In this document: piece after piece, positions 1 to 56,322 of the stretch
Layout of the letters: each line of letters starts with the position of its first letter
Position numbering within the stretch: position 1 is the first letter of the stretch
NCBI GenBank assembly: GCA_028702675.1
Contig: JAQVOJ010000001.1
Location: 62,080-118,401 of the forward strand
From: Bacteroidales bacterium
GTDB lineage: Bacteria > Bacteroidota > Bacteroidia > Bacteroidales > ML635J-15
Direction of reading: 5' to 3'
Length of the DNA stretch: 56,322 nucleotides
Made by a program: the position numbers and the translations under genes
The notes under the pieces: generated by a model
The model's input: the letters and a program-made list of their open reading frames with translations, nothing else
Databases searched by the model: none
What the model was told of the DNA's origin: nothing

Positions 1-60
1 CAAAATTTTGATTTTATAGATACAATATTTCTTAATTTTGAAACAAGAAAAATTTCTATT

Positions 61-1359
61 ATGCCAGAAAATAAATTACCATTAATTCAAAATGCCGACC
101 TTAAAGATAAGGTTGTGCTTGTGCGTGTTGACCATAATGTGGTTAAAAAAGGAATAATTCACGACCCTTACCGTATTGATGCTACAATAGGAACCATGTT
201 TCATATAGTGGCTAAAGGGGGAAAGATTATTCTGATGACTCACGTAGGCAGACCTTTAAATAAAAAAACAGGTAAAATCGAAATTGATGACGACACCTCG
301 GTAATGCCCATAGTAGAATATCTGCAAAACAAGCTACATATTAGGATTAAAGTACCCGAATTCTATCACCGCAACGGCGAAGGATATCCGGGAGTAGAAA
401 CCAGCGTAAATCACATGATACGCGAACTCAGAAACGACGATATTGATGCTATTTATCTACCCAATACCCGTTGGTTTAGAGGAGAAGAAGCAAAAGACGA
501 ATATGCCGACCGATTAGCAAATCAACTGGCAGGTTTAGCCGATATTTTTGTAAACGATGCATTTGGTTCGTGGCAACCCCATGTTTCAACGGTTGGCTTA
601 ACAAAATACTTACCCTCGTATGCAGGCTATTTAATGCAAAAAGAAATAGAAAATTTAGAAAGAATTTACGAAGCCCAAAAACCAATGATTGCAGTAGTAG
701 CAGGTAGTAAATTCGATACTAAAATTGAGCCTCTGTATGCTTTACTCGAAAAATCGGACTACCTTGTTTTAGGTGGAGTGATATATAATGCATATTTGGC
801 TGCAAAATACGGCTTCGAAATAAAAGGTATTAGTAACGAAGATGCTTTAATTGCTAAAGAATTTGTGAAACGCACAAACGACCATCCAAATAAGCTTATC
901 GAACTTCCATATATTGTAGAATCGGATACTTTAGAAGGAAAATTAGAAGGCAAACATAGGGTTCACGATATCAGAAAATTAAAAAAAGGAACTAAACTCA
1001 ATTATATTCTGGATGTTGCACCGGAATCTTTCGAAGAAGAAAATGTAAAAAATGTATTTTGCAAAGCACACACCGTGTTTGTAAATGCCGTTATGGGATT
1101 TACTCCGCATTTTAACGATGGCACTATTGCACTCGACAGCTTAATAGACACTAATCCTGAAGCAGTAAAACTCTACGGTGGCGGCGACACTATGCAAGAA
1201 CTGAAGCGATTATTACCCGGTTTGTACATTATGGCTCTCGACAGTCCTAAATATTATATTTTTACCGGCGGAGGTGCAGTACTTAAAGCAATTGAACACG
1301 GTACACATTCAGGACTCGCTCCAGTACAAGCTTTGCTTAAGTTAAACAACAAACTTTAA
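61..1359 (+). CDS. pgk: Phosphoglycerate kinase, divergent form
   Basis: Interconverts 1,3-bisphosphoglycerate plus ADP and 3-phosphoglycerate plus ATP in glycolysis; cytosolic, no signal peptide. Family landmarks seen in order: VRVDHNV at 21-27 (canonical VRVDFNV), R38, THVGRP at 60-65, R137, VNDAFGS at 164-170, AGSK with K217, GGGDT at 373-377 and TGGGA at 402-406. At 432 residues it is longer than the usual 390-420. Differences from the canonical enzyme are visible: the HRAHSS segment reads WQPHVS (171-176), so the conserved substrate-binding Arg is Gln172, and the NGPxGVFE segment reads NAVMGFTP (342-349), removing the Glu that normally contacts the nucleotide ribose. It is therefore either a diverged paralogue or the main PGK of an unusual lineage. 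The ATG at 61 is supported by the family N-terminus. It stands alone; the next gene begins 73 bp downstream. Confidence 0.85.
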   Translation: MPENKLPLIQNADLKDKVVLVRVDHNVVKKGIIHDPYRIDATIGTMFHIVAKGGKIILMTHVGRPLNKKTGKIEIDDDTSVMPIVEYLQNKLHIRIKVPEFYHRNGEGYPGVETSVNHMIRELRNDDIDAIYLPNTRWFRGEEAKDEYADRLANQLAGLADIFVNDAFGSWQPHVSTVGLTKYLPSYAGYLMQKEIENLERIYEAQKPMIAVVAGSKFDTKIEPLYALLEKSDYLVLGGVIYNAYLAAKYGFEIKGISNEDALIAKEFVKRTNDHPNKLIELPYIVESDTLEGKLEGKHRVHDIRKLKKGTKLNYILDVAPESFEEENVKNVFCKAHTVFVNAVMGFTPHFNDGTIALDSLIDTNPEAVKLYGGGDTMQELKRLLPGLYIMALDSPKYYIFTGGGAVLKAIEHGTHSGLAPVQALLKLNNKL

Positions 1360-1432
1360 GTTTTCTTTTAGAGTAGATGTACTAATTATGTCTATCTTAC
1401 AGTCATTAAATTTAAACTAAATTCAAAATAAT

Positions 1433-3559
1433 ATGAAACGAACACTTTTATTATTAATTCCGGTTGCTCTTATAATATTATCATGTAACCAAAACAAAAA
1501 AACAGACGATATGAATAAAGATAATCCGTTTTTTACAGAGTATAGCACTCAACACAAAGTGCCACCATTCGAAGATATTAAAATCGAACATTATTTACCT
1601 GCATTTAAAGAAGCCATTACAAGACACGATGCAGAAATTCAAGCTATCATTAACAACGAAGCTACTCCCACATTTGAAAATACTATTTTGGAATTTGACT
1701 ATTCAGGACAAATGTTAGAAGATGTTGCTTCAGTATTTTTTAATATCCTATCGGCAGACAGTAACGAGGAACTTCAAGAAATTGCCAGAGAAGTTACTCC
1801 ATTAATTTCTGAGCATCAAAATAATATTATGCTTAATACAGATCTTTTCAATAAAGTTGAAGAGGTTTACAAAAACAGAAATAACGAAGGCTTAGATGCC
1901 AATCAGATAAGAGTAGTAGAAAAATATTACGAGGATTTTATTCGTAGTGGTGCCGGTCTTGACGAAGAAAGTAAAGAACGTATGCGTGAACTCAACAATG
2001 AAATGAGCATGCTTACCCTTGAATTTGGCGACAATCTGCTTGCCGAAACAAGCAATGGGTATAAACTTATAATTGAAAACGAGGAAAACTTAAAAGGCTT
2101 ACCACAATCAATGATAGATGCTGCCGCCGAACTTGCTGAAAATTTAGAAATGCCCGGCAAATGGGTTTTCCAACCGAGTATGGGAACAACTCTTGCATTC
2201 CTGCAATCAGCAGAAAACCGAGATATGAGAGAACAACTTTATCGTGGATACTTTATGCGAGCCAATAACGATAATGATAAAGACAATAAAAAGCTTATAA
2301 AACGGATAGTTGAGATACGTGCCGAAAAAGCTGAGCTCTTAGGATTTCAAAATCATGCCGAGTACGTAATAGATGTTAATATGGCCGAGAATCCTGAAAA
2401 CGTTTACACATTTCTGAATAAACTATGGCATGCTGCTTTACCTGTAGCAAAATCTGAATTAGCAGAAATGCAAGCCATAGCTAATCGAGAAGGTGCCGAT
2501 TTTGAACTCGAATCATGGGATTGGTTTTACTATGCCGAAAAGCTTCGTAAAGAAAAATATGATCTCGACGAATCTGAAATTAAACCTTATTTGAAACTTG
2601 AAAATGTTCGAGACGGAATGTTTTGGGTAGCAGAACAGCTTTATGGAATTAAGTTTAAAAAACTCAACGATATTCCGGTTTATCACCCCGAAGTCGAAGT
2701 TTTTGAAGTTACCGAAGCCAATGGCACTTTAATTGGATTACTATATCTCGATTATTTTGCACGCGACAGTAAACGTGGTGGAGCATGGTGTACAGGATTT
2801 AGAGAAGGGTCTTACGACCGCGAAGGAAATAGAATTGAACCATTAGTTAGTATTGTTACTAACTATCCAAAAGGAACAGGAGATGCCCCAACACTTCTTA
2901 GCTGGGACGAAACTACTACTTTATTTCATGAATTCGGACATGGACTGCACGGACTATTTACAGATGGTTTATATAAACGTACAGCAGGTGTTGTACCTCG
3001 TGATTACGTAGAACTACCATCACAAATAATGGAAAACTTTGCAGGAGAACCCGAAGTATTAAGGCATTTTGCAGTTCACTACGAAACAGGAGAACCCATG
3101 CCCGATAAATTAATCGAAAAAATAAATAACTCCGGACATTTCAACCAAGGATTTGCAACTGTTGAATATCTTGCCGCTTCGTTGCTAGACCTTAACTGGC
3201 ACACAATAAATACTACTTATTCTGTAGAAGATGTTATTGCATTCGAGAAAAATGCTATGAACGAAATAGGACTAATTGACGAAATTTTACCTCGTTACAG
3301 AAGTACTTATTTCCAGCATATTTTCAGTGGTGGTTATTCTGCAGGATATTATGTCTATATCTGGGCAGCAGTATTAGATGCAGATGCTTTTAATGCCTTT
3401 AAAGAAAGTGGAGATATTTTCAATAAAGACCTTGCCGCAAAATTCAGAAAACATTGTCTTGCAGAAGTTGGAGACTCTCCTGCTATGAATCAGTATATTA
3501 AATTCCGTGGTCAAGAACCTGAAGAAGAACCATTATTGAAACGCAGAGGATTAATGTAA
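1433..3559 (+). CDS. dcp: M3-family peptidyl-dipeptidase (Dcp type), lipoprotein
   Basis: Zinc metallopeptidase of family M3A that removes dipeptides or cleaves oligopeptides. The N-terminus is a lipoprotein signal, a hydrophobic stretch followed by LILSC-type lipobox with Cys18, so the enzyme probably sits in the envelope facing the periplasm. The N-terminal part carries NPFFTEYS and VPPFEDIKIEHYLPAF, the classic Dcp/OpdA opening. The zinc motif HEFGH is at residues 499-503, and the third ligand is probably Glu527 in VELPSQ. Length 708 is close to the roughly 680 of E. coli Dcp plus the signal. The gene appears monocistronic and is followed by a small hairpin and two inverted repeats before the convergent hydrolase gene. 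Confidence 0.9.
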   Translation: MKRTLLLLIPVALIILSCNQNKKTDDMNKDNPFFTEYSTQHKVPPFEDIKIEHYLPAFKEAITRHDAEIQAIINNEATPTFENTILEFDYSGQMLEDVASVFFNILSADSNEELQEIAREVTPLISEHQNNIMLNTDLFNKVEEVYKNRNNEGLDANQIRVVEKYYEDFIRSGAGLDEESKERMRELNNEMSMLTLEFGDNLLAETSNGYKLIIENEENLKGLPQSMIDAAAELAENLEMPGKWVFQPSMGTTLAFLQSAENRDMREQLYRGYFMRANNDNDKDNKKLIKRIVEIRAEKAELLGFQNHAEYVIDVNMAENPENVYTFLNKLWHAALPVAKSELAEMQAIANREGADFELESWDWFYYAEKLRKEKYDLDESEIKPYLKLENVRDGMFWVAEQLYGIKFKKLNDIPVYHPEVEVFEVTEANGTLIGLLYLDYFARDSKRGGAWCTGFREGSYDREGNRIEPLVSIVTNYPKGTGDAPTLLSWDETTTLFHEFGHGLHGLFTDGLYKRTAGVVPRDYVELPSQIMENFAGEPEVLRHFAVHYETGEPMPDKLIEKINNSGHFNQGFATVEYLAASLLDLNWHTINTTYSVEDVIAFEKNAMNEIGLIDEILPRYRSTYFQHIFSGGYSAGYYVYIWAAVLDADAFNAFKESGDIFNKDLAAKFRKHCLAEVGDSPAMNQYIKFRGQEPEEEPLLKRRGLM

Positions 3560-3592
3560 TATAGAATTTTTACAAAATATTTAAATGACACC

Positions 3593-3609
3593 GACTCTCT
3601 AAAAGAGTC
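3593..3609 (+). terminator. Small hairpin after the M3 peptidase
   Basis: A perfect 6-bp stem, GACTCT at 3593-3598 with AGAGTC at 3604-3609, closes a 5-nt loop 33 bp after the peptidase stop. There is no strong T-tract, so a terminator role is plausible but not proved. Confidence 0.4.
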
Positions 3610-3618
3610 AAATACCAA

Positions 3619-3671
3619 AACCCCGTACTGTAATGCACTAAGTAAAACTAAGTAATTTAAGGTACGGGGTT
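3619..3671. repeat. Inverted repeat with internal direct repeat
   Basis: AACCCCGTAC at 3619-3628 is exactly complementary to GTACGGGGTT at 3662-3671. The 33-nt loop contains the 9-mer ACTAAGTAA twice (3638-3646 and 3648-3656). It lies between two convergent genes. A transcript in either direction would form a 10-bp GC-rich stem. The structure is more elaborate than an ordinary terminator, and its role is unknown. Confidence 0.55.
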
Positions 3672-3690
3672 AAAACTATAAAGCTAAACA

Positions 3691-3740
3691 GTTTTTGGCA
3701 TGTGTCTTTGCTTTTTTCTTGCAAAGACCATGACAAAAAC
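3691..3740 (-). repeat. Palindromic element, copy 1 (probable terminator)
   Basis: Left arm 3691-3711 pairs with right arm 3721-3740 through three blocks: GTTTTTG/CAAAAAC, CATG/CATG and GTCTTTGC/GCAAAGAC, with one mismatch, one bulged T and a T-rich loop. It lies 14 bp beyond the stop of the leftward hydrolase gene, so a terminator for that gene is likely. Its left arm matches the left arm of the palindrome at 15396-15446 (shared GTTTTTGGCA, then GTxTTTGC), so the two are probably copies of one element. Confidence 0.6.
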
Positions 3741-3754
3741 AAAACATAATCCCA

Positions 3755-5074
3755 TTAATTGCTCATTCTGGACTTTACCCAGTCTGAAACACAATTAATA
3801 AACTCTTCCGATACATTAGATGGAACTTCATATTCATCAGGCATAAGTTTACCTTTTCCTTCCATCATAAGATGATTATGAGTTTTAAACAACTTAAACT
3901 CAGCATCAGAATGATTTTTAAGAGCTTTTTTCCACATCTTGAAATCTTTTACTGTTACCTGATAATCTCTCTTTCCCTGCAAAACAAGTACCGGAACATT
4001 TATCCGAGCCATTGTTTCACATTGATTATATTCTTTTAAATCGTACCAATAATATGCAGGAATACCCAAAGGCATAGGCTTTTCAAAAGATTCAAGTTTA
4101 TTAATATCTAAATTATCAACATTTTCAACCTGTTCGGCTATCATTGCTAAACGAGCTTTTTCCGATTTTGAAAGCCCTTTATCCTTATAGAGATATTCGA
4201 ATTGCTCATAAATAACCTTATGCAAAGGTCTTGCTCCAGCAGCAACCAATATTACACCTCCTGGCAAAAAACTCAAACTGTCAACCACACGAGGAGCTAC
4301 ATTTCCACCAAGACTATGTCCTAAAATAAAAATCTCATTTTGTTTATAATCTTTTTCATTTATCAAATAATCAACAGCAGCTAAAGCATCGTAACCATAT
4401 TCGTCCCAAACAGTCATTTCCTTTTTACCGGTAAAATTCTTCGGGTACAACAAAGTTTTCTTATCAAATCTAAAACTAGCTATTCCATTAGCTGCAAACC
4501 CATAAGCCATATCTAAAAAAGGTTTGTTTGCTCCTAATGTCTCATCTCTGTCAGAAGGACCAGAACCATGTAAAAAAACCACAACGGCATGATTATCCGG
4601 CTCTTTCGGTGCAATATAACTAGCAGACAAAACTAAATCTTCAGACTTAAAACGCAATGTTTCTTCTATAATACCCTCATTAATCTTGTAAATATTATTA
4701 TGCTGCATTTTAGGTAAATAATCGGTATATCTAAAAGATTTAATATCATCATCTTCGAACATAAATGTAAAAACTAGCTGCGAAGATTCGGTTGCAACAA
4801 TTCTTTTCACTATATCATACTTTCCAAATATATCAGTTTCAACAGATACAGTTTCACCAATTTCACCATATTTTCTCACTAGTTCATCCCAAGATTTTTC
4901 CATATCTGCGGCTTCAGGTTTATTTACTATTGAAAACATTTGAGAAGCCTCAGTATAATTACCATCAATCATTAATTGCATAAATTCTAAGCTTCGGTCA
5001 ATTATTGTTTGTGAAAAAATTTGTGAAAAAAATAAATTACAAACAATTAAGCATATCAACTTGTTAGTTTTCAT
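3755..5074 (-). CDS. Secreted alpha/beta hydrolase with N-terminal DUF3887-like domain
   Basis: A serine hydrolase, probably an esterase or acyl-peptide-hydrolase relative, exported by a signal peptide (MKTNKLICLIVCNLFFSQIF). The first ~100 mature residues resemble the DUF3887 module often fused to such hydrolases. The catalytic domain shows an oxyanion loop LHGSGPSDRD and the nucleophile elbow GHSLGG with Ser254; the later GKRDYQV and THNHLM segments fit the acid and histidine. I chose the ATG at 5074 because it starts a clean signal peptide. An in-frame extension to 5278 would overlap the divergent gene at 5173 and encodes no recognisable protein. The substrate cannot be inferred. Confidence 0.8.
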   Translation of the reverse strand: MKTNKLICLIVCNLFFSQIFSQTIIDRSLEFMQLMIDGNYTEASQMFSIVNKPEAADMEKSWDELVRKYGEIGETVSVETDIFGKYDIVKRIVATESSQLVFTFMFEDDDIKSFRYTDYLPKMQHNNIYKINEGIIEETLRFKSEDLVLSASYIAPKEPDNHAVVVFLHGSGPSDRDETLGANKPFLDMAYGFAANGIASFRFDKKTLLYPKNFTGKKEMTVWDEYGYDALAAVDYLINEKDYKQNEIFILGHSLGGNVAPRVVDSLSFLPGGVILVAAGARPLHKVIYEQFEYLYKDKGLSKSEKARLAMIAEQVENVDNLDINKLESFEKPMPLGIPAYYWYDLKEYNQCETMARINVPVLVLQGKRDYQVTVKDFKMWKKALKNHSDAEFKLFKTHNHLMMEGKGKLMPDEYEVPSNVSEEFINCVSDWVKSRMSN

Positions 5075-5135
5075 ATTCAAAGTTTTTTTAATTACAGTAT
5101 AAAGCGTAAAATTACAAAAAGCCAAATGAATTTTA

Positions 5136-5143
5136 TATATTTG
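5136..5143 (+). promoter_or_regulatory. Bacteroidota-type -7 element (TATATTTG)
   Basis: TATATTTG matches the TAnnTTTG consensus 29 bp upstream of the ATG at 5173. No clear TTTG -33 box is visible, so this rests on the -7 match and its position. Confidence 0.4.
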
Positions 5144-5172
5144 CATTAATACATGCTTACAATTTTTTTTGA

Positions 5173-5772
5173 ATGAAGAAAGTGCGTTTATCGGTTTTAG
5201 GATTATCTTACAGTCAAACACAGGCTGGTGCTTACGCATTAATACTTTCGGTTGAAGGTAGTGACCATCGTATCCCAATTATAATTGGCAGCTTCGAAGC
5301 ACAGGCAATTGCAATTCAGTTAGAAGAAATTATCACAGCTAGACCACTTACACACGATCTGTTTTTAAGCTTTGCAAAAATTGCCGGAGCTACTTTAGAT
5401 GAAGTTATTATTTATAAATTAGAAGAAGGAGTATTTTTTAGCAGGCTTCTTCTAAATATTAATGATAAAACCGAAGTAATAGAATCAAGAACATCTGATG
5501 CAGTAGCATTAGCTTTAAGATTCAAATGTCCGATTTATACCACTGACGAAATTGTTGAAAAAGCAGGCATTATTCTCAAAATTTCAGAAGAAGAAGAGCA
5601 CGAAAAAAAGGTAGAACAAAAAGTAAAAAAGAAAAGTCGTCCTAAAAAAGAAAAAGATTTACATAGCTTAAACTTACGAGAGCTTAATAAAATTATGGAC
5701 GAAGCCATAAAAAACGAAGACTACGAAAAAGCAGCACATATAAAGGAAATCATCAATCAAAGAAAAAAATAA
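5173..5772 (+). CDS. Bifunctional nuclease (BFN/DUF151) family protein with UVR motif
   Basis: Cytosolic 199-residue protein. Residues 1-135 are the BFN/DUF151 domain: IPIIIGSFEAQAIAI, RPLTHDLF and the conserved ESRTSDAVALALR. A basic, charged linker (roughly 140-160) leads to a C-terminal UVR-type helical hairpin (about 163-198: LRELNKIMDEAI, YEKAAHIKEII), the motif UvrB uses to bind UvrC. This BFN-plus-UVR layout is common in Bacteroidota. Plant BFN homologues have been described with nuclease activity, but the bacterial role is not settled. It has its own -7 element and is followed by a 111-bp gap, so it is probably monocistronic. Confidence 0.85.
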   Translation: MKKVRLSVLGLSYSQTQAGAYALILSVEGSDHRIPIIIGSFEAQAIAIQLEEIITARPLTHDLFLSFAKIAGATLDEVIIYKLEEGVFFSRLLLNINDKTEVIESRTSDAVALALRFKCPIYTTDEIVEKAGIILKISEEEEHEKKVEQKVKKKSRPKKEKDLHSLNLRELNKIMDEAIKNEDYEKAAHIKEIINQRKK

Positions 5773-5846
5773 GCTGCATTATTCAATACAAAACAATCTT
5801 ACTATTGAAAAATAAATTACTTAACAATTAAATCACAAAGTTTTTG

Positions 5847-5854
5847 TAAGTTTG
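5847..5854 (+). promoter_or_regulatory. Bacteroidota-type -7 element (TAAGTTTG)
   Basis: TAAGTTTG fits TAnnTTTG and lies 29 bp before the ATG at 5884, the same spacing as the element in front of the preceding gene. No convincing -33 box. Confidence 0.4.
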
Positions 5855-5883
5855 AAAATTACAATTTTTTGATTCTTTAAAAA

Positions 5884-8800
5884 ATGAAATTTATATTTAT
5901 ACTTCTATTAATTATTCCGTTTGGAATTTATGCTCAGTTCCAAGATGATTTTTCTGACGGTAATTTTACTAATAATCCCGAATGGGCAGGTGAAACCGCT
6001 AAATTTAGGGTAGAGGCAGAAGAATTACAATTGTATGATACAATAAATTATGATTCGGATACTGCTCCCCCACCTGAACCTGCATGGCTAACAACTCAAA
6101 GCGAAGCCATTAACGATGCAAGTTGGGAGTTTTTGGCACGATTTGAATTTAATCCATCCGGATCAAATTATGCCGATGTATATTTAGTTAGTAACACCCA
6201 AAATATAAATGGTGAAGCTAGTGCTTATTTTGTAAAACTAGGCAATACTGACGACGAGGTAAGTTTATATCGTAAAGATGGTAATACTACTACAAAAATC
6301 ATTGACGGAACCGATAAAAGATTAGATTCAAACCTTGTAAATGTAAGAGTTAAAGTTACTCGCGACCACTCAGGAAATTGGGCACTATACAGTGATACAC
6401 TCGGTAGTTTCAATTACTTTCTTGAAGGCAATGCTTTTGATAACACTTATATTTCATCTGCATATTTTGGTGTTAATTGCATATACTCTAAAACACGCAA
6501 ACAGCACATGTACTTCGACGATATTGTTGTAACAGGAAATCCTTTTGTTGACGATATAGCACCTGAAATTACTTCTTACGAAATAATTGACGACCAAAAT
6601 ATTGAAATTGTTTTCAATGAAGATATGGAGTCCACTACAACACTTAATTCAAATAATTATATTGTTAATAATGGAATAGGTTCTCCCGTAAGTATAAATT
6701 TTGTTAGTAGTTCTACTCAATCTATAATACTAGAATTTGATCAAAGCTTTGATATTGGGACAGATTACATCTTACAATATCAAAATATGGAAGATTTGGC
6801 AGGTAACCCTATTGAATCAGGCTCTTTGAGTTTTGCATACTACGAAAACTTTGAAAACATGTTTGTAATAAATGAAATAATGGCAGACCCGACTCCGGTT
6901 GTTGGTTTACCCGATGCCGAATTTATTGAAATTTATAATCGCCAAAACTATTCTCTTAATCTCAATAACCTTACACTTAAAGTTGGAACATATAATAGAA
7001 CAATACCAAACTTTCAACTTAATGCCAACGATTATGCAATTATTTGCCACGAAAATGATGTTTCTTTATTTGAAGAATATGGCACTGTTATTGGAATTCC
7101 TTCGTTTCCGGCACTTACAAATTCGGGTACTACAATATCTATATATGACGAAAACGAACTGGAAATAGATTTAGTTAGCTATACCGATTCTTGGTATCAA
7201 GACTCACAAAAAGCTGATGGGGGATGGACATTAGAACGTATTGATCCCGAAAACACTTGTGGGGCTTTATCTAATTGGATTGCGTCTGTTGATATGTCTG
7301 GTGGTACTCCGGGGCAACTTAATTCTGTTTATGCCGAAAATACAGATACTGAACCTCCACAAGTTGTTGCAGTACAGATAAACGGAAACAATTCACTTAA
7401 GATTACCTACAACGAATACACTAATCCAACATCTTCTTTAAATATCGAACATTATATAGTATCTAACGACTACGGAAATCCTGTATATATTACACCAGAC
7501 GAAGATAATCCTATGGCGGTAATACTTTATTTTGCTGTTTCGTTTCAGCATAATACTCCCTACATCTTAACCGTAGAATACATTTCAGATTTATGCGATA
7601 ATACGCTTTTTAGAGAAGATTTTGAGTTTATGCTTTATAGAGCTATGCAATTTGATGTATTAATTACTGAAATCATGGCTGACCAAGAGCCGGTCGTCCA
7701 ACTTCCGAATGCTGAATACATAGAACTGTATAATAACACTGAATTACCTATTGATCTTACAGAATGGAAACTAAATGTAAGCAGCTATTCTCGTACTCTA
7801 CCATATTACGTAATAGAGCCAAATTCATATATATGCCTTGTACATATAGATAATATATCAATGTTTAGCGAATTTGAGAATGTCTTAGGAGTAGAAAGCA
7901 TGCCAATACTTTCAAATAGTGGCACTACAATATCTATCCAAAATAAAGAAGGTGATTACATTCATAGTATAAACTACAACGACCAATGGTATAATAGTAG
8001 TTTTAAAAAAGAAGGTGGTTGGTCCTTAGAAATGATTGATTTAAATAACCCCTGTACCGGTGCAGAAAACTGGACAGCAAGCGAAGATTTAAAAGGTGGA
8101 ACTCCTGCTGAACAAAACTCGGTTTTTAATACTAATCCCGATAATTTTGCCCCAAGAGCACTAGGTGCTGAAATTGTAAATGCTGATACTGTACGAGTAT
8201 TTTTTGATGAACCTTTACTTCTTGAAAGCATGAACCATACAAGTAATTATTTAATGGATCATGATATTGGAAACCCATTATGGGTGTACCCTGAACCTCC
8301 TGCTTTCGAATCAGTATTGCTTAAATTTGATTTTGAATTCGTACAGGGTGAAGTTTATTATATAGAAATTGCAGACACTTTACGCGATTGTGTAGGAAAT
8401 TATATCGAAAGCAATAGCATAGTAGCAATAGCTGTTCCTGATTCTATTTGCGAAGGTGATTTATTAATTAATGAAGTTCTGTTTAACCCATACCCCAACA
8501 GTTACGATTTTGTTGAAGTTTTCAACAATAGCAACAAAGTATTTGATTTGAAAAAAATATGGATAGCAAATAGAAATAATGATAATGAAATTGATAATGT
8601 AAAACCAATTCGTGAAAAGAGTTTTCTTGTATTGCCATATTCTTATTGTGCTATAAGTGAAGACATCTCAGATATTGCAAGTAATTACAACACTCCCTAT
8701 CCAAACAATTTATGTACTGCAGATCATTTGCCTTCTATGCCCGACTCAGAAGGAAAAGTAATTCTCCTAGACCGCTATATGAATATTATTGATGAAATGC

Positions 8801-9297
8801 ACTATAATGAAAAAATGCACTTTGCCTTACTTTCTGATGATGAAGGCGTTTCGCTTGAACGAATCAATTTTAGTGTTTCTGCTCTTGATGAAACTAATTG
8901 GTTCTCGGCAGCAGAAAGTATTGGTTTTGCAACTCCGGGATATCAAAATTCACAATTTAGAGAAATTGCAGAAATTGATGATGAAATAAACTTAGAATCT
9001 GAAGTTTTTAGCCCCGATAGCGACGGTATCGACGACAGATTAATAATAAATTATGCTTTTGAAGAAGCCGGCTCGGTTGCTAATATTGCCGTTTATAATA
9101 CTAATGGCAGATTTATTACATGGATTGCTCAAAATACCAGTCTTGCAGCCGAAGGTGTATTGTATTGGGATGGGTTAGACAATAAAAATCTACGTTGCCC
9201 AATAGGTATATATATTATTTATGCCGAAATTTATAGCCCTTTTGGAACCTCAAAAGTGTATAAAATACCTTGCGTTTTAAGTATTAAAAATTTCTAA
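5884..9297 (+). CDS. Large secreted protein with three Ig-like plus lamin-tail modules
   Basis: A 1137-residue exported protein; signal peptide 1-17. After an N-terminal beta-rich (LamG-like) region to about residue 218, the sequence repeats a two-part module three times. Each has an Ig-like (SwmB-type) domain starting near 222, 490 and 756 (for example IEIVFNEDM, LKITYNEY, VRVFFDEPL) and a lamin-tail domain starting near 329, 594 and 861 (NEIMADPTPV, TEIMADQEPV, INEVLFNPY, each followed by a Glu-Tyr/Phe-Ile/Val-Glu strand). The C-terminus (about 1035-1137) is a FlgD-like/T9SS-associated domain with SPDSDGIDD and YWDGLDNK. Bacterial LTD proteins of this type are secreted surface or extracellular proteins; the ligand is unknown. 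The next gene starts 5 bp after the stop. Confidence 0.85.
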   Translation: MKFIFILLLIIPFGIYAQFQDDFSDGNFTNNPEWAGETAKFRVEAEELQLYDTINYDSDTAPPPEPAWLTTQSEAINDASWEFLARFEFNPSGSNYADVYLVSNTQNINGEASAYFVKLGNTDDEVSLYRKDGNTTTKIIDGTDKRLDSNLVNVRVKVTRDHSGNWALYSDTLGSFNYFLEGNAFDNTYISSAYFGVNCIYSKTRKQHMYFDDIVVTGNPFVDDIAPEITSYEIIDDQNIEIVFNEDMESTTTLNSNNYIVNNGIGSPVSINFVSSSTQSIILEFDQSFDIGTDYILQYQNMEDLAGNPIESGSLSFAYYENFENMFVINEIMADPTPVVGLPDAEFIEIYNRQNYSLNLNNLTLKVGTYNRTIPNFQLNANDYAIICHENDVSLFEEYGTVIGIPSFPALTNSGTTISIYDENELEIDLVSYTDSWYQDSQKADGGWTLERIDPENTCGALSNWIASVDMSGGTPGQLNSVYAENTDTEPPQVVAVQINGNNSLKITYNEYTNPTSSLNIEHYIVSNDYGNPVYITPDEDNPMAVILYFAVSFQHNTPYILTVEYISDLCDNTLFREDFEFMLYRAMQFDVLITEIMADQEPVVQLPNAEYIELYNNTELPIDLTEWKLNVSSYSRTLPYYVIEPNSYICLVHIDNISMFSEFENVLGVESMPILSNSGTTISIQNKEGDYIHSINYNDQWYNSSFKKEGGWSLEMIDLNNPCTGAENWTASEDLKGGTPAEQNSVFNTNPDNFAPRALGAEIVNADTVRVFFDEPLLLESMNHTSNYLMDHDIGNPLWVYPEPPAFESVLLKFDFEFVQGEVYYIEIADTLRDCVGNYIESNSIVAIAVPDSICEGDLLINEVLFNPYPNSYDFVEVFNNSNKVFDLKKIWIANRNNDNEIDNVKPIREKSFLVLPYSYCAISEDISDIASNYNTPYPNNLCTADHLPSMPDSEGKVILLDRYMNIIDEMHYNEKMHFALLSDDEGVSLERINFSVSALDETNWFSAAESIGFATPGYQNSQFREIAEIDDEINLESEVFSPDSDGIDDRLIINYAFEEAGSVANIAVYNTNGRFITWIAQNTSLAAEGVLYWDGLDNKNLRCPIGIYIIYAEIYSPFGTSKVYKIPCVLSIKNF

Positions 9298-9302
9298 TTT
9301 TA

Positions 9303-9815
9303 ATGAAATCATTAAAACATATAGACTTCTATTATGTAGATGATGACTTACTTTACTTGAGCTATTTTAGAAAAACATTTAACTTTGATTTACCTCATAG
9401 TTTATTTACTTTTAGTTCTGGCGAAGCATTAATAAATAAATTTTCTAGGGATATATCGAATAGCAATTTTAAAATTGTAATACTTGATTATGTTTTAAGC
9501 TCAGTGGATAAAAAAGCAAGAACTGGAATCGAATTATTACCAATAATTAAAGAAATCGACCCTGAAACAGAGGTAATAATTTTAAGTGAATACGAAAACA
9601 TGGATGTGAAAGCAACCAGCAGTAATCTGCATCCTAGTACTTATATCCGAAAAAACGATCATACCTTTATAAGATTATACAGTGCGATAAACCTTATCAT
9701 TAGTAAATATAATCTTAAGAGAAAAAAAAGAGCAGGTCGTATTTCTATTTATATTTTGTTAAGTTTTGTAATTCTAACATTGATTCTATTTGTAATATAC
9801 TGGCTTATAAACTAA
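9303..9815 (+). CDS. Receiver-domain protein with C-terminal membrane anchor
   Basis: Residues 6-130 look like a CheY-like receiver: an acidic cluster VDDD at 12-15, a candidate phospho-acceptor Asp62 in VILDYVL, Ser95 in ILSEYE at the switch position and Lys117 in YIRKND. There is no DNA-binding or enzymatic output domain. A basic linker KRKKRAGR (139-146) is followed by one hydrophobic helix at about 148-168 and then the C-terminus, so this is a tail-anchored receiver with the receiver in the cytosol. It begins 5 bp after the lamin-tail protein gene and is almost certainly co-transcribed. No histidine kinase is adjacent. It may relay phosphate or act as a membrane-recruited switch; the function is not known. 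Confidence 0.75.
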   Translation: MKSLKHIDFYYVDDDLLYLSYFRKTFNFDLPHSLFTFSSGEALINKFSRDISNSNFKIVILDYVLSSVDKKARTGIELLPIIKEIDPETEVIILSEYENMDVKATSSNLHPSTYIRKNDHTFIRLYSAINLIISKYNLKRKKRAGRISIYILLSFVILTLILFVIYWLIN

Positions 9816-9899
9816 TGATTTTTTCCTGACTATTTGTCATAAATAATACTGGTGGCATAGGCTTTGAAATAAGCAGGCAAAATCATAAATTATAATAAA

Positions 9900-11960
9900 A
9901 TGGCAAAAACGAAAGGAAAAATTGGAGTTACTTCAGAAAACATTTTCCCCATTATCAAAAAATTTCTTTATTCGGAACACGAAATATTTCTACGCGAACT
10001 TGTTAGTAATGCCGTAGATGCTACTCAAAAATTAAAAACATTAGCAATAGCCGGAGATTTTAAAGGCGAACTTAAAGATCCTCGCATTTTCATCTCTGTA
10101 AACAAAAAGAAACGTACAATCACAATAAGTGACCATGGCATTGGAATGACTGCAGACGAAGTAAAGAGATACATTAATCAAATAGCTTTTTCGAGTGCAG
10201 GCGACTTTTTAGAAAAATATAAAAATGATGCTAATGCAATTATCGGACATTTCGGCTTAGGTTTTTATTCGGCATTTATGGTATCCGAAAAAGTTGAAGT
10301 AATAACTAAATCTTATCAAGAAGATGCCGAAGCTGTTAGGTGGGAGTGCGAAGGTTCGCCACAATACAAGATGGAAACTACAGAAAAAGAAAATTATGGA
10401 ACAGATGTAATTTTACATCTCGACAAAGATTCTGACAATTTTCTGGAAAAAACTAAAATTACCGAGCTACTCAACAAATATTGTAAGTTTCTTCCAATTC
10501 CTATCGTATTCGGGAAAAAAACAGAATGGAAAGATGGAAAAGAACAAGAAACCGAAGAAGATAATGTTATTAATAATACAGAACCTGCATGGGTAAAAAA
10601 ACCTGCCGACCTGAAAGAAGAAGACTATAACGAGTTCTATAAAGAACTCTACCCGATGAACTTTGACGAACCACTTTTTAATATTCATCTTAATGTTGAT
10701 TTCCCATTTAATCTTACAGGAATTCTATATTTCCCAAAAATTAAAAGTAATATTGACATTCAACGAAATAAAATACAGCTATACTGCAATCAGGTTTACG
10801 TTACAGATTCGGTTGAAGGTATTGTTCCGGAGTTTTTAACATTATTGCATGGAGTAATTGACTCTCCTGATATACCTCTAAATGTTTCTAGAAGCTATTT
10901 GCAAGGTGACCCTAACGTGAAAAAAATATCCGCACATATAACTAAAAAAGTTGCTGATAGACTTAACGATTTGTTTAAAGAAAACCGCGAAAACTTTGAA
11001 AAGAAATGGGACGACCTTAAAATGTTTATTGAGTATGGAATGATTACCGAAGAAAAATTTTACGAAAAAGCCGAAAAATTCTTCTTATTAAAAAATACAG
11101 ACGGTAAGTATTTTACATTAGAAGAATACAAAAAACTTGTTGAAACTGAGCAAACTGACAAAGATAAACAGTTAATTTATTTATATGCTTCTGATGTAGA
11201 TTCTCAATACAGTTATATTAAAGCAGCAAAAGAAAAAGCTTACGATGTGTTATTATTCGATGGACAACTTGATATGCATTTCATTAATCATATCGAGAGC
11301 AAATTCGAAAATCAAAGATTTTTACGTGTTGACTCAGATATTATTGATAACCTAATTCGTAAAGATGAAAAAATTGATGCAAAATTAGGCGAAGTTGAGC
11401 AACAACATGTTCGCATTATTTTTGAAGGAGTACTTCCCGAAGACAGCCGATATATAGCAAGCACAGCCAACATGAGACCCGAAGATATGCCTGTCTTAAT
11501 AACGAATGATGAATTTATGCGGAGAATGAAAGACATGTCGAAAATGGGGACTGGCACAAACTTTTATCGTGATATGCCCGACAGCTTAAGATTAGTTGTA
11601 AATACTAATCATCCAATAGTAATAAAAATAAGCGAAGAAAGTGAAAAGAAACTTGCCGCAAAGCTTAATAAATTAGAAGAAGAAGCTATCCCGTTACGAG
11701 CCGAAAGAGATGAATTAAACGAAAAACTAAAGGATAAAAAAGACGAAGAAATTTCACAAGAAGACAAAGATAAACGTGATAATATTAATAAGAAAATACG
11801 TGAAATAAGTGATAAAAAATCTGTTATTCTTAAAGAGAGTGGTAAAAAGAATAAATTGGTAAATCAGTTATTCGACTTGGCATTATTAAGCAACAATATG
11901 CTTAAAGGCGAGTCATTAAACTCTTTTGTAAAACGTAGTCTTGATTTATTAGAAAAATAA
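9900..11960 (+). CDS. htpG: Molecular chaperone HtpG (Hsp90)
   Basis: ATP-dependent cytosolic chaperone. The GHKL ATPase domain is intact: E33 with NAVDA (N37, D40), SDHGIGM (77-83) and GHFGLGFYSAF (117-127). The middle domain holds the conserved NVSRSYLQGD segment, and the C-terminal dimerisation region is preceded by a Lys/Glu-rich segment (roughly 595-650) that makes the protein longer than the ~625 residues of E. coli HtpG, as is usual in this phylum. Single gene, ending in a hairpin shared with the convergent GNAT gene. Confidence 0.97.
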   Translation: MAKTKGKIGVTSENIFPIIKKFLYSEHEIFLRELVSNAVDATQKLKTLAIAGDFKGELKDPRIFISVNKKKRTITISDHGIGMTADEVKRYINQIAFSSAGDFLEKYKNDANAIIGHFGLGFYSAFMVSEKVEVITKSYQEDAEAVRWECEGSPQYKMETTEKENYGTDVILHLDKDSDNFLEKTKITELLNKYCKFLPIPIVFGKKTEWKDGKEQETEEDNVINNTEPAWVKKPADLKEEDYNEFYKELYPMNFDEPLFNIHLNVDFPFNLTGILYFPKIKSNIDIQRNKIQLYCNQVYVTDSVEGIVPEFLTLLHGVIDSPDIPLNVSRSYLQGDPNVKKISAHITKKVADRLNDLFKENRENFEKKWDDLKMFIEYGMITEEKFYEKAEKFFLLKNTDGKYFTLEEYKKLVETEQTDKDKQLIYLYASDVDSQYSYIKAAKEKAYDVLLFDGQLDMHFINHIESKFENQRFLRVDSDIIDNLIRKDEKIDAKLGEVEQQHVRIIFEGVLPEDSRYIASTANMRPEDMPVLITNDEFMRRMKDMSKMGTGTNFYRDMPDSLRLVVNTNHPIVIKISEESEKKLAAKLNKLEEEAIPLRAERDELNEKLKDKKDEEISQEDKDKRDNINKKIREISDKKSVILKESGKKNKLVNQLFDLALLSNNMLKGESLNSFVKRSLDLLEK

Positions 11961-11970
11961 TATTTCTTGT

Positions 11971-12017
11971 TTTAAAACTAGGGAGATGACTTAAAGCCAT
12001 CTCCCTAATAGTTTAAA
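11971..12017. terminator. Bidirectional hairpin between htpG and the GNAT gene
   Basis: GGGAGATG (11981-11988) pairs with CATCTCCC (11998-12005), and the flanking AAACTA/TAGTTT arms extend the stem with a small asymmetric bulge. A/T-rich flanks on both sides and convergent genes suggest termination in both directions. Confidence 0.65.
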
Positions 12018-12098
12018 AAGGGGGTAAAATACTTGTTAGCGTTTTTTACAATTTATTGATTAGTTAATTCTAAAATAAGTTACACCTCAGTTTTAATA

Positions 12099-12578
12099 CT
12101 ACAAGTATTTTATCATCGTTACAGAATCTTTATCATTTTTATAATCAATAAACTCAAATTTTTGATATAAACGATAAGCATAATTCACTTTGTTAACACT
12201 TAAAGATACCCTTTTATAACCCATTATGCTTAAACTATTAAGCATTGTAATAATCATTTTGGTTCCTATACCTTGATTCCTGAAATTTTCTTTTACCGAC
12301 ATACTAAGCTCAGGGGTTTCATAATCAATATAACCAAATCCCTTTTCTGATTTATCAAAAATTCGTATCCAAATTGCACCCACAAGATTTCCATGTAACT
12401 CAGCAACTAAACAATAATCGCTTTTTTGCCCAAAATAATTAATATATCTTGCTAACTCAGGAAGATTAATAATTTCTTTATCCGGCTTTTTAACTCCTTC
12501 GGGCAAAAAAATTGCATCGTATAAAAAATCTTCTAATTGAACTACTTCACTATTTTTAATATCTCTAATTTTAACCAT
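12099..12578 (-). CDS. GNAT-family N-acetyltransferase
   Basis: A 159-residue single-domain acetyltransferase. The acetyl-CoA binding loop is RNQGIG (100-105), preceded by the strand ELSMSVKENF and followed by helix TKMIITML; VNKVNYAYRLYQKFEF matches the C-terminal GNAT motif. No signal peptide. The substrate (protein N-terminus, small amine or antibiotic) cannot be told from sequence. It is the last gene of the leftward ricT group, 31 bp behind the atl gene. Confidence 0.85.
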   Translation of the reverse strand: MVKIRDIKNSEVVQLEDFLYDAIFLPEGVKKPDKEIINLPELARYINYFGQKSDYCLVAELHGNLVGAIWIRIFDKSEKGFGYIDYETPELSMSVKENFRNQGIGTKMIITMLNSLSIMGYKRVSLSVNKVNYAYRLYQKFEFIDYKNDKDSVTMIKYL

Positions 12579-12609
12579 TAAAGTCTATAAATTTGAACTC
12601 TTTAGATTG

Positions 12610-12969
12610 CTAATTATCATTGCTTCTAAGGCTATTATTACTTGGCTCCCAATACTTTTTTTCAAAATCAACAATTCCATTGTTTTCAACTTCAACACCT
12701 TCTGATTTAAGTAAATCTTCCATAATATAATTTCCTGCAAAATGAGATCTTCCTGTAAGCAATCCATTGCGATTAACTACACGATGAGCAGGAACAGGAG
12801 GCTGAACTTTATGCGATACATTTAATGCCCAACCAACCATTCTGGCTGACTGGGGCGAACCAATAAATTTTGCAATTGCTCCATAACTTGTAACTCTTCC
12901 ATAGGGGATACTCCTAACCACCTGATATACTTTATCATAGAAATCCTTACTTTTTTTAGTCTTCTTCAA
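12610..12969 (-). CDS. Alkyltransferase-like (ATL) DNA-lesion-binding protein
   Basis: Resembles the DNA-binding domain of O6-alkylguanine-DNA alkyltransferase: IPYGRVTSYGAIA (21-33), helix-turn-helix with an SARMVGWAL recognition helix (41-49), and VNRNG after the active-site region. The active-site PCHRV reads PAHRV (60-64), with Ala61 in place of the acceptor cysteine, so it should bind but not repair O6-alkylguanine. Family work on ATL proteins shows they flag such lesions for nucleotide excision repair. The start overlaps the end of trmB by 14 bp, indicating translational coupling. Confidence 0.88.
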   Translation of the reverse strand: MKKTKKSKDFYDKVYQVVRSIPYGRVTSYGAIAKFIGSPQSARMVGWALNVSHKVQPPVPAHRVVNRNGLLTGRSHFAGNYIMEDLLKSEGVEVENNGIVDFEKKYWEPSNNSLRSNDN

Positions 12970-13669
12970 ATTTAGGTTCTATTAAGTTTTTTTCAATAGG
13001 TAATTTAAAACTCACTACTTTAATTGTTTTACCTTCGTTTAACCACATTTTTTCATAAAAAGTTTTAATATTTAGAAAAGGATCTTCAACTCCGGAATTA
13101 TACAAATCATGAATATCTCTTACAATATTTAAATTATTAGTTTTTAGCACTTCATGAGTATATCTATATAATTCGTCATCATCAGTTTTAAGGTGTATAA
13201 TCGCATTATTTTTAACAAAACGCTGATAATATGCAAGAAATCTTGATGATGTAAGTCGTTTTTTAACGCGTTTTTTTCGTCTTAGCTGCGGATCAGGAAA
13301 AGTGATCCAAATTTCATCAATTTCTTCTTTTCCAAAACATTTTGGCAAAAATTCTATTCGTGTTCTTACAAATGCTACATTTTTAAGCTGTTTTTCATGT
13401 GATTGCTTTGCACCCTTCCAAATACGAGCCCCTTTAATATCAACTCCAATATAATTGTTTTCTGTATTTTGCTCAGCTAAAGCTACGGTATATTCACCTT
13501 TTCCGCATCCCAATTCTGCTATAATTTTATTATTGTTTTTAAAAAAATCACTATTCCACTTATTTTTATAAGCTAAATCGTTTTGCTGAAGAGCAGTATA
13601 ACTAGGTTCAAATACATGAGAAAAGGACTTATTTTCCTCAAATTTTTCGAGTTTTCCGTTCCTAGCCAT
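12956..13669 (-). CDS. trmB: tRNA (guanine-N7)-methyltransferase TrmB
   Basis: SAM-dependent enzyme that forms m7G46 in the tRNA variable loop. The SAM-binding motif is AELGCGKGEY (51-60), followed by YIGVDIKGAR; the TrmB signature FPDPQLRRKKRVKKR is intact and carries the conserved Asp and basic residues. Length 237 is normal. It sits 6 bp after gldH and overlaps atl by 14 bp, in a leftward group with ricT and gldH. Confidence 0.93.
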   Translation of the reverse strand: MARNGKLEKFEENKSFSHVFEPSYTALQQNDLAYKNKWNSDFFKNNNKIIAELGCGKGEYTVALAEQNTENNYIGVDIKGARIWKGAKQSHEKQLKNVAFVRTRIEFLPKCFGKEEIDEIWITFPDPQLRRKKRVKKRLTSSRFLAYYQRFVKNNAIIHLKTDDDELYRYTHEVLKTNNLNIVRDIHDLYNSGVEDPFLNIKTFYEKMWLNEGKTIKVVSFKLPIEKNLIEPKFEED

Positions 13670-13675
13670 TTATAT

Positions 13676-14158
13676 CTAATTTTCTGTAGATTTTTTCTCA
13701 ATACTTAAGCCAATATCCATAATTCCGGGTATTTTTTTGAAACGCATAGCTTGTTCTACTTGCAATTTATAATTACCCACCATTGGAAATCTAATATTTT
13801 TTTTAAAAGCTATTTTATTATCCCAAATATCGCCAAGACCATCGCCAAGCCATTTACCGGCATCATCACAAAGAATTACTTCTACTGTATCAACACTAAA
13901 ATATCCGTTTGGGGCAGTAGTAGTAGTAAACAACCACAAATTTTTAAATGGGTAATGCCCCGAATGTCGAACATGTAAAAACATATTATAACGAGTAATT
14001 GTATCTTCAATATCAAAATCAAAATCTACAATATTTTCAATATTCCACACATTATTGGGAATTTCGTTATACTTTTGATAAACTCTATCCGTATTGCATG
14101 ATAAAATAAAAAAAGACACAAGTGCAATTATAACAAAGTATTTAATTTCGTTTATCAT
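13676..14158 (-). CDS. gldH: Gliding-motility-type lipoprotein GldH
   Basis: Lipoprotein of the GldH family, about 160 residues, found in both gliding and non-gliding Bacteroidota. Signal peptide with lipobox ILSC, Cys21. The GldH pattern is visible in VWNIENIVDFDFDIEDT, then LHVRHSGHYPFKNLWLF and DDAGKWLGDGLGDIWD. I chose the ATG at 14158 because it begins the signal peptide; an in-frame start at 14206 would add 16 charged residues. The start overlaps the end of ricT by 17 bp. No other gld gene is in the window, so motility itself is not implied. Confidence 0.85.
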   Translation of the reverse strand: MINEIKYFVIIALVSFFILSCNTDRVYQKYNEIPNNVWNIENIVDFDFDIEDTITRYNMFLHVRHSGHYPFKNLWLFTTTTAPNGYFSVDTVEVILCDDAGKWLGDGLGDIWDNKIAFKKNIRFPMVGNYKLQVEQAMRFKKIPGIMDIGLSIEKKSTEN

Positions 14159-15278
14159 TTTTATTTCGTTTCCGTTTTTTCTTCTTCTTATTATTATTAT
14201 TGTCAAATCTATCTAAACTACTATCTTTTAGGGGATTTGAAAATTCGTTTAAATGATTATCCTCAACAATAAATTCCACTAATTTTTCAGGCTTTTTACC
14301 AATTTTGTTCATTTCCAATATTTGCCAAACTCTACTAACAGGAACAGTAACAATAAGATTTTGCTTTTTTTCTTCAACCAATTCGTAATACATTATTTGC
14401 TTAAATACATCGTTTTTAATATGATAAGCAGAACCATGTTTTAATAATAATTTATCGGCGTTAGTTGGAAATCTTTTTTTTGCATCGTGATACACGTCAA
14501 TTTCAAAGTTAATACAACATTTTAGTTTATTGCATTGTCCTGCAAGTTTTTGTGGGTTTGGCGACAATTCTTGTAAACGAGCAGAATTAGTAGTAACAGA
14601 AACAAAGTTAGTCATCCATGTAGAACAGCACAATTCTCTTCCGCATGGGCCAATTCCTCCAATTCTGCCTGCTTCTTGACGAGCCCCTATCTGCCTCATT
14701 TCTATGCGTATTCTAAACTCGTCAGCCATTAGTTTAATTAGTTGCCTAAAGTCCACCCTTTCGTCTGCTATATAATAAAAAATTGCTTTGGTATTGTCTC
14801 CTTGAAATTCCACATCACCAATTTTCATATCAAGATTTAAGTAATTTGCCATTTCTCTTGTTCGTATCATTGTTGGCATTTCTCTTGCTATCGCTTCTTT
14901 CCACTTTTGAATGTCGTTCTGTTTGGCTTTCCGATATACTTTTTTTATTTCAGCATCTTTGCTAATTCTATATTTTTTCATTTGCTGTTTTACCAGCACA
15001 CCAGTTAACGAAACAATTCCAATATCATGACCTGGTGAAGCTTCAACTGCTACTAGTTCCCCTTCTCTCAAGTTTAAAAAATTCACATTTTTAAAAAATG
15101 CTTTGCGTGTATTTTTAAATCTTACTTCCACAAAATCATCTCCTTGCGAAACATCAGAAATATCTTTAAACCAATTATATACATTTAGTTTTCCACAGCA
15201 ATCGTCTGCTCGTATTATACTTGCATTTTCGTCAATTGAACTTGGTGCACATCCTCTTTCGTATTCCCTTTCGATCAT
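14142..15278 (-). CDS. ricT: PSP1-domain protein (RicT/YaaT-like)
   Basis: Cytosolic 378-residue protein of the PSP1/RicT family. Conserved cysteine-rich signatures are present: IGPCGRELCCSTW and NKLKCCINFE, plus CC at 27-28. In Bacillus RicT belongs to a complex with two [4Fe-4S] clusters that affects RNase Y and development; in Bacteroidota its partners are unclear. The last ~30 residues are extremely basic and Asn-rich (NNNNKKKKKRKRNK), which suggests RNA or nucleic-acid contact. First gene of the leftward ricT-gldH-trmB-atl-GNAT group. Confidence 0.88.
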   Translation of the reverse strand: MIEREYERGCAPSSIDENASIIRADDCCGKLNVYNWFKDISDVSQGDDFVEVRFKNTRKAFFKNVNFLNLREGELVAVEASPGHDIGIVSLTGVLVKQQMKKYRISKDAEIKKVYRKAKQNDIQKWKEAIAREMPTMIRTREMANYLNLDMKIGDVEFQGDNTKAIFYYIADERVDFRQLIKLMADEFRIRIEMRQIGARQEAGRIGGIGPCGRELCCSTWMTNFVSVTTNSARLQELSPNPQKLAGQCNKLKCCINFEIDVYHDAKKRFPTNADKLLLKHGSAYHIKNDVFKQIMYYELVEEKKQNLIVTVPVSRVWQILEMNKIGKKPEKLVEFIVEDNHLNEFSNPLKDSSLDRFDNNNNKKKKKRKRNKNDKRN

Positions 15279-15305
15279 AGCTGTTTATTTCAATAATATT
15301 GAGTA

Positions 15306-15313
15306 CAAAGTTA
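15306..15313 (-). promoter_or_regulatory. Probable -7 element for the ricT group (TAACTTTG)
   Basis: On the minus strand TAACTTTG matches TAnnTTTG and lies 27 bp before the ricT ATG. It is placed after the palindrome that ends the upstream leftward group, consistent with a fresh promoter for ricT. Confidence 0.45.
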
Positions 15314-15395
15314 AATAAAATTAAAAGAGTATGATATATGCATGTATAATTAGTTAAGGTATAATATTGTATATGCTATTTTTTATGGGATATTG

Positions 15396-15446
15396 GGTTT
15401 TTGGCACACGTTTTTGCAAAAAATGCAAAAAGCTGTGCCAAAAACC
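15396..15446 (-). repeat. Palindromic element, copy 2 (strong terminator)
   Basis: Perfect 13-bp outer stem GGTTTTTGGCACA (15396-15408) with TGTGCCAAAAACC (15434-15446), a 2x2 internal loop, then an 8-bp inner stem TTTTTGCA/TGCAAAAA around a 5-nt A loop. It lies 13 bp below the stop of the glycosylase gene and closes the 24-15.4 kb leftward group. The left arm is related to the element at 3691-3740. Confidence 0.75.
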
Positions 15447-15459
15447 TTGACAAAGAAAT

Positions 15460-15969
15460 CTATCGAACTAAAATATATCGTAGTTTACGCTTTGCCCAAT
15501 ATGTACCGGCATAATCTATTCCTACACGTGGAGCTGAAATATATTCTGCCTTTTTTTCTGCACCCAAAATTTTTATTCTACTCGAATATAAAATATGTTC
15601 TGCATTAAAAGTCTTATCCATTTTTAAAAGCCTGGTAAGTTTACCGGGTCCATCTGCACATTCTATCCCTCTTATTAATACAGCTTGTGGTAAATTTAAC
15701 TCACCACTAACAATATTAAACATCCAATACATACCATAAATTAGATACATATAAATATGACCACCTTCTAGATACATTACTTCGGTACGTTTTGTTCGTC
15801 CTTTACTTGCATGGCAAGCTTTATCTTGCTCACCTAAATATGCTTCGGTTTCTGTTATGGCATAACTTTTTATTATACCATTCCCAAAATCTCTAACTAT
15901 TTTGCATGCGAGTAATTTTTTTGCAAGCGTTGCTGCATCTTGGATAAAAAAATCTCTATCTAATTCCAT
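15460..15969 (-). CDS. mpg: DNA-3-methyladenine glycosylase (AAG/MPG family)
   Basis: Excises alkylated purines such as 3-methyladenine and hypoxanthine to start base excision repair. The signature ETEAYLG (40-46) supplies the catalytic Glu42 and intercalating-region Tyr44, His53 follows in ACHASKG, and YLIYGMYWMFNIV (75-87) matches the family core. At 169 residues it is a little shorter than the usual 190-200 but complete at both ends, finishing KLRYILVR. Last gene of a leftward group, 4 bp after the deaminase. Confidence 0.92.
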   Translation of the reverse strand: MELDRDFFIQDAATLAKKLLACKIVRDFGNGIIKSYAITETEAYLGEQDKACHASKGRTKRTEVMYLEGGHIYMYLIYGMYWMFNIVSGELNLPQAVLIRGIECADGPGKLTRLLKMDKTFNAEHILYSSRIKILGAEKKAEYISAPRVGIDYAGTYWAKRKLRYILVR

Positions 15970-15973
15970 ATTA

Positions 15974-16441
15974 TCAATATGGTTTTTTGTCCTTAGTTTC
16001 TAACCATTTTTTAAAAGGTAAATATTTTGAATCAACATTTAAATGAGTTGTTTTTAAATTTCTTTTAATTATTGGTTTTTCTAATTCCTCATAAATAAAT
16101 GCATCACTAAAGTCAACACTGGCGGCATCGTGTTTATCTGCTGCAAAATATAATGCATCTAATCTTGCCCAATAAATAGCTCCTAAGCACATTGGACAAG
16201 GTTCACAACTTGCATAAATTTCACAACCGGATAAATCAAAAGTTTTGAGTTTTTTACAAGCTTTTCTAATTGCATTTACTTCGGCATGAGCAGTAGGATC
16301 CATATCATTAGTAACCGAATTTCCACTAGTGGATATTATTTTACCATCTTTAACAATTACAGCACCAAAAGGTCCGCCTCCCTTGTCAATATTATTTATG
16401 GCAATTTTTATTGCCATTTCAATGTAATTTTTATGATTCAT
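15974..16441 (-). CDS. guaD: Guanine deaminase-like cytidine-deaminase-fold enzyme
   Basis: Zinc-dependent deaminase. Zinc and catalytic residues: HAE with His52 and Glu54, and PCPMC with Cys82 and Cys85. It follows Bacillus GuaD closely (DPTAHAEVNAIRKACK, SCEPCPMCLGAIYWAR, DAASVDFSDAFIYEEL), which supports guanine to xanthine deamination rather than tRNA adenosine deamination (TadA). Its start overlaps the end of the O-antigen-ligase-like gene by 11 bp. Confidence 0.85.
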   Translation of the reverse strand: MNHKNYIEMAIKIAINNIDKGGGPFGAVIVKDGKIISTSGNSVTNDMDPTAHAEVNAIRKACKKLKTFDLSGCEIYASCEPCPMCLGAIYWARLDALYFAADKHDAASVDFSDAFIYEELEKPIIKRNLKTTHLNVDSKYLPFKKWLETKDKKPY

Positions 16442-17999
16442 CTGTTTTTATTTTAAATCCCCACAAAAATAAGGAATAGAAAAATGCAAAAAAAGTAACT
16501 CCTGCTGCTGTTTCTAATGTATCGTCAGCCAACATCGACAAAACTGCAATAGCTAAAAACACCATAAACAAATATTTTTTATATCCTTCGGACATAATTA
16601 CAGGATAAAAAATGGCCGCCATTGCCAAAATACCTCCTATTGCACCAAAAGCAATAAAAAAAGTAAGAAATTGGTTATGTGCTCTATGCTGAAATTCTTC
16701 TTTAAGTGGTGTTGGCATTTTTCTATACGCCTCTTTATATTCTTGATCAACATCTCCAATTCCAACTCCTGTAAAAAAATTATTTCCAAGAATATAAAAT
16801 CCAGTTTTAAGATACTCTAATCGTTGTGTAACTGAATGCCCACTAGGATTACCTCCTTTAAAATATACATCTAATTGCCATATTATTTGATAAAATCTAT
16901 CGTCTATAGTAAAACCTTTCTTAAATCTTACATTGGCTTTTCCGTCTTCGATAGCTCTGATATCATCAGGGTTAAGACTATTTAATCCTTCTGCATCTTT
17001 TGTAAGGTTTAAAGAACTTAAATATCTTATTATAGTATGTATTACAGGTTGATTCTTAGCATCAAGCGAATCAATACTTAAAGAACTTTTTTCTGCCCAA
17101 ACTTGACGCAATTCTATTTCAGAAATATTAATATAAATCAAATTCCCGTTTTCGATAAGTTTACTACTATAATCGTGATAATATGGATTTCCTAATTTAG
17201 TATATTTAGGCAAATTTTCGATGTTGGGATAAGTATCGGGATAGAAATTATTTAAAGCAACTCCAAACGAAATTACCAAACTAAACAATATTGCTAATAA
17301 ACTTGCTAAACTAATATATTTTACCTTTTTATTCTTTGAAACAATAAGCTTATAGATAATAAGTAAAAACAATACTACAACAAATACAGTTATACCCGTA
17401 AATGCCTGTAACCATAAGAGATATACAATAAACCACAGAATAGCAAAAATATATATGAACTTCTCAAATTTAAAATCTGTTTTTTTATAATAAAGAAAAT
17501 ATAATAAAGAAAATATTGATAAATTAATCATTAACGACAATCGTATATGGCTTATAAACAACGACATATCACGAATATTTTCAAATTCGCTCGTATTTAC
17601 TGAATAATACACTACTCCAATTAAAGTGTTTATTAATAATGCAGAGGTAAATACAAGCATTATGAGTTTTATTTTTCTAAAACTAAGAGTTCTGCTGGTA
17701 GCAATTATTACAGGAAGAGCTAATAATGGCAATTTAATTTGTAAATCTTTAATTGCATAAGCATAATCACTAGTATTAAATAGAGATAATAATAGTATTA
17801 AAACTAGTATTAAAAAAACCCATAAACTTTTATTTTTCTTAAATTTTTCAAATTTATACTTAAAATTAGCTTCTATTACCCAATTAGTAAGTAGTAAGAA
17901 TTGAGAAACAGAAGTAAGATATACAGAAAAAGGTAAACTTGCTACAAGTAATAGCAACGATATTAAGTATATTTTATCATGGATTTTCGCTGAAAACAT
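16431..17999 (-). CDS. O-antigen ligase / polymerase family membrane protein
   Basis: A 522-residue integral membrane protein with about a dozen predicted helices. A long soluble loop (roughly residues 235-405) precedes the Wzy_C-type segment FFTGVGIGDVDQEYKEAY and the conserved HRAHNQFLTFFIAFGAIGG, matching the WaaL/Wzy ligase family that joins or polymerises glycans at the periplasmic face. No glycosyltransferase or polysaccharide gene is nearby, so its glycan substrate is unknown. Placed 18 bp after the DUF5723 gene and overlapping guaD. Confidence 0.75.
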   Translation of the reverse strand: MFSAKIHDKIYLISLLLLVASLPFSVYLTSVSQFLLLTNWVIEANFKYKFEKFKKNKSLWVFLILVLILLLSLFNTSDYAYAIKDLQIKLPLLALPVIIATSRTLSFRKIKLIMLVFTSALLINTLIGVVYYSVNTSEFENIRDMSLFISHIRLSLMINLSIFSLLYFLYYKKTDFKFEKFIYIFAILWFIVYLLWLQAFTGITVFVVVLFLLIIYKLIVSKNKKVKYISLASLLAILFSLVISFGVALNNFYPDTYPNIENLPKYTKLGNPYYHDYSSKLIENGNLIYINISEIELRQVWAEKSSLSIDSLDAKNQPVIHTIIRYLSSLNLTKDAEGLNSLNPDDIRAIEDGKANVRFKKGFTIDDRFYQIIWQLDVYFKGGNPSGHSVTQRLEYLKTGFYILGNNFFTGVGIGDVDQEYKEAYRKMPTPLKEEFQHRAHNQFLTFFIAFGAIGGILAMAAIFYPVIMSEGYKKYLFMVFLAIAVLSMLADDTLETAAGVTFFAFFYSLFLWGFKIKTDES

Positions 18000-18017
18000 T
18001 TTTATGCAAAGATAATT

Positions 18018-19454
18018 TTAATAAAATGAATCTGATTTAATTTCTTTTTCTCTTCCAAACACAAGATTACATCCCATTCTAAAATTCAGATTTTGAGCTT
18101 TTTGGGGGAATATTGCTCCAAGAAAATTATCTGTAACAAAGAAGTATTGTATAAATGCACCTCTAAGAGTAAAACCAAATCCCAAATTACTCCAATTATT
18201 ATTAGCAACAGTATAACTAAGATGAGCTGTGAACCATTTGGTTAAATTAGAGTTTGCTGATAATGTAAAAGATGATAGAACACTTTTTTTATAAAATTCG
18301 GCCCGATACAATGCTCCAAAATGAATTTTATCATATAATTTATATTTACCTCCTATATACACATTAGCTGGTAACATTGTAAAGTAAGACTCTTTGTTTC
18401 CTTCGAAATGAAAAGTGTTTAATAGTGAGTCGGCAAATGCATTTAGGTCAGCATCTACTTGGTCTTCATCATTCCAAAATTGCACCTCTATTCCTTTCAT
18501 TAAAAAGTTCCCTTTACTAGTTAAGCTTAGTGGGTTAGAATTCCAGCTAATAAATCCCAAGTCAGTTGCACTAAAGAATAAATCTATTTTATTGTTTAAA
18601 TTATATGTTGCTCCAATATCAAAAGCTATCCCGGGATTTTTCATATTAAAAAAGAAGTCGGTTGTTAACAAATAATCTTCAGGATTTTCGGCAAATTCGA
18701 GACTTGCACTATCTCCATCGGAATAATAATTATATTCAACAGGAATGGGTGTGGTAAATTGCATACTCATATCGGTATTGGCTGTCATGTATACATTATC
18801 GGGGTTAGTATAAAGCGACAGCTCCCGAATATTTGTGTTTAGATTTGCAATTCCGAAAAGCACTTTTAATCTTGCACCTACTCTCAATTTTTCGGTAGCT
18901 TCAAGCGACATTCCAAATGCAAATTCTCGATAATATGTAGCACTTAAATTTAATCGGCTAAAATCTAATGGTTTATTCTCATCCATATATTGCTTATTAC
19001 CGTTTATAGCTAATTCGAATAAATCTCCGGGCAAGGAAATTCCATAATTAAACTTTTCTGTAATTGCAAATGTTACGAACATTTTATCAGATTTTAATCC
19101 AAGGCTAAATAATTCAAAATGATTTTCGAAACTCATATGATTAACTGCTCTAACATTAGCCATAAATTTTGGTAAATCCAAAACAAGAGAGTCTGACTTT
19201 AATCCTGTTCCCATATGGAAGATATCGTTATACTTTAATGCCGAGTTGGCATAATTAAAATGCATTGCCGGTGGAATTTGCCCAAAAAGTGGTACAATCA
19301 TACCACCAATATTAACTTTATGTGGAGTAATATGTGAGGGGTTTACCCATTGGCTTTGCATTGCTCTATCCATATAATAAAGCGTAAAGTCCTGCTGCGC
19401 ATGTATTGCAAATACAAAGCATAATCCTATAATTAAAAATAATAGTTTCTTCAT
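18018..19454 (-). CDS. DUF5723-type outer-membrane beta-barrel protein
   Basis: Exported (signal peptide 1-19, ending FAIHAQ). The body is rich in alternating, aromatic-ended strands typical of an outer-membrane barrel and ends in a lone aromatic (SDSFY). The opening YYMDRAMQSQWVNPS and the NPGIAFDIGATYNLN segment fit the DUF5723 family, which often accompanies Bacteroidota lipoproteins of unknown role. It directly follows the 554-residue lipoprotein (6 bp gap), so the two are probably partners. Confidence 0.7.
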   Translation of the reverse strand: MKKLLFLIIGLCFVFAIHAQQDFTLYYMDRAMQSQWVNPSHITPHKVNIGGMIVPLFGQIPPAMHFNYANSALKYNDIFHMGTGLKSDSLVLDLPKFMANVRAVNHMSFENHFELFSLGLKSDKMFVTFAITEKFNYGISLPGDLFELAINGNKQYMDENKPLDFSRLNLSATYYREFAFGMSLEATEKLRVGARLKVLFGIANLNTNIRELSLYTNPDNVYMTANTDMSMQFTTPIPVEYNYYSDGDSASLEFAENPEDYLLTTDFFFNMKNPGIAFDIGATYNLNNKIDLFFSATDLGFISWNSNPLSLTSKGNFLMKGIEVQFWNDEDQVDADLNAFADSLLNTFHFEGNKESYFTMLPANVYIGGKYKLYDKIHFGALYRAEFYKKSVLSSFTLSANSNLTKWFTAHLSYTVANNNWSNLGFGFTLRGAFIQYFFVTDNFLGAIFPQKAQNLNFRMGCNLVFGREKEIKSDSFY

Positions 19455-19460
19455 GACATT

Positions 19461-21125
19461 TTAATTGATTGTGTCTAGGTCAATATCAATCTCAAAATCA
19501 GCTTCTACTGCTATATCAAACTTAACTCTATAGTCATCATAAATTTTTACCAGAGTTTGATTATCGTAATCGGAACTATTAGCCTGAACACGATAAACTA
19601 GTTTTTTAGTTTCTTTAATCTGCTCTACCCTATCTCTGTCCATTTCTAATATTGTTATTTTGCGGGCAAAATCTATAACTCTACCCTCTCCATCAACATC
19701 AGCGGCTGCAATTATTTTCCCCTCATCTTCATACAATAGTGAATCAAGAATGATATTATTTTCATCAATAAAGTATAATTGAGCTAGAGCTTCTACTGGT
19801 AGTCCGTTCTGCATATCTAACCTAAGCTGAAGCCTTGAGATCATTTGTGTTTCACCATATATATCATTAAAATCAAAATCTACAGTATCAGAGGAATGAA
19901 AGTTGTGTACATATCCCCACAATGGTAATTCGATTTCAACTTTGGCTTCAATTTTACTATCATCGGTTGCAAAATTATTATGATTTAATCCTAAAGGATT
20001 AGTATGTGCATGTGCGATAAAAGATATCCATTTGGGTTGTTTGCTAACTACTTCATCTATATTACTATTGTCCCTATCTAAAACGATACTATCCATTTTT
20101 ATTTCGGAATATATTAGCGGATACGAAACATAATACGGGTTAGCAGAATCAAGAGGTAAAGAACCTTCTTGATCCATAATATTATAGAGAATATCTTCGG
20201 TACGTGAATATGCTGTCATGTGATTAAAATAAAAGTTTGTAGGGATACCGTATGAATTCCAATAATATACTCTGAATTGTGGATCGCGAAAATAATAATC
20301 TTCAATGTTTAAATCTTTGTTCTTAAATAACTCAATATTAACTGTATCAAGATCGAAAATAAGTGTATTGTACCCGAAATATCCATGAATACGACTATAG
20401 TCCATATCAACCAAATCTACATCAATCATATAATTGCCTGAATTATCATTAGAGTACCAATACATAGTTATTTCAACTTCGATGGGAATTTCGTTATATC
20501 CTGTTGCTGTTTGGGACATATCTACAGTATATCCGGTAAGATCGTTATTAAATGAAGTTTGATAACTGTGCCCGGGTTGTGGATAGTTTAAATCTATAAC
20601 TAATGCTTGCCCGTCTTTTGTAATGCTTGGAAAACTAACCTTAGCTGCAATTGTATGCTGAAAAGATTTTTGAGAAGTAATATTTAACATTCCTGATTTA
20701 AGAATTAAAGAATCAATCTCACAATCAGAGTTAAACATATCTAAAGTAAGCAAAAATTCTGAAGTAACAGTAAGCTCTTCTCCAAGTTCATCAAACCCAG
20801 AAAAATCAATTTCGGAGCTACCAATTACAGAACTCTTTTGTTGGTTGGGAATAAAAATAATATCATTAACATCATTTGATTGAACATTAGCATTATAAAT
20901 AATTGATATAAAACCATCTCTATTAATAACGATACTTCCTGTGCTATCGTAAGCATTAATAGCATCAATTACGCTAAGGTCTCCCCATGCAATAGGTGCA
21001 GCTAAACTGGGGTATAAAGACACCTCTTTATCCCATCGGTTAAAGTCAAAATTATCTTTAACGCAAGCTACCATAATAAATAATAGTAATCCGAACACGA
21101 TTGTACTATAAATTAGCTTTTTCAT
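19461..21125 (-). CDS. Uncharacterised 554-residue lipoprotein
   Basis: Not recognised as a named family. Lipobox VAC with Cys21 after a clear hydrophobic signal. The mature part is beta-strand-rich and repeatedly alternates short Asp/Asn-rich turns with strands; the N-terminal WDKEVSLYPSLAAPIAWGDL motif looks like that of other Bacteroidota lipoproteins paired with barrels. No catalytic motif is seen. Sandwiched between the TM/propeller gene (60 bp upstream) and the DUF5723 barrel gene (6 bp downstream); an outer-membrane surface complex is a reasonable inference. Confidence 0.65.
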   Translation of the reverse strand: MKKLIYSTIVFGLLLFIMVACVKDNFDFNRWDKEVSLYPSLAAPIAWGDLSVIDAINAYDSTGSIVINRDGFISIIYNANVQSNDVNDIIFIPNQQKSSVIGSSEIDFSGFDELGEELTVTSEFLLTLDMFNSDCEIDSLILKSGMLNITSQKSFQHTIAAKVSFPSITKDGQALVIDLNYPQPGHSYQTSFNNDLTGYTVDMSQTATGYNEIPIEVEITMYWYSNDNSGNYMIDVDLVDMDYSRIHGYFGYNTLIFDLDTVNIELFKNKDLNIEDYYFRDPQFRVYYWNSYGIPTNFYFNHMTAYSRTEDILYNIMDQEGSLPLDSANPYYVSYPLIYSEIKMDSIVLDRDNSNIDEVVSKQPKWISFIAHAHTNPLGLNHNNFATDDSKIEAKVEIELPLWGYVHNFHSSDTVDFDFNDIYGETQMISRLQLRLDMQNGLPVEALAQLYFIDENNIILDSLLYEDEGKIIAAADVDGEGRVIDFARKITILEMDRDRVEQIKETKKLVYRVQANSSDYDNQTLVKIYDDYRVKFDIAVEADFEIDIDLDTIN

Positions 21126-21185
21126 AGCTTAACTATTTAATTTCAAAATATTTACAATCAACTAAAATATAAAGTTACAATAAAT

Positions 21186-23960
21186 TTATTCTTTAACTTC
21201 ATAATTGTACAATAAACTTCCTTTTCCTCCCACAATAAGATTAAACCTTTCGGAACTATTACCTAAATAACCAATACTAAATGGTGTAATACCTCTCAAC
21301 GGAAAACCTTCGAAAACGCTACCATCGTCATTAAGTAAGTATATCATTCCAGCCTTAGAACAGACGACACCAACTTTGATTTGGTTGCGTGGAAAATGAT
21401 AAAAGTACAATTGACTGGTAATTTCGGAACTAAAATCACGCTTATAAATCAATTCTTTATTTTTATTGTACACAAATAATGTTTGATTATCAGTAATCAA
21501 ATATTCGCTATCCCCGTCTAAATCAATATCGTATGCTGAGAATTTATGAGATGTGCTAAAATTGTCAAGTTTAAGAGAATCAGTAGTACCATCAAGATAA
21601 TGATATATTATTCGTCCGTTTGTGTTAGTACAAATAAAACGAGCTTTTGAATTATTTTGAGATGGTTCAAAAAATATCGAATTTTCAGAAAAGCTAAACT
21701 CTGCTTTTGTTGACACTCTATAATCTCCGGTACGATCTAAAATATATAACTTATGTTTATCTTGAAAGACTATATAGTCTTTAGTATTAAATCTGAAATG
21801 TTGAGGAGAGCTTAAAACTTCGTGCTCAGAACCTTCAAAATTCCAACCTTTTACTATTTTACCTGTAATATCATACAGGTATGCATTTTTGTCTTTACAA
21901 GCTACTAAAATCCTATAATCACGATTATTGTCATAATCGAATACACCGGCTGCACATACCGCTTCTGATCTAAGTGGCACCGGATAATTATCTACATAAT
22001 TACCTAATCTATCGATAAGATGAATGCTGGTTTTAGTTGTAAAAAGATACTGTAATTTACCATTATTATAAGCATCTACTTGATGTATTTCTCCCATTAT
22101 TCTTTCATCTATTGGAATTTTCCATAACTCTCTACCACTATTGGTTATTAGGTAGAGTGTATTTTTAGAATCTTGTACAATAATTTCATTGCTATTGTTT
22201 AAATGATTTTTAACTATTGCAGGCTTTACAATTACTAAAGTATCTAACAAACTTGCCCAGATAGTTTTTGGTTCATCTTTAAAATCATCTTTATGTCTAA
22301 TTACGATATAATTATAAAGCATTTTATCGCCTAAGGCTATTTGAATACCTATTTCACTTAATGCAGATACATATTCAAACTTATCATCAAATCCTGTAAT
22401 AAACTCATTTGACATCCACTCTTTTAATATTTCTTTGGACCGAAAAGTATTTATATATATAAACATATTTGATTTTTCGGAAAATTCTGATTTAAAAGAA
22501 TTGTGGTCGATATTAGTATCAAGATTTTTATTTAATAAAAGACTATGTATGTATGAATTTAAGGTTTCTTTTGTACTCCCAATAATTATATAATTATCGT
22601 AAAAAACTAAATTATTACATTTAACTCCTGAATATAATGGACCAAATAAAACATACCCTAATTGCTCCCAAGGCAAATTATAAATTGTAAATTTGGCTCC
22701 CTCATCAATCTGAATATTACTCATGTAGCTATTTAAACCCTCTTCATTTTTTGACGCATATGAAGTTAATAATTCTCTAATTTTATCTTCGGCACTACTT
22801 TTACTTTTGGTTTTTATTATTAAAAATGCATTTTGAAAAACATCTAAACTGTTAACATTAGTAATTGCCATTGCAAATTCATCGTTGATAAGACCATAAA
22901 AACATTCTCTTATATTTAATCCTGTTTTATTTTTATATTGTTGATTTATTTCTTCTATATCGGTGCATGATCCTTCGTTTTTTATCCATTTGTTTAAATT
23001 ATTAACAAATAAATCCTGATTTGTAAATGTTTGAGCCAAATACATTGAAGTTTTATATGGTAATACTTTTTCAATTGACAATTTAATTGCCTCTTGCGAG
23101 CCTAAAACACTTACAAATTCGGGCAACGAATCATTATAAGACGAAAAACCATTTAGTTTAATACTATTCTCTCTTATATTAAGATCTAACTCTGTCCAAG
23201 TAGTCCATGTGCTAAAACAATTTACATATTTTTTGTACTTATTATTTATAAGCGGCTTCAGAATATCGGGTAATTGTTTTGATTGTACATAAACATTTGC
23301 CATTTCTTTTTGGCCGGCAGTATTATAAACACTAATAAATTGAGCATCATCCAATATACTTTTTTCGGAATATTTTAGCTGACGAACAGCATCTTCTACT
23401 AGCATGCTCGAATAACTAACAATTAAATTCTGCTGAAATACAGTAAAACATAAATTCCGTTTACCTTGATTGTATTTTGCATCATATACGTTTACCTCGT
23501 CGTATTTGCGTTCCATAACTGTTGCCACTGTAGCCATTTCCGATTTAAACAAATCAACAATTTCGGAAGTTTTAATATCCGAAGGAAGCTTTACAACCCA
23601 CAAACTCTGAAACTTACTTTTACCTACTGTATGCAATGAAACAATGATTGATTGATTGTATAGTGTTTCTTTTACTAGAGTATTTGTTTTCTTTAAACTG
23701 TCTAAATAATATAACAGCTCATTGATTTCGCTTATTTCGGTAATATTACTAAGCTGATTCCACATTTTAGCATCCTTACTCAACATAGAATTCATTGCAG
23801 AAATATCACGTATCTCGGCAATTACATAAGCATTTAAAGGAATTGCTCTTATTGATTCGCTTACAATAACATCAGAAGATTTTAAAACCTTTATATAAAG
23901 AAAATAAGCACCCAGTACGATTGCAGCACCCAAAATTAAATATATTATTATTTTTCGCAT
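21186..23960 (-). CDS. Membrane-anchored protein with C-terminal propeller-like domain
   Basis: A 924-residue protein with an N-terminal signal-anchor (about 3-24). Residues 30-600 are a mixed alpha/beta region whose start (AIPLNAYVIAEIRDI) and duplicated layout recall DUF3352-like envelope proteins. From about 600 to the end it carries repeated strands with Asp-rich turns (TNSGRELWKI, DRLGNYVDNYP, DLDGDSEYLI, NDDGSVFEGFP), the pattern of a PQQ/FG-GAP-like beta-propeller. It probably projects into the periplasm. First gene of the leftward run down to 15460. No enzymatic motif; function unknown. Confidence 0.6.
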   Translation of the reverse strand: MRKIIIYLILGAAIVLGAYFLYIKVLKSSDVIVSESIRAIPLNAYVIAEIRDISAMNSMLSKDAKMWNQLSNITEISEINELLYYLDSLKKTNTLVKETLYNQSIIVSLHTVGKSKFQSLWVVKLPSDIKTSEIVDLFKSEMATVATVMERKYDEVNVYDAKYNQGKRNLCFTVFQQNLIVSYSSMLVEDAVRQLKYSEKSILDDAQFISVYNTAGQKEMANVYVQSKQLPDILKPLINNKYKKYVNCFSTWTTWTELDLNIRENSIKLNGFSSYNDSLPEFVSVLGSQEAIKLSIEKVLPYKTSMYLAQTFTNQDLFVNNLNKWIKNEGSCTDIEEINQQYKNKTGLNIRECFYGLINDEFAMAITNVNSLDVFQNAFLIIKTKSKSSAEDKIRELLTSYASKNEEGLNSYMSNIQIDEGAKFTIYNLPWEQLGYVLFGPLYSGVKCNNLVFYDNYIIIGSTKETLNSYIHSLLLNKNLDTNIDHNSFKSEFSEKSNMFIYINTFRSKEILKEWMSNEFITGFDDKFEYVSALSEIGIQIALGDKMLYNYIVIRHKDDFKDEPKTIWASLLDTLVIVKPAIVKNHLNNSNEIIVQDSKNTLYLITNSGRELWKIPIDERIMGEIHQVDAYNNGKLQYLFTTKTSIHLIDRLGNYVDNYPVPLRSEAVCAAGVFDYDNNRDYRILVACKDKNAYLYDITGKIVKGWNFEGSEHEVLSSPQHFRFNTKDYIVFQDKHKLYILDRTGDYRVSTKAEFSFSENSIFFEPSQNNSKARFICTNTNGRIIYHYLDGTTDSLKLDNFSTSHKFSAYDIDLDGDSEYLITDNQTLFVYNKNKELIYKRDFSSEITSQLYFYHFPRNQIKVGVVCSKAGMIYLLNDDGSVFEGFPLRGITPFSIGYLGNSSERFNLIVGGKGSLLYNYEVKE

Positions 23961-24130
23961 ATCAATCCGGTTTAATTATAAACAATACTAATCTCGCTAA
24001 ATTAAAAGTATATGTGCTTAAAAACAATAGATAAAATATTAATAATTAACACCATATCGTTAAAAAAATATACTTCTAATAATCTAAACAATAGTTGATA
24101 AATACGATATTCGTGATTATAATTTTTAAA

Positions 24131-25258
24131 ATGCTAAAAATAGTTTTATTTATACTTATTATTTTCAGTATAAGAGTTTGCTATGCAGACTCTTTACCAC
24201 AATATCCAGATATGGTTTATGCACATCGTATATCTATTCTTAACCAAGAAACACCAATTGATTTTGAATATAATGAAGCTGTAAAAAAATATATTGATGC
24301 TTATGCTATAAAAAACAGAGACAAAGTTTCAAGAATACTAGGATTATCAGAATACTATTTCCCAATATTTGAGAAATATCTTGACAAATATAATTTGCCA
24401 TACGAAATAAAATATTTGGCTGCTGTAGAATCGGCTCTCGACCCGAATGCTATTTCTAAATCTGGAGCTGTAGGATTGTGGCAAATAATGAAACATACGG
24501 CAGACTTGCTTGATTTGCGTTGCGATAATTATATCGACGAAAGGCGAGACTTATACCGATCAACAGAAGCAGCCTGTCGATATCTTGAATACTTATACAG
24601 AACTTTTGGAGATTGGAATCTTGCACTTGCAGCTTATAATGGTGGTCCCGGAATGGTAAAAAAAGCAATTGCTCGAAGTGGAGGATCAACCGATTATTGG
24701 GAAATACGGAAGTACCTAACACAACAAATGCAAAACTATATTCCAGCTTTTATTGCCATGAATTATGTTATAAGATATGCCTCATACCATAACATATCTA
24801 CAAAAAACGCCGTTTATTACAAATATTCTTTAGATACTTTACATGTAAACGGACCCATAAGTTTTGATAGTTTATCTAAAAGCTTAAATTTTCCTATTGA
24901 TAGCATTGCCTTTTTTAATCCTATGTATAGAAGAAATATTATACCTGCGGATGAGCAATTCTACCCTTTAATTCTACCTATAAGCCTATTAATTAAATAC
25001 TTAGAAAAACGTGATGATTGTATTTTTTTTGGTGTCAAAGGCAATAGTTATAATGAAATTATCGAATCATCCGGAGATACATTTAACAAAACTAAATTAA
25101 TACATCAGGTTCAGAAAGGAGAAACTCTTCATAAAATTGCAATGAAATACTATTGCACCGTTGAGGATATAAACCGATGGAACCAACTTGACGATAATCA
25201 CCATCTCAAGTATGACGAAACACTTTATATCTGGATTGAACCTAATAATCCTGAATAA
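24131..25258 (+). CDS. mltD: Membrane-bound lytic transglycosylase MltD type (SLT plus LysM)
   Basis: Cleaves the glycan strands of peptidoglycan. Signal peptide 1-19 (MLKIVLFILIIFSIRVCYA). The SLT domain has catalytic Glu100 in AAVESALDPNAIS, followed by SGAVGLWQIM and the conserved LALAAYNGGPG. A C-terminal LysM domain (roughly 328-372: HQVQKGETLHKIAMKY) binds peptidoglycan. E. coli MltD has two LysM repeats; one is clear here. I chose the ATG at 24131; an in-frame TTG at 24095 would add 12 residues before the signal peptide. Confidence 0.9.
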   Translation: MLKIVLFILIIFSIRVCYADSLPQYPDMVYAHRISILNQETPIDFEYNEAVKKYIDAYAIKNRDKVSRILGLSEYYFPIFEKYLDKYNLPYEIKYLAAVESALDPNAISKSGAVGLWQIMKHTADLLDLRCDNYIDERRDLYRSTEAACRYLEYLYRTFGDWNLALAAYNGGPGMVKKAIARSGGSTDYWEIRKYLTQQMQNYIPAFIAMNYVIRYASYHNISTKNAVYYKYSLDTLHVNGPISFDSLSKSLNFPIDSIAFFNPMYRRNIIPADEQFYPLILPISLLIKYLEKRDDCIFFGVKGNSYNEIIESSGDTFNKTKLIHQVQKGETLHKIAMKYYCTVEDINRWNQLDDNHHLKYDETLYIWIEPNNPE

Positions 25259-25376
25259 GTATAATAAGGTATGAACTCGTTTTTAAATCTATAATATTCA
25301 AATTTCTCAATATAATCGCTCCCTGAATTAGAGTTGAGTCTTGCTATTTCAGATTTGAGGTTTTTTTAGCATAGTA

Positions 25377-26318
25377 CTACTCTTGAGGGACTAAAATATT
25401 TAAACTATTTGAAATAACCGAAATATTAAAAATGTTACCTTCAATAATTTCACCATCAATTTCTGCTATTGATATCGAAGGTGTTTTTATTGTTAAATTA
25501 TCAGTTTTATAACTTCTAACCCCTTTAACTTCAAGTATTTTATTGTTATACAATTTACTTACATTTTTAATTATTGCTATTTTTTTTAGATTTAAATAAA
25601 CAGTAACATCTAATATACCATCGTTGATAACTGCATTAGGTGTTTGTACCATACCTCCACCTGAATATTTTCCATTACCAATACTAATGCTGAATATATT
25701 ATCTGATATTTTCTGTTCATTAACTAAAATATCCATATGCATATTTTTATGCTGAAACATGCATTTCAAAAGATTAAATAAATAAGCACTTTTTTGACGT
25801 TTACCTCTCTCCTGCATTTGATTTGTAGCTAAAACTACTGCAGCATCGAAAGCAAATCCGGCAATATTAATAAAATAAGCCTCATTTTTAATTGCTTGAT
25901 TATAAAATTCAATTTTCCCGATATCTTGAGTAATGGAATAATTTCCTGCGATTATTTTCATTGCCTCATCAATATTATGGGGCATTTTATAATATCTAGA
26001 CCAATCATTTCCTGTTCCTCGTGGCAATATTCCTAAATAAAAACCAGATGTGGAAATCTCTTTCTGTTGAAACATTCCATTTACTACTTCGTTTAAAGTA
26101 CCATCGCCTCCAACCACAACAAAATGACGGATACCACTTTTAATTGACTTTTGAGTTAAAAGCTTAGCATCGCCTTGGTTTGCGGTAAAAACAAACTCTC
26201 CTTTTATATTGTATTTTGCTATAGCCGGCTTAAGCTCCTTAACAAGCTCATCTGGCTTGCCATTACCGGCTTTGGGATTAATTATAAATAGTGTTTTATT
26301 GATTGTAGTATTACTCAA
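25377..26318 (-). CDS. Diacylglycerol kinase-like lipid kinase (YegS/DagK family)
   Basis: ATP-dependent lipid kinase. Motifs: INPKAGNGK near the N-terminus, VVGGDGTLNEVVNG for nucleotide binding, LPRGTGNDWSRY, and GGGMVQTPNAVINDG in the C-terminal beta domain. Length 313 is normal. The start is a TTG (26316-26318): the codon just upstream is an in-frame TAA and the next Met lies inside the GGDGT domain, so TTG is the only reasonable start. Could phosphorylate diacylglycerol or another lipid alcohol. Confidence 0.87.
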   Translation of the reverse strand: MSNTTINKTLFIINPKAGNGKPDELVKELKPAIAKYNIKGEFVFTANQGDAKLLTQKSIKSGIRHFVVVGGDGTLNEVVNGMFQQKEISTSGFYLGILPRGTGNDWSRYYKMPHNIDEAMKIIAGNYSITQDIGKIEFYNQAIKNEAYFINIAGFAFDAAVVLATNQMQERGKRQKSAYLFNLLKCMFQHKNMHMDILVNEQKISDNIFSISIGNGKYSGGGMVQTPNAVINDGILDVTVYLNLKKIAIIKNVSKLYNNKILEVKGVRSYKTDNLTIKTPSISIAEIDGEIIEGNIFNISVISNSLNILVPQE

Positions 26319-26364
26319 TTATTCAAATTTTGGTGCAATATTACGTTTTTAAACTCTTAAATTA

Positions 26365-26372
26365 TAATTTTG
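26365..26372 (+). promoter_or_regulatory. Bacteroidota-type -7 element (TAATTTTG)
   Basis: Matches TAnnTTTG 22 bp before the ATG at 26395; a T-rich stretch about 19 bp upstream could serve as a weak -33 region. Confidence 0.4.
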
Positions 26373-26394
26373 CTTTCAATTTTAACAATAGTTT

Positions 26395-27234
26395 ATGCAA
26401 AAAATTAGAACAATTAAATCGACAACAGTTCCTATAGGGAATGAAAGTGAAGCATTTATAAACGAAATTAAGGAATACGATCAACATGGAAATTTAATTA
26501 CTGAAACTAAGTATATTGATAAAGATGTTGTGGCTTTACAAACTTCGTATAAGTACGATAGCAATGGAAATATTATTGAAATTATAAATGTTGATAAAGA
26601 AGAAGACACTACTGAAACAACAGTTTTTGAATACGACAATAATTCTCGATTAATAAGAGAGGTAACAGACTATTTTCAAGGGTTTAAAACAATATTAATT
26701 TATCAATACGAAAAAAATAAAATAACTATTAATAGTATTGACGAAGATGATAATATTGAAGAAAGGACAATAAAAGAATATGATGATAATGGCAATTTAC
26801 TTGCCGAATCAAAAATTGATGATAAAGGTAAGTTGCAAACAAAAATTGTAAATGTTTACGACCATCAAGGGCGAATTATTCGTAAAGATGAATTAGAAAA
26901 AAAAGAGAAATTAAGTAAAAGTCATACTTATTATTACGAAAATGATGATTTGTTAATTGGAATAAAAACTACTAATCGTAAGGGGAAACTTTTAGATTGG
27001 ATACGAATAGAATACGATGAGAATAATCGCCCAATGAGGCAAAGCTCAATGTCGGGATATAGTATAGAACTTAGCTACGACATTGAAAAAAATGAAAGAA
27101 ACGAAAAACACATTGCACCCAATGGCAATATTTTAAAAGATTTAACTACTATTACAAATAAAGAGGGGAACGTTATTGAAGAACGCTCCCCTGATATTGT
27201 AATAAAAATCTCTTATGATTATTATCCTGAATAA
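26395..27234 (+). CDS. YD-repeat-like protein without signal peptide
   Basis: A 279-residue protein made of about seven strand-turn-strand units with the YD/RHS pattern, for example YDQHGNLITETKY, YDSNGNIIEI, YDNNSRLIREV, YDDNGNLLAES, YDHQGRIIRKDE, YDENNRPMRQ. Unlike RHS toxins it is short, has no signal peptide, no RHS core and no C-terminal toxin domain, so it is likely a small cytosolic beta-solenoid or sheet protein. Very acidic and lysine-rich overall. It ends 2 bp from the convergent protease gene. Function unknown. Confidence 0.7.
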   Translation: MQKIRTIKSTTVPIGNESEAFINEIKEYDQHGNLITETKYIDKDVVALQTSYKYDSNGNIIEIINVDKEEDTTETTVFEYDNNSRLIREVTDYFQGFKTILIYQYEKNKITINSIDEDDNIEERTIKEYDDNGNLLAESKIDDKGKLQTKIVNVYDHQGRIIRKDELEKKEKLSKSHTYYYENDDLLIGIKTTNRKGKLLDWIRIEYDENNRPMRQSSMSGYSIELSYDIEKNERNEKHIAPNGNILKDLTTITNKEGNVIEERSPDIVIKISYDYYPE

Positions 27235-27236
27235 TA

Positions 27237-29375
27237 CTATTCTGTTACAATAAGCTTTTTAGTAATTTTATCTTTATTGCTTGTAGATAAACTTACAAAA
27301 TAAATTCCGGCAGTAAGCTTTCCTTTTAAAACATTAGATATTGGAACTAAGTGTCGTCCTTTGTTTAAATCTATCGACTTTTCTGCAATCTTTTTACCTG
27401 TCATATCTGATAATGTAATACTTACAGATTCCTTTTCGTCAAGATAAAACCCAAGGTTTGTATTTCCGTCAGAAGGATTAGGATATAATTGAACATCCGC
27501 AAAAACATGATAATTATCGATATTAGTTACATCCGATGTATATTCTATAGTCCAACCAGATGCATTATCATTATTATCAGAGAAAAACCATATTACTACC
27601 ACACTATCCTGAACAACAATGGGTTCATTCGGCACAGTATTTTGATTAAAATCTCCTATCAAATCTCCATACATCTCCCCTTTATACACTTTAACAAAAT
27701 CCATATTTCCGGCAAGTTCAAATTCAGTAAAATTAACTGTAATGTTTCCGGCATTATTGGGTTTTATAAAATATGAACAACTCAAAGTATTAGTATAATT
27801 ACAAGGTCCACTACCATCATTTATCTCTCCTTCGGCATCGAGAAACATCATATTTGATTGACAATTTTTAGTAGTATAATAAGCTTGCCATCCTTGTCCA
27901 ACATCAGACCCATCAGTAATAAATTGAATAGTAATAGGTCCATTATCACCTGATATACCAACATTTAAATATGGAGAATTGTTAGAGTCGTAAGAATCAA
28001 TAAGAGGATTATCGGTTCCATTTCCATCATAAATATTCAGAACATCGCCTTCACCTAAATCAAATGCACTAAAATTAAGTATTACAATTCTAGCACAAAG
28101 AGGATCAATTGTATATGTGCAATTTTTATTATTTTCATAGTTCGTATTCCCACTACCATCTTCTAAAGTCCCTTCGGTGTTTGTTAATAGTAAATCGCCG
28201 CTACAATTAGGAGGATAATTTTCGCGAGGATAAATATTTATAATAGCCTCTTGACCATAAATAAAATTATTTTCATCACCACTAGGAGTTGCAGTTGAAT
28301 TAAGATTATCCAAAGTATAGAATCCATTTCCTGAACCTCCCCATCCCCAATTCATATGAAACTTGTCATCATCTTGGTATCCATCGCAATTCCATGCATG
28401 TCCGGCACCGCTTGAAGGTCTTCCGGAATACACCATAGGTCTTCCTAAATCAATCTGATTACGAAGTAAAGTTTTCCATGCTGTTTCGGAGTAATTCGAT
28501 TTTTTAACATAATTAACGCTATTATCATATTTAAAATAATCTCTTAGGGCATCTTCAATTAGGAAAGTTTGTGATCCTGAACCATCAGGACCCCATTTCA
28601 TAGAAACTGCTACTCCTGCATGAAAATTAATTTTAGCAAGGTCTTCGTTTACTTGAGATGATGCAGAATTAGGCATAGCATACCAATCGTATGTTTGTTG
28701 AGCAAAATTTACTGTAATATTTCCATAACCCCCATTTACAAATGATATATGAGTTTTTGAACCTTCGCCACTTGCCGGATAATTATAATATTTCATTGCC
28801 TGTACCATAGCTGTGGCTACACAACCTACATACACATGCCCATGATCTCCGTCTTCATCTTCGGGACAAAGTGCATTATAAGGCCAATCTTGATTCCATT
28901 TAACATATAATAATGGTCCTACAGAGCTTTTTTGTTTAAAATTTTTGGTGGGATTAAAAGTTAATAATGCAATCCATTCTTGCTCAATTTCTTCTGTAGC
29001 ATCAATTTTGGCACTTTGCACAGAACTTATTGCAGCTGTATAGTAATCCATAAACCACTGCTGACCTGGAGACATATTACCTTCATTCCAAACCCCTTCG
29101 AACGAGTATGCCAAAATTGGAGTAACGGCACTTTCGGCACTTACAACAACAAAGCCTTCTTGATTGTTAACATTAAATATATAATATTGCATATATTCTT
29201 CGGGTTCTACAGCAAGAGTAAGATTAATATCTTCCCACGATTTTTCTGCTATTGAGTTAAAACCTTGATAATAGTATGCTTTTGCAACTTTAGCTGCATC
29301 TTTAATTGTAACTAAACCGGCAAATGAAGAGCTAACTACAAAAACAATAATTAGTAAAGAAATAATTTTTTTCAT
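27237..29375 (-). CDS. Secreted C10 (streptopain-like) cysteine protease with CUB domains and T9SS tail
   Basis: Exported by a signal peptide (about 1-19) and probably secreted through T9SS. A Spi-like propeptide (about 20-130) contains FNVNNQEGFVVVSAE, typical for C10 proteases. The catalytic domain has Cys185 in YVGCVATAMVQAM and His326 in GAGHAWNCDGY, followed by MNWGWGG. Two CUB-like modules follow (near 392-505 and 508-620), each with Cys pairs and an acidic turn (IYDGNGTD, VYKGEMYGD). The C-terminus is a type A sorting domain: QLYPNPSDG, SDMTGKKI, LTAGIYFVSL. Broad-specificity extracellular protease, zymogen-activated by analogy with SpeB. Confidence 0.9.
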   Translation of the reverse strand: MKKIISLLIIVFVVSSSFAGLVTIKDAAKVAKAYYYQGFNSIAEKSWEDINLTLAVEPEEYMQYYIFNVNNQEGFVVVSAESAVTPILAYSFEGVWNEGNMSPGQQWFMDYYTAAISSVQSAKIDATEEIEQEWIALLTFNPTKNFKQKSSVGPLLYVKWNQDWPYNALCPEDEDGDHGHVYVGCVATAMVQAMKYYNYPASGEGSKTHISFVNGGYGNITVNFAQQTYDWYAMPNSASSQVNEDLAKINFHAGVAVSMKWGPDGSGSQTFLIEDALRDYFKYDNSVNYVKKSNYSETAWKTLLRNQIDLGRPMVYSGRPSSGAGHAWNCDGYQDDDKFHMNWGWGGSGNGFYTLDNLNSTATPSGDENNFIYGQEAIINIYPRENYPPNCSGDLLLTNTEGTLEDGSGNTNYENNKNCTYTIDPLCARIVILNFSAFDLGEGDVLNIYDGNGTDNPLIDSYDSNNSPYLNVGISGDNGPITIQFITDGSDVGQGWQAYYTTKNCQSNMMFLDAEGEINDGSGPCNYTNTLSCSYFIKPNNAGNITVNFTEFELAGNMDFVKVYKGEMYGDLIGDFNQNTVPNEPIVVQDSVVVIWFFSDNNDNASGWTIEYTSDVTNIDNYHVFADVQLYPNPSDGNTNLGFYLDEKESVSITLSDMTGKKIAEKSIDLNKGRHLVPISNVLKGKLTAGIYFVSLSTSNKDKITKKLIVTE

Positions 29376-29402
29376 ATTTAATAATTTTAATTCATTGGCT
29401 TA

Positions 29403-29410
29403 CAAAGATA
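29403..29410 (-). promoter_or_regulatory. Probable -7 element for the C10 protease gene (TATCTTTG)
   Basis: On the minus strand TATCTTTG fits TAnnTTTG and lies 27 bp before the ATG at 29375. No clear TTTG -33 box. Confidence 0.4.
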
Positions 29411-29465
29411 AAATAATAATAAGTACATTTATTTGTAAGACGAGATATTTATACAAATGGTTGTA

Positions 29466-31028
29466 TTATGATAAATAATCGAGACTGTAATGCAGTCCAA
29501 TGCTTTGCTTACGATTTCTCGCCATTTTAATAATAAGGTAGGCAACATTAATAATATTTCTAAGTTCGCAAATACTTTGTGTCATTTTCGAGGCTTTATA
29601 CAAAGCTTCTGTTTCTAAATAAATAAGTTCTAATCGATCAATAGCTCGTTTCAATCTTAAATCTGACCTAACTATTCCAACATAATTAGTCATAATTTGT
29701 TTTACCTCTTTTAAAGTTTGAGTAATAAGAATCATTTCTTCGTTATTTATTGTACCACCAATGTCCCATCCCGGAATTCCTATTTGGTAATCTACATTAT
29801 TCTTATTATTAATCGCATGTTCGGCACTTAAATGTGCAAACACAAGAGCTTCAAGTAATGAATTTGATGCTAGTCTATTGGCTCCATGCATACCGGTTGA
29901 TGCTGCTTCGCCTGCAGCATACAAATTTTTAATTGTGGTCTGTCCAAATTCATTAACCTTAATTCCTCCGCATAAATAATGAGCTGCCGGTACTACCGGT
30001 ATAAGTTCTTTAGTAATATCAATTCCGATACTTTTACATTTTTTATAAATATTTGGAAATTTATCAATCAATTCTTTAGGGGGACATTTTGTAGCATCAA
30101 GGAACATATAATCTTCTCCCGAAATTTTCATTTCATTATCAATAGCTCTGGCAACAATATCTCTAGGGGCAAGCGATTTTCTTTCATCATATTTTACCAT
30201 AAAGGGCTCATTATGATGGTTTTTAAGTTCTGCTCCAAATCCACGTAAAGCTTCGGTAATAAGAAAAGAGGGTTTTTCTCCTGGATTATATAGAGATGTA
30301 GGATGAAACTGCACAAATTCCATATCCTTAACCTGCCCTTTAGCTCTGTAAACCATTGCTATTCCATCTCCGGTGCTTACAATTGGATTTGTAGTGGTTA
30401 AATATGCATTTCCCGCACCACCTGTAGCAATTAAAGTGTTTTTTGCAAGCACCTTAACAACGTGATTTGTAGAATTATCTAACACATATGCACCAAAGCA
30501 TTGTATATCTTTATGAGATCTTTTAACTAAATAGCCTAAGTGATGTTGTGTAATAATATCTACTGCAAAATGATTGTCTAAAATTGTAATATTCGGGTGA
30601 GCCTTAACTTTATTTATTAAGGTTTTTTGTATTTCGTTACCTGTACTATCTTTTGTATGAAGAATTCTATTTTCGGAATGTCCACCTTCTTTTCCTAAAT
30701 CAAAACTTCCATCAGCATTGCGGTCGAATTTTGCTCCCCAGTTCATTAACTCATTAATTCGTTTAGGACCTTCAGTTATAACTTTTGTAACAATCTCGGG
30801 GTCATTAAGTCCACAACCGGCTATCATAGTATCGTTAATATGCTTTTCGTATGAATCAAGTTTTTTAATAACAGCAGCTATTCCACCTTGTGCGTATCTG
30901 GTAGCTGTGTCATCTATTAATTTTTTTGTAACAATACACACATTTCCATATTCCGAAACTTTTATTGCATAAGTTAAGCCTGCAATACCCGAACCGATAA
31001 CAAGGAAATCAACTTTAATTTCATTCAT
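29466..31028 (-). CDS. nadB: L-aspartate oxidase NadB
   Basis: FAD enzyme that oxidises L-aspartate to iminoaspartate, the first step of de novo NAD synthesis. The FAD-binding GSGIAGL is at 12-18; TRYAQGGIAAV, the succinate-dehydrogenase-like EFVQFHPTSLY, and GEAASTGMHGANRLASNSLLEALVF segments are all present, the last two distinguishing NadB. I chose the ATG at 31028 (520 residues) because a -7-like element lies between it and the alternative GTG at 31076. nadA and nadC are not in this window. Confidence 0.94.
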   Translation of the reverse strand: MNEIKVDFLVIGSGIAGLTYAIKVSEYGNVCIVTKKLIDDTATRYAQGGIAAVIKKLDSYEKHINDTMIAGCGLNDPEIVTKVITEGPKRINELMNWGAKFDRNADGSFDLGKEGGHSENRILHTKDSTGNEIQKTLINKVKAHPNITILDNHFAVDIITQHHLGYLVKRSHKDIQCFGAYVLDNSTNHVVKVLAKNTLIATGGAGNAYLTTTNPIVSTGDGIAMVYRAKGQVKDMEFVQFHPTSLYNPGEKPSFLITEALRGFGAELKNHHNEPFMVKYDERKSLAPRDIVARAIDNEMKISGEDYMFLDATKCPPKELIDKFPNIYKKCKSIGIDITKELIPVVPAAHYLCGGIKVNEFGQTTIKNLYAAGEAASTGMHGANRLASNSLLEALVFAHLSAEHAINNKNNVDYQIGIPGWDIGGTINNEEMILITQTLKEVKQIMTNYVGIVRSDLRLKRAIDRLELIYLETEALYKASKMTQSICELRNIINVAYLIIKMARNRKQSIGLHYSLDYLS

Positions 31029-31045
31029 TATGCTTAAACTTTTAG

Positions 31046-31053
31046 CAAAATTA
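31046..31053 (-). promoter_or_regulatory. Probable -7 element for nadB (TAATTTTG)
   Basis: Minus-strand TAATTTTG, 17 bp before the ATG at 31028. If real, it rules out the longer in-frame GTG start at 31076. Confidence 0.4.
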
Positions 31054-31135
31054 ATTGTAATAATAATATTTTTCACATTTTGGGGAACTTATTTTGATTT
31101 ATTTCGTTTAATATAGAAATGGAATTACAAAAATT

Positions 31136-31351
31136 ATGGCAGATAAATTAATTTCGCTTGTAAAATACCGTTTAGAACACAGAGCTTTTATTTTAAAAGA
31201 CTATTTGAATCAGAACGGCATCGAATGTTGGATATCAGACCCAACAGTTTTTGGACAAATTGATGGATCGGTGGTTATGGTAAAATCATCGGATTACGAA
31301 AAAGCGTATCAATTATATAAAGAATTAGATAATAGCTCAGAGGAAGCCTAA
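31136..31351 (+). CDS. DUF2007-type small protein
   Basis: A 71-residue cytosolic protein. The sequence LVKYRLEHRAFILKDYLNQNGIECWI followed by VVMVKSSDYEKAYQLYKEL fits the DUF2007 'putative signal transducing protein' fold, an alpha/beta ferredoxin-like unit related to PII-type folds. No catalytic residues are apparent. It ends 2 bp from the end of the convergent cyclase gene. Role unknown. Confidence 0.7.
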   Translation: MADKLISLVKYRLEHRAFILKDYLNQNGIECWISDPTVFGQIDGSVVMVKSSDYEKAYQLYKELDNSSEEA

Positions 31352-31353
31352 TA

Positions 31354-34300
31354 CTATATTTTTTTCTTTAAATCTCTAAGAGTCATTTCTTTACCGGTAT
31401 CACGAAGTCTTCGGGCTGTTGCTGTAAAATATTTATGCTTTTGAATAAATCTATATTGCATTCTATTCCATTGCTCAATAGTATTGATTTTTCCTCTCTC
31501 GAAAAGTTCTCTGAATAGGTTTTGTGAAACAGGAGTAAAGTCCGGTCTCCCTAAATAATCGAGATCAGCATCACAAATTATCATTTCGAGATGATTTTTG
31601 GGTTTTGGTGGCATCATGGTTGCTAATATCAAAGACTTAACAATTGCAATTTGTTCTTTTGTATATTTAAATAATGGTAATGTATCTTCAGCCATTTTTG
31701 CCCCTATTACTTCGTTATTGTCGTAGCTAACCATAAAACCTGCATCGTGAAAAATTGCAGCTGTTTTGAGTAATAAAAGTTCTTCTTCGCTAACTTTTTC
31801 TTCTCGTCCAATCATTTCAACTTTATAATAAACATTCATTGTATGTTTTAAATTATGATAATATAGATTCTTGGGTAATCCTTTATCAAGTTTTTCGAAC
31901 ATATGCTCTTCTAAGTCATTGATTCTAATAATTTGAAGTTTTGTGTTAAAGTCTTTGTTGGGCTTAATTCCAGACGAGAATTCCGATAAGTTTTGCTTAA
32001 TTTTTTTAACAAGATACATTACTAAATCTCCCTTATATTTTACTTGGGTTTTATCTCGTTGTTCACAATCAAAAAATTCTTTTACATAAGTGTATGTAGT
32101 TTCTGAAATATTCACTTTGCCAACCACACCATGACTTTCCATCCTGTTAGCAACATTTACTGTATCGCCCCATATATCATATTCTAGCTTATGCGAGCCC
32201 ACAACTCCGGCAACTACATAACCGGTATGTATTCCAACTCTCATTTTAAAGTCATAATTTGTTTCTTTATTAAGTTCATTCAATTTATCTAACATTTCAA
32301 GTGCAGCTAAAACAACCTCAACAGGATTAGTTCTATCTTTGTCGGGCATACCACCTGCACACATATAGGCATCACCTATGGTCTTAATCTTCTCGATATT
32401 ATATTTACCAATAATCTTATCGAAAGAAGTAAAAAGTCGATCTAGATACTTTACTAACTCTTCAGGATTAGTATCTTCCGCTATTTTTGTAAACCCTTGA
32501 ATATCTGCAAATAAAACCGTTACTAAATCATACCTTCTTGATTTTGCTTTACCTGTTTCTTGAATTTCTTGTGCAGTTTTCATCGGTAATAATTTTCGTA
32601 CCAGCTTTTCGGTTTGTTCTTTTTGTCGTACCAACTCATTTGTACGTTCTGCAACTATTAATTCTAATTTATTTTTTTCTGTGGCGTGTCTTATCTCGTT
32701 CAATTTTATAATTAACCAAAACAATGAAATCAAAATTGCAATATATAATACAATAGCCCACCATGTATAGTATATTGGAGGCTTTATTGTAAAATGAATA
32801 ATTGCTTCATTAGATATTGTACCATACTTATCTTTGGCTCTAACTTTAAAAGTATATTGCCCTGAAGATAAATTTGTAAAATCTTTAAAACTTTCTTCTG
32901 ACCATGAGGTCCATACATTTCTAAAACCTTCAAGTATTGTCTGATATTCAACATCGTTATGACTTGAATAAAACAATGCAGTATAATTAATTCTTAAACT
33001 ATTATTTGAAAAATTGAAAACCAAAACATCATCATTTTCAACAATAGATTTATCAAAACTCAAAACATCACTTTCAACAAGCTCTATACTTTTTATTAAT
33101 GCAGGAGAATTTTCGGTTTTCACTAGGCTTTGTCGTTCTTTATATCTTACTATTCCGTCAAAACCACCAAACCAAATAATATTATTAACATCGTGATAAA
33201 TACATTCAATATTATGGTCAATCAATTTTGGTATTGAAATATTTTGCAAAGAAAAAACATTGTTTTCATCTAAATAAAAATAACCGATCTTACTATTACT
33301 ATCAAAACTATTACTACAAAACCATAATCGTTTATTTTTATCCTCCACCAATGGATAATAACTATTGGGATGTAAAACATCTTCACTAAATCTAGTGTCA
33401 AATTTAAATTCTTCGTTATTAAAACTATAAATACCTTTACCTGTTGAAAAAAGTATTCCGAAACTTGTTTTATAAACATCTGCCCACTCATATTCTTCGG
33501 GCAAACCAAAACCCGAATTGTATTGAACAATTTCAGGATTTAAAATATCGTCATTATTAAACTCTAATCTAAAAAAACCATCGTTATTAGAACCAAGCCA
33601 AATAATATTTGCAGCTTCATGTACTATAGTTCTAACATCATAATCTAATCCGTTAATATACCCAATTTGTTTTAATATATTGTTTTCATTTTTTAAAACT
33701 AATAAACCGTTTCGTCCAGTTGCATATACTATACTATCATTAAACTCAGATTGATGTAATTGTCGAAAATACCCTTGGATAATTAAATTTGCATTTTGAC
33801 CATCAAGTATTTTAAAAATTCCTGAAGTAGCAGCTACATAAAGTTCATTGTTAATTAGCTGTAAGTGTTGTGCTTCACCAATAGATTGAGAAAGTTTAAC
33901 ATATTTTTTATCATCGGAAAATCCATTAATATCATAATCATAGTTTAAGTCATTAGAGCTATAATAAACTCCTTGACTAGTTCCAAAAAACAATTTATTT
34001 TTATACCGAATAATGCTAGAAATAACTCCATACAAACCTAAATTATCATCTATAAAACTATATGGCGACTCGACATCAATCTGGGAAATTCCATTATATG
34101 TTGTAAGCCAAATTTTTGAATTATTATCAAGAAATATATCAGTAATATGATTGTCGAGAAGAAGATTTCGTTTATTTAAAGAAAACATGTAATTCCCTAT
34201 ACTATCGATGCAAACTAATCCCCCGAAAACTGTTCCAATTATTATATTCCCGTTTTTAAGAGCAAGACTCTTAGAGTATCCGTTAGCTGAAATAAAATAA

Positions 34301-35031
34301 TCAATTTGAGAATTAAAATAATTAATTTGACCATCTTTCTGTTTATAAAAACCTGCTTCGTTTTCAGTTTTTATAACTATATTTTGATTATGATCAGAAA
34401 AAACATCGATAATATTCTTACCAACAAAATAATGATTGTAATTTACTGAATTAATTTCATCGTTATTAAGAATATATAATCCAAGTTCATTAATAGTAAT
34501 ATATACTTCATCTTTAAGATAAAAGGCGTTTAGTTTTCTTTCATTAAAGTATAGTAATTTTACCTTATTATCTTGTAGTTTTAAGATATAATTATCGGCA
34601 ACAAACAACACATCATTTTCACGAACGATTACCTTATTTATCTGATTTGGCACTATATTGCTCGGAATTTTAAAGTCCTCGAGTTTTAATATACCATTTT
34701 CGAGTATAAGTTTAGAAATTCTATTGTAGCCACCTACATAAATTATATTATTGTTACCGTGTACCAGTATTGGTCGTCCTTTATATTTAACAAATCTCCA
34801 CTCCGAATTATCGAACATCATAATACCGTTCAGATTCCCAAAATACATATATCCTCTTTCATCTTGAGTAATACTATAATTTTGACTTTCTTGGCGATAT
34901 TCTCTTGGTGAAAAATTAACAACATTAGGCAAACCTATCTCTTCTACTTGAGACATAGAGTTAGTAAACAGGAATAATAAACCCGTAAGAAACAGTAATT
35001 TTGTGAGTGTTTTGTATATACAGTCAAACAT
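31354..35031 (-). CDS. Reg_prop/Y_Y_Y sensor fused to class III adenylate cyclase and HD domain
   Basis: A 1225-residue signalling protein. Order: signal peptide 1-28; a large periplasmic propeller of Reg_prop type (about 40-660); a Y_Y_Y-like beta domain (about 660-750); one TM helix (about 755-776); a coiled linker (780-825); a class III cyclase domain (about 830-1010); and a C-terminal HD domain (about 1050-1215). The cyclase has both metal aspartates (D843 in FADIQG, D887 in TIGDAYM), the adenine-selecting pair K883 and D952 (YDIWGD), and transition-state N959 and R963, so it should make cAMP. The HD domain has H1063, H1095-D1096 and D1154/D1156 (CDADLDYLGR), so metal binding and phosphohydrolase activity are plausible. 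The sensor half is like Bacteroidota hybrid two-component systems but the kinase is replaced. The neighbours do not reveal the ligand. Confidence 0.88.
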   Translation of the reverse strand: MFDCIYKTLTKLLFLTGLLFLFTNSMSQVEEIGLPNVVNFSPREYRQESQNYSITQDERGYMYFGNLNGIMMFDNSEWRFVKYKGRPILVHGNNNIIYVGGYNRISKLILENGILKLEDFKIPSNIVPNQINKVIVRENDVLFVADNYILKLQDNKVKLLYFNERKLNAFYLKDEVYITINELGLYILNNDEINSVNYNHYFVGKNIIDVFSDHNQNIVIKTENEAGFYKQKDGQINYFNSQIDYFISANGYSKSLALKNGNIIIGTVFGGLVCIDSIGNYMFSLNKRNLLLDNHITDIFLDNNSKIWLTTYNGISQIDVESPYSFIDDNLGLYGVISSIIRYKNKLFFGTSQGVYYSSNDLNYDYDINGFSDDKKYVKLSQSIGEAQHLQLINNELYVAATSGIFKILDGQNANLIIQGYFRQLHQSEFNDSIVYATGRNGLLVLKNENNILKQIGYINGLDYDVRTIVHEAANIIWLGSNNDGFFRLEFNNDDILNPEIVQYNSGFGLPEEYEWADVYKTSFGILFSTGKGIYSFNNEEFKFDTRFSEDVLHPNSYYPLVEDKNKRLWFCSNSFDSNSKIGYFYLDENNVFSLQNISIPKLIDHNIECIYHDVNNIIWFGGFDGIVRYKERQSLVKTENSPALIKSIELVESDVLSFDKSIVENDDVLVFNFSNNSLRINYTALFYSSHNDVEYQTILEGFRNVWTSWSEESFKDFTNLSSGQYTFKVRAKDKYGTISNEAIIHFTIKPPIYYTWWAIVLYIAILISLFWLIIKLNEIRHATEKNKLELIVAERTNELVRQKEQTEKLVRKLLPMKTAQEIQETGKAKSRRYDLVTVLFADIQGFTKIAEDTNPEELVKYLDRLFTSFDKIIGKYNIEKIKTIGDAYMCAGGMPDKDRTNPVEVVLAALEMLDKLNELNKETNYDFKMRVGIHTGYVVAGVVGSHKLEYDIWGDTVNVANRMESHGVVGKVNISETTYTYVKEFFDCEQRDKTQVKYKGDLVMYLVKKIKQNLSEFSSGIKPNKDFNTKLQIIRINDLEEHMFEKLDKGLPKNLYYHNLKHTMNVYYKVEMIGREEKVSEEELLLLKTAAIFHDAGFMVSYDNNEVIGAKMAEDTLPLFKYTKEQIAIVKSLILATMMPPKPKNHLEMIICDADLDYLGRPDFTPVSQNLFRELFERGKINTIEQWNRMQYRFIQKHKYFTATARRLRDTGKEMTLRDLKKKI

Positions 35032-35077
35032 AATTAATAGAATGCTTGTTATGTTGTAAAGATATAAATTTAATGCT

Positions 35078-35085
35078 TATTTTTG
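35078..35085 (+). promoter_or_regulatory. Bacteroidota-type -7 element (TATTTTTG)
   Basis: Fits TAnnTTTG, 36 bp before the hydF ATG; a TTG-containing segment about 20 bp upstream could be a weak -33 box. Confidence 0.4.
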
Positions 35086-35121
35086 AGTTTACTTTTCATT
35101 TAAAGTAATAAATTGAATTAG

Positions 35122-36351
35122 ATGACAAAAGGAAGAGAAAACAAACCTCATATTGGTATTTTCGGCAGAAGGAATAACGGAAAAAGTAGCCTTATTAATC
35201 GTTTGGCAGCTCAAGAAATAAGCATTGTTTCCGATTTTGCAGGTACTACAACAGATCCGGTAAAAAAATCAATCGAAATTACCGGCTTTGGTCCTGTGAT
35301 TTTAATAGATACAGCAGGAATAGATGATGTGGGAGATGTAGGTAAGCTACGTGTAAACAAAAGTATTGATAGCATAAAAATTATTGATTTAGCAATACTT
35401 GTAGTTTTAGCAAATGAATTTGGAATTTTTGAACAAAGAATAATAGCCGAGTTTAACAAAAACGAAGTTCCTTGGATTTGTGTAATTAATAAAACCGATA
35501 TAATAAAGCCCGAATTAAGTTTTATTAACAATATTAAATCTTACAAAGTTCCTGTTATTGAATTTAGTGCACTAACAAGCAAAGATACAGAAGATATTAT
35601 TCAAAGTATAAAAGATACTATTCCGGAATCATCATGGAAACAAAAATCATTATTAGGTGGACTTGTAAATTATGGCGATATAGTTTTACTAATTACTCCT
35701 ATTGATATTGAAGCTCCTGAAGGACGTCTGATATTACCCCAAGTTCAAACAATTCGAGATATACTAGACAACGACTGCACAGCTATTGTAGTTAAAGAAC
35801 GTGAAGTGGACGCATTTTTAAGAAAGACTATGATTGAACCGGCTCTTGTAATTACCGATTCACAAATATTCTTAAAAGCTGACGCCAGTATCCCCAAACA
35901 TATTCCCCTTACCGGATTTAGTGTACTTTTGGCCAGACACAAAGGCGATTTTGAAAACTATCTTAAAGGCACTCCATATATTGACAAATTAAAAGATAAT
36001 GATAAGATATTAATACTCGAAAGCTGCACACATCATGTTAGTTGTGATGATATTGGCAGAGTAAAGATTCCTCGTTGGCTTAGTGCTTATACAGGTAAAA
36101 AACTTGACTTTGAAGTAGTGGGCGGATTAAGTAATATCCCCGGTAAAATTACAGACTATGCTTTGGTAATTCAGTGTGGAGGTTGCGTAATTACACGTAA
36201 ACAAATTATTAATCGCTTAAAACCTGCTGTAGATGCCGGAATACCGGTAACAAATTATGGGATGACAATTGCATATTTACAAGGAATTTATAGTCGTGCA
36301 ATCGCACCTTTTACTGATAACAAAGAACATTCAGTAAAAAATTATTTATAA
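35122..36351 (+). CDS. hydF: [FeFe] hydrogenase maturation GTPase HydF
   Basis: Scaffold GTPase that assembles and delivers the 2Fe subcluster precursor to the [FeFe] hydrogenase. N-terminal GTPase: P-loop GRRNNGKSS (15-23), GTTTDP (41-46), DTAG (63-66) and NKTD. The C-terminal cluster-binding domain has Cys302 and His304 in ESCTHH and Cys352/Cys355 in CGGC; the residue before Cys352 is Gln, where some homologues have His. Length 409 is typical. HydE, HydG and the hydrogenase are not in the window, but the gene implies they exist elsewhere and points to anaerobic hydrogen metabolism. Confidence 0.95.
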   Translation: MTKGRENKPHIGIFGRRNNGKSSLINRLAAQEISIVSDFAGTTTDPVKKSIEITGFGPVILIDTAGIDDVGDVGKLRVNKSIDSIKIIDLAILVVLANEFGIFEQRIIAEFNKNEVPWICVINKTDIIKPELSFINNIKSYKVPVIEFSALTSKDTEDIIQSIKDTIPESSWKQKSLLGGLVNYGDIVLLITPIDIEAPEGRLILPQVQTIRDILDNDCTAIVVKEREVDAFLRKTMIEPALVITDSQIFLKADASIPKHIPLTGFSVLLARHKGDFENYLKGTPYIDKLKDNDKILILESCTHHVSCDDIGRVKIPRWLSAYTGKKLDFEVVGGLSNIPGKITDYALVIQCGGCVITRKQIINRLKPAVDAGIPVTNYGMTIAYLQGIYSRAIAPFTDNKEHSVKNYL

Positions 36352-36354
36352 TTT

Positions 36355-36669
36355 TTATTTACTCACTTTCCCAATTTTATCTTCGATTGATGCAATTTTA
36401 CCATTAATTCTACCATAATCCTTATTGGTTTGAATATCAAAATTAGCTACAGAATAAATGCGAGACGAATGTGGTTGAAGTATTTTGTAAGATTCGTTTA
36501 AAATCCTTAATGCTTGCTCCATAGTTTCGGTTTCTATTACAGTGCCCATCGCCGATAATTTATATTCAAAACCGGAGTCGCGAACCATTTTAATTATTTT
36601 ACTTACATATTGGCTAACACTTGCTCCCTTATCTGTTGGAAACATTGCAAAATTCATTAATACAGACAT
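36355..36669 (-). CDS. MTH1187-family thiamine-binding protein
   Basis: A 104-residue cytosolic protein of the MTH1187/YqgV (DUF77) family, small ferredoxin-like proteins shown in some members to bind thiamine. Matching segments are MNFAMFPTDKGASVSQYVSKI, a SGFEYKLSAMGTVIE strand-turn and the late SRIYSVANFDI. It sits 6 bp after the LPP20-like lipoprotein gene and ends 3 bp from convergent hydF. A later thiamine gene, thiL, is about 10 kb away and not linked. Confidence 0.8.
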   Translation of the reverse strand: MSVLMNFAMFPTDKGASVSQYVSKIIKMVRDSGFEYKLSAMGTVIETETMEQALRILNESYKILQPHSSRIYSVANFDIQTNKDYGRINGKIASIEDKIGKVSK

Positions 36670-36675
36670 AATGTT

Positions 36676-38064
36676 TTATTTAAAAATATATGAATAAATA
36701 TCACGATAAATTTTTCGCTCAGTAAGAACTACTGCATTGTCGTAAGCGTTTTTTGCCGAACTATCGTAAGAAGTAGCTTCACCTTCGGCTGTATAAGTCT
36801 TCTGAAAAATTGTATTATTATCAATATCAAGCAATTTTGTAATAATCACACACTCGGTATAATATAAAATTTCGTTATCATAAGTTTTTCTTATGTTACT
36901 ATCTATCAAAAGGGTAAAGTCGCTTGGCAAAGAATCGGCAACAATGTTTACATCAGTAGAAAAAACTCTTTGTATTGTGTTTTTAATCTTTAATTCATTA
37001 GTTTCAATATCAAATACTTTTTCGATAGATGCAAAAACAAAATCTGGTTTTTCAATATTTATTGTAAGTTGTGTTTCGGGAACCGGTATTTGTCTTATTA
37101 TTTTTCGCATCAAAGGGTCTTTAGTAGCATAAGACATATTTACCATATCAATTGAAACACTCAATACTTCTCGGTTGTTTTGTGAATTAACACTTGGCAA
37201 TTCACACACAACTTTTCCGTTGCTATCGCTACGATCTCTATTCCGTAATAGCCCTTGCCCTGTATAATTAATTAATACAGGAATATTGCTCATATTATTA
37301 TTATGCTTATCTCTGATATAGAAAGTCAATAAATCGAATGTGGGTTTAGCTCCCCTTTTAATTATTACCTCTTTTTGCGTATGTTCAACCTTAATAGAAT
37401 GTATGAATTTAAGCATTTCTGAATATAGAAAACTTCCTAAATCAATTATTGAATCACCTGTATTGTATTCGGTATTTTCATTAACGTATGGTTTTACACC
37501 TGCCATTGCATCAACAAGCAATGTCCACGCTTCATAAAACGAATAATTATCTCGTTTTACTACAGATTGTTGGTATTTTGTCCAAGATGTTTTTAAAGCT
37601 TCTTGCTTTTGTTGCAATTTTTTATCTGCATATTCGGCACGCGACAAACGATAGTAAACCCAATAATTATATTTATCCTCCCACGAACCTACTTGTTCAT
37701 ATCCCTCAAGATATTGCTCGGTAGAAGCTTTAATTTCACTCATAAAACTGTTTGAAATATCTGTATCTGATTCAAAAACCGAAAGCACAGAAGTTCCTGA
37801 TATATTTACAGAAATCGAAGATGCTAAATCTTTTAAAGCACTATTTTTTGCTCTCTGAATATATTCATCAGGAGTATTACCTTCCTTAGAAGCAGAACCT
37901 ATACCAATATAATACTGTGATGATATTGGAGCAGAAGTAATCCAATCTGGAGTTTTTTCTGATGTATATTGTGTACTTTTACAAGAAAATATAATGCTTG
38001 CAAAAGCTAGTGAATACACCAATAACACTAGTACTATTTTACTATTTTTCAGGATTGAACTCAT
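36676..38064 (-). CDS. LPP20-like lipoprotein
   Basis: Lipoprotein, lipobox FSC with Cys28. Residues about 38-165 match the LPP20/FlgP-type domain: PDWITSAPISSQYYIGIGSA, then a helix rich in Ala/Lys (AKNSALKDLASSISVNISG) and a later WVYYRLSRAEYADK strand. The C-terminal half (about 230-462) has two beta-rich units, one Ig-like and one resembling a CsgG/LPP20 accessory fold with a final helix. Starts inside the end of the upstream TPR-like lipoprotein gene (23 bp overlap), so the two are translationally coupled. Confidence 0.75.
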   Translation of the reverse strand: MSSILKNSKIVLVLLVYSLAFASIIFSCKSTQYTSEKTPDWITSAPISSQYYIGIGSASKEGNTPDEYIQRAKNSALKDLASSISVNISGTSVLSVFESDTDISNSFMSEIKASTEQYLEGYEQVGSWEDKYNYWVYYRLSRAEYADKKLQQKQEALKTSWTKYQQSVVKRDNYSFYEAWTLLVDAMAGVKPYVNENTEYNTGDSIIDLGSFLYSEMLKFIHSIKVEHTQKEVIIKRGAKPTFDLLTFYIRDKHNNNMSNIPVLINYTGQGLLRNRDRSDSNGKVVCELPSVNSQNNREVLSVSIDMVNMSYATKDPLMRKIIRQIPVPETQLTINIEKPDFVFASIEKVFDIETNELKIKNTIQRVFSTDVNIVADSLPSDFTLLIDSNIRKTYDNEILYYTECVIITKLLDIDNNTIFQKTYTAEGEATSYDSSAKNAYDNAVVLTERKIYRDIYSYIFK

Positions 38065-39445
38065 CTACAGAATTTGATATTTGTATAGCTACAGAATTTT
38101 GAATTTCGTTCTCAATTGAAGAAACAGTTTTAATAACTTTGCGTCCATTTAAAATATTTTGCAAAGCAGATATATCATTGCGATTGTCTTTTATTATGTC
38201 TTCTGACGAGGATAAGCGTTTATACTTCCAATAACCCGGCACCAAATTTCTTGAATCTCCGTCAAATTCTGCATAATGAATATTGTCGCTATTGATTAAT
38301 GTTTTACTGTCGGCAAAATATAATTCTCCTGTTCTGTTATCAATTAAAGTATATTCATAATCAATCTTAACCGATCTACTCATTTTATACTCATAATATA
38401 CAACTTTATCGTATTCAGTTGAAACTTTAATATTTCCTTCGCTATCTTTTACTCTTGTTTCTTTTCTTATATATCCTTTTTGTTCTGTTTTGCTTAATGC
38501 ACCAGCTTGAATATCATATAAATTAACAGTAATACTCAGTACCACATCGGCAACTTGTGGTTTACCAATGGCTGGTGTCTGTATTTCCTCATTAGTCGAT
38601 CTGGTACTTTTTAAGTTTGTAGTAGCAGGATCAAAACTTACTACTCTTAAAAATGGATTATTTAACTCTTTAATTTCAGATATTATATTTGTTTCTAACG
38701 AACTTGAAAGAGCAGAATTATACGTTTTAAGCACAATAGGAGCAATTGTAATATTTATAATCGCTTTTTCGAGACATTCAGAACGTAAATCAATTGACTC
38801 TTTATATGCTCCATATTTTCTAACAATTTTATCAAATCCATAATACGCATTTCTGTATCTTTTCAACTCCATATCCTTCAATGCTCGTCTATAAACAGGT
38901 TCGTAAATAGCTATTTTAAGTTGCTCGGCTGCATCTTTATAATTTGGTTGTAAATCTATAATATCTTTAAAAAGTTTTTCGGCTTCTTCAAACTTTTCAG
39001 CCTGAAGTAAGTTTATAGCTTCAAAATATTTATCTTCTAAATAAATATCTTTTACTTCATTATAATAATCTCTGTAATATCCAGGAAAATTCAATTCTAC
39101 TTCAATATCTTTAAGTTTATTATAATAGTTTTCTGCGTCTTTAAAATAATCAACAGCATCCTTGTTTTTACCTTCGTTGTAATACTTGTTAAAATTTGAA
39201 AGCTTCTTATCAAGAACCATTTGGCCTGTTCTTTTAAGACCAATAAGAGCATCAATATTTGTCCTTTTTTTTACATAAGCTTGATAATAATAGTTGGCAG
39301 CTTGATCATAAATACCTGCTTGCTCCATTTTTGAAGCATTTTTTGTTAATCGCTTAGATGCACAACCATACGAAACAAAAACAACAAGTATTACTAAAAC
39401 CAATACAATTAATCTATTTATTTGCAAATGTTTAAAGAAACTCAT
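38042..39445 (-). CDS. TPR-like outer-membrane lipoprotein
   Basis: Lipobox YGC with Cys28. Residues about 30-235 are helical repeats with TPR-like spacing (AGIYDQAANYYYQAYVKK, EKFEEAEKLFKDIIDLQPNYKDA). The second half (about 240-467) is beta-rich, with VADVVLSITVNLYDIQAG and YTLIDNRTGELYFADSKT segments that resemble the accessory lipoproteins found beside CsgG/LPP20 proteins. Follows the transglutaminase-like gene by 55 bp and overlaps the LPP20-like gene. Function unknown, but the layout suggests an envelope complex. Confidence 0.65.
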   Translation of the reverse strand: MSFFKHLQINRLIVLVLVILVVFVSYGCASKRLTKNASKMEQAGIYDQAANYYYQAYVKKRTNIDALIGLKRTGQMVLDKKLSNFNKYYNEGKNKDAVDYFKDAENYYNKLKDIEVELNFPGYYRDYYNEVKDIYLEDKYFEAINLLQAEKFEEAEKLFKDIIDLQPNYKDAAEQLKIAIYEPVYRRALKDMELKRYRNAYYGFDKIVRKYGAYKESIDLRSECLEKAIINITIAPIVLKTYNSALSSSLETNIISEIKELNNPFLRVVSFDPATTNLKSTRSTNEEIQTPAIGKPQVADVVLSITVNLYDIQAGALSKTEQKGYIRKETRVKDSEGNIKVSTEYDKVVYYEYKMSRSVKIDYEYTLIDNRTGELYFADSKTLINSDNIHYAEFDGDSRNLVPGYWKYKRLSSSEDIIKDNRNDISALQNILNGRKVIKTVSSIENEIQNSVAIQISNSVDEFNPEK

Positions 39446-39500
39446 ACCGGAATATTATTTATCATGTAAAATTAGAAAACTAAACTAAATTAAAAAACTA

Positions 39501-42131
39501 TCATTTAATTAAGTCTCTCTTTATGTTATAAACCCTTTGTGTGTGTTTATAATCATAGTCAACTAATAAATCTCCATTTACTTTAAAAATTTTAATATAA
39601 TTTACGTTAATGCTTTTAAAAATAGTATTATAATATACTCCGTTTATAATTTTTATCTGTTTATTCCCACTTTTATAATCTCTAAATCTCATTTTTGCTC
39701 CGTTAGTAATATAAATTTTCCCAAATTTTAAATTACAACCATTTTGAGTATAAATACTTAAAACTCCCATTCTACTTTGTAAAAGTTCAATCGATGTAAG
39801 AGTATTATAAATTTCGGGATTATTATTTTTAAATTTTGGCATTAACACATTTAAAGCATTTAAAAGTTCGTTTCCTCTAATGTCAATATCACCAAAAGCA
39901 AATGTTTCTAATAAAGCAAATAATCCTGCAATTTCATTATTATAGTTTTGGTCAAGATATTGGTTCATTCTTGTTTGCCATACTTCTACAATCAAGTATT
40001 CATCATCTGAATTATATATAGGATGATTTTCGAAATACTCATCTTTAGCTAAACTTAAAAGAGTAAAAATAACTTGACTATCATAATCGATAAAAAGTGT
40101 TTCAGAATTATCGAAAGCACTTTCGCAGATTTGCTTAAGACCAATCAAGTCTCCCTCCACATTTAAAACACTTTGATAATAAAAATTAGAATATAAATTT
40201 CTCTCTGGAAGCTCAATCTTGGTTAACCACAATGGCAAACCACTATTATCAATTTTTAACACAAATCCGGCAATATCATTTTGCTGGGCATAAGCAGACA
40301 TTCCAATTTTATGATTAATTTCAATAGAAATATTGCCCTTAAACCGACCTGCCACATAAAAATTACCACTACTATCTACTTTAACTGCATCAATTTGAAT
40401 AATCTCAGAAGCAAAAATCGGAAAAAACCAGTTACAAAAACCATCTGTGTTAATATTAGCCACAAATGCTCCTTTAAAACCATTGTATTTGTATGTTTTA
40501 TTACAAAGAATCAGACTATCATTAAAAAATCCGGAGAAGAGCATAGTACTATCTGATATCTCAATCATATTGAAGGTTTCTTCATTATTAGTTCTTGTAC
40601 TCTGATATATATGTTCCCATACAAAACTAGCTTGTGTTTTATGCTGATGTGAATCTTTTAAATCCAGAATTTTAACTCTTTTGCTTTTATATTCAGGCAT
40701 TGTAATACCAATTGGAGCATTAATATAAGTAGGGTCGCAAACAACAAATTGCTTATTGCTGTACTCAACAATATCACCAATAATATAATCCTTAAAATTT
40801 AAAGCTGTTGCAATATGCCCTGGATAAGTTAATCCAATTACCGGAATATTTAAAAATTCGCTAACTAAATAAGCAAACAATATAGAACGATCTTCGCAAT
40901 CAGAATATGGATAATGAAATAACTCTTCGGGAAAGAGGAATCTTTCGTTTCCAAATTGATCATTATCTGTTCTATAATCAAATCCCGTTTGTACCATTTT
41001 AAGAATAAAACTTGCAGCTTCGTCCTCAGGTTTATTATAAACATAATCAAAAATTGCCTCACTCAAACTTTGCCACAAAGCCTGTGAAATCCCGGCATTA
41101 AAATAAACTCTTAAGTCGCACTGTGGATAGCTATCGTAAAACTCTATAAGATTAATATTATAATTTATCTTTAAGTTTATAGTATCATTTTGCCACAGAA
41201 ATGAGATATTATTACTTTGAATATTATTATCAAAACGTGGTGCTTGATAAATTTCAAGATTCATTATTCTATTTGCATCAGGATATTCTCTGGCATAGGT
41301 ATTTACTTGTTTAAAACTGCCATTTACTACATAATAATTAATATTATCAAAAATGTAATATTTCATACCATAAACTTGCTGTACAAAAGGAATAAGCAAC
41401 AATAAATTTTCGCCTGAATAGGCAATTTTCACTTTATATCCAGATTTTGTTAACAAAAACCAAGCTAATAAACAAGAATTATTATCGTTTAAACTTATGC
41501 TTTTCGAAAAATTGTCAATTAGTAAGTAATATGCCCAATCGTTAAGATTATAATCTGTTTTTATTGTAAGTAATTGTTCCAATAAACTATTATATTCTGT
41601 TTTACTAATAAACTGCCAATATTCGGCAATATCATTTGAATTAGCAGAATAATTTTTTGCGGGTATAATTTTTTCAGAATATTCTAAACCTATAAGCAAT
41701 CCATAATAATTTATATTAATAAATCGAAAATCCCTATCTGAAACAATTGGCTCAGAGTCGGGTATAGCAATAGGTTTAATTGTATATTGGGGGTTTTTAA
41801 ATTCTCTTGTTTCTATTTCAGTAAGTTCAATCTTTTCAATAGTTTTACTATTGTTCGCATTTTCATAAATAGGAATTTTTTCAGGACCTGGAAACTGTTT
41901 AGGTTCATATTCAGAAAACAAATTAAACTGTTCCCATTCGTATCTTAAATATGAAGCGAATGCACTATCTTGAGCAAGTAAAAAATTATTTAATTTCTCT
42001 TTTTCAAATAGAATTGCTTCGTTATACGATTTTTTAAATTCCTCAAATTCATCATGCTGCCCCGAACTAATTTTAGAAAAAACAATCAATAATAATACAA
42101 TTAAGACATATATTTTACTTTTCATAAACAT
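39501..42131 (-). CDS. Secreted protein with transglutaminase-like domain
   Basis: An 876-residue exported protein, signal peptide about 1-24. The middle contains a transglutaminase/protease-fold core with an ordered triad: Cys412 in YSDCEDRSILF, His439 in TYPGHIATAL and Asp466 in VCDPTYINAPIG. The C-terminal ~350 residues are beta-rich with repeated strand-turn units (FYVAGRFKGNISIEINH) before a short terminal domain. Transglutaminase-like enzymes of this kind act as crosslinkers, proteases or amidases; the substrate is not evident. First gene of the three-gene envelope set; the divergent HD gene starts 202 bp away. An alternative start at the third codon is equally possible. Confidence 0.7.
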   Translation of the reverse strand: MFMKSKIYVLIVLLLIVFSKISSGQHDEFEEFKKSYNEAILFEKEKLNNFLLAQDSAFASYLRYEWEQFNLFSEYEPKQFPGPEKIPIYENANNSKTIEKIELTEIETREFKNPQYTIKPIAIPDSEPIVSDRDFRFININYYGLLIGLEYSEKIIPAKNYSANSNDIAEYWQFISKTEYNSLLEQLLTIKTDYNLNDWAYYLLIDNFSKSISLNDNNSCLLAWFLLTKSGYKVKIAYSGENLLLLIPFVQQVYGMKYYIFDNINYYVVNGSFKQVNTYAREYPDANRIMNLEIYQAPRFDNNIQSNNISFLWQNDTINLKINYNINLIEFYDSYPQCDLRVYFNAGISQALWQSLSEAIFDYVYNKPEDEAASFILKMVQTGFDYRTDNDQFGNERFLFPEELFHYPYSDCEDRSILFAYLVSEFLNIPVIGLTYPGHIATALNFKDYIIGDIVEYSNKQFVVCDPTYINAPIGITMPEYKSKRVKILDLKDSHQHKTQASFVWEHIYQSTRTNNEETFNMIEISDSTMLFSGFFNDSLILCNKTYKYNGFKGAFVANINTDGFCNWFFPIFASEIIQIDAVKVDSSGNFYVAGRFKGNISIEINHKIGMSAYAQQNDIAGFVLKIDNSGLPLWLTKIELPERNLYSNFYYQSVLNVEGDLIGLKQICESAFDNSETLFIDYDSQVIFTLLSLAKDEYFENHPIYNSDDEYLIVEVWQTRMNQYLDQNYNNEIAGLFALLETFAFGDIDIRGNELLNALNVLMPKFKNNNPEIYNTLTSIELLQSRMGVLSIYTQNGCNLKFGKIYITNGAKMRFRDYKSGNKQIKIINGVYYNTIFKSINVNYIKIFKVNGDLLVDYDYKHTQRVYNIKRDLIK

Positions 42132-42333
42132 TGCGAAAATTAAATAATGATGAATAATTACAATAGAATTTCATTGAACAACTACTATGCCATATTTATC
42201 GAATAATGAGACACTTATGGCAGCAATATACATATTATTTTAAATAAACTTTACAAAATTAAAGCTATTTGATGAATTTATTATTAGTTTTAATCTTTAA
42301 ATTAAAACAACTTCAATTGTTTTATCCAAAAAG

Positions 42334-43563
42334 ATGAAGTCGATAAATAAACGCAAAATAATAAACGATCCGGTATATGGTTTTATAAATATACCATACG
42401 AATTATTATTTGATATTATCGAACATCCATATTTTCAAAGATTGCGACGAATAAAACAATTAGGATTAACTTTTTTAGTTTATCCTGGAGCTTCGCATAC
42501 AAGATTTCAACATGCTTTGGGCACAATGCACTTAATGACTCTTGCAATAGACATATTAAAACAAAAAGGTACAATCATAACCGACAAAGAAGCAGAAGCC
42601 GCATGTGCTGCAATATTATTGCACGATATAGGACATGGACCATTTAGTCATGCTTTAGAAAATAGCATTATTCCACACTGTTCTCACGAACAATTATCAA
42701 AACTTATTATGCACTCTCTTAATAATGAAATGGGAGGTAAACTTGATCTTGCAATAGAGTTATTTGAAGGGAATTATCAAAAAAAATTCTTACACCAACT
42801 TATAACCAGCCAATTAGATGTTGATAGGCTCGATTATTTGCGTCGCGATTCATTTTTTAGTGGAGTATCAGAAGGGGTAATTGGCTCCGACCGAATAATA
42901 AAAATGCTTGAAGTTGTAGATGATGAGTTAGTTATTGAGTCCAAAGGAATTTACAGCATAGAAAAATTTCTGATAGCAAGACGTTTAATGTATTGGCAAG
43001 TATATTTACACAAAACAGTTCTTGCCTCGGAATTGATGTTGGAAAAAGTATTAAAACGAGCTAGAGAATTAAGTCTTATGGGTATTAATTTGTTTGCAAG
43101 TCCTGCACTTAAATATTACTTACAAAACAATACTTTTGAAGATATAAGCAGAATGCTCAATAATTTTGTTGAATTAGATGATTACGATATTTTATCAGCA
43201 CTTAAAGAATGGCAAAAATCTGATGATATAGCTCTAAAAACATTAGCAGATGGCATAGTTAATCGAAATATTTATAAAATAATTATTGATAAAAACACAA
43301 ATCATTATCATCAAATATCAAGAATCAAGGAGTTAATATTGTCTCATTATAAAATTTCGGAAGATTTAATTGATTATTTTATGTTTGAAGGAGAAATTTG
43401 TAATAATGCCTACAATATAAAAGATGATAAAATAAATATATATAAAAACGGAATAAAAGAGGATATAATTTTAGCATCAGATATGCTTAACATAGATGTT
43501 TTAGGAAAGACAGTAAAAAAACATTATTTATGTTATCCCAAATATATACATAAGGAATTATAA
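42334..43563 (+). CDS. HD-domain phosphohydrolase
   Basis: A 409-residue cytosolic HD-superfamily protein. Metal-binding signature: [12 protein letters not shown] with His60, [15 protein letters not shown] with His97-Asp98, and [13 protein letters not shown] for the distal Asp. This is the dGTPase-like/COG1078 group that usually precedes lpxD in Bacteroidota. The substrate is unproved; a nucleotide triphosphate is likely. It begins a rightward run with lpxD, lpxC-fabZ and lpxA, 11 bp before lpxD. Confidence 0.88.
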
Positions 43564-43574
43564 GTAATAGCATT

Positions 43575-44618
43575 ATGGAATTTTCAGCACAACAAATAGC
43601 AGAGATTTTAAATGGAACCATTGAAGGAGATCCTAAAGTAACAGTAAACAATATCAGTAAAATTGAATGTGGCACACCTGGTACTCTTAGCTTTTTAGCA
43701 AATCCCAAATACACACATTATATTTACGAAACAAAAGCTAGTATTGTTTTAATTAATGAAGATTTTGTTCCCACAAAACCCATAGAGGCTTGTTTAATAA
43801 GAGTAAAAAACAGTTACGAAGCTTTGGCAAAGCTATTAGAAATATACAATCAACTAAACGAAAAGCCAAAGGGTATAGAAAAACATACATTTATCCACAA
43901 ATCTGCTAAAATAGGTTCAGGACTTTATTTAGGAGCATTTGCCTATATTGAAAAAGGTGTACAAATAGGTAAAAATGTTAAAATATATCCACATGTTTAT
44001 ATTGGAAATAATACAGTAATTGGAGATAATACAATAATTTTTTCAGGTGTAAAGATTTATCATAATTGTGTAATTGGCAACCACTGTACTATACATGCCG
44101 GAACAGTAATAGGTGCAGATGGATTTGGTTTTGTTCCTCAAAATGAAACAGAATTTATTAAGGTAGCACAAATAGGAAATGTAATCATCGAAGATAATGT
44201 TGAAATAGGTGCAAATTGCTGTATAGATAGAGCTACAATAGGTAGCACAATTATCAGAAAAGGAGTAAAACTAGATAATTTAATTCAAGTTGCACATAAT
44301 GTTGAGATAGGTAAATCTACTGTTATTGCCGCACAAACAGGAATATCCGGTACAACTCAAATTGGCAATAATTGCATGATAGCCGGTCAAGTGGGAATTA
44401 TTGGTCATTTAAAAATTGGAGATTCGGTAATGATAGGGGCACAATCAGGAGTTACAAAAGATATTAATAATAACATGCAAATTATGGGTGCCCCTGCCAC
44501 CGAAGGACACGAATATAAGAAATCATTAATTGGACTGCGAAAGCTTCCAGACTTAATAAATCGACTCAATAAAGTAGAAAAAGAACTCAACAATCTTAAG
44601 CAGAATAATCAGGAATAA
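43575..44618 (+). CDS. lpxD: UDP-3-O-acylglucosamine N-acyltransferase LpxD
   Basis: Third enzyme of lipid A synthesis, adding the N-linked acyl chain from acyl-ACP. The uridine-binding N-domain (about 1-100) contains the [18 protein letters not shown] segment. The left-handed beta-helix of hexapeptide repeats runs from about 105 to 310 ([27 protein letters not shown]), with catalytic His in the VAHNVEIG turn, and a C-terminal helix closes the protein. Length 347 matches family. Start ATG at 43575 is the only good choice. Confidence 0.95.
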
Positions 44619-44665
44619 ATCACTCATAAAAATATATACAATTTTTATAAATCATATTCTAATAC

Positions 44666-44673
44666 TATATTTG
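44666..44673 (+). promoter_or_regulatory. Bacteroidota-type -7 element (TATATTTG)
   Basis: Perfect match to TAnnTTTG, 36 bp before the lpxC-fabZ ATG, so the second half of the lipid A run may have its own promoter. The -33 box is weak (T-rich only). Confidence 0.45.
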
Positions 44674-44709
44674 TCGAAATTTGGCAAGTAGTTTGTTTTG
44701 CTTAAGATT

Positions 44710-46116
44710 ATGATTGAGAAACAAAAAACAATAGCAAAACCCGTAACTTTAAAAGGTCCGGGATTGCATTCGGGATGTGAAACTACACTCACAATAAAAT
44801 CAGGAGAACCAGACTCCGGGTATATATTTATTAGGACAGACCTCGAAAATGCTCCAATAATTCATGCAATTGCTGACAATGTTGTAGATACATCAAGAGG
44901 GACAACTTTAAACGAAAACAATGCCAGTGTAAGCACAGTTGAGCATATTTTAGCTGCAACTTATGCCCTTGGTATTGATAATGCAATCTTTGAGCTTAAT
45001 GGTCCCGAAGTTCCAATTCTAGACGGTAGTGCAAAATTCTTTGTTGAAGCATTGCATAATGCAGGAGTAAAAGAGCAAAACAAAAACAGAATCGTTTATA
45101 ATATTCAACAGAATCTTAATTTTAGAGACGATGAAAGAGATATAGACATAAGTATATTTCCTGCTCAAGATTATAGAATAAGAGTATTAGTAGATTATAA
45201 ATCCGATGTTTTAGCAAATCAATATGCGACTTTAAATAAATTAGAAGATTTTAATAAAGAAATAAGTTCATGTAGAACATTTGTTTTTATTAGCGAATTA
45301 GAACCTTTACTTCGATTAAATTTAATAAAAGGTGGAGACCTAGATAATGCAATTGTAATAGTTGATAAAAAATGCTCTCAAGAAGAATTCGACAGACTTA
45401 CTAAACTATTTAATAAACCACGAATAGAGGTTCAACCAATAGGCATACTTAATAATTTAACCTTACATTTCCCTAACGAACCAGCAAGACATAAGCTTTT
45501 GGATGTAGTAGGAGATTTAGCATTAACAGGATATAGGTTTAACGGGCATGTTGTAGCACAAAAGCCAGGTCATTACGGAAACACTGAAATGGCAAAAATT
45601 ATTAGAAAACATATCGAAAATATTAAAGAATCTGTTTCAAAAAAATCAGGATTGCCCACTTACGATCCAGACGAAAAACCTTTAATGGACGTAAATCAAA
45701 TTAAAAAATTTTTACCACATCGCTCTCCATTTCTTTTTGTTGATAAAATAATTAAACTTACACCAGAAGAAGTAATTGGTATTAAAAATGTAACAAATGA
45801 CGAATACTATTTTTCCGGACATTTCCCCAACGAACCAATAATGCCGGGAGTATTACAAGTAGAAGCAATGGCACAAGTTGGTGGCGTTTTAGTTTTAAAT
45901 ACTGTTCCCGACCCCGAAAACTATCTTACATTTTTTATGAAAATTGATAATGTCAAGTTTAGAAAAATAGTTGTTCCGGGAGATATTCTCATTATGAGGT
46001 TAAAACTACTTGAGCCAATGCGCAGAGGTATTTCGCACATGAAGGGTGAAACTTATGTAGGCTCAAACCTTGTTGCCGAAGCAGAAATGTATGCAAAAAT
46101 TGAAAAACAAAAATAA
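44710..46116 (+). CDS. lpxC-fabZ: LpxC-FabZ fusion: UDP-3-O-acyl-GlcNAc deacetylase / 3-hydroxyacyl-ACP dehydratase
   Basis: Bifunctional enzyme for lipid A deacetylation and fatty-acid elongation. The LpxC part (about 1-315) has the opening VTLKGPGLHSG, zinc ligand in VEHILAATYALG, and the RHKLLDVVGDLALTG motif with His and Asp ligands. The FabZ part (about 325-468) shows LPHRSPFLFVDKI and the catalytic FSGHFPNEPIMPGVLQVEAMAQ-type segment with His and Glu. This fusion is typical of Bacteroidota. I use the ATG at 44710; an upstream in-frame TTG at 44698 would add four residues. Confidence 0.96.
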   Translation: MIEKQKTIAKPVTLKGPGLHSGCETTLTIKSGEPDSGYIFIRTDLENAPIIHAIADNVVDTSRGTTLNENNASVSTVEHILAATYALGIDNAIFELNGPEVPILDGSAKFFVEALHNAGVKEQNKNRIVYNIQQNLNFRDDERDIDISIFPAQDYRIRVLVDYKSDVLANQYATLNKLEDFNKEISSCRTFVFISELEPLLRLNLIKGGDLDNAIVIVDKKCSQEEFDRLTKLFNKPRIEVQPIGILNNLTLHFPNEPARHKLLDVVGDLALTGYRFNGHVVAQKPGHYGNTEMAKIIRKHIENIKESVSKKSGLPTYDPDEKPLMDVNQIKKFLPHRSPFLFVDKIIKLTPEEVIGIKNVTNDEYYFSGHFPNEPIMPGVLQVEAMAQVGGVLVLNTVPDPENYLTFFMKIDNVKFRKIVVPGDILIMRLKLLEPMRRGISHMKGETYVGSNLVAEAEMYAKIEKQK

Positions 46117-46123
46117 ATCAAAA

Positions 46124-46903
46124 ATGAATCAACCTCTTTCTTATGTGCACCCCGATGCTAAAATTGCACAAAATGTTGTAATCGAACCATTTACAACTAT
46201 TGCAAAAAATGTTGAAATTGGTGAAGGAACTTGGATAGGCTCAAATGTAACTATTTTTGAAGGAGCAAAAATTGGAAAAAATTGCCGTATTTTTCCGGGA
46301 GCTGTAATTTCAGCAATCCCACAAGACTTAAAATTTAAAGGTGAAGATACTACTGTTGAAATTGGAGACAATACAACTGTACGCGAATGTGCAACAATAA
46401 ATAGAGGAACCGCTGCCAAAGGCAAAACAATTATTGGAAGCAATTGTCTTTTAATGTGTTATTCTCATATTGCCCACGATTGCATAATTGGAAACTACGC
46501 TATTTTAGGAGCTTATACTGCACTAGCAGGCGAAGTTGTTGTTGATGATTGGGCTATAGTTTCGTCTGGTAGTTTAGTACACCAATTTGTAAATATAGGC
46601 CCACACACAATGATACAAGGGGCTAGCAAAGTAGGTAAAGACGTACCTCCTTACGTTAAAGTAGGCAGAGAACCACTTACTTACGAAGGAGTTAATTCTA
46701 TAGGATTACGTCGAAGAGGTTTCGATAACGACAAAATTAATGAAATACAAAATATTTATAGAATAATATTTGGTAGAGGGATGAATACTACACAATCATT
46801 AAACTTTATTGAAGCAGAATTAACTGCTACAAAAGAGCGAGACGAAATAATTCTATTCATACGTAATTCTAAAAGAGGTATTATAAAAGGTTATTCAGAT
46901 TAA
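46124..46903 (+). CDS. lpxA: Acyl-ACP-UDP-N-acetylglucosamine O-acyltransferase LpxA
   Basis: First committed enzyme of lipid A synthesis. Hexapeptide beta-helix from YVHPDAKIAQNVVI onward, with the LpxA-specific RGTAAKG loop, catalytic His in SHIAHDCIIG and the LVHQFVNIG region, then the C-terminal helical domain (GLRRRGFDNDKI). 259 residues. The ATG at 46124, 8 bp after the LpxC-FabZ stop, is preferred; a longer in-frame start at 46070 lies inside the fabZ coding region and adds a basic tail. Its stop overlaps that of convergent thiL. Confidence 0.95.
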   Translation: MNQPLSYVHPDAKIAQNVVIEPFTTIAKNVEIGEGTWIGSNVTIFEGAKIGKNCRIFPGAVISAIPQDLKFKGEDTTVEIGDNTTVRECATINRGTAAKGKTIIGSNCLLMCYSHIAHDCIIGNYAILGAYTALAGEVVVDDWAIVSSGSLVHQFVNIGPHTMIQGASKVGKDVPPYVKVGREPLTYEGVNSIGLRRRGFDNDKINEIQNIYRIIFGRGMNTTQSLNFIEAELTATKERDEIILFIRNSKRGIIKGYSD

Positions 46904-47967
46904 TTTTCACCATTATTTGTATGATTCCAACCTTGTGCCTCTAAAGGTACCTCTACTCCATTACGAGCAATTAAATCTGCTCCTTGGTCTAGATCACAGA
47001 TATAACCTATTAAACTAATATCATCAATTTCTTTAATCTTGTCGTAATCATTAATATCAACGGTAAATAATAGTTCGTAATCTTCGCCTCCATTTAAGGC
47101 TGGCAAACTTGGATCAAGATTAAGCTCTTCGCAAACCCTTTGGCTTAAAATATTAACAGGAATTCTATCTTCGTATATCTTACAACCAACATTCGATTCC
47201 TTACATAAATGTAAAGCCTCTGAAGATAATCCATCAGAAATATCAATCATTGAGGTAGGAACAATTCCCTTATTTTTCAATTTTTCAATTATATCAAATC
47301 TTGCTTCAGGCTTTAGCTGCCGTTCTAAAACATAATCGTAGCCGGCAAGTTTTGGTTGAGTATATGGATCAACCTCATAAACCTTACGTTCTCTTTCAAG
47401 TATTTGCAAACCAAGATATGCAGCACCCAAATCGCCACTTACACAAAGCAAATCTTTATTTTTTGCTCCTGATCTATATACAACTTTATCTCTATTTATA
47501 CGCCCAATTGCTGTTATACTTACTGCAAAACCGGTAAGTGATGTTGAAGTATCGCCACCAACTAAATCAACATTATACTTTTTACAAGCCAACAATACTC
47601 CCTCATAAAACTCTTCGATAGCCTTTAGGCTTATTTTGTTACTAATAGCAACAGAAACCGTAATTTGTTCAGCTACTCCGTTCATTGCTGCAATATCACT
47701 AATATTTACAATAACCGACTTATATCCCAAATGCTTTAAAGGTACATACATCAGATTAAAATGTATTCCTTCTACTAACAAATCGGTGCTAATTAAACTT
47801 AACATATTTCCCGATTTTAATACTGCAGCATCATCCCCAATCGCTTTTATTGTACTTTTATTATTAATAGCAAAACCTTTTGTAAGATGGTCAATTAAAC
47901 CAAATTCGCCAAGAGATGCTATTGTTTGTTCTTTCTTTTCTTGAGATTTACTGTCCGATTCAGCCAT
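46900..47967 (-). CDS. thiL: Thiamine-monophosphate kinase ThiL
   Basis: Phosphorylates thiamine monophosphate to the active diphosphate using ATP. The PurM-like fold is evident: IGDDAAVLKSG, STDLLVEGIHF, NISDIAAMNG and the VGGDTSTSLTG loop, with DISDGLSSEALHL in the C-terminal half. Length 355 is usual. Its stop shares bases with the stop of convergent lpxA. It is transcribed on its own and has a divergent neighbour at 48062. Confidence 0.93.
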   Translation of the reverse strand: MAESDSKSQEKKEQTIASLGEFGLIDHLTKGFAINNKSTIKAIGDDAAVLKSGNMLSLISTDLLVEGIHFNLMYVPLKHLGYKSVIVNISDIAAMNGVAEQITVSVAISNKISLKAIEEFYEGVLLACKKYNVDLVGGDTSTSLTGFAVSITAIGRINRDKVVYRSGAKNKDLLCVSGDLGAAYLGLQILERERKVYEVDPYTQPKLAGYDYVLERQLKPEARFDIIEKLKNKGIVPTSMIDISDGLSSEALHLCKESNVGCKIYEDRIPVNILSQRVCEELNLDPSLPALNGGEDYELLFTVDINDYDKIKEIDDISLIGYICDLDQGADLIARNGVEVPLEAQGWNHTNNGEN

Positions 47968-48038
47968 AATTTATTGTTTGGTAATATATTTGTTAAAACA
48001 AACACAAAAGTATGAAATTAAATATCCATAAAATAATG

Positions 48039-48046
48039 TATATTTG
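48039..48046 (+). promoter_or_regulatory. Bacteroidota-type -7 element (TATATTTG)
   Basis: Within a 14-mer TATATTTGTTAAAA that also occurs at 47985-47998, 54 bp to the left. The copy here is only 16 bp before the ATG at 48062; the other copy could give a longer leader. Confidence 0.35.
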
Positions 48047-48061
48047 TTAAAATATGTGATT

Positions 48062-49162
48062 ATGAATGTTAAATACAGCATAATACTAGTCCTTGTAATG
48101 TTAATAACATTAGTATTACAATCGAATTCACAAGGACTTTCTGTTTATCAAGACTATCTAAATAAAGTTTATATTTTTGATAACGGGACTACAAAACAAA
48201 TTGATCATTTACCACTAAATTCTTTTAAAATTGGCAATAATGCAATTGCATATGAGGATAATGCAGGAAATTTCAAAATTTATCAAAACAACTATGTGTT
48301 TTCGGTAAGCAGTTTTGTAAGCGAATATTATACTTCAGATAATTTAATTAGTTTTAGACTAAACTCCCAACTTAAAGTGTTTGATAATCAACAAAATAAG
48401 AGTTTAACTACTAATGTTGGAGCATTTGCTTGCAGTGATGATATTATTGTTTTTTTTGAAAAACAAGAACGAATTTTAAAAGCATATTTTAATGGTAATC
48501 TTTATGAACTTGCCGATGCAATTGCAGCCGACGATATTTCAGATTTTGTTGTTGGTGAAGATATTGCCGTTTTTAAAAATCCGGAAGGTTATTACGATAT
48601 TTTCTATTATGGTGAAATAATTCAATTACTATTTCACGAAAGAACTAAATCATTTAAAACAGGTCGCGGAATTGTTGCATTTATAGAAGAACCTATGAAT
48701 AATTTTCAAGTGTTTTATCAAGGAGAATTTTTTGAATTAGACACTTTTGAACCTAAATCATATAAAACCGGAGACAATATGGTAGCTTATGTTGACAACA
48801 ACGGCTATCTTATGTGCTATTATTATGGTGAAAAAATTACAATTTCGTTTGATGTTCCAATATTTTATGAAGTTCACGATGATCTTATAATATTTAATGT
48901 CCAAAATTATTTCAAAGTGTTTTCGGGAGGTAATGTATATACATTAGAAAGCTATATCCCCGAAAAATATTTATTTAATAATAATATCTTAGCTTATATA
49001 GATGAACATGGATATTTAAAAGTCTTCGAGGATGGAAAAGTAAATACTGTGTCGTATGAACTAATTAAAGATTTTGAAATTCATGGAGATGTTGTGAATT
49101 TCAAATATGGTGTGCAATCGCAAAGTATGTACTATAAAGGAAAAACCTACACAAATAATTAG
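48062..49162 (+). CDS. Secreted tandem-repeat protein, probable beta-propeller
   Basis: A 366-residue exported protein (signal peptide about 1-24). The rest is eight to nine divergent repeats of about 40 residues, each with an 'Ile/Val-Ala-Tyr/Phe' strand, an Asn/Gly turn and a 'Val-Phe/Tyr-x-x-Gly' strand: NAIAYEDNAGNFKIYQ, DIAVFKNPEGYYDIFYYGE, NMVAYVDNNGYLMCYYYGE, NILAYIDEHGYLKVFEDGK. The regular spacing suggests a propeller or similar beta-solenoid. No named family recognised and no catalytic motif. I chose the ATG at 48062 over a TTG at 48044. queG follows 3 bp after the stop. Confidence 0.7.
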   Translation: MNVKYSIILVLVMLITLVLQSNSQGLSVYQDYLNKVYIFDNGTTKQIDHLPLNSFKIGNNAIAYEDNAGNFKIYQNNYVFSVSSFVSEYYTSDNLISFRLNSQLKVFDNQQNKSLTTNVGAFACSDDIIVFFEKQERILKAYFNGNLYELADAIAADDISDFVVGEDIAVFKNPEGYYDIFYYGEIIQLLFHERTKSFKTGRGIVAFIEEPMNNFQVFYQGEFFELDTFEPKSYKTGDNMVAYVDNNGYLMCYYYGEKITISFDVPIFYEVHDDLIIFNVQNYFKVFSGGNVYTLESYIPEKYLFNNNILAYIDEHGYLKVFEDGKVNTVSYELIKDFEIHGDVVNFKYGVQSQSMYYKGKTYTNN

Positions 49163-49165
49163 CAA

Positions 49166-50098
49166 TTGCCATACAAAGAAGAAATCACTAAGAATATTAA
49201 AGAAAAAGCAATATCATTAGGATTTAATTCTTGTGGTATAGTGCCGGCAAATACCGATTCTGAACATTTAAATATTTTTATTAATTGGTTAAAAAAGTCT
49301 TATAATGCCAATTTAAAATATCTCGAAAATAATGTAGAAATCAGGGCAAACCCCAAATTGCTTGTTGAAAACGCCAAATCTGTAGTTGTATTATTGAGTT
49401 CTTATAATAGACAAAACTCAAGCATAAGCTACAATAGTATTGCCCGGTATGCTCTAAGTAAAGATTACCATATAGTTTTAAAAAGAAAAATGTATGAACT
49501 ACTAAATTATCTAAAAAAGAACTGGGATATTAATGGCAGATGCTTTGTTGATAGTGCTCCTATTTTAGAGCGTAGTTATGCATATAATGCAGGTTTAGGA
49601 TTTATTGGCAAAAACACTTGCTTAATTAACGAGAATCTTGGTTCTTGGGTATTTATAAGCACTTTGATTGTTGATAAAGAGCTATGCTTTGATAAACAAG
49701 TAAAAATTTCTAATAATAGTTGTATTTCTTGCAATAAATGTGTTGAAGCATGCCCCACAGGAGCATTGAAGCCTTACGAAATCGACTGTAATTTATGTAT
49801 TTCGTATCACACAATCGAAAATAGAAATATAGTGCCTGACAACGTAAAATCAAAAATAACAAATCAGTTTTTTGGTTGCGATATTTGCCAAATAGTATGT
49901 CCGTATAATAAAAATATAAAAGCAGATGTAACAACGGATTTACAGGAAATAAACTTATTAAAACAATTAGATATCAGCACTTTTGAAAATATGACAAATA
50001 GTATGTTTAAAAAAGAATTTAAAGACACATCACTATACCGCACTGGTTTAAAAAAATTAAAAGAAAATGCTAACAATTTAAAATCTAAAAAGACTTAA
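49166..50098 (+). CDS. queG: Epoxyqueuosine reductase QueG
   Basis: Reduces epoxyqueuosine to queuosine in the tRNA wobble position, using cobalamin and two [4Fe-4S] clusters. The N-terminal region has LGFNSCGIVPA and the SYNRQNSSISYNSIARYALSKDYH segment, the middle GRCFVDSAPILERSYAYNAG is characteristic, and the C-terminus carries CISCNKCVEACPTGAL with Cys in DCNLC and CDICQIVCPYNK. The start is a TTG at 49166, 3 bp after the preceding stop; the next Met is deep inside the domain. Length 310 is usual. Its end overlaps convergent trpS by 14 bp. Confidence 0.93.
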   Translation: MPYKEEITKNIKEKAISLGFNSCGIVPANTDSEHLNIFINWLKKSYNANLKYLENNVEIRANPKLLVENAKSVVVLLSSYNRQNSSISYNSIARYALSKDYHIVLKRKMYELLNYLKKNWDINGRCFVDSAPILERSYAYNAGLGFIGKNTCLINENLGSWVFISTLIVDKELCFDKQVKISNNSCISCNKCVEACPTGALKPYEIDCNLCISYHTIENRNIVPDNVKSKITNQFFGCDICQIVCPYNKNIKADVTTDLQEINLLKQLDISTFENMTNSMFKKEFKDTSLYRTGLKKLKENANNLKSKKT

Positions 50099-51074
50099 AT
50101 CCCATAATTTTTCTTACTTCTTTAAGTGTTTTTCCTGCACTTTCGCGTGCACGCTCTGCTCCTATGGATGCCACTTTGCGGATATAATCATTATCAGAAT
50201 TAATTCGGTAAATATTTTCACGTAAAGGAGTAATTAGCTTAATAAGGTCTTCGGCTAATTGCTTTTTCATATCTCCATATCTAATACTACAATTAGCATA
50301 TTGCTCTTTGAAAAACTTATAAGTAATTTCATCAGAAACAATTTTCATAATTTTAAACAGATTTTCTACCGGCTCAGGCGGAGTACTATTTGGTGTTGTT
50401 GGTCCTTGATCGGTAACTGCACGCATTAACTTTTTTCGTATAGTTTTATCCTCATCTATTAAGAAAATTCCGTTTCCTTCAGATTTTCCCATTTTACCGG
50501 TTCCATCAAGTCCTGGTATTTTAATAAGTGCTTCGCCAAAATTGTAAGGTTCGGGTTCATTAAAAAAATTGCATTTGTACATATTATTAAAACGGCGTGC
50601 AAATTTTCGTGCCATTTCTAAGTGCTGCTCTTGGTCTTTTCCGACAGGCACGTAATGGGAATTATGAATAAGTATGTCAGCAGCCATAAGAACAGGATAA
50701 GTTAATAATCCTGCATTCAAATTATCGGGTTGCTTTCGTGCTTTATCTTTAAACGAAGTTGTGCGTTCAAGTTCTCCAAGATAAGCATTCATATTTAGCA
50801 ATAAATACAATTCGGATATTTCAGGTACATCGCTCTGAACATAAAGAGTAGCAAGCTCGGGGTCTAAACCGGCAGCCAAATACTCAACCAATACTTGCCT
50901 TACATTTTTATGAAGGTTTTGCGGAGTTGGATGGGTTGTAAGTGAATGATAATCTGCAATAAAAAAATAACACTTATTTTGGTGTTGCATCTTAACAAAG
51001 TTCTTAACTGCACCAAAATAATTACCAAGGTGTAAGTTACCTGTTGATCTTATTCCGCTTAATACTGTTTTCAT
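50085..51074 (-). CDS. trpS: Tryptophanyl-tRNA synthetase
   Basis: Class I aminoacyl-tRNA synthetase charging tRNA-Trp. The HIGH-like motif is GNLHLGNYFG (12-21) and the KMSKS-like motif is GKMGKSEGN. LGELERTTSFKDKAR and PVLMAADILIHNSHYVPVGKDQEQHLE match the family. 329 residues, as in other bacteria. Last gene of the leftward rpsP group, 17 bp behind the S41 protease gene. Confidence 0.96.
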   Translation of the reverse strand: MKTVLSGIRSTGNLHLGNYFGAVKNFVKMQHQNKCYFFIADYHSLTTHPTPQNLHKNVRQVLVEYLAAGLDPELATLYVQSDVPEISELYLLLNMNAYLGELERTTSFKDKARKQPDNLNAGLLTYPVLMAADILIHNSHYVPVGKDQEQHLEMARKFARRFNNMYKCNFFNEPEPYNFGEALIKIPGLDGTGKMGKSEGNGIFLIDEDKTIRKKLMRAVTDQGPTTPNSTPPEPVENLFKIMKIVSDEITYKFFKEQYANCSIRYGDMKKQLAEDLIKLITPLRENIYRINSDNDYIRKVASIGAERARESAGKTLKEVRKIMGFKSF

Positions 51075-51091
51075 TCGTTCATATTTTTTCC

Positions 51092-52765
51092 TTATTCTTC
51101 AGCCCTAAGAATTTTATTATACATACTTGTATCATTAAGTATTTCAAGTGATTTAACTACATCTTTATCGTTTTTTAGATTATATTTAATCCTTCCTTTT
51201 TGATAATAATACCTTCCGATAATTTCACTTTCGAGCATTTCAACAATTTCTTCTTTAAAAACATTTAAGTCTTTTTCTACATCGTGAGCTAATATTTTCT
51301 TTAGAGATTCGATTTCGTCGGCAGCCTCTTGATAATATTTTTCATTTTTAGTTATTTCAATTAGGTTTTCTAAAGTTTCTTCACTTTTGGTATCATATAC
51401 AAAGTCTTTCTCTAATACAAATTTTACAAAGTCTTGATACTCGATATCGCTTAGAGTAAATTGCTCGGGAGCACTTATACTATCCTTTTCGCTAGCGTAT
51501 TTAGTTACATAATCGAAAAGAATATTTTGAATAGTAAGAGCTATTGCAATATTACTAGCATTTTCTTTTTCAATTACTATATCCGGCAAAATTCCTCCTC
51601 CATCAAATACTTTACGACCGCCGGCAGTTTTAAACTCAGTAGCTAAAGAATCAGGTACTCTACCAACACTTCCATCTTCGTTTCTGTTAGAATAATCTAA
51701 AGCCTGAATACATCTACCGCTTGGAATATAATATTTTGCTGTTGTAACTTTCAGTTTAGCATTATAACTAAGGTCTCTGGTTGTTTGCACTAAACCTTTG
51801 CCAAATGTACGTTCACCTATTATCACGCCTCTGTCGTAATCTTGAATAGCTCCCGATACAATTTCGGAAGCCGAAGCAGAACCTCTGTTTACTAAAACAA
51901 CTAATGGAATATTTTTATCGAATGCTTCTCGTGGTGCTTTATATTCTTTGTCCCAATCTTTAACTTTACCCTTAGTACTAACTATTTCTTTATCTTTTTC
52001 TATAAATAAATTAGAGAGAAAAACAGCCTCCATTAGTAAGCCACCTGGATTATTTCTTAAGTCGAGTACCAGCCCTTTAATTTCATTTTCCTTTTTCAAT
52101 TCAATAATGGCATTGCGTACATCATTGCTCGCACCACTTGTAAATCTGGATAAAACTACATAAGCAATTTCATCGTTTAACATACCAGAATAAGGAACAT
52201 TGGGTACCTGAACTTCTTTTCTTATAAGTTCAAATTCTAAAGGTTTTTCTATTTTGTAACGCTTTACTTTAATTTTTACATTAGTATTTGGTTGTCCTTT
52301 TAGCAATTCACTAATCTCAGAGCTTTTCTTATTTTTTGTGCTATTACCATCAATTTCCAAAATAATATCACCGGCTTTGATGCCTGCATCGTAAGCAGGA
52401 AAATTTTCGTAAGGTTCTGCAATAACCACATAATCGTCGTATTGCCTTATTAATGCACCAATACCACCATATTGACCGGTAGTCATAAACTTAAGGTCTT
52501 CAATCTGTGTTTCGGGAATATATACAGTATAAGGGTCTAGCGATTTTAGCATAGCATCAATCCCCTGTTTAATAACTTTTCCTGGATCAACGTCATCAAC
52601 ATAATATAAACTAAGTTCTTTGTAGAGAGTATAAAAAATATCTAAATTCTTTACGGTTTCAAAATCATCACTTTTATATGACAAGAAACCTATTGATGAC
52701 ACAAAAAATGCTGCAACCAGTATTATAGTAATTAATCTTCTTGATTTTTGCTTAATTCTTTTCAT
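51092..52765 (-). CDS. C-terminal processing protease, family S41
   Basis: Membrane-anchored periplasmic serine protease of the CtpA/Prc type. N-terminal signal-anchor at about 11-28. PDZ domain at about 95-170 (TTGQYGGIGALI). Catalytic Ser298 in NRGSASASEI and Lys323 in FGKG are 25 residues apart, as in known S41 proteases. A helical C-terminal tail (about 420-557) extends beyond the core. Such proteases trim or degrade envelope proteins. Between rnpA (10 bp) and trpS (17 bp). Confidence 0.93.
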   Translation of the reverse strand: MKRIKQKSRRLITIILVAAFFVSSIGFLSYKSDDFETVKNLDIFYTLYKELSLYYVDDVDPGKVIKQGIDAMLKSLDPYTVYIPETQIEDLKFMTTGQYGGIGALIRQYDDYVVIAEPYENFPAYDAGIKAGDIILEIDGNSTKNKKSSEISELLKGQPNTNVKIKVKRYKIEKPLEFELIRKEVQVPNVPYSGMLNDEIAYVVLSRFTSGASNDVRNAIIELKKENEIKGLVLDLRNNPGGLLMEAVFLSNLFIEKDKEIVSTKGKVKDWDKEYKAPREAFDKNIPLVVLVNRGSASASEIVSGAIQDYDRGVIIGERTFGKGLVQTTRDLSYNAKLKVTTAKYYIPSGRCIQALDYSNRNEDGSVGRVPDSLATEFKTAGGRKVFDGGGILPDIVIEKENASNIAIALTIQNILFDYVTKYASEKDSISAPEQFTLSDIEYQDFVKFVLEKDFVYDTKSEETLENLIEITKNEKYYQEAADEIESLKKILAHDVEKDLNVFKEEIVEMLESEIIGRYYYQKGRIKYNLKNDKDVVKSLEILNDTSMYNKILRAEE

Positions 52766-52775
52766 TCTATTTACA

Positions 52776-53168
52776 TTATTTAGTCTGGTTTTGATTAAGT
52801 TTTTGCAAAGTTAAAATTATTTTCTGCTCGATTTCGCTATAAGCACATGCATTTGTACCAATATAAACAAAAGCTAAAAGCATTTTATTGTTAGTATTGG
52901 GTAATAAACTCTTATTTAAGCGATAAGCCTCTTTCATTCTTCGGCGTATAAGGTTTCTTTTTACAGCTTTTTTAATTTTTCGCTTTGGAACAATAAAGAT
53001 TACTTTATAATTAACTTGTTGTGATTGATTATCTGAATCAGCAATTATTAGCTTAATTGGGAAATGATAAACAAAAATTTTAGACGAAAAAATCTTGTCA
53101 ATTTCTCGTTTTAGTTTTATCTTTTCATTAATAGATAATCTCTTTTCACTTTTATTCTGTTTTGTCAT
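52776..53168 (-). CDS. rnpA: Ribonuclease P protein component
   Basis: Protein subunit of RNase P, which with the RNA component matures tRNA 5' ends. The RNR signature is KRNLIRRRMKEAYRLNK, followed by LLAFVYIGTNACAYSEI. At 130 residues it is typical and very basic. In many bacteria rnpA is next to rpmH; here it lies between hemD and the S41 protease, an arrangement also seen in Bacteroidota. Confidence 0.92.
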   Translation of the reverse strand: MTKQNKSEKRLSINEKIKLKREIDKIFSSKIFVYHFPIKLIIADSDNQSQQVNYKVIFIVPKRKIKKAVKRNLIRRRMKEAYRLNKSLLPNTNNKMLLAFVYIGTNACAYSEIEQKIILTLQKLNQNQTK

Positions 53169-53198
53169 CCAAATAATAATAATTTAACTTATGGATGA

Positions 53199-53957
53199 TT
53201 ATCGCTTACGTTTATTAGCTTCTTTAACAAATTCTTCGATAGCCATTGTCATGGAAGGAGATTTTGGTGTAGGAGCCTCAACATTTAATGTTAATCCTGC
53301 ATCTAAAACTGCTTGTCTTGTGGTAGGCCCAAACGCTGCAATACAAGTACTGTTTTGTCTAAATTCAGGAAAATTTTGTAAGAGAGAAGCGACTCCACTA
53401 GGGCTAAAAAACACTAACATATCGTAATTAACATCTTTAAGGTCTGACAGGTCGGCACTAACAGTTTGATAAAGAATAGCTTTGCTAAAACGAATATTAG
53501 ATTTTTCTAATTCTCCGGGAATATCTTGCTTATGTACATTGCTAAGAGGGAGCAAGAATTTTTCTTCTTTATGTTTTTTAATAATATCTAACAAAGTATC
53601 GAATGATCCTGTACCAAAAAATATTTTACGTTTACGATACACAATATATTTTTGCAAGTATAAAGCAATAGACTCCGACATACAGAAGTATTTCCAACTT
53701 TCTTGAATGCAGAATTTAAGTTCTTCTACAATTCTAAAAAAATGATCAATCGCAGTTCGGCTAGTAAAAATTACAGCTGTATGCGACATTACATCAACCC
53801 GTTGCTTACGAAAATCTTTTACAGGAACACCTACAACTTCGATAAAAGGTCTAAAATCAATTTTAAGGTTGTGTGTTTCTGCAAGATCGAAATACGGACT
53901 TTTATCATTGGCAGGTTTAGGTTGCGATACGAGTATTGTTTTGATTTTTGAAGCCAT
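53199..53957 (-). CDS. hemD: Uroporphyrinogen-III synthase HemD
   Basis: Closes hydroxymethylbilane to uroporphyrinogen III for haem or cobamide synthesis. Two-lobed fold with ILVSQPKP at the N-terminus, VIFTSRTAIDHFF, and the C-terminal lobe with LVFFSPSGVASLLQNFPEF and CIAAFGPTTRQAVLDAG, the most conserved family segment. Length 252 fits. The other early haem genes are not in the window. It precedes rnpA by 30 bp and follows the DUF4271 gene by 28 bp. Confidence 0.9.
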   Translation of the reverse strand: MASKIKTILVSQPKPANDKSPYFDLAETHNLKIDFRPFIEVVGVPVKDFRKQRVDVMSHTAVIFTSRTAIDHFFRIVEELKFCIQESWKYFCMSESIALYLQKYIVYRKRKIFFGTGSFDTLLDIIKKHKEEKFLLPLSNVHKQDIPGELEKSNIRFSKAILYQTVSADLSDLKDVNYDMLVFFSPSGVASLLQNFPEFRQNSTCIAAFGPTTRQAVLDAGLTLNVEAPTPKSPSMTMAIEEFVKEANKRKR

Positions 53958-53985
53958 AGTATATTCAGTTCTTTCTCTTCAGTAC

Positions 53986-54717
53986 TCAATTAATTTGTTT
54001 TAATGCCAATTTTACTACTATTAAAAAAGGCAATAATTCAAGGCAACAAAAGTACAAAAACATATAAACATATGGAAATTTTGTTTTTATTCCTACCATA
54101 AAACCACGCACTATACTCGCACTAAAACCTATGATTATCAATACTATAGACACATATAATAAAATTCTAACTATTTCTGGTGAAGCAAAAACATTAATAA
54201 CGACAATAGGAAACAACAATAAACTAGTTATTCTATAATAAATACCTATATTGCTAATATATTCTTTAGTGTTTTCGACATTATTAATAATTAATGCAAT
54301 TATATAATACAATATAATTTTAAATACAACTATAGCAATGATAACAGCTAAAGCAATCAAAAATAATTGAATATTATTATAATTATTATTAAGATTTGTA
54401 AAATAACATAGCTTTTGATATAATAATATTGCAAAAATTATAATCATTAGAATTGTCATGCCATACGAAGCTCTTATTGTAAGAGTATTTTTTGCTTCAA
54501 ATACCTTTATTGATTTTTTGAAAAATACCGATGAAATTAATAATTCAGGGAAATACTTTGGATTAAACTGATTTATAAGAATATAAGAAACAATCGCAAA
54601 AAGGCTTAGTATTAGACTAAGTGTCATAAACGCATTGTCGGGTCTAACAAGTATCTCCATCTTATTTAATGAAATTACTGATAACAAAAAGCTAAGTACG
54701 GCATGTAATTTCAACAT
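53986..54717 (-). CDS. DUF4271 membrane protein
   Basis: A 243-residue integral membrane protein with about seven hydrophobic helices and little soluble sequence. Its LFAIVSYILINQFNPKYFPELL region and position directly upstream of hemD match the Bacteroidota DUF4271 family. No function is established. It lies 3 bp after the coiled-coil protein gene. Confidence 0.75.
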   Translation of the reverse strand: MLKLHAVLSFLLSVISLNKMEILVRPDNAFMTLSLILSLFAIVSYILINQFNPKYFPELLISSVFFKKSIKVFEAKNTLTIRASYGMTILMIIIFAILLYQKLCYFTNLNNNYNNIQLFLIALAVIIAIVVFKIILYYIIALIINNVENTKEYISNIGIYYRITSLLLFPIVVINVFASPEIVRILLYVSIVLIIIGFSASIVRGFMVGIKTKFPYVYMFLYFCCLELLPFLIVVKLALKQIN

Positions 54718-54720
54718 ACA

Positions 54721-55638
54721 TTACTTTTCAAGTAAGAATTGCGTTTGTCCGATTAAAAAACCATCCATATAAATTTCGACTAAATATTTTCCTAAAATCA
54801 ATGCTCCCATTACGTCATAATAAACTGCCACATCAAGGTTTTGATTTTCATAAATTATTTGTCTTTTATCGGAATACGACAATACTTGCTCATTATATTC
54901 AAAAAACTTACCGTCAGAGGTCATTACAAATCCATCGGGTCTTACAATTCTAACAAAAACATCTCTAGGACCGGGCTCTGCAACATCATTTGCCAAAAGT
55001 GTAAAAGAAGTTTTAATTTTTGCAATTTTGTTTGATCGATTTGTTTCTCTTCCGCTACTTTTAAGTAATTCAATATTAATATTTAGTGGTTTAACCATTG
55101 AAGCTTTTTCTACAACTAATTCCAATTCATCGTTTTTATCAACTACAATATCCATTTCATATTGTATGCGTTCTTTATCGTTTTTAACTAAGAGATTTTC
55201 TGCAATTAGCTGTTGATTTAATTGGTTTAATGAGTCAATTTGATAAACATAGCTTTTCATAATGTCCCTTAAAACATTAAGTTCTTTTTTATACTTATTT
55301 ATTTCGGCAGCATTATTTGCTTTTACTGTTTCTAATTCATTTATCAAATCACGAATATGTTCCTTTTCTTGTTCGAGCTGAGAGTTTAAACTATCGTTTG
55401 AGGTGTTGAGGTCTTCGTAATCAAGAAGTAGATTATTTAGCTCATTTTTAACCATTTCTTTTTCGTTAAGAGTAACTTGGGTTTTATTACGTAATTCATC
55501 ATTTTTTTTATTTAAATCTAATACCATCCAAATTAAAACACCTACAGCAGCAACCATTACAGCCATAATTGCAATTAGAATACGAGTGTTTCTTTCTTGT
55601 TTTTTTACTATTTCGGAATTTTGTGGTACTTGATTCAT
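54721..55638 (-). CDS. Single-pass coiled-coil membrane protein
   Basis: A 305-residue protein with a TM helix at about 19-41, a long coiled coil (roughly 42-180, heptad-rich with many Asn, Glu and Lys), and a C-terminal beta-rich domain (about 185-305: VFVRIVRPDGFVM, KFFEYNEQVL, DVAVYYDVMGALILGKYLVEIY). A short cytosolic N-terminus and periplasmic body are likely. No named family recognised. Located between rimM (61 bp) and DUF4271 (3 bp). Confidence 0.65.
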   Translation of the reverse strand: MNQVPQNSEIVKKQERNTRILIAIMAVMVAAVGVLIWMVLDLNKKNDELRNKTQVTLNEKEMVKNELNNLLLDYEDLNTSNDSLNSQLEQEKEHIRDLINELETVKANNAAEINKYKKELNVLRDIMKSYVYQIDSLNQLNQQLIAENLLVKNDKERIQYEMDIVVDKNDELELVVEKASMVKPLNINIELLKSSGRETNRSNKIAKIKTSFTLLANDVAEPGPRDVFVRIVRPDGFVMTSDGKFFEYNEQVLSYSDKRQIIYENQNLDVAVYYDVMGALILGKYLVEIYMDGFLIGQTQFLLEK

Positions 55639-55699
55639 AAGATTTTATTTACATGTACTAACGATACAAAATTAAAAATTAATATATCGATTACTATAA

Positions 55700-56224
55700 T
55701 TAAAGATATAATTCTATTAAGCCTTTTGGAGTACTTACGTTTATTGTTTTAGTATTATGATTAATTTCTTTTACAATGCTGTTAACATACGGAATTAAAA
55801 TACTATTACCATTAAATTCAACTTCGATTACAATATTGCCTGGAATTTTATTGAGATTTTTAACATTTCCTATATGACCTAAATTAATATCAATGACACT
55901 ATATCCAGATATGCTCTCGTTAAAATTATTATTTTTTGTTTCTGATAAATAATTACTTTCAATAAAAACTTTACAATTTAAAAATCGTTGAGCATCATTT
56001 AGAGTTTTTATGTGGCGCAAATTTAAAAAAATACCATTCTGGTTATAAATATATGACTCAATAAAAAATGGAATCAGCAATCCATCTTTTTCGATAAATA
56101 CTGATTCCACATTTTCTACACTGTCTCCTATTTCGGGACTATATAATTTAACTAATACAGTCCCTTCTAATCCGTGTAAACGGATAATAGTGCCAAGTTC
56201 CACACTATTTAACCCGGGAAACAT
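55700..56224 (-). CDS. rimM: 16S rRNA processing protein RimM
   Basis: Assembly factor for the 30S subunit head that binds S19. The N-terminal RimM domain shows VELGTIIRLHGLEGTVLVKLYS, and the C-terminal PRC-barrel includes YSVIDINLGHIGNV and IPGNIVIEVEFNGNSILIPYV. 174 residues is typical. Directly follows rpsP on the same strand (3-bp gap), the usual rpsP-rimM order; trmD, often next, is absent here and replaced by the coiled-coil gene. Confidence 0.92.
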   Translation of the reverse strand: MFPGLNSVELGTIIRLHGLEGTVLVKLYSPEIGDSVENVESVFIEKDGLLIPFFIESYIYNQNGIFLNLRHIKTLNDAQRFLNCKVFIESNYLSETKNNNFNESISGYSVIDINLGHIGNVKNLNKIPGNIVIEVEFNGNSILIPYVNSIVKEINHNTKTINVSTPKGLIELYL

Positions 56225-56227
56225 ATT

Positions 56228-56322
56228 TTATGCTTCCTTATTGTCTTTGGGCTCTTCTTTTGGTTCTTCTTTACTATCGGTTTCTTCAGCCTTTGGCTCT
56301 TCCTTTGGCTCTTCTTCTTTAG
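56228..56322 (-). CDS. rpsP: 30S ribosomal protein S16, C-terminal fragment
   Basis: Partial: only the last 30 codons and the stop lie in the window. They encode a low-complexity tail dominated by Glu, Lys and Pro, with repeats of the type KEEPKEEPK, then DNKEA and the stop. Identification as S16 rests on its position 3 bp before rimM and on the fact that Bacteroidota S16 proteins carry such acidic extensions; the ribosomal core is off the edge. Confidence 0.65.
   Translation of the reverse strand, partial: KEEEPKEEPKAEETDSKEEPKEEPKDNKEA

Follow-up and report, generated by a model that had tools for sequence, protein, structure and literature searches.

The 56,322-nucleotide stretch of Bacteroidales DNA analysed here (the window) carries at 31354-35031, on the minus strand, one unbroken ORF with an ATG start. 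It encodes a protein with the following features:

31354..35031, minus strand: whole gene, sensor, transmembrane (TM) helix, class III adenylate cyclase and HD hydrolase, 1225 aa; full length is kept in same-family genomes
34951..35031, minus strand: signal-peptide-like N-terminus, residues 1-27 (sequence MFDCIYKTLTKLLFLTGLLFLFTNSMS, assigned from the letters)
32767..34950, minus strand: predicted periplasmic Reg_prop beta-propeller sensor with terminal Y_Y_Y domain, residues 28-755 (Pfam; PDB 3v9f)
32701..32757, minus strand: single TM helix, residues 759-777 (hydropathy 2.62, the sole segment above threshold)
32542..32700, minus strand: helical signalling linker from TM to cyclase, residues 778-830 (helices of the AlphaFold model)
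32005..32541, minus strand: class III adenylate cyclase domain, residues 831-1009 (Pfam, catalytic residues, Foldseek)
31357..31914, minus strand: HD domain, predicted cyclic nucleotide phosphodiesterase, residues 1040-1225 (Pfam HD; AlphaFold; Foldseek)
31843..31860, minus strand: YHNLKH motif, residues 1058-1063, with H1059 and the metal ligand H1063
31744..31749, minus strand: HD metal motif H1095-D1096
31570..31572, minus strand: metal ligand D1154 of the third motif (invariant in the HD alignment A1; 170/170 fusions)

The Pfam matches Reg_prop (residues 291-313, 1.7e-10), Y_Y_Y (688-750, 4e-11), Guanylate_cyc (831-1009, 1.1e-60) and HD (1061-1156, 3e-8) follow one another along the chain, and together with the single hydrophobic segment they bear out the layout proposed in an initial annotation, a Reg_prop/Y_Y_Y sensor joined across one TM to a class III cyclase and then an HD domain. 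That annotation had also called the cyclase adenylate-specific and the HD metal motif intact, naming D843, K883, D887, D952, N959, R963 and H1095/D1096; each residue lies exactly where it had been placed, and both calls hold. Nearly every same-family genome searched has the same full architecture (about 1220-1300 residues) in an intact frame, with a cyclase-HD half ~60-67% identical, which rules out both chance and an assembly chimera. The cyclase-HD half was matched in 62 of 80 related genomes.

The sensor is of a familiar type, residues 466-755 matching the Bacteroides-type hybrid two-component sensor (HTCS) of PDB 3v9f (2e-17). The likeness extends to the single TM, whereas HTCS output is through histidine kinase, receiver and AraC domains and that of the present protein is cyclase-HD; no histidine kinase, receiver or HTH domain was found by Pfam in the 1225-residue chain, which therefore does not belong with the HTCS. 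The sensor is fast-evolving, at 26-38% identity as against 49-73% in the catalytic domains.

All six adenylate-type residues are present in the cyclase domain, so that one chain holds the metal Asp pair (D843, D887), the Lys/Asp adenine pair (K883, D952) and the Asn/Arg transition-state pair (N959, R963), as in cyclases of the homodimeric type. A PDB search matched mammalian and mycobacterial adenylate cyclases, and an AlphaFold model of residues 780-1225 (pLDDT 90) has solved adenylyl and guanylyl cyclases as its best structural matches (Foldseek to adenylyl cyclases 2.6e-19). No second Guanylate_cyc protein was found in the 3.09 Mb, 98.9%-complete genome.

In the HD domain the H...HD...D ligands of the superfamily are intact (H1063, H1095, D1096, D1154). 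They are kept in 155 of 168 fusions, nearly all of which also retain H1059, and the metal set is likewise present in nearly all standalone HDs of the family. H1059 stands at the position of the general acid of class I phosphodiesterases (PDEs), in which the YHNxxH...HD...D residues bind the first metal and supply that acid. All of these ligands are present here, and the HxxxH pair occurs also in the bacterial HDs 2pq7 and YedJ. The AlphaFold model of the domain (pLDDT 96) finds class I cNMP PDEs as its best Foldseek matches (PDE5, 2e-4, probability 1.0, TMq ~0.6), a top rank to be read against a target PDB rich in PDEs, followed by the bacterial HD hydrolases 2pq7 (7e-4) and YpgQ (2e-3) at TM-scores equal to those of the PDE. 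The sequence profile of the domain ranks 2pq7 (5e-9) and YedJ (1.5e-5) above PDE9 and PDE5 (0.02-0.05), and matches YpgQ as well. As the HxxxH pair is shared with bacterial HDs and the fold scores are close, modelled fold and motif permit a PDE, short of proof.

The Pfam family PDEase_I (PF00233) scores 12.7 bits on the HD domain, below its cut-off of 24.8, and covers the N-terminal motif only. We rejected a PDE assignment from this match alone, since unrelated HD proteins, both here and in other genomes, give the same weak signal. In the same-genome search a 409-aa protein with an HD-like motif, encoded in the window at 42334-43563 on the plus strand, has a better PDEase_I match (0.014) than the HD domain studied here, and the match is therefore unspecific.

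The close profile scores of 2pq7, YedJ and YpgQ, with TM-scores equal to those of the PDE, would also suit an HD domain that hydrolyses another substrate (a dNTP or NTP, as the pyrophosphohydrolase YpgQ does, or another nucleotide or phosphoester), in which case the protein would link cAMP synthesis to some other reaction. Standalone copies of the family adjoining ligA, the gene for NAD-dependent DNA ligase, in four genomes are in keeping with this. However, fusion, adjacency and co-occurrence with class III cyclases, like the reciprocal split of paralogs described below, argue for a substrate related to what the cyclase makes, and we regard hydrolysis of an unrelated compound as unlikely. Because the cyclase is of the adenine type, the compound shared with the HD domain should be cAMP.

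The protein is thus probably a bifunctional sensor adenylate cyclase/HD cAMP phosphodiesterase, for which we infer catalysis, cAMP as the HD substrate and control by the sensor. In such a protein the periplasmic propeller/Y_Y_Y sensor would signal through one TM helix and the helical linker to a homodimeric class III cyclase converting ATP to cAMP, and the C-terminal HD domain would act as a metal-dependent phosphodiesterase returning cAMP to AMP by ring opening. The sensor may then set the balance of synthesis and breakdown, comparable to Rel for (p)ppGpp and to the cyclase and PDE of plant CAPE.

Rel/RelA-SpoT proteins carry a (p)ppGpp synthetase and an HD hydrolase in one chain and have paralogs in which one activity is lost. 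The present family shares with them the pairing of synthetase and HD hydrolase on one chain and, as judged here from sequence, paralogs with one site lost, but differs in messenger and synthetase, in the reversed domain order and in having a periplasmic sensor. In CAPE, a combined adenylyl cyclase with phosphodiesterase, both activities have been shown, and in MpCAPE of Marchantia mutation of either H199 or H203, four residues apart, abolishes PDE activity (PMC5159850). The likeness is that one membrane protein combines a class III cyclase with an HD-superfamily PDE, predicted in the present case, bearing an HxxxH pair that is essential in CAPE. However, CAPE has its PDE, a true class I enzyme, at the N-terminus and two TMs between the domains, is confined to streptophytes and lacks a periplasmic propeller, whereas the HD domain here is C-terminal, about 200 aa long and outside PDEase_I. 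We found no published description of a bacterial cyclase-HD fusion in a search that covered few subscription journals, so an earlier description is possible.

The survey of the architecture across Bacteroidota that the initial annotation had proposed shows that the fusion is no isolated case. A scan of named genomes places it in Marinifilum, Carboxylicivirga, Alkalitalea and Taibaiella among others, essentially all Bacteroidota, and 168 non-identical fusions could be scored. Forms vary, from short fusions of about 465 aa to an 1865-aa kinase-GAF-cyclase-HD protein (locus L124). Cyclase and HD also occur as adjacent genes: at two loci (L037, L038) a Reg_prop-cyclase is followed directly by a separate HD gene, the coding frames overlapping by 1 bp, at L076 the HD is a separate neighbour gene of a Reg_prop-cyclase, and at L108 (313-4919) a standalone HD gene comes directly after tandem class III cyclases of 675 and 652 aa, TPR domains being confirmed in the second.

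The aligned HDs (A1) form a tight, distinct Bacteroidota family, present in 103 of 296 phylum genomes as cyclase-fused domains, as free proteins of ~200 aa, and fused to PycTM, to YitT membrane proteins or to TPRs. A class III cyclase is present in 40 of the 45 genomes with HD proteins of non-PycTM length, versus 114 of the remaining 252 (Fisher 2e-8, uncorrected for phylogeny). PycTM-size HD proteins show no association with class III cyclases, this class being assigned by protein size as a proxy and PycTM itself verified in the examined loci; they are present even in genomes with no class III cyclase at all. The HDs beside ligA (loci L041, L042, L043 and L045) and the PycTM-size HDs indicate that the wider family need not act on cAMP alone. 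At four further loci near cyclase genes (L109, L112, L113, L118) a family HD adjoins a YitT/DUF2179 membrane protein or is fused to it, L109 having in addition an HK-RR-RR/cyclase run.

The PycTM fusions (L048:2377-3585, L049:1639-2841 and loci L092, L097, L099 and L101-L106), found in many Bacteroidota, recall Pycsar, an anti-phage system in which a membrane effector (PycTM) is triggered by the cyclic pyrimidine from a cyclase (PycC) that is also of class III fold, and PycC profiles do match the present cyclase domain, weakly. For the protein studied here we consider such a role highly improbable, and for this genome we rejected it, since no PycTM (PF18967) was found there. The adenine-type K883 and D952 are kept, the neighbourhood common to relatives is nadB/hydF and not defence genes, and the sensor is extracytoplasmic. 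Furthermore, Q1192, kept in 164 of 170 cyclase-fused and 31 of 38 standalone HDs, is missing in all 11 PycTM HDs examined, hinting at a different ligand in the latter. The PycTM-fused copy at L049 has lost its HD motif.

We scored the 168 fusions for the two metal Asp, the Asn and the Arg of the cyclase and for the HHDD metal ligands of the HD domain. Both sites are intact in 112, the cyclase is damaged beside an intact HD in 43, the HD is dead beside an intact cyclase in 13, and both are dead in none (Fisher 0.04, uncorrected for phylogeny). On a tree built without the scored catalytic columns, a clade of 77 members, mostly short forms, keeps the HD ligands in 77/77 and has its cyclase residues repeatedly changed, while a clade of 15 keeps the cyclase in every member and has lost HD ligands in 13. 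The whole tree carries 19 changes of cyclase residues, of which well-supported branches force at least 16, and HD loss amounts to just one or two events; every member of the window's own family is bifunctional.

The two kinds of paralog meet within single genomes. An HD-intact short paralog is present in all eight surveyed genomes that have an HD-dead copy (G037, G073, G068, G462, G476, G442, G386, G430); in five of these it has lost the metal Asp D843, and in the other three it has K883H, D952E or DIKG for DIWG. At three loci (L143, L148, L180) HD-dead and HD-intact paralogs lie ~3 kb apart with divergent genes between them (porZ and ham1 at L148). By hand count, the short paralog is found in 9/9 genomes of the decaying clade, including one (G067) whose protein keeps its HD ligands yet is placed in that clade, as against 11/21 other genomes whose bifunctional copy falls outside the window's family (p = 0.013).

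That the HD site outlasts its fused cyclase, that the sister clade does the opposite and that both occur in one genome is most readily understood as the mark of two opposing enzymes of one cycle. The pattern resembles the RelA/SpoT split and argues for a catalytically active HD domain that counteracts the cyclase. The self-limiting logic proposed in the initial annotation gains support from this decay, from the adjacent-gene versions and from the co-occurrence, and the contrary case it had named, an HD domain acting only structurally, is disfavoured by metal ligands that persist throughout a clade repeatedly losing cyclase residues. In a rival explanation, the cyclase is regulated non-catalytically by an HD domain to which cAMP or some other nucleotide binds, the intact residues serving only to hold metal and ligand. 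Cyclase-fused HDs without metal ligands do persist (L069, L074, L253, L258), making a structural or regulatory role possible in that clade, and HD-PycTM proteins look sensor-effector-like. Such regulation is nevertheless improbable as a general account, given the full metal set in the other 155 fusions and its retention even beside a damaged cyclase. Returning to the bifunctional enzyme, we lean, somewhat less firmly than for the protein itself, towards a broader reading in which the HD family would be a new class of bacterial cyclic-mononucleotide PDE that in Bacteroidota is largely dedicated to class III cyclases, with the fusion as the cAMP counterpart of Rel, split into cyclase-only and hydrolase-only paralogs.

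The genome encodes no second strong member of the HD family, and our search for other PDEs found neither a PDEase_II protein nor a PDEase_I match reaching the cut-off; CpdA-type class III PDEs fell outside it, the metallophosphatase family being too broad. In a search for CRP-like receptors, also proposed initially, five CRP/FNR-like proteins were found, but on alignment with E. coli CRP none has its E72/R82/S83 cAMP contacts, and we put none of the five forward as the cAMP receptor.

The few papers found agree with the statement that cAMP signalling in this phylum is poorly described, although class III cyclases themselves are common there (154/296 genomes), with receptors and phosphodiesterases barely described. 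Since no other class III cyclase was found in the genome and this single protein also carries a candidate phosphodiesterase, it gives cAMP signalling in Bacteroidota a one-gene point of entry, by which a whole cycle may be addressable. The reciprocal decay supplies natural single-activity variants, making the idea of opposing activities testable.

The gene lies with nadB 277 bp downstream and the divergent hydF 90 bp upstream, and no sugar-utilisation genes are among the annotated neighbours. As this order is kept in several same-family genomes and not in all, we assign no functional operon partner. A C10 (streptopain-like) peptidase with a Spi propeptide, CUB domains and a T9SS sorting tail is encoded in the window at 27237-29375 on the minus strand, and in several related genomes it stays close to nadB and the cyclase gene.
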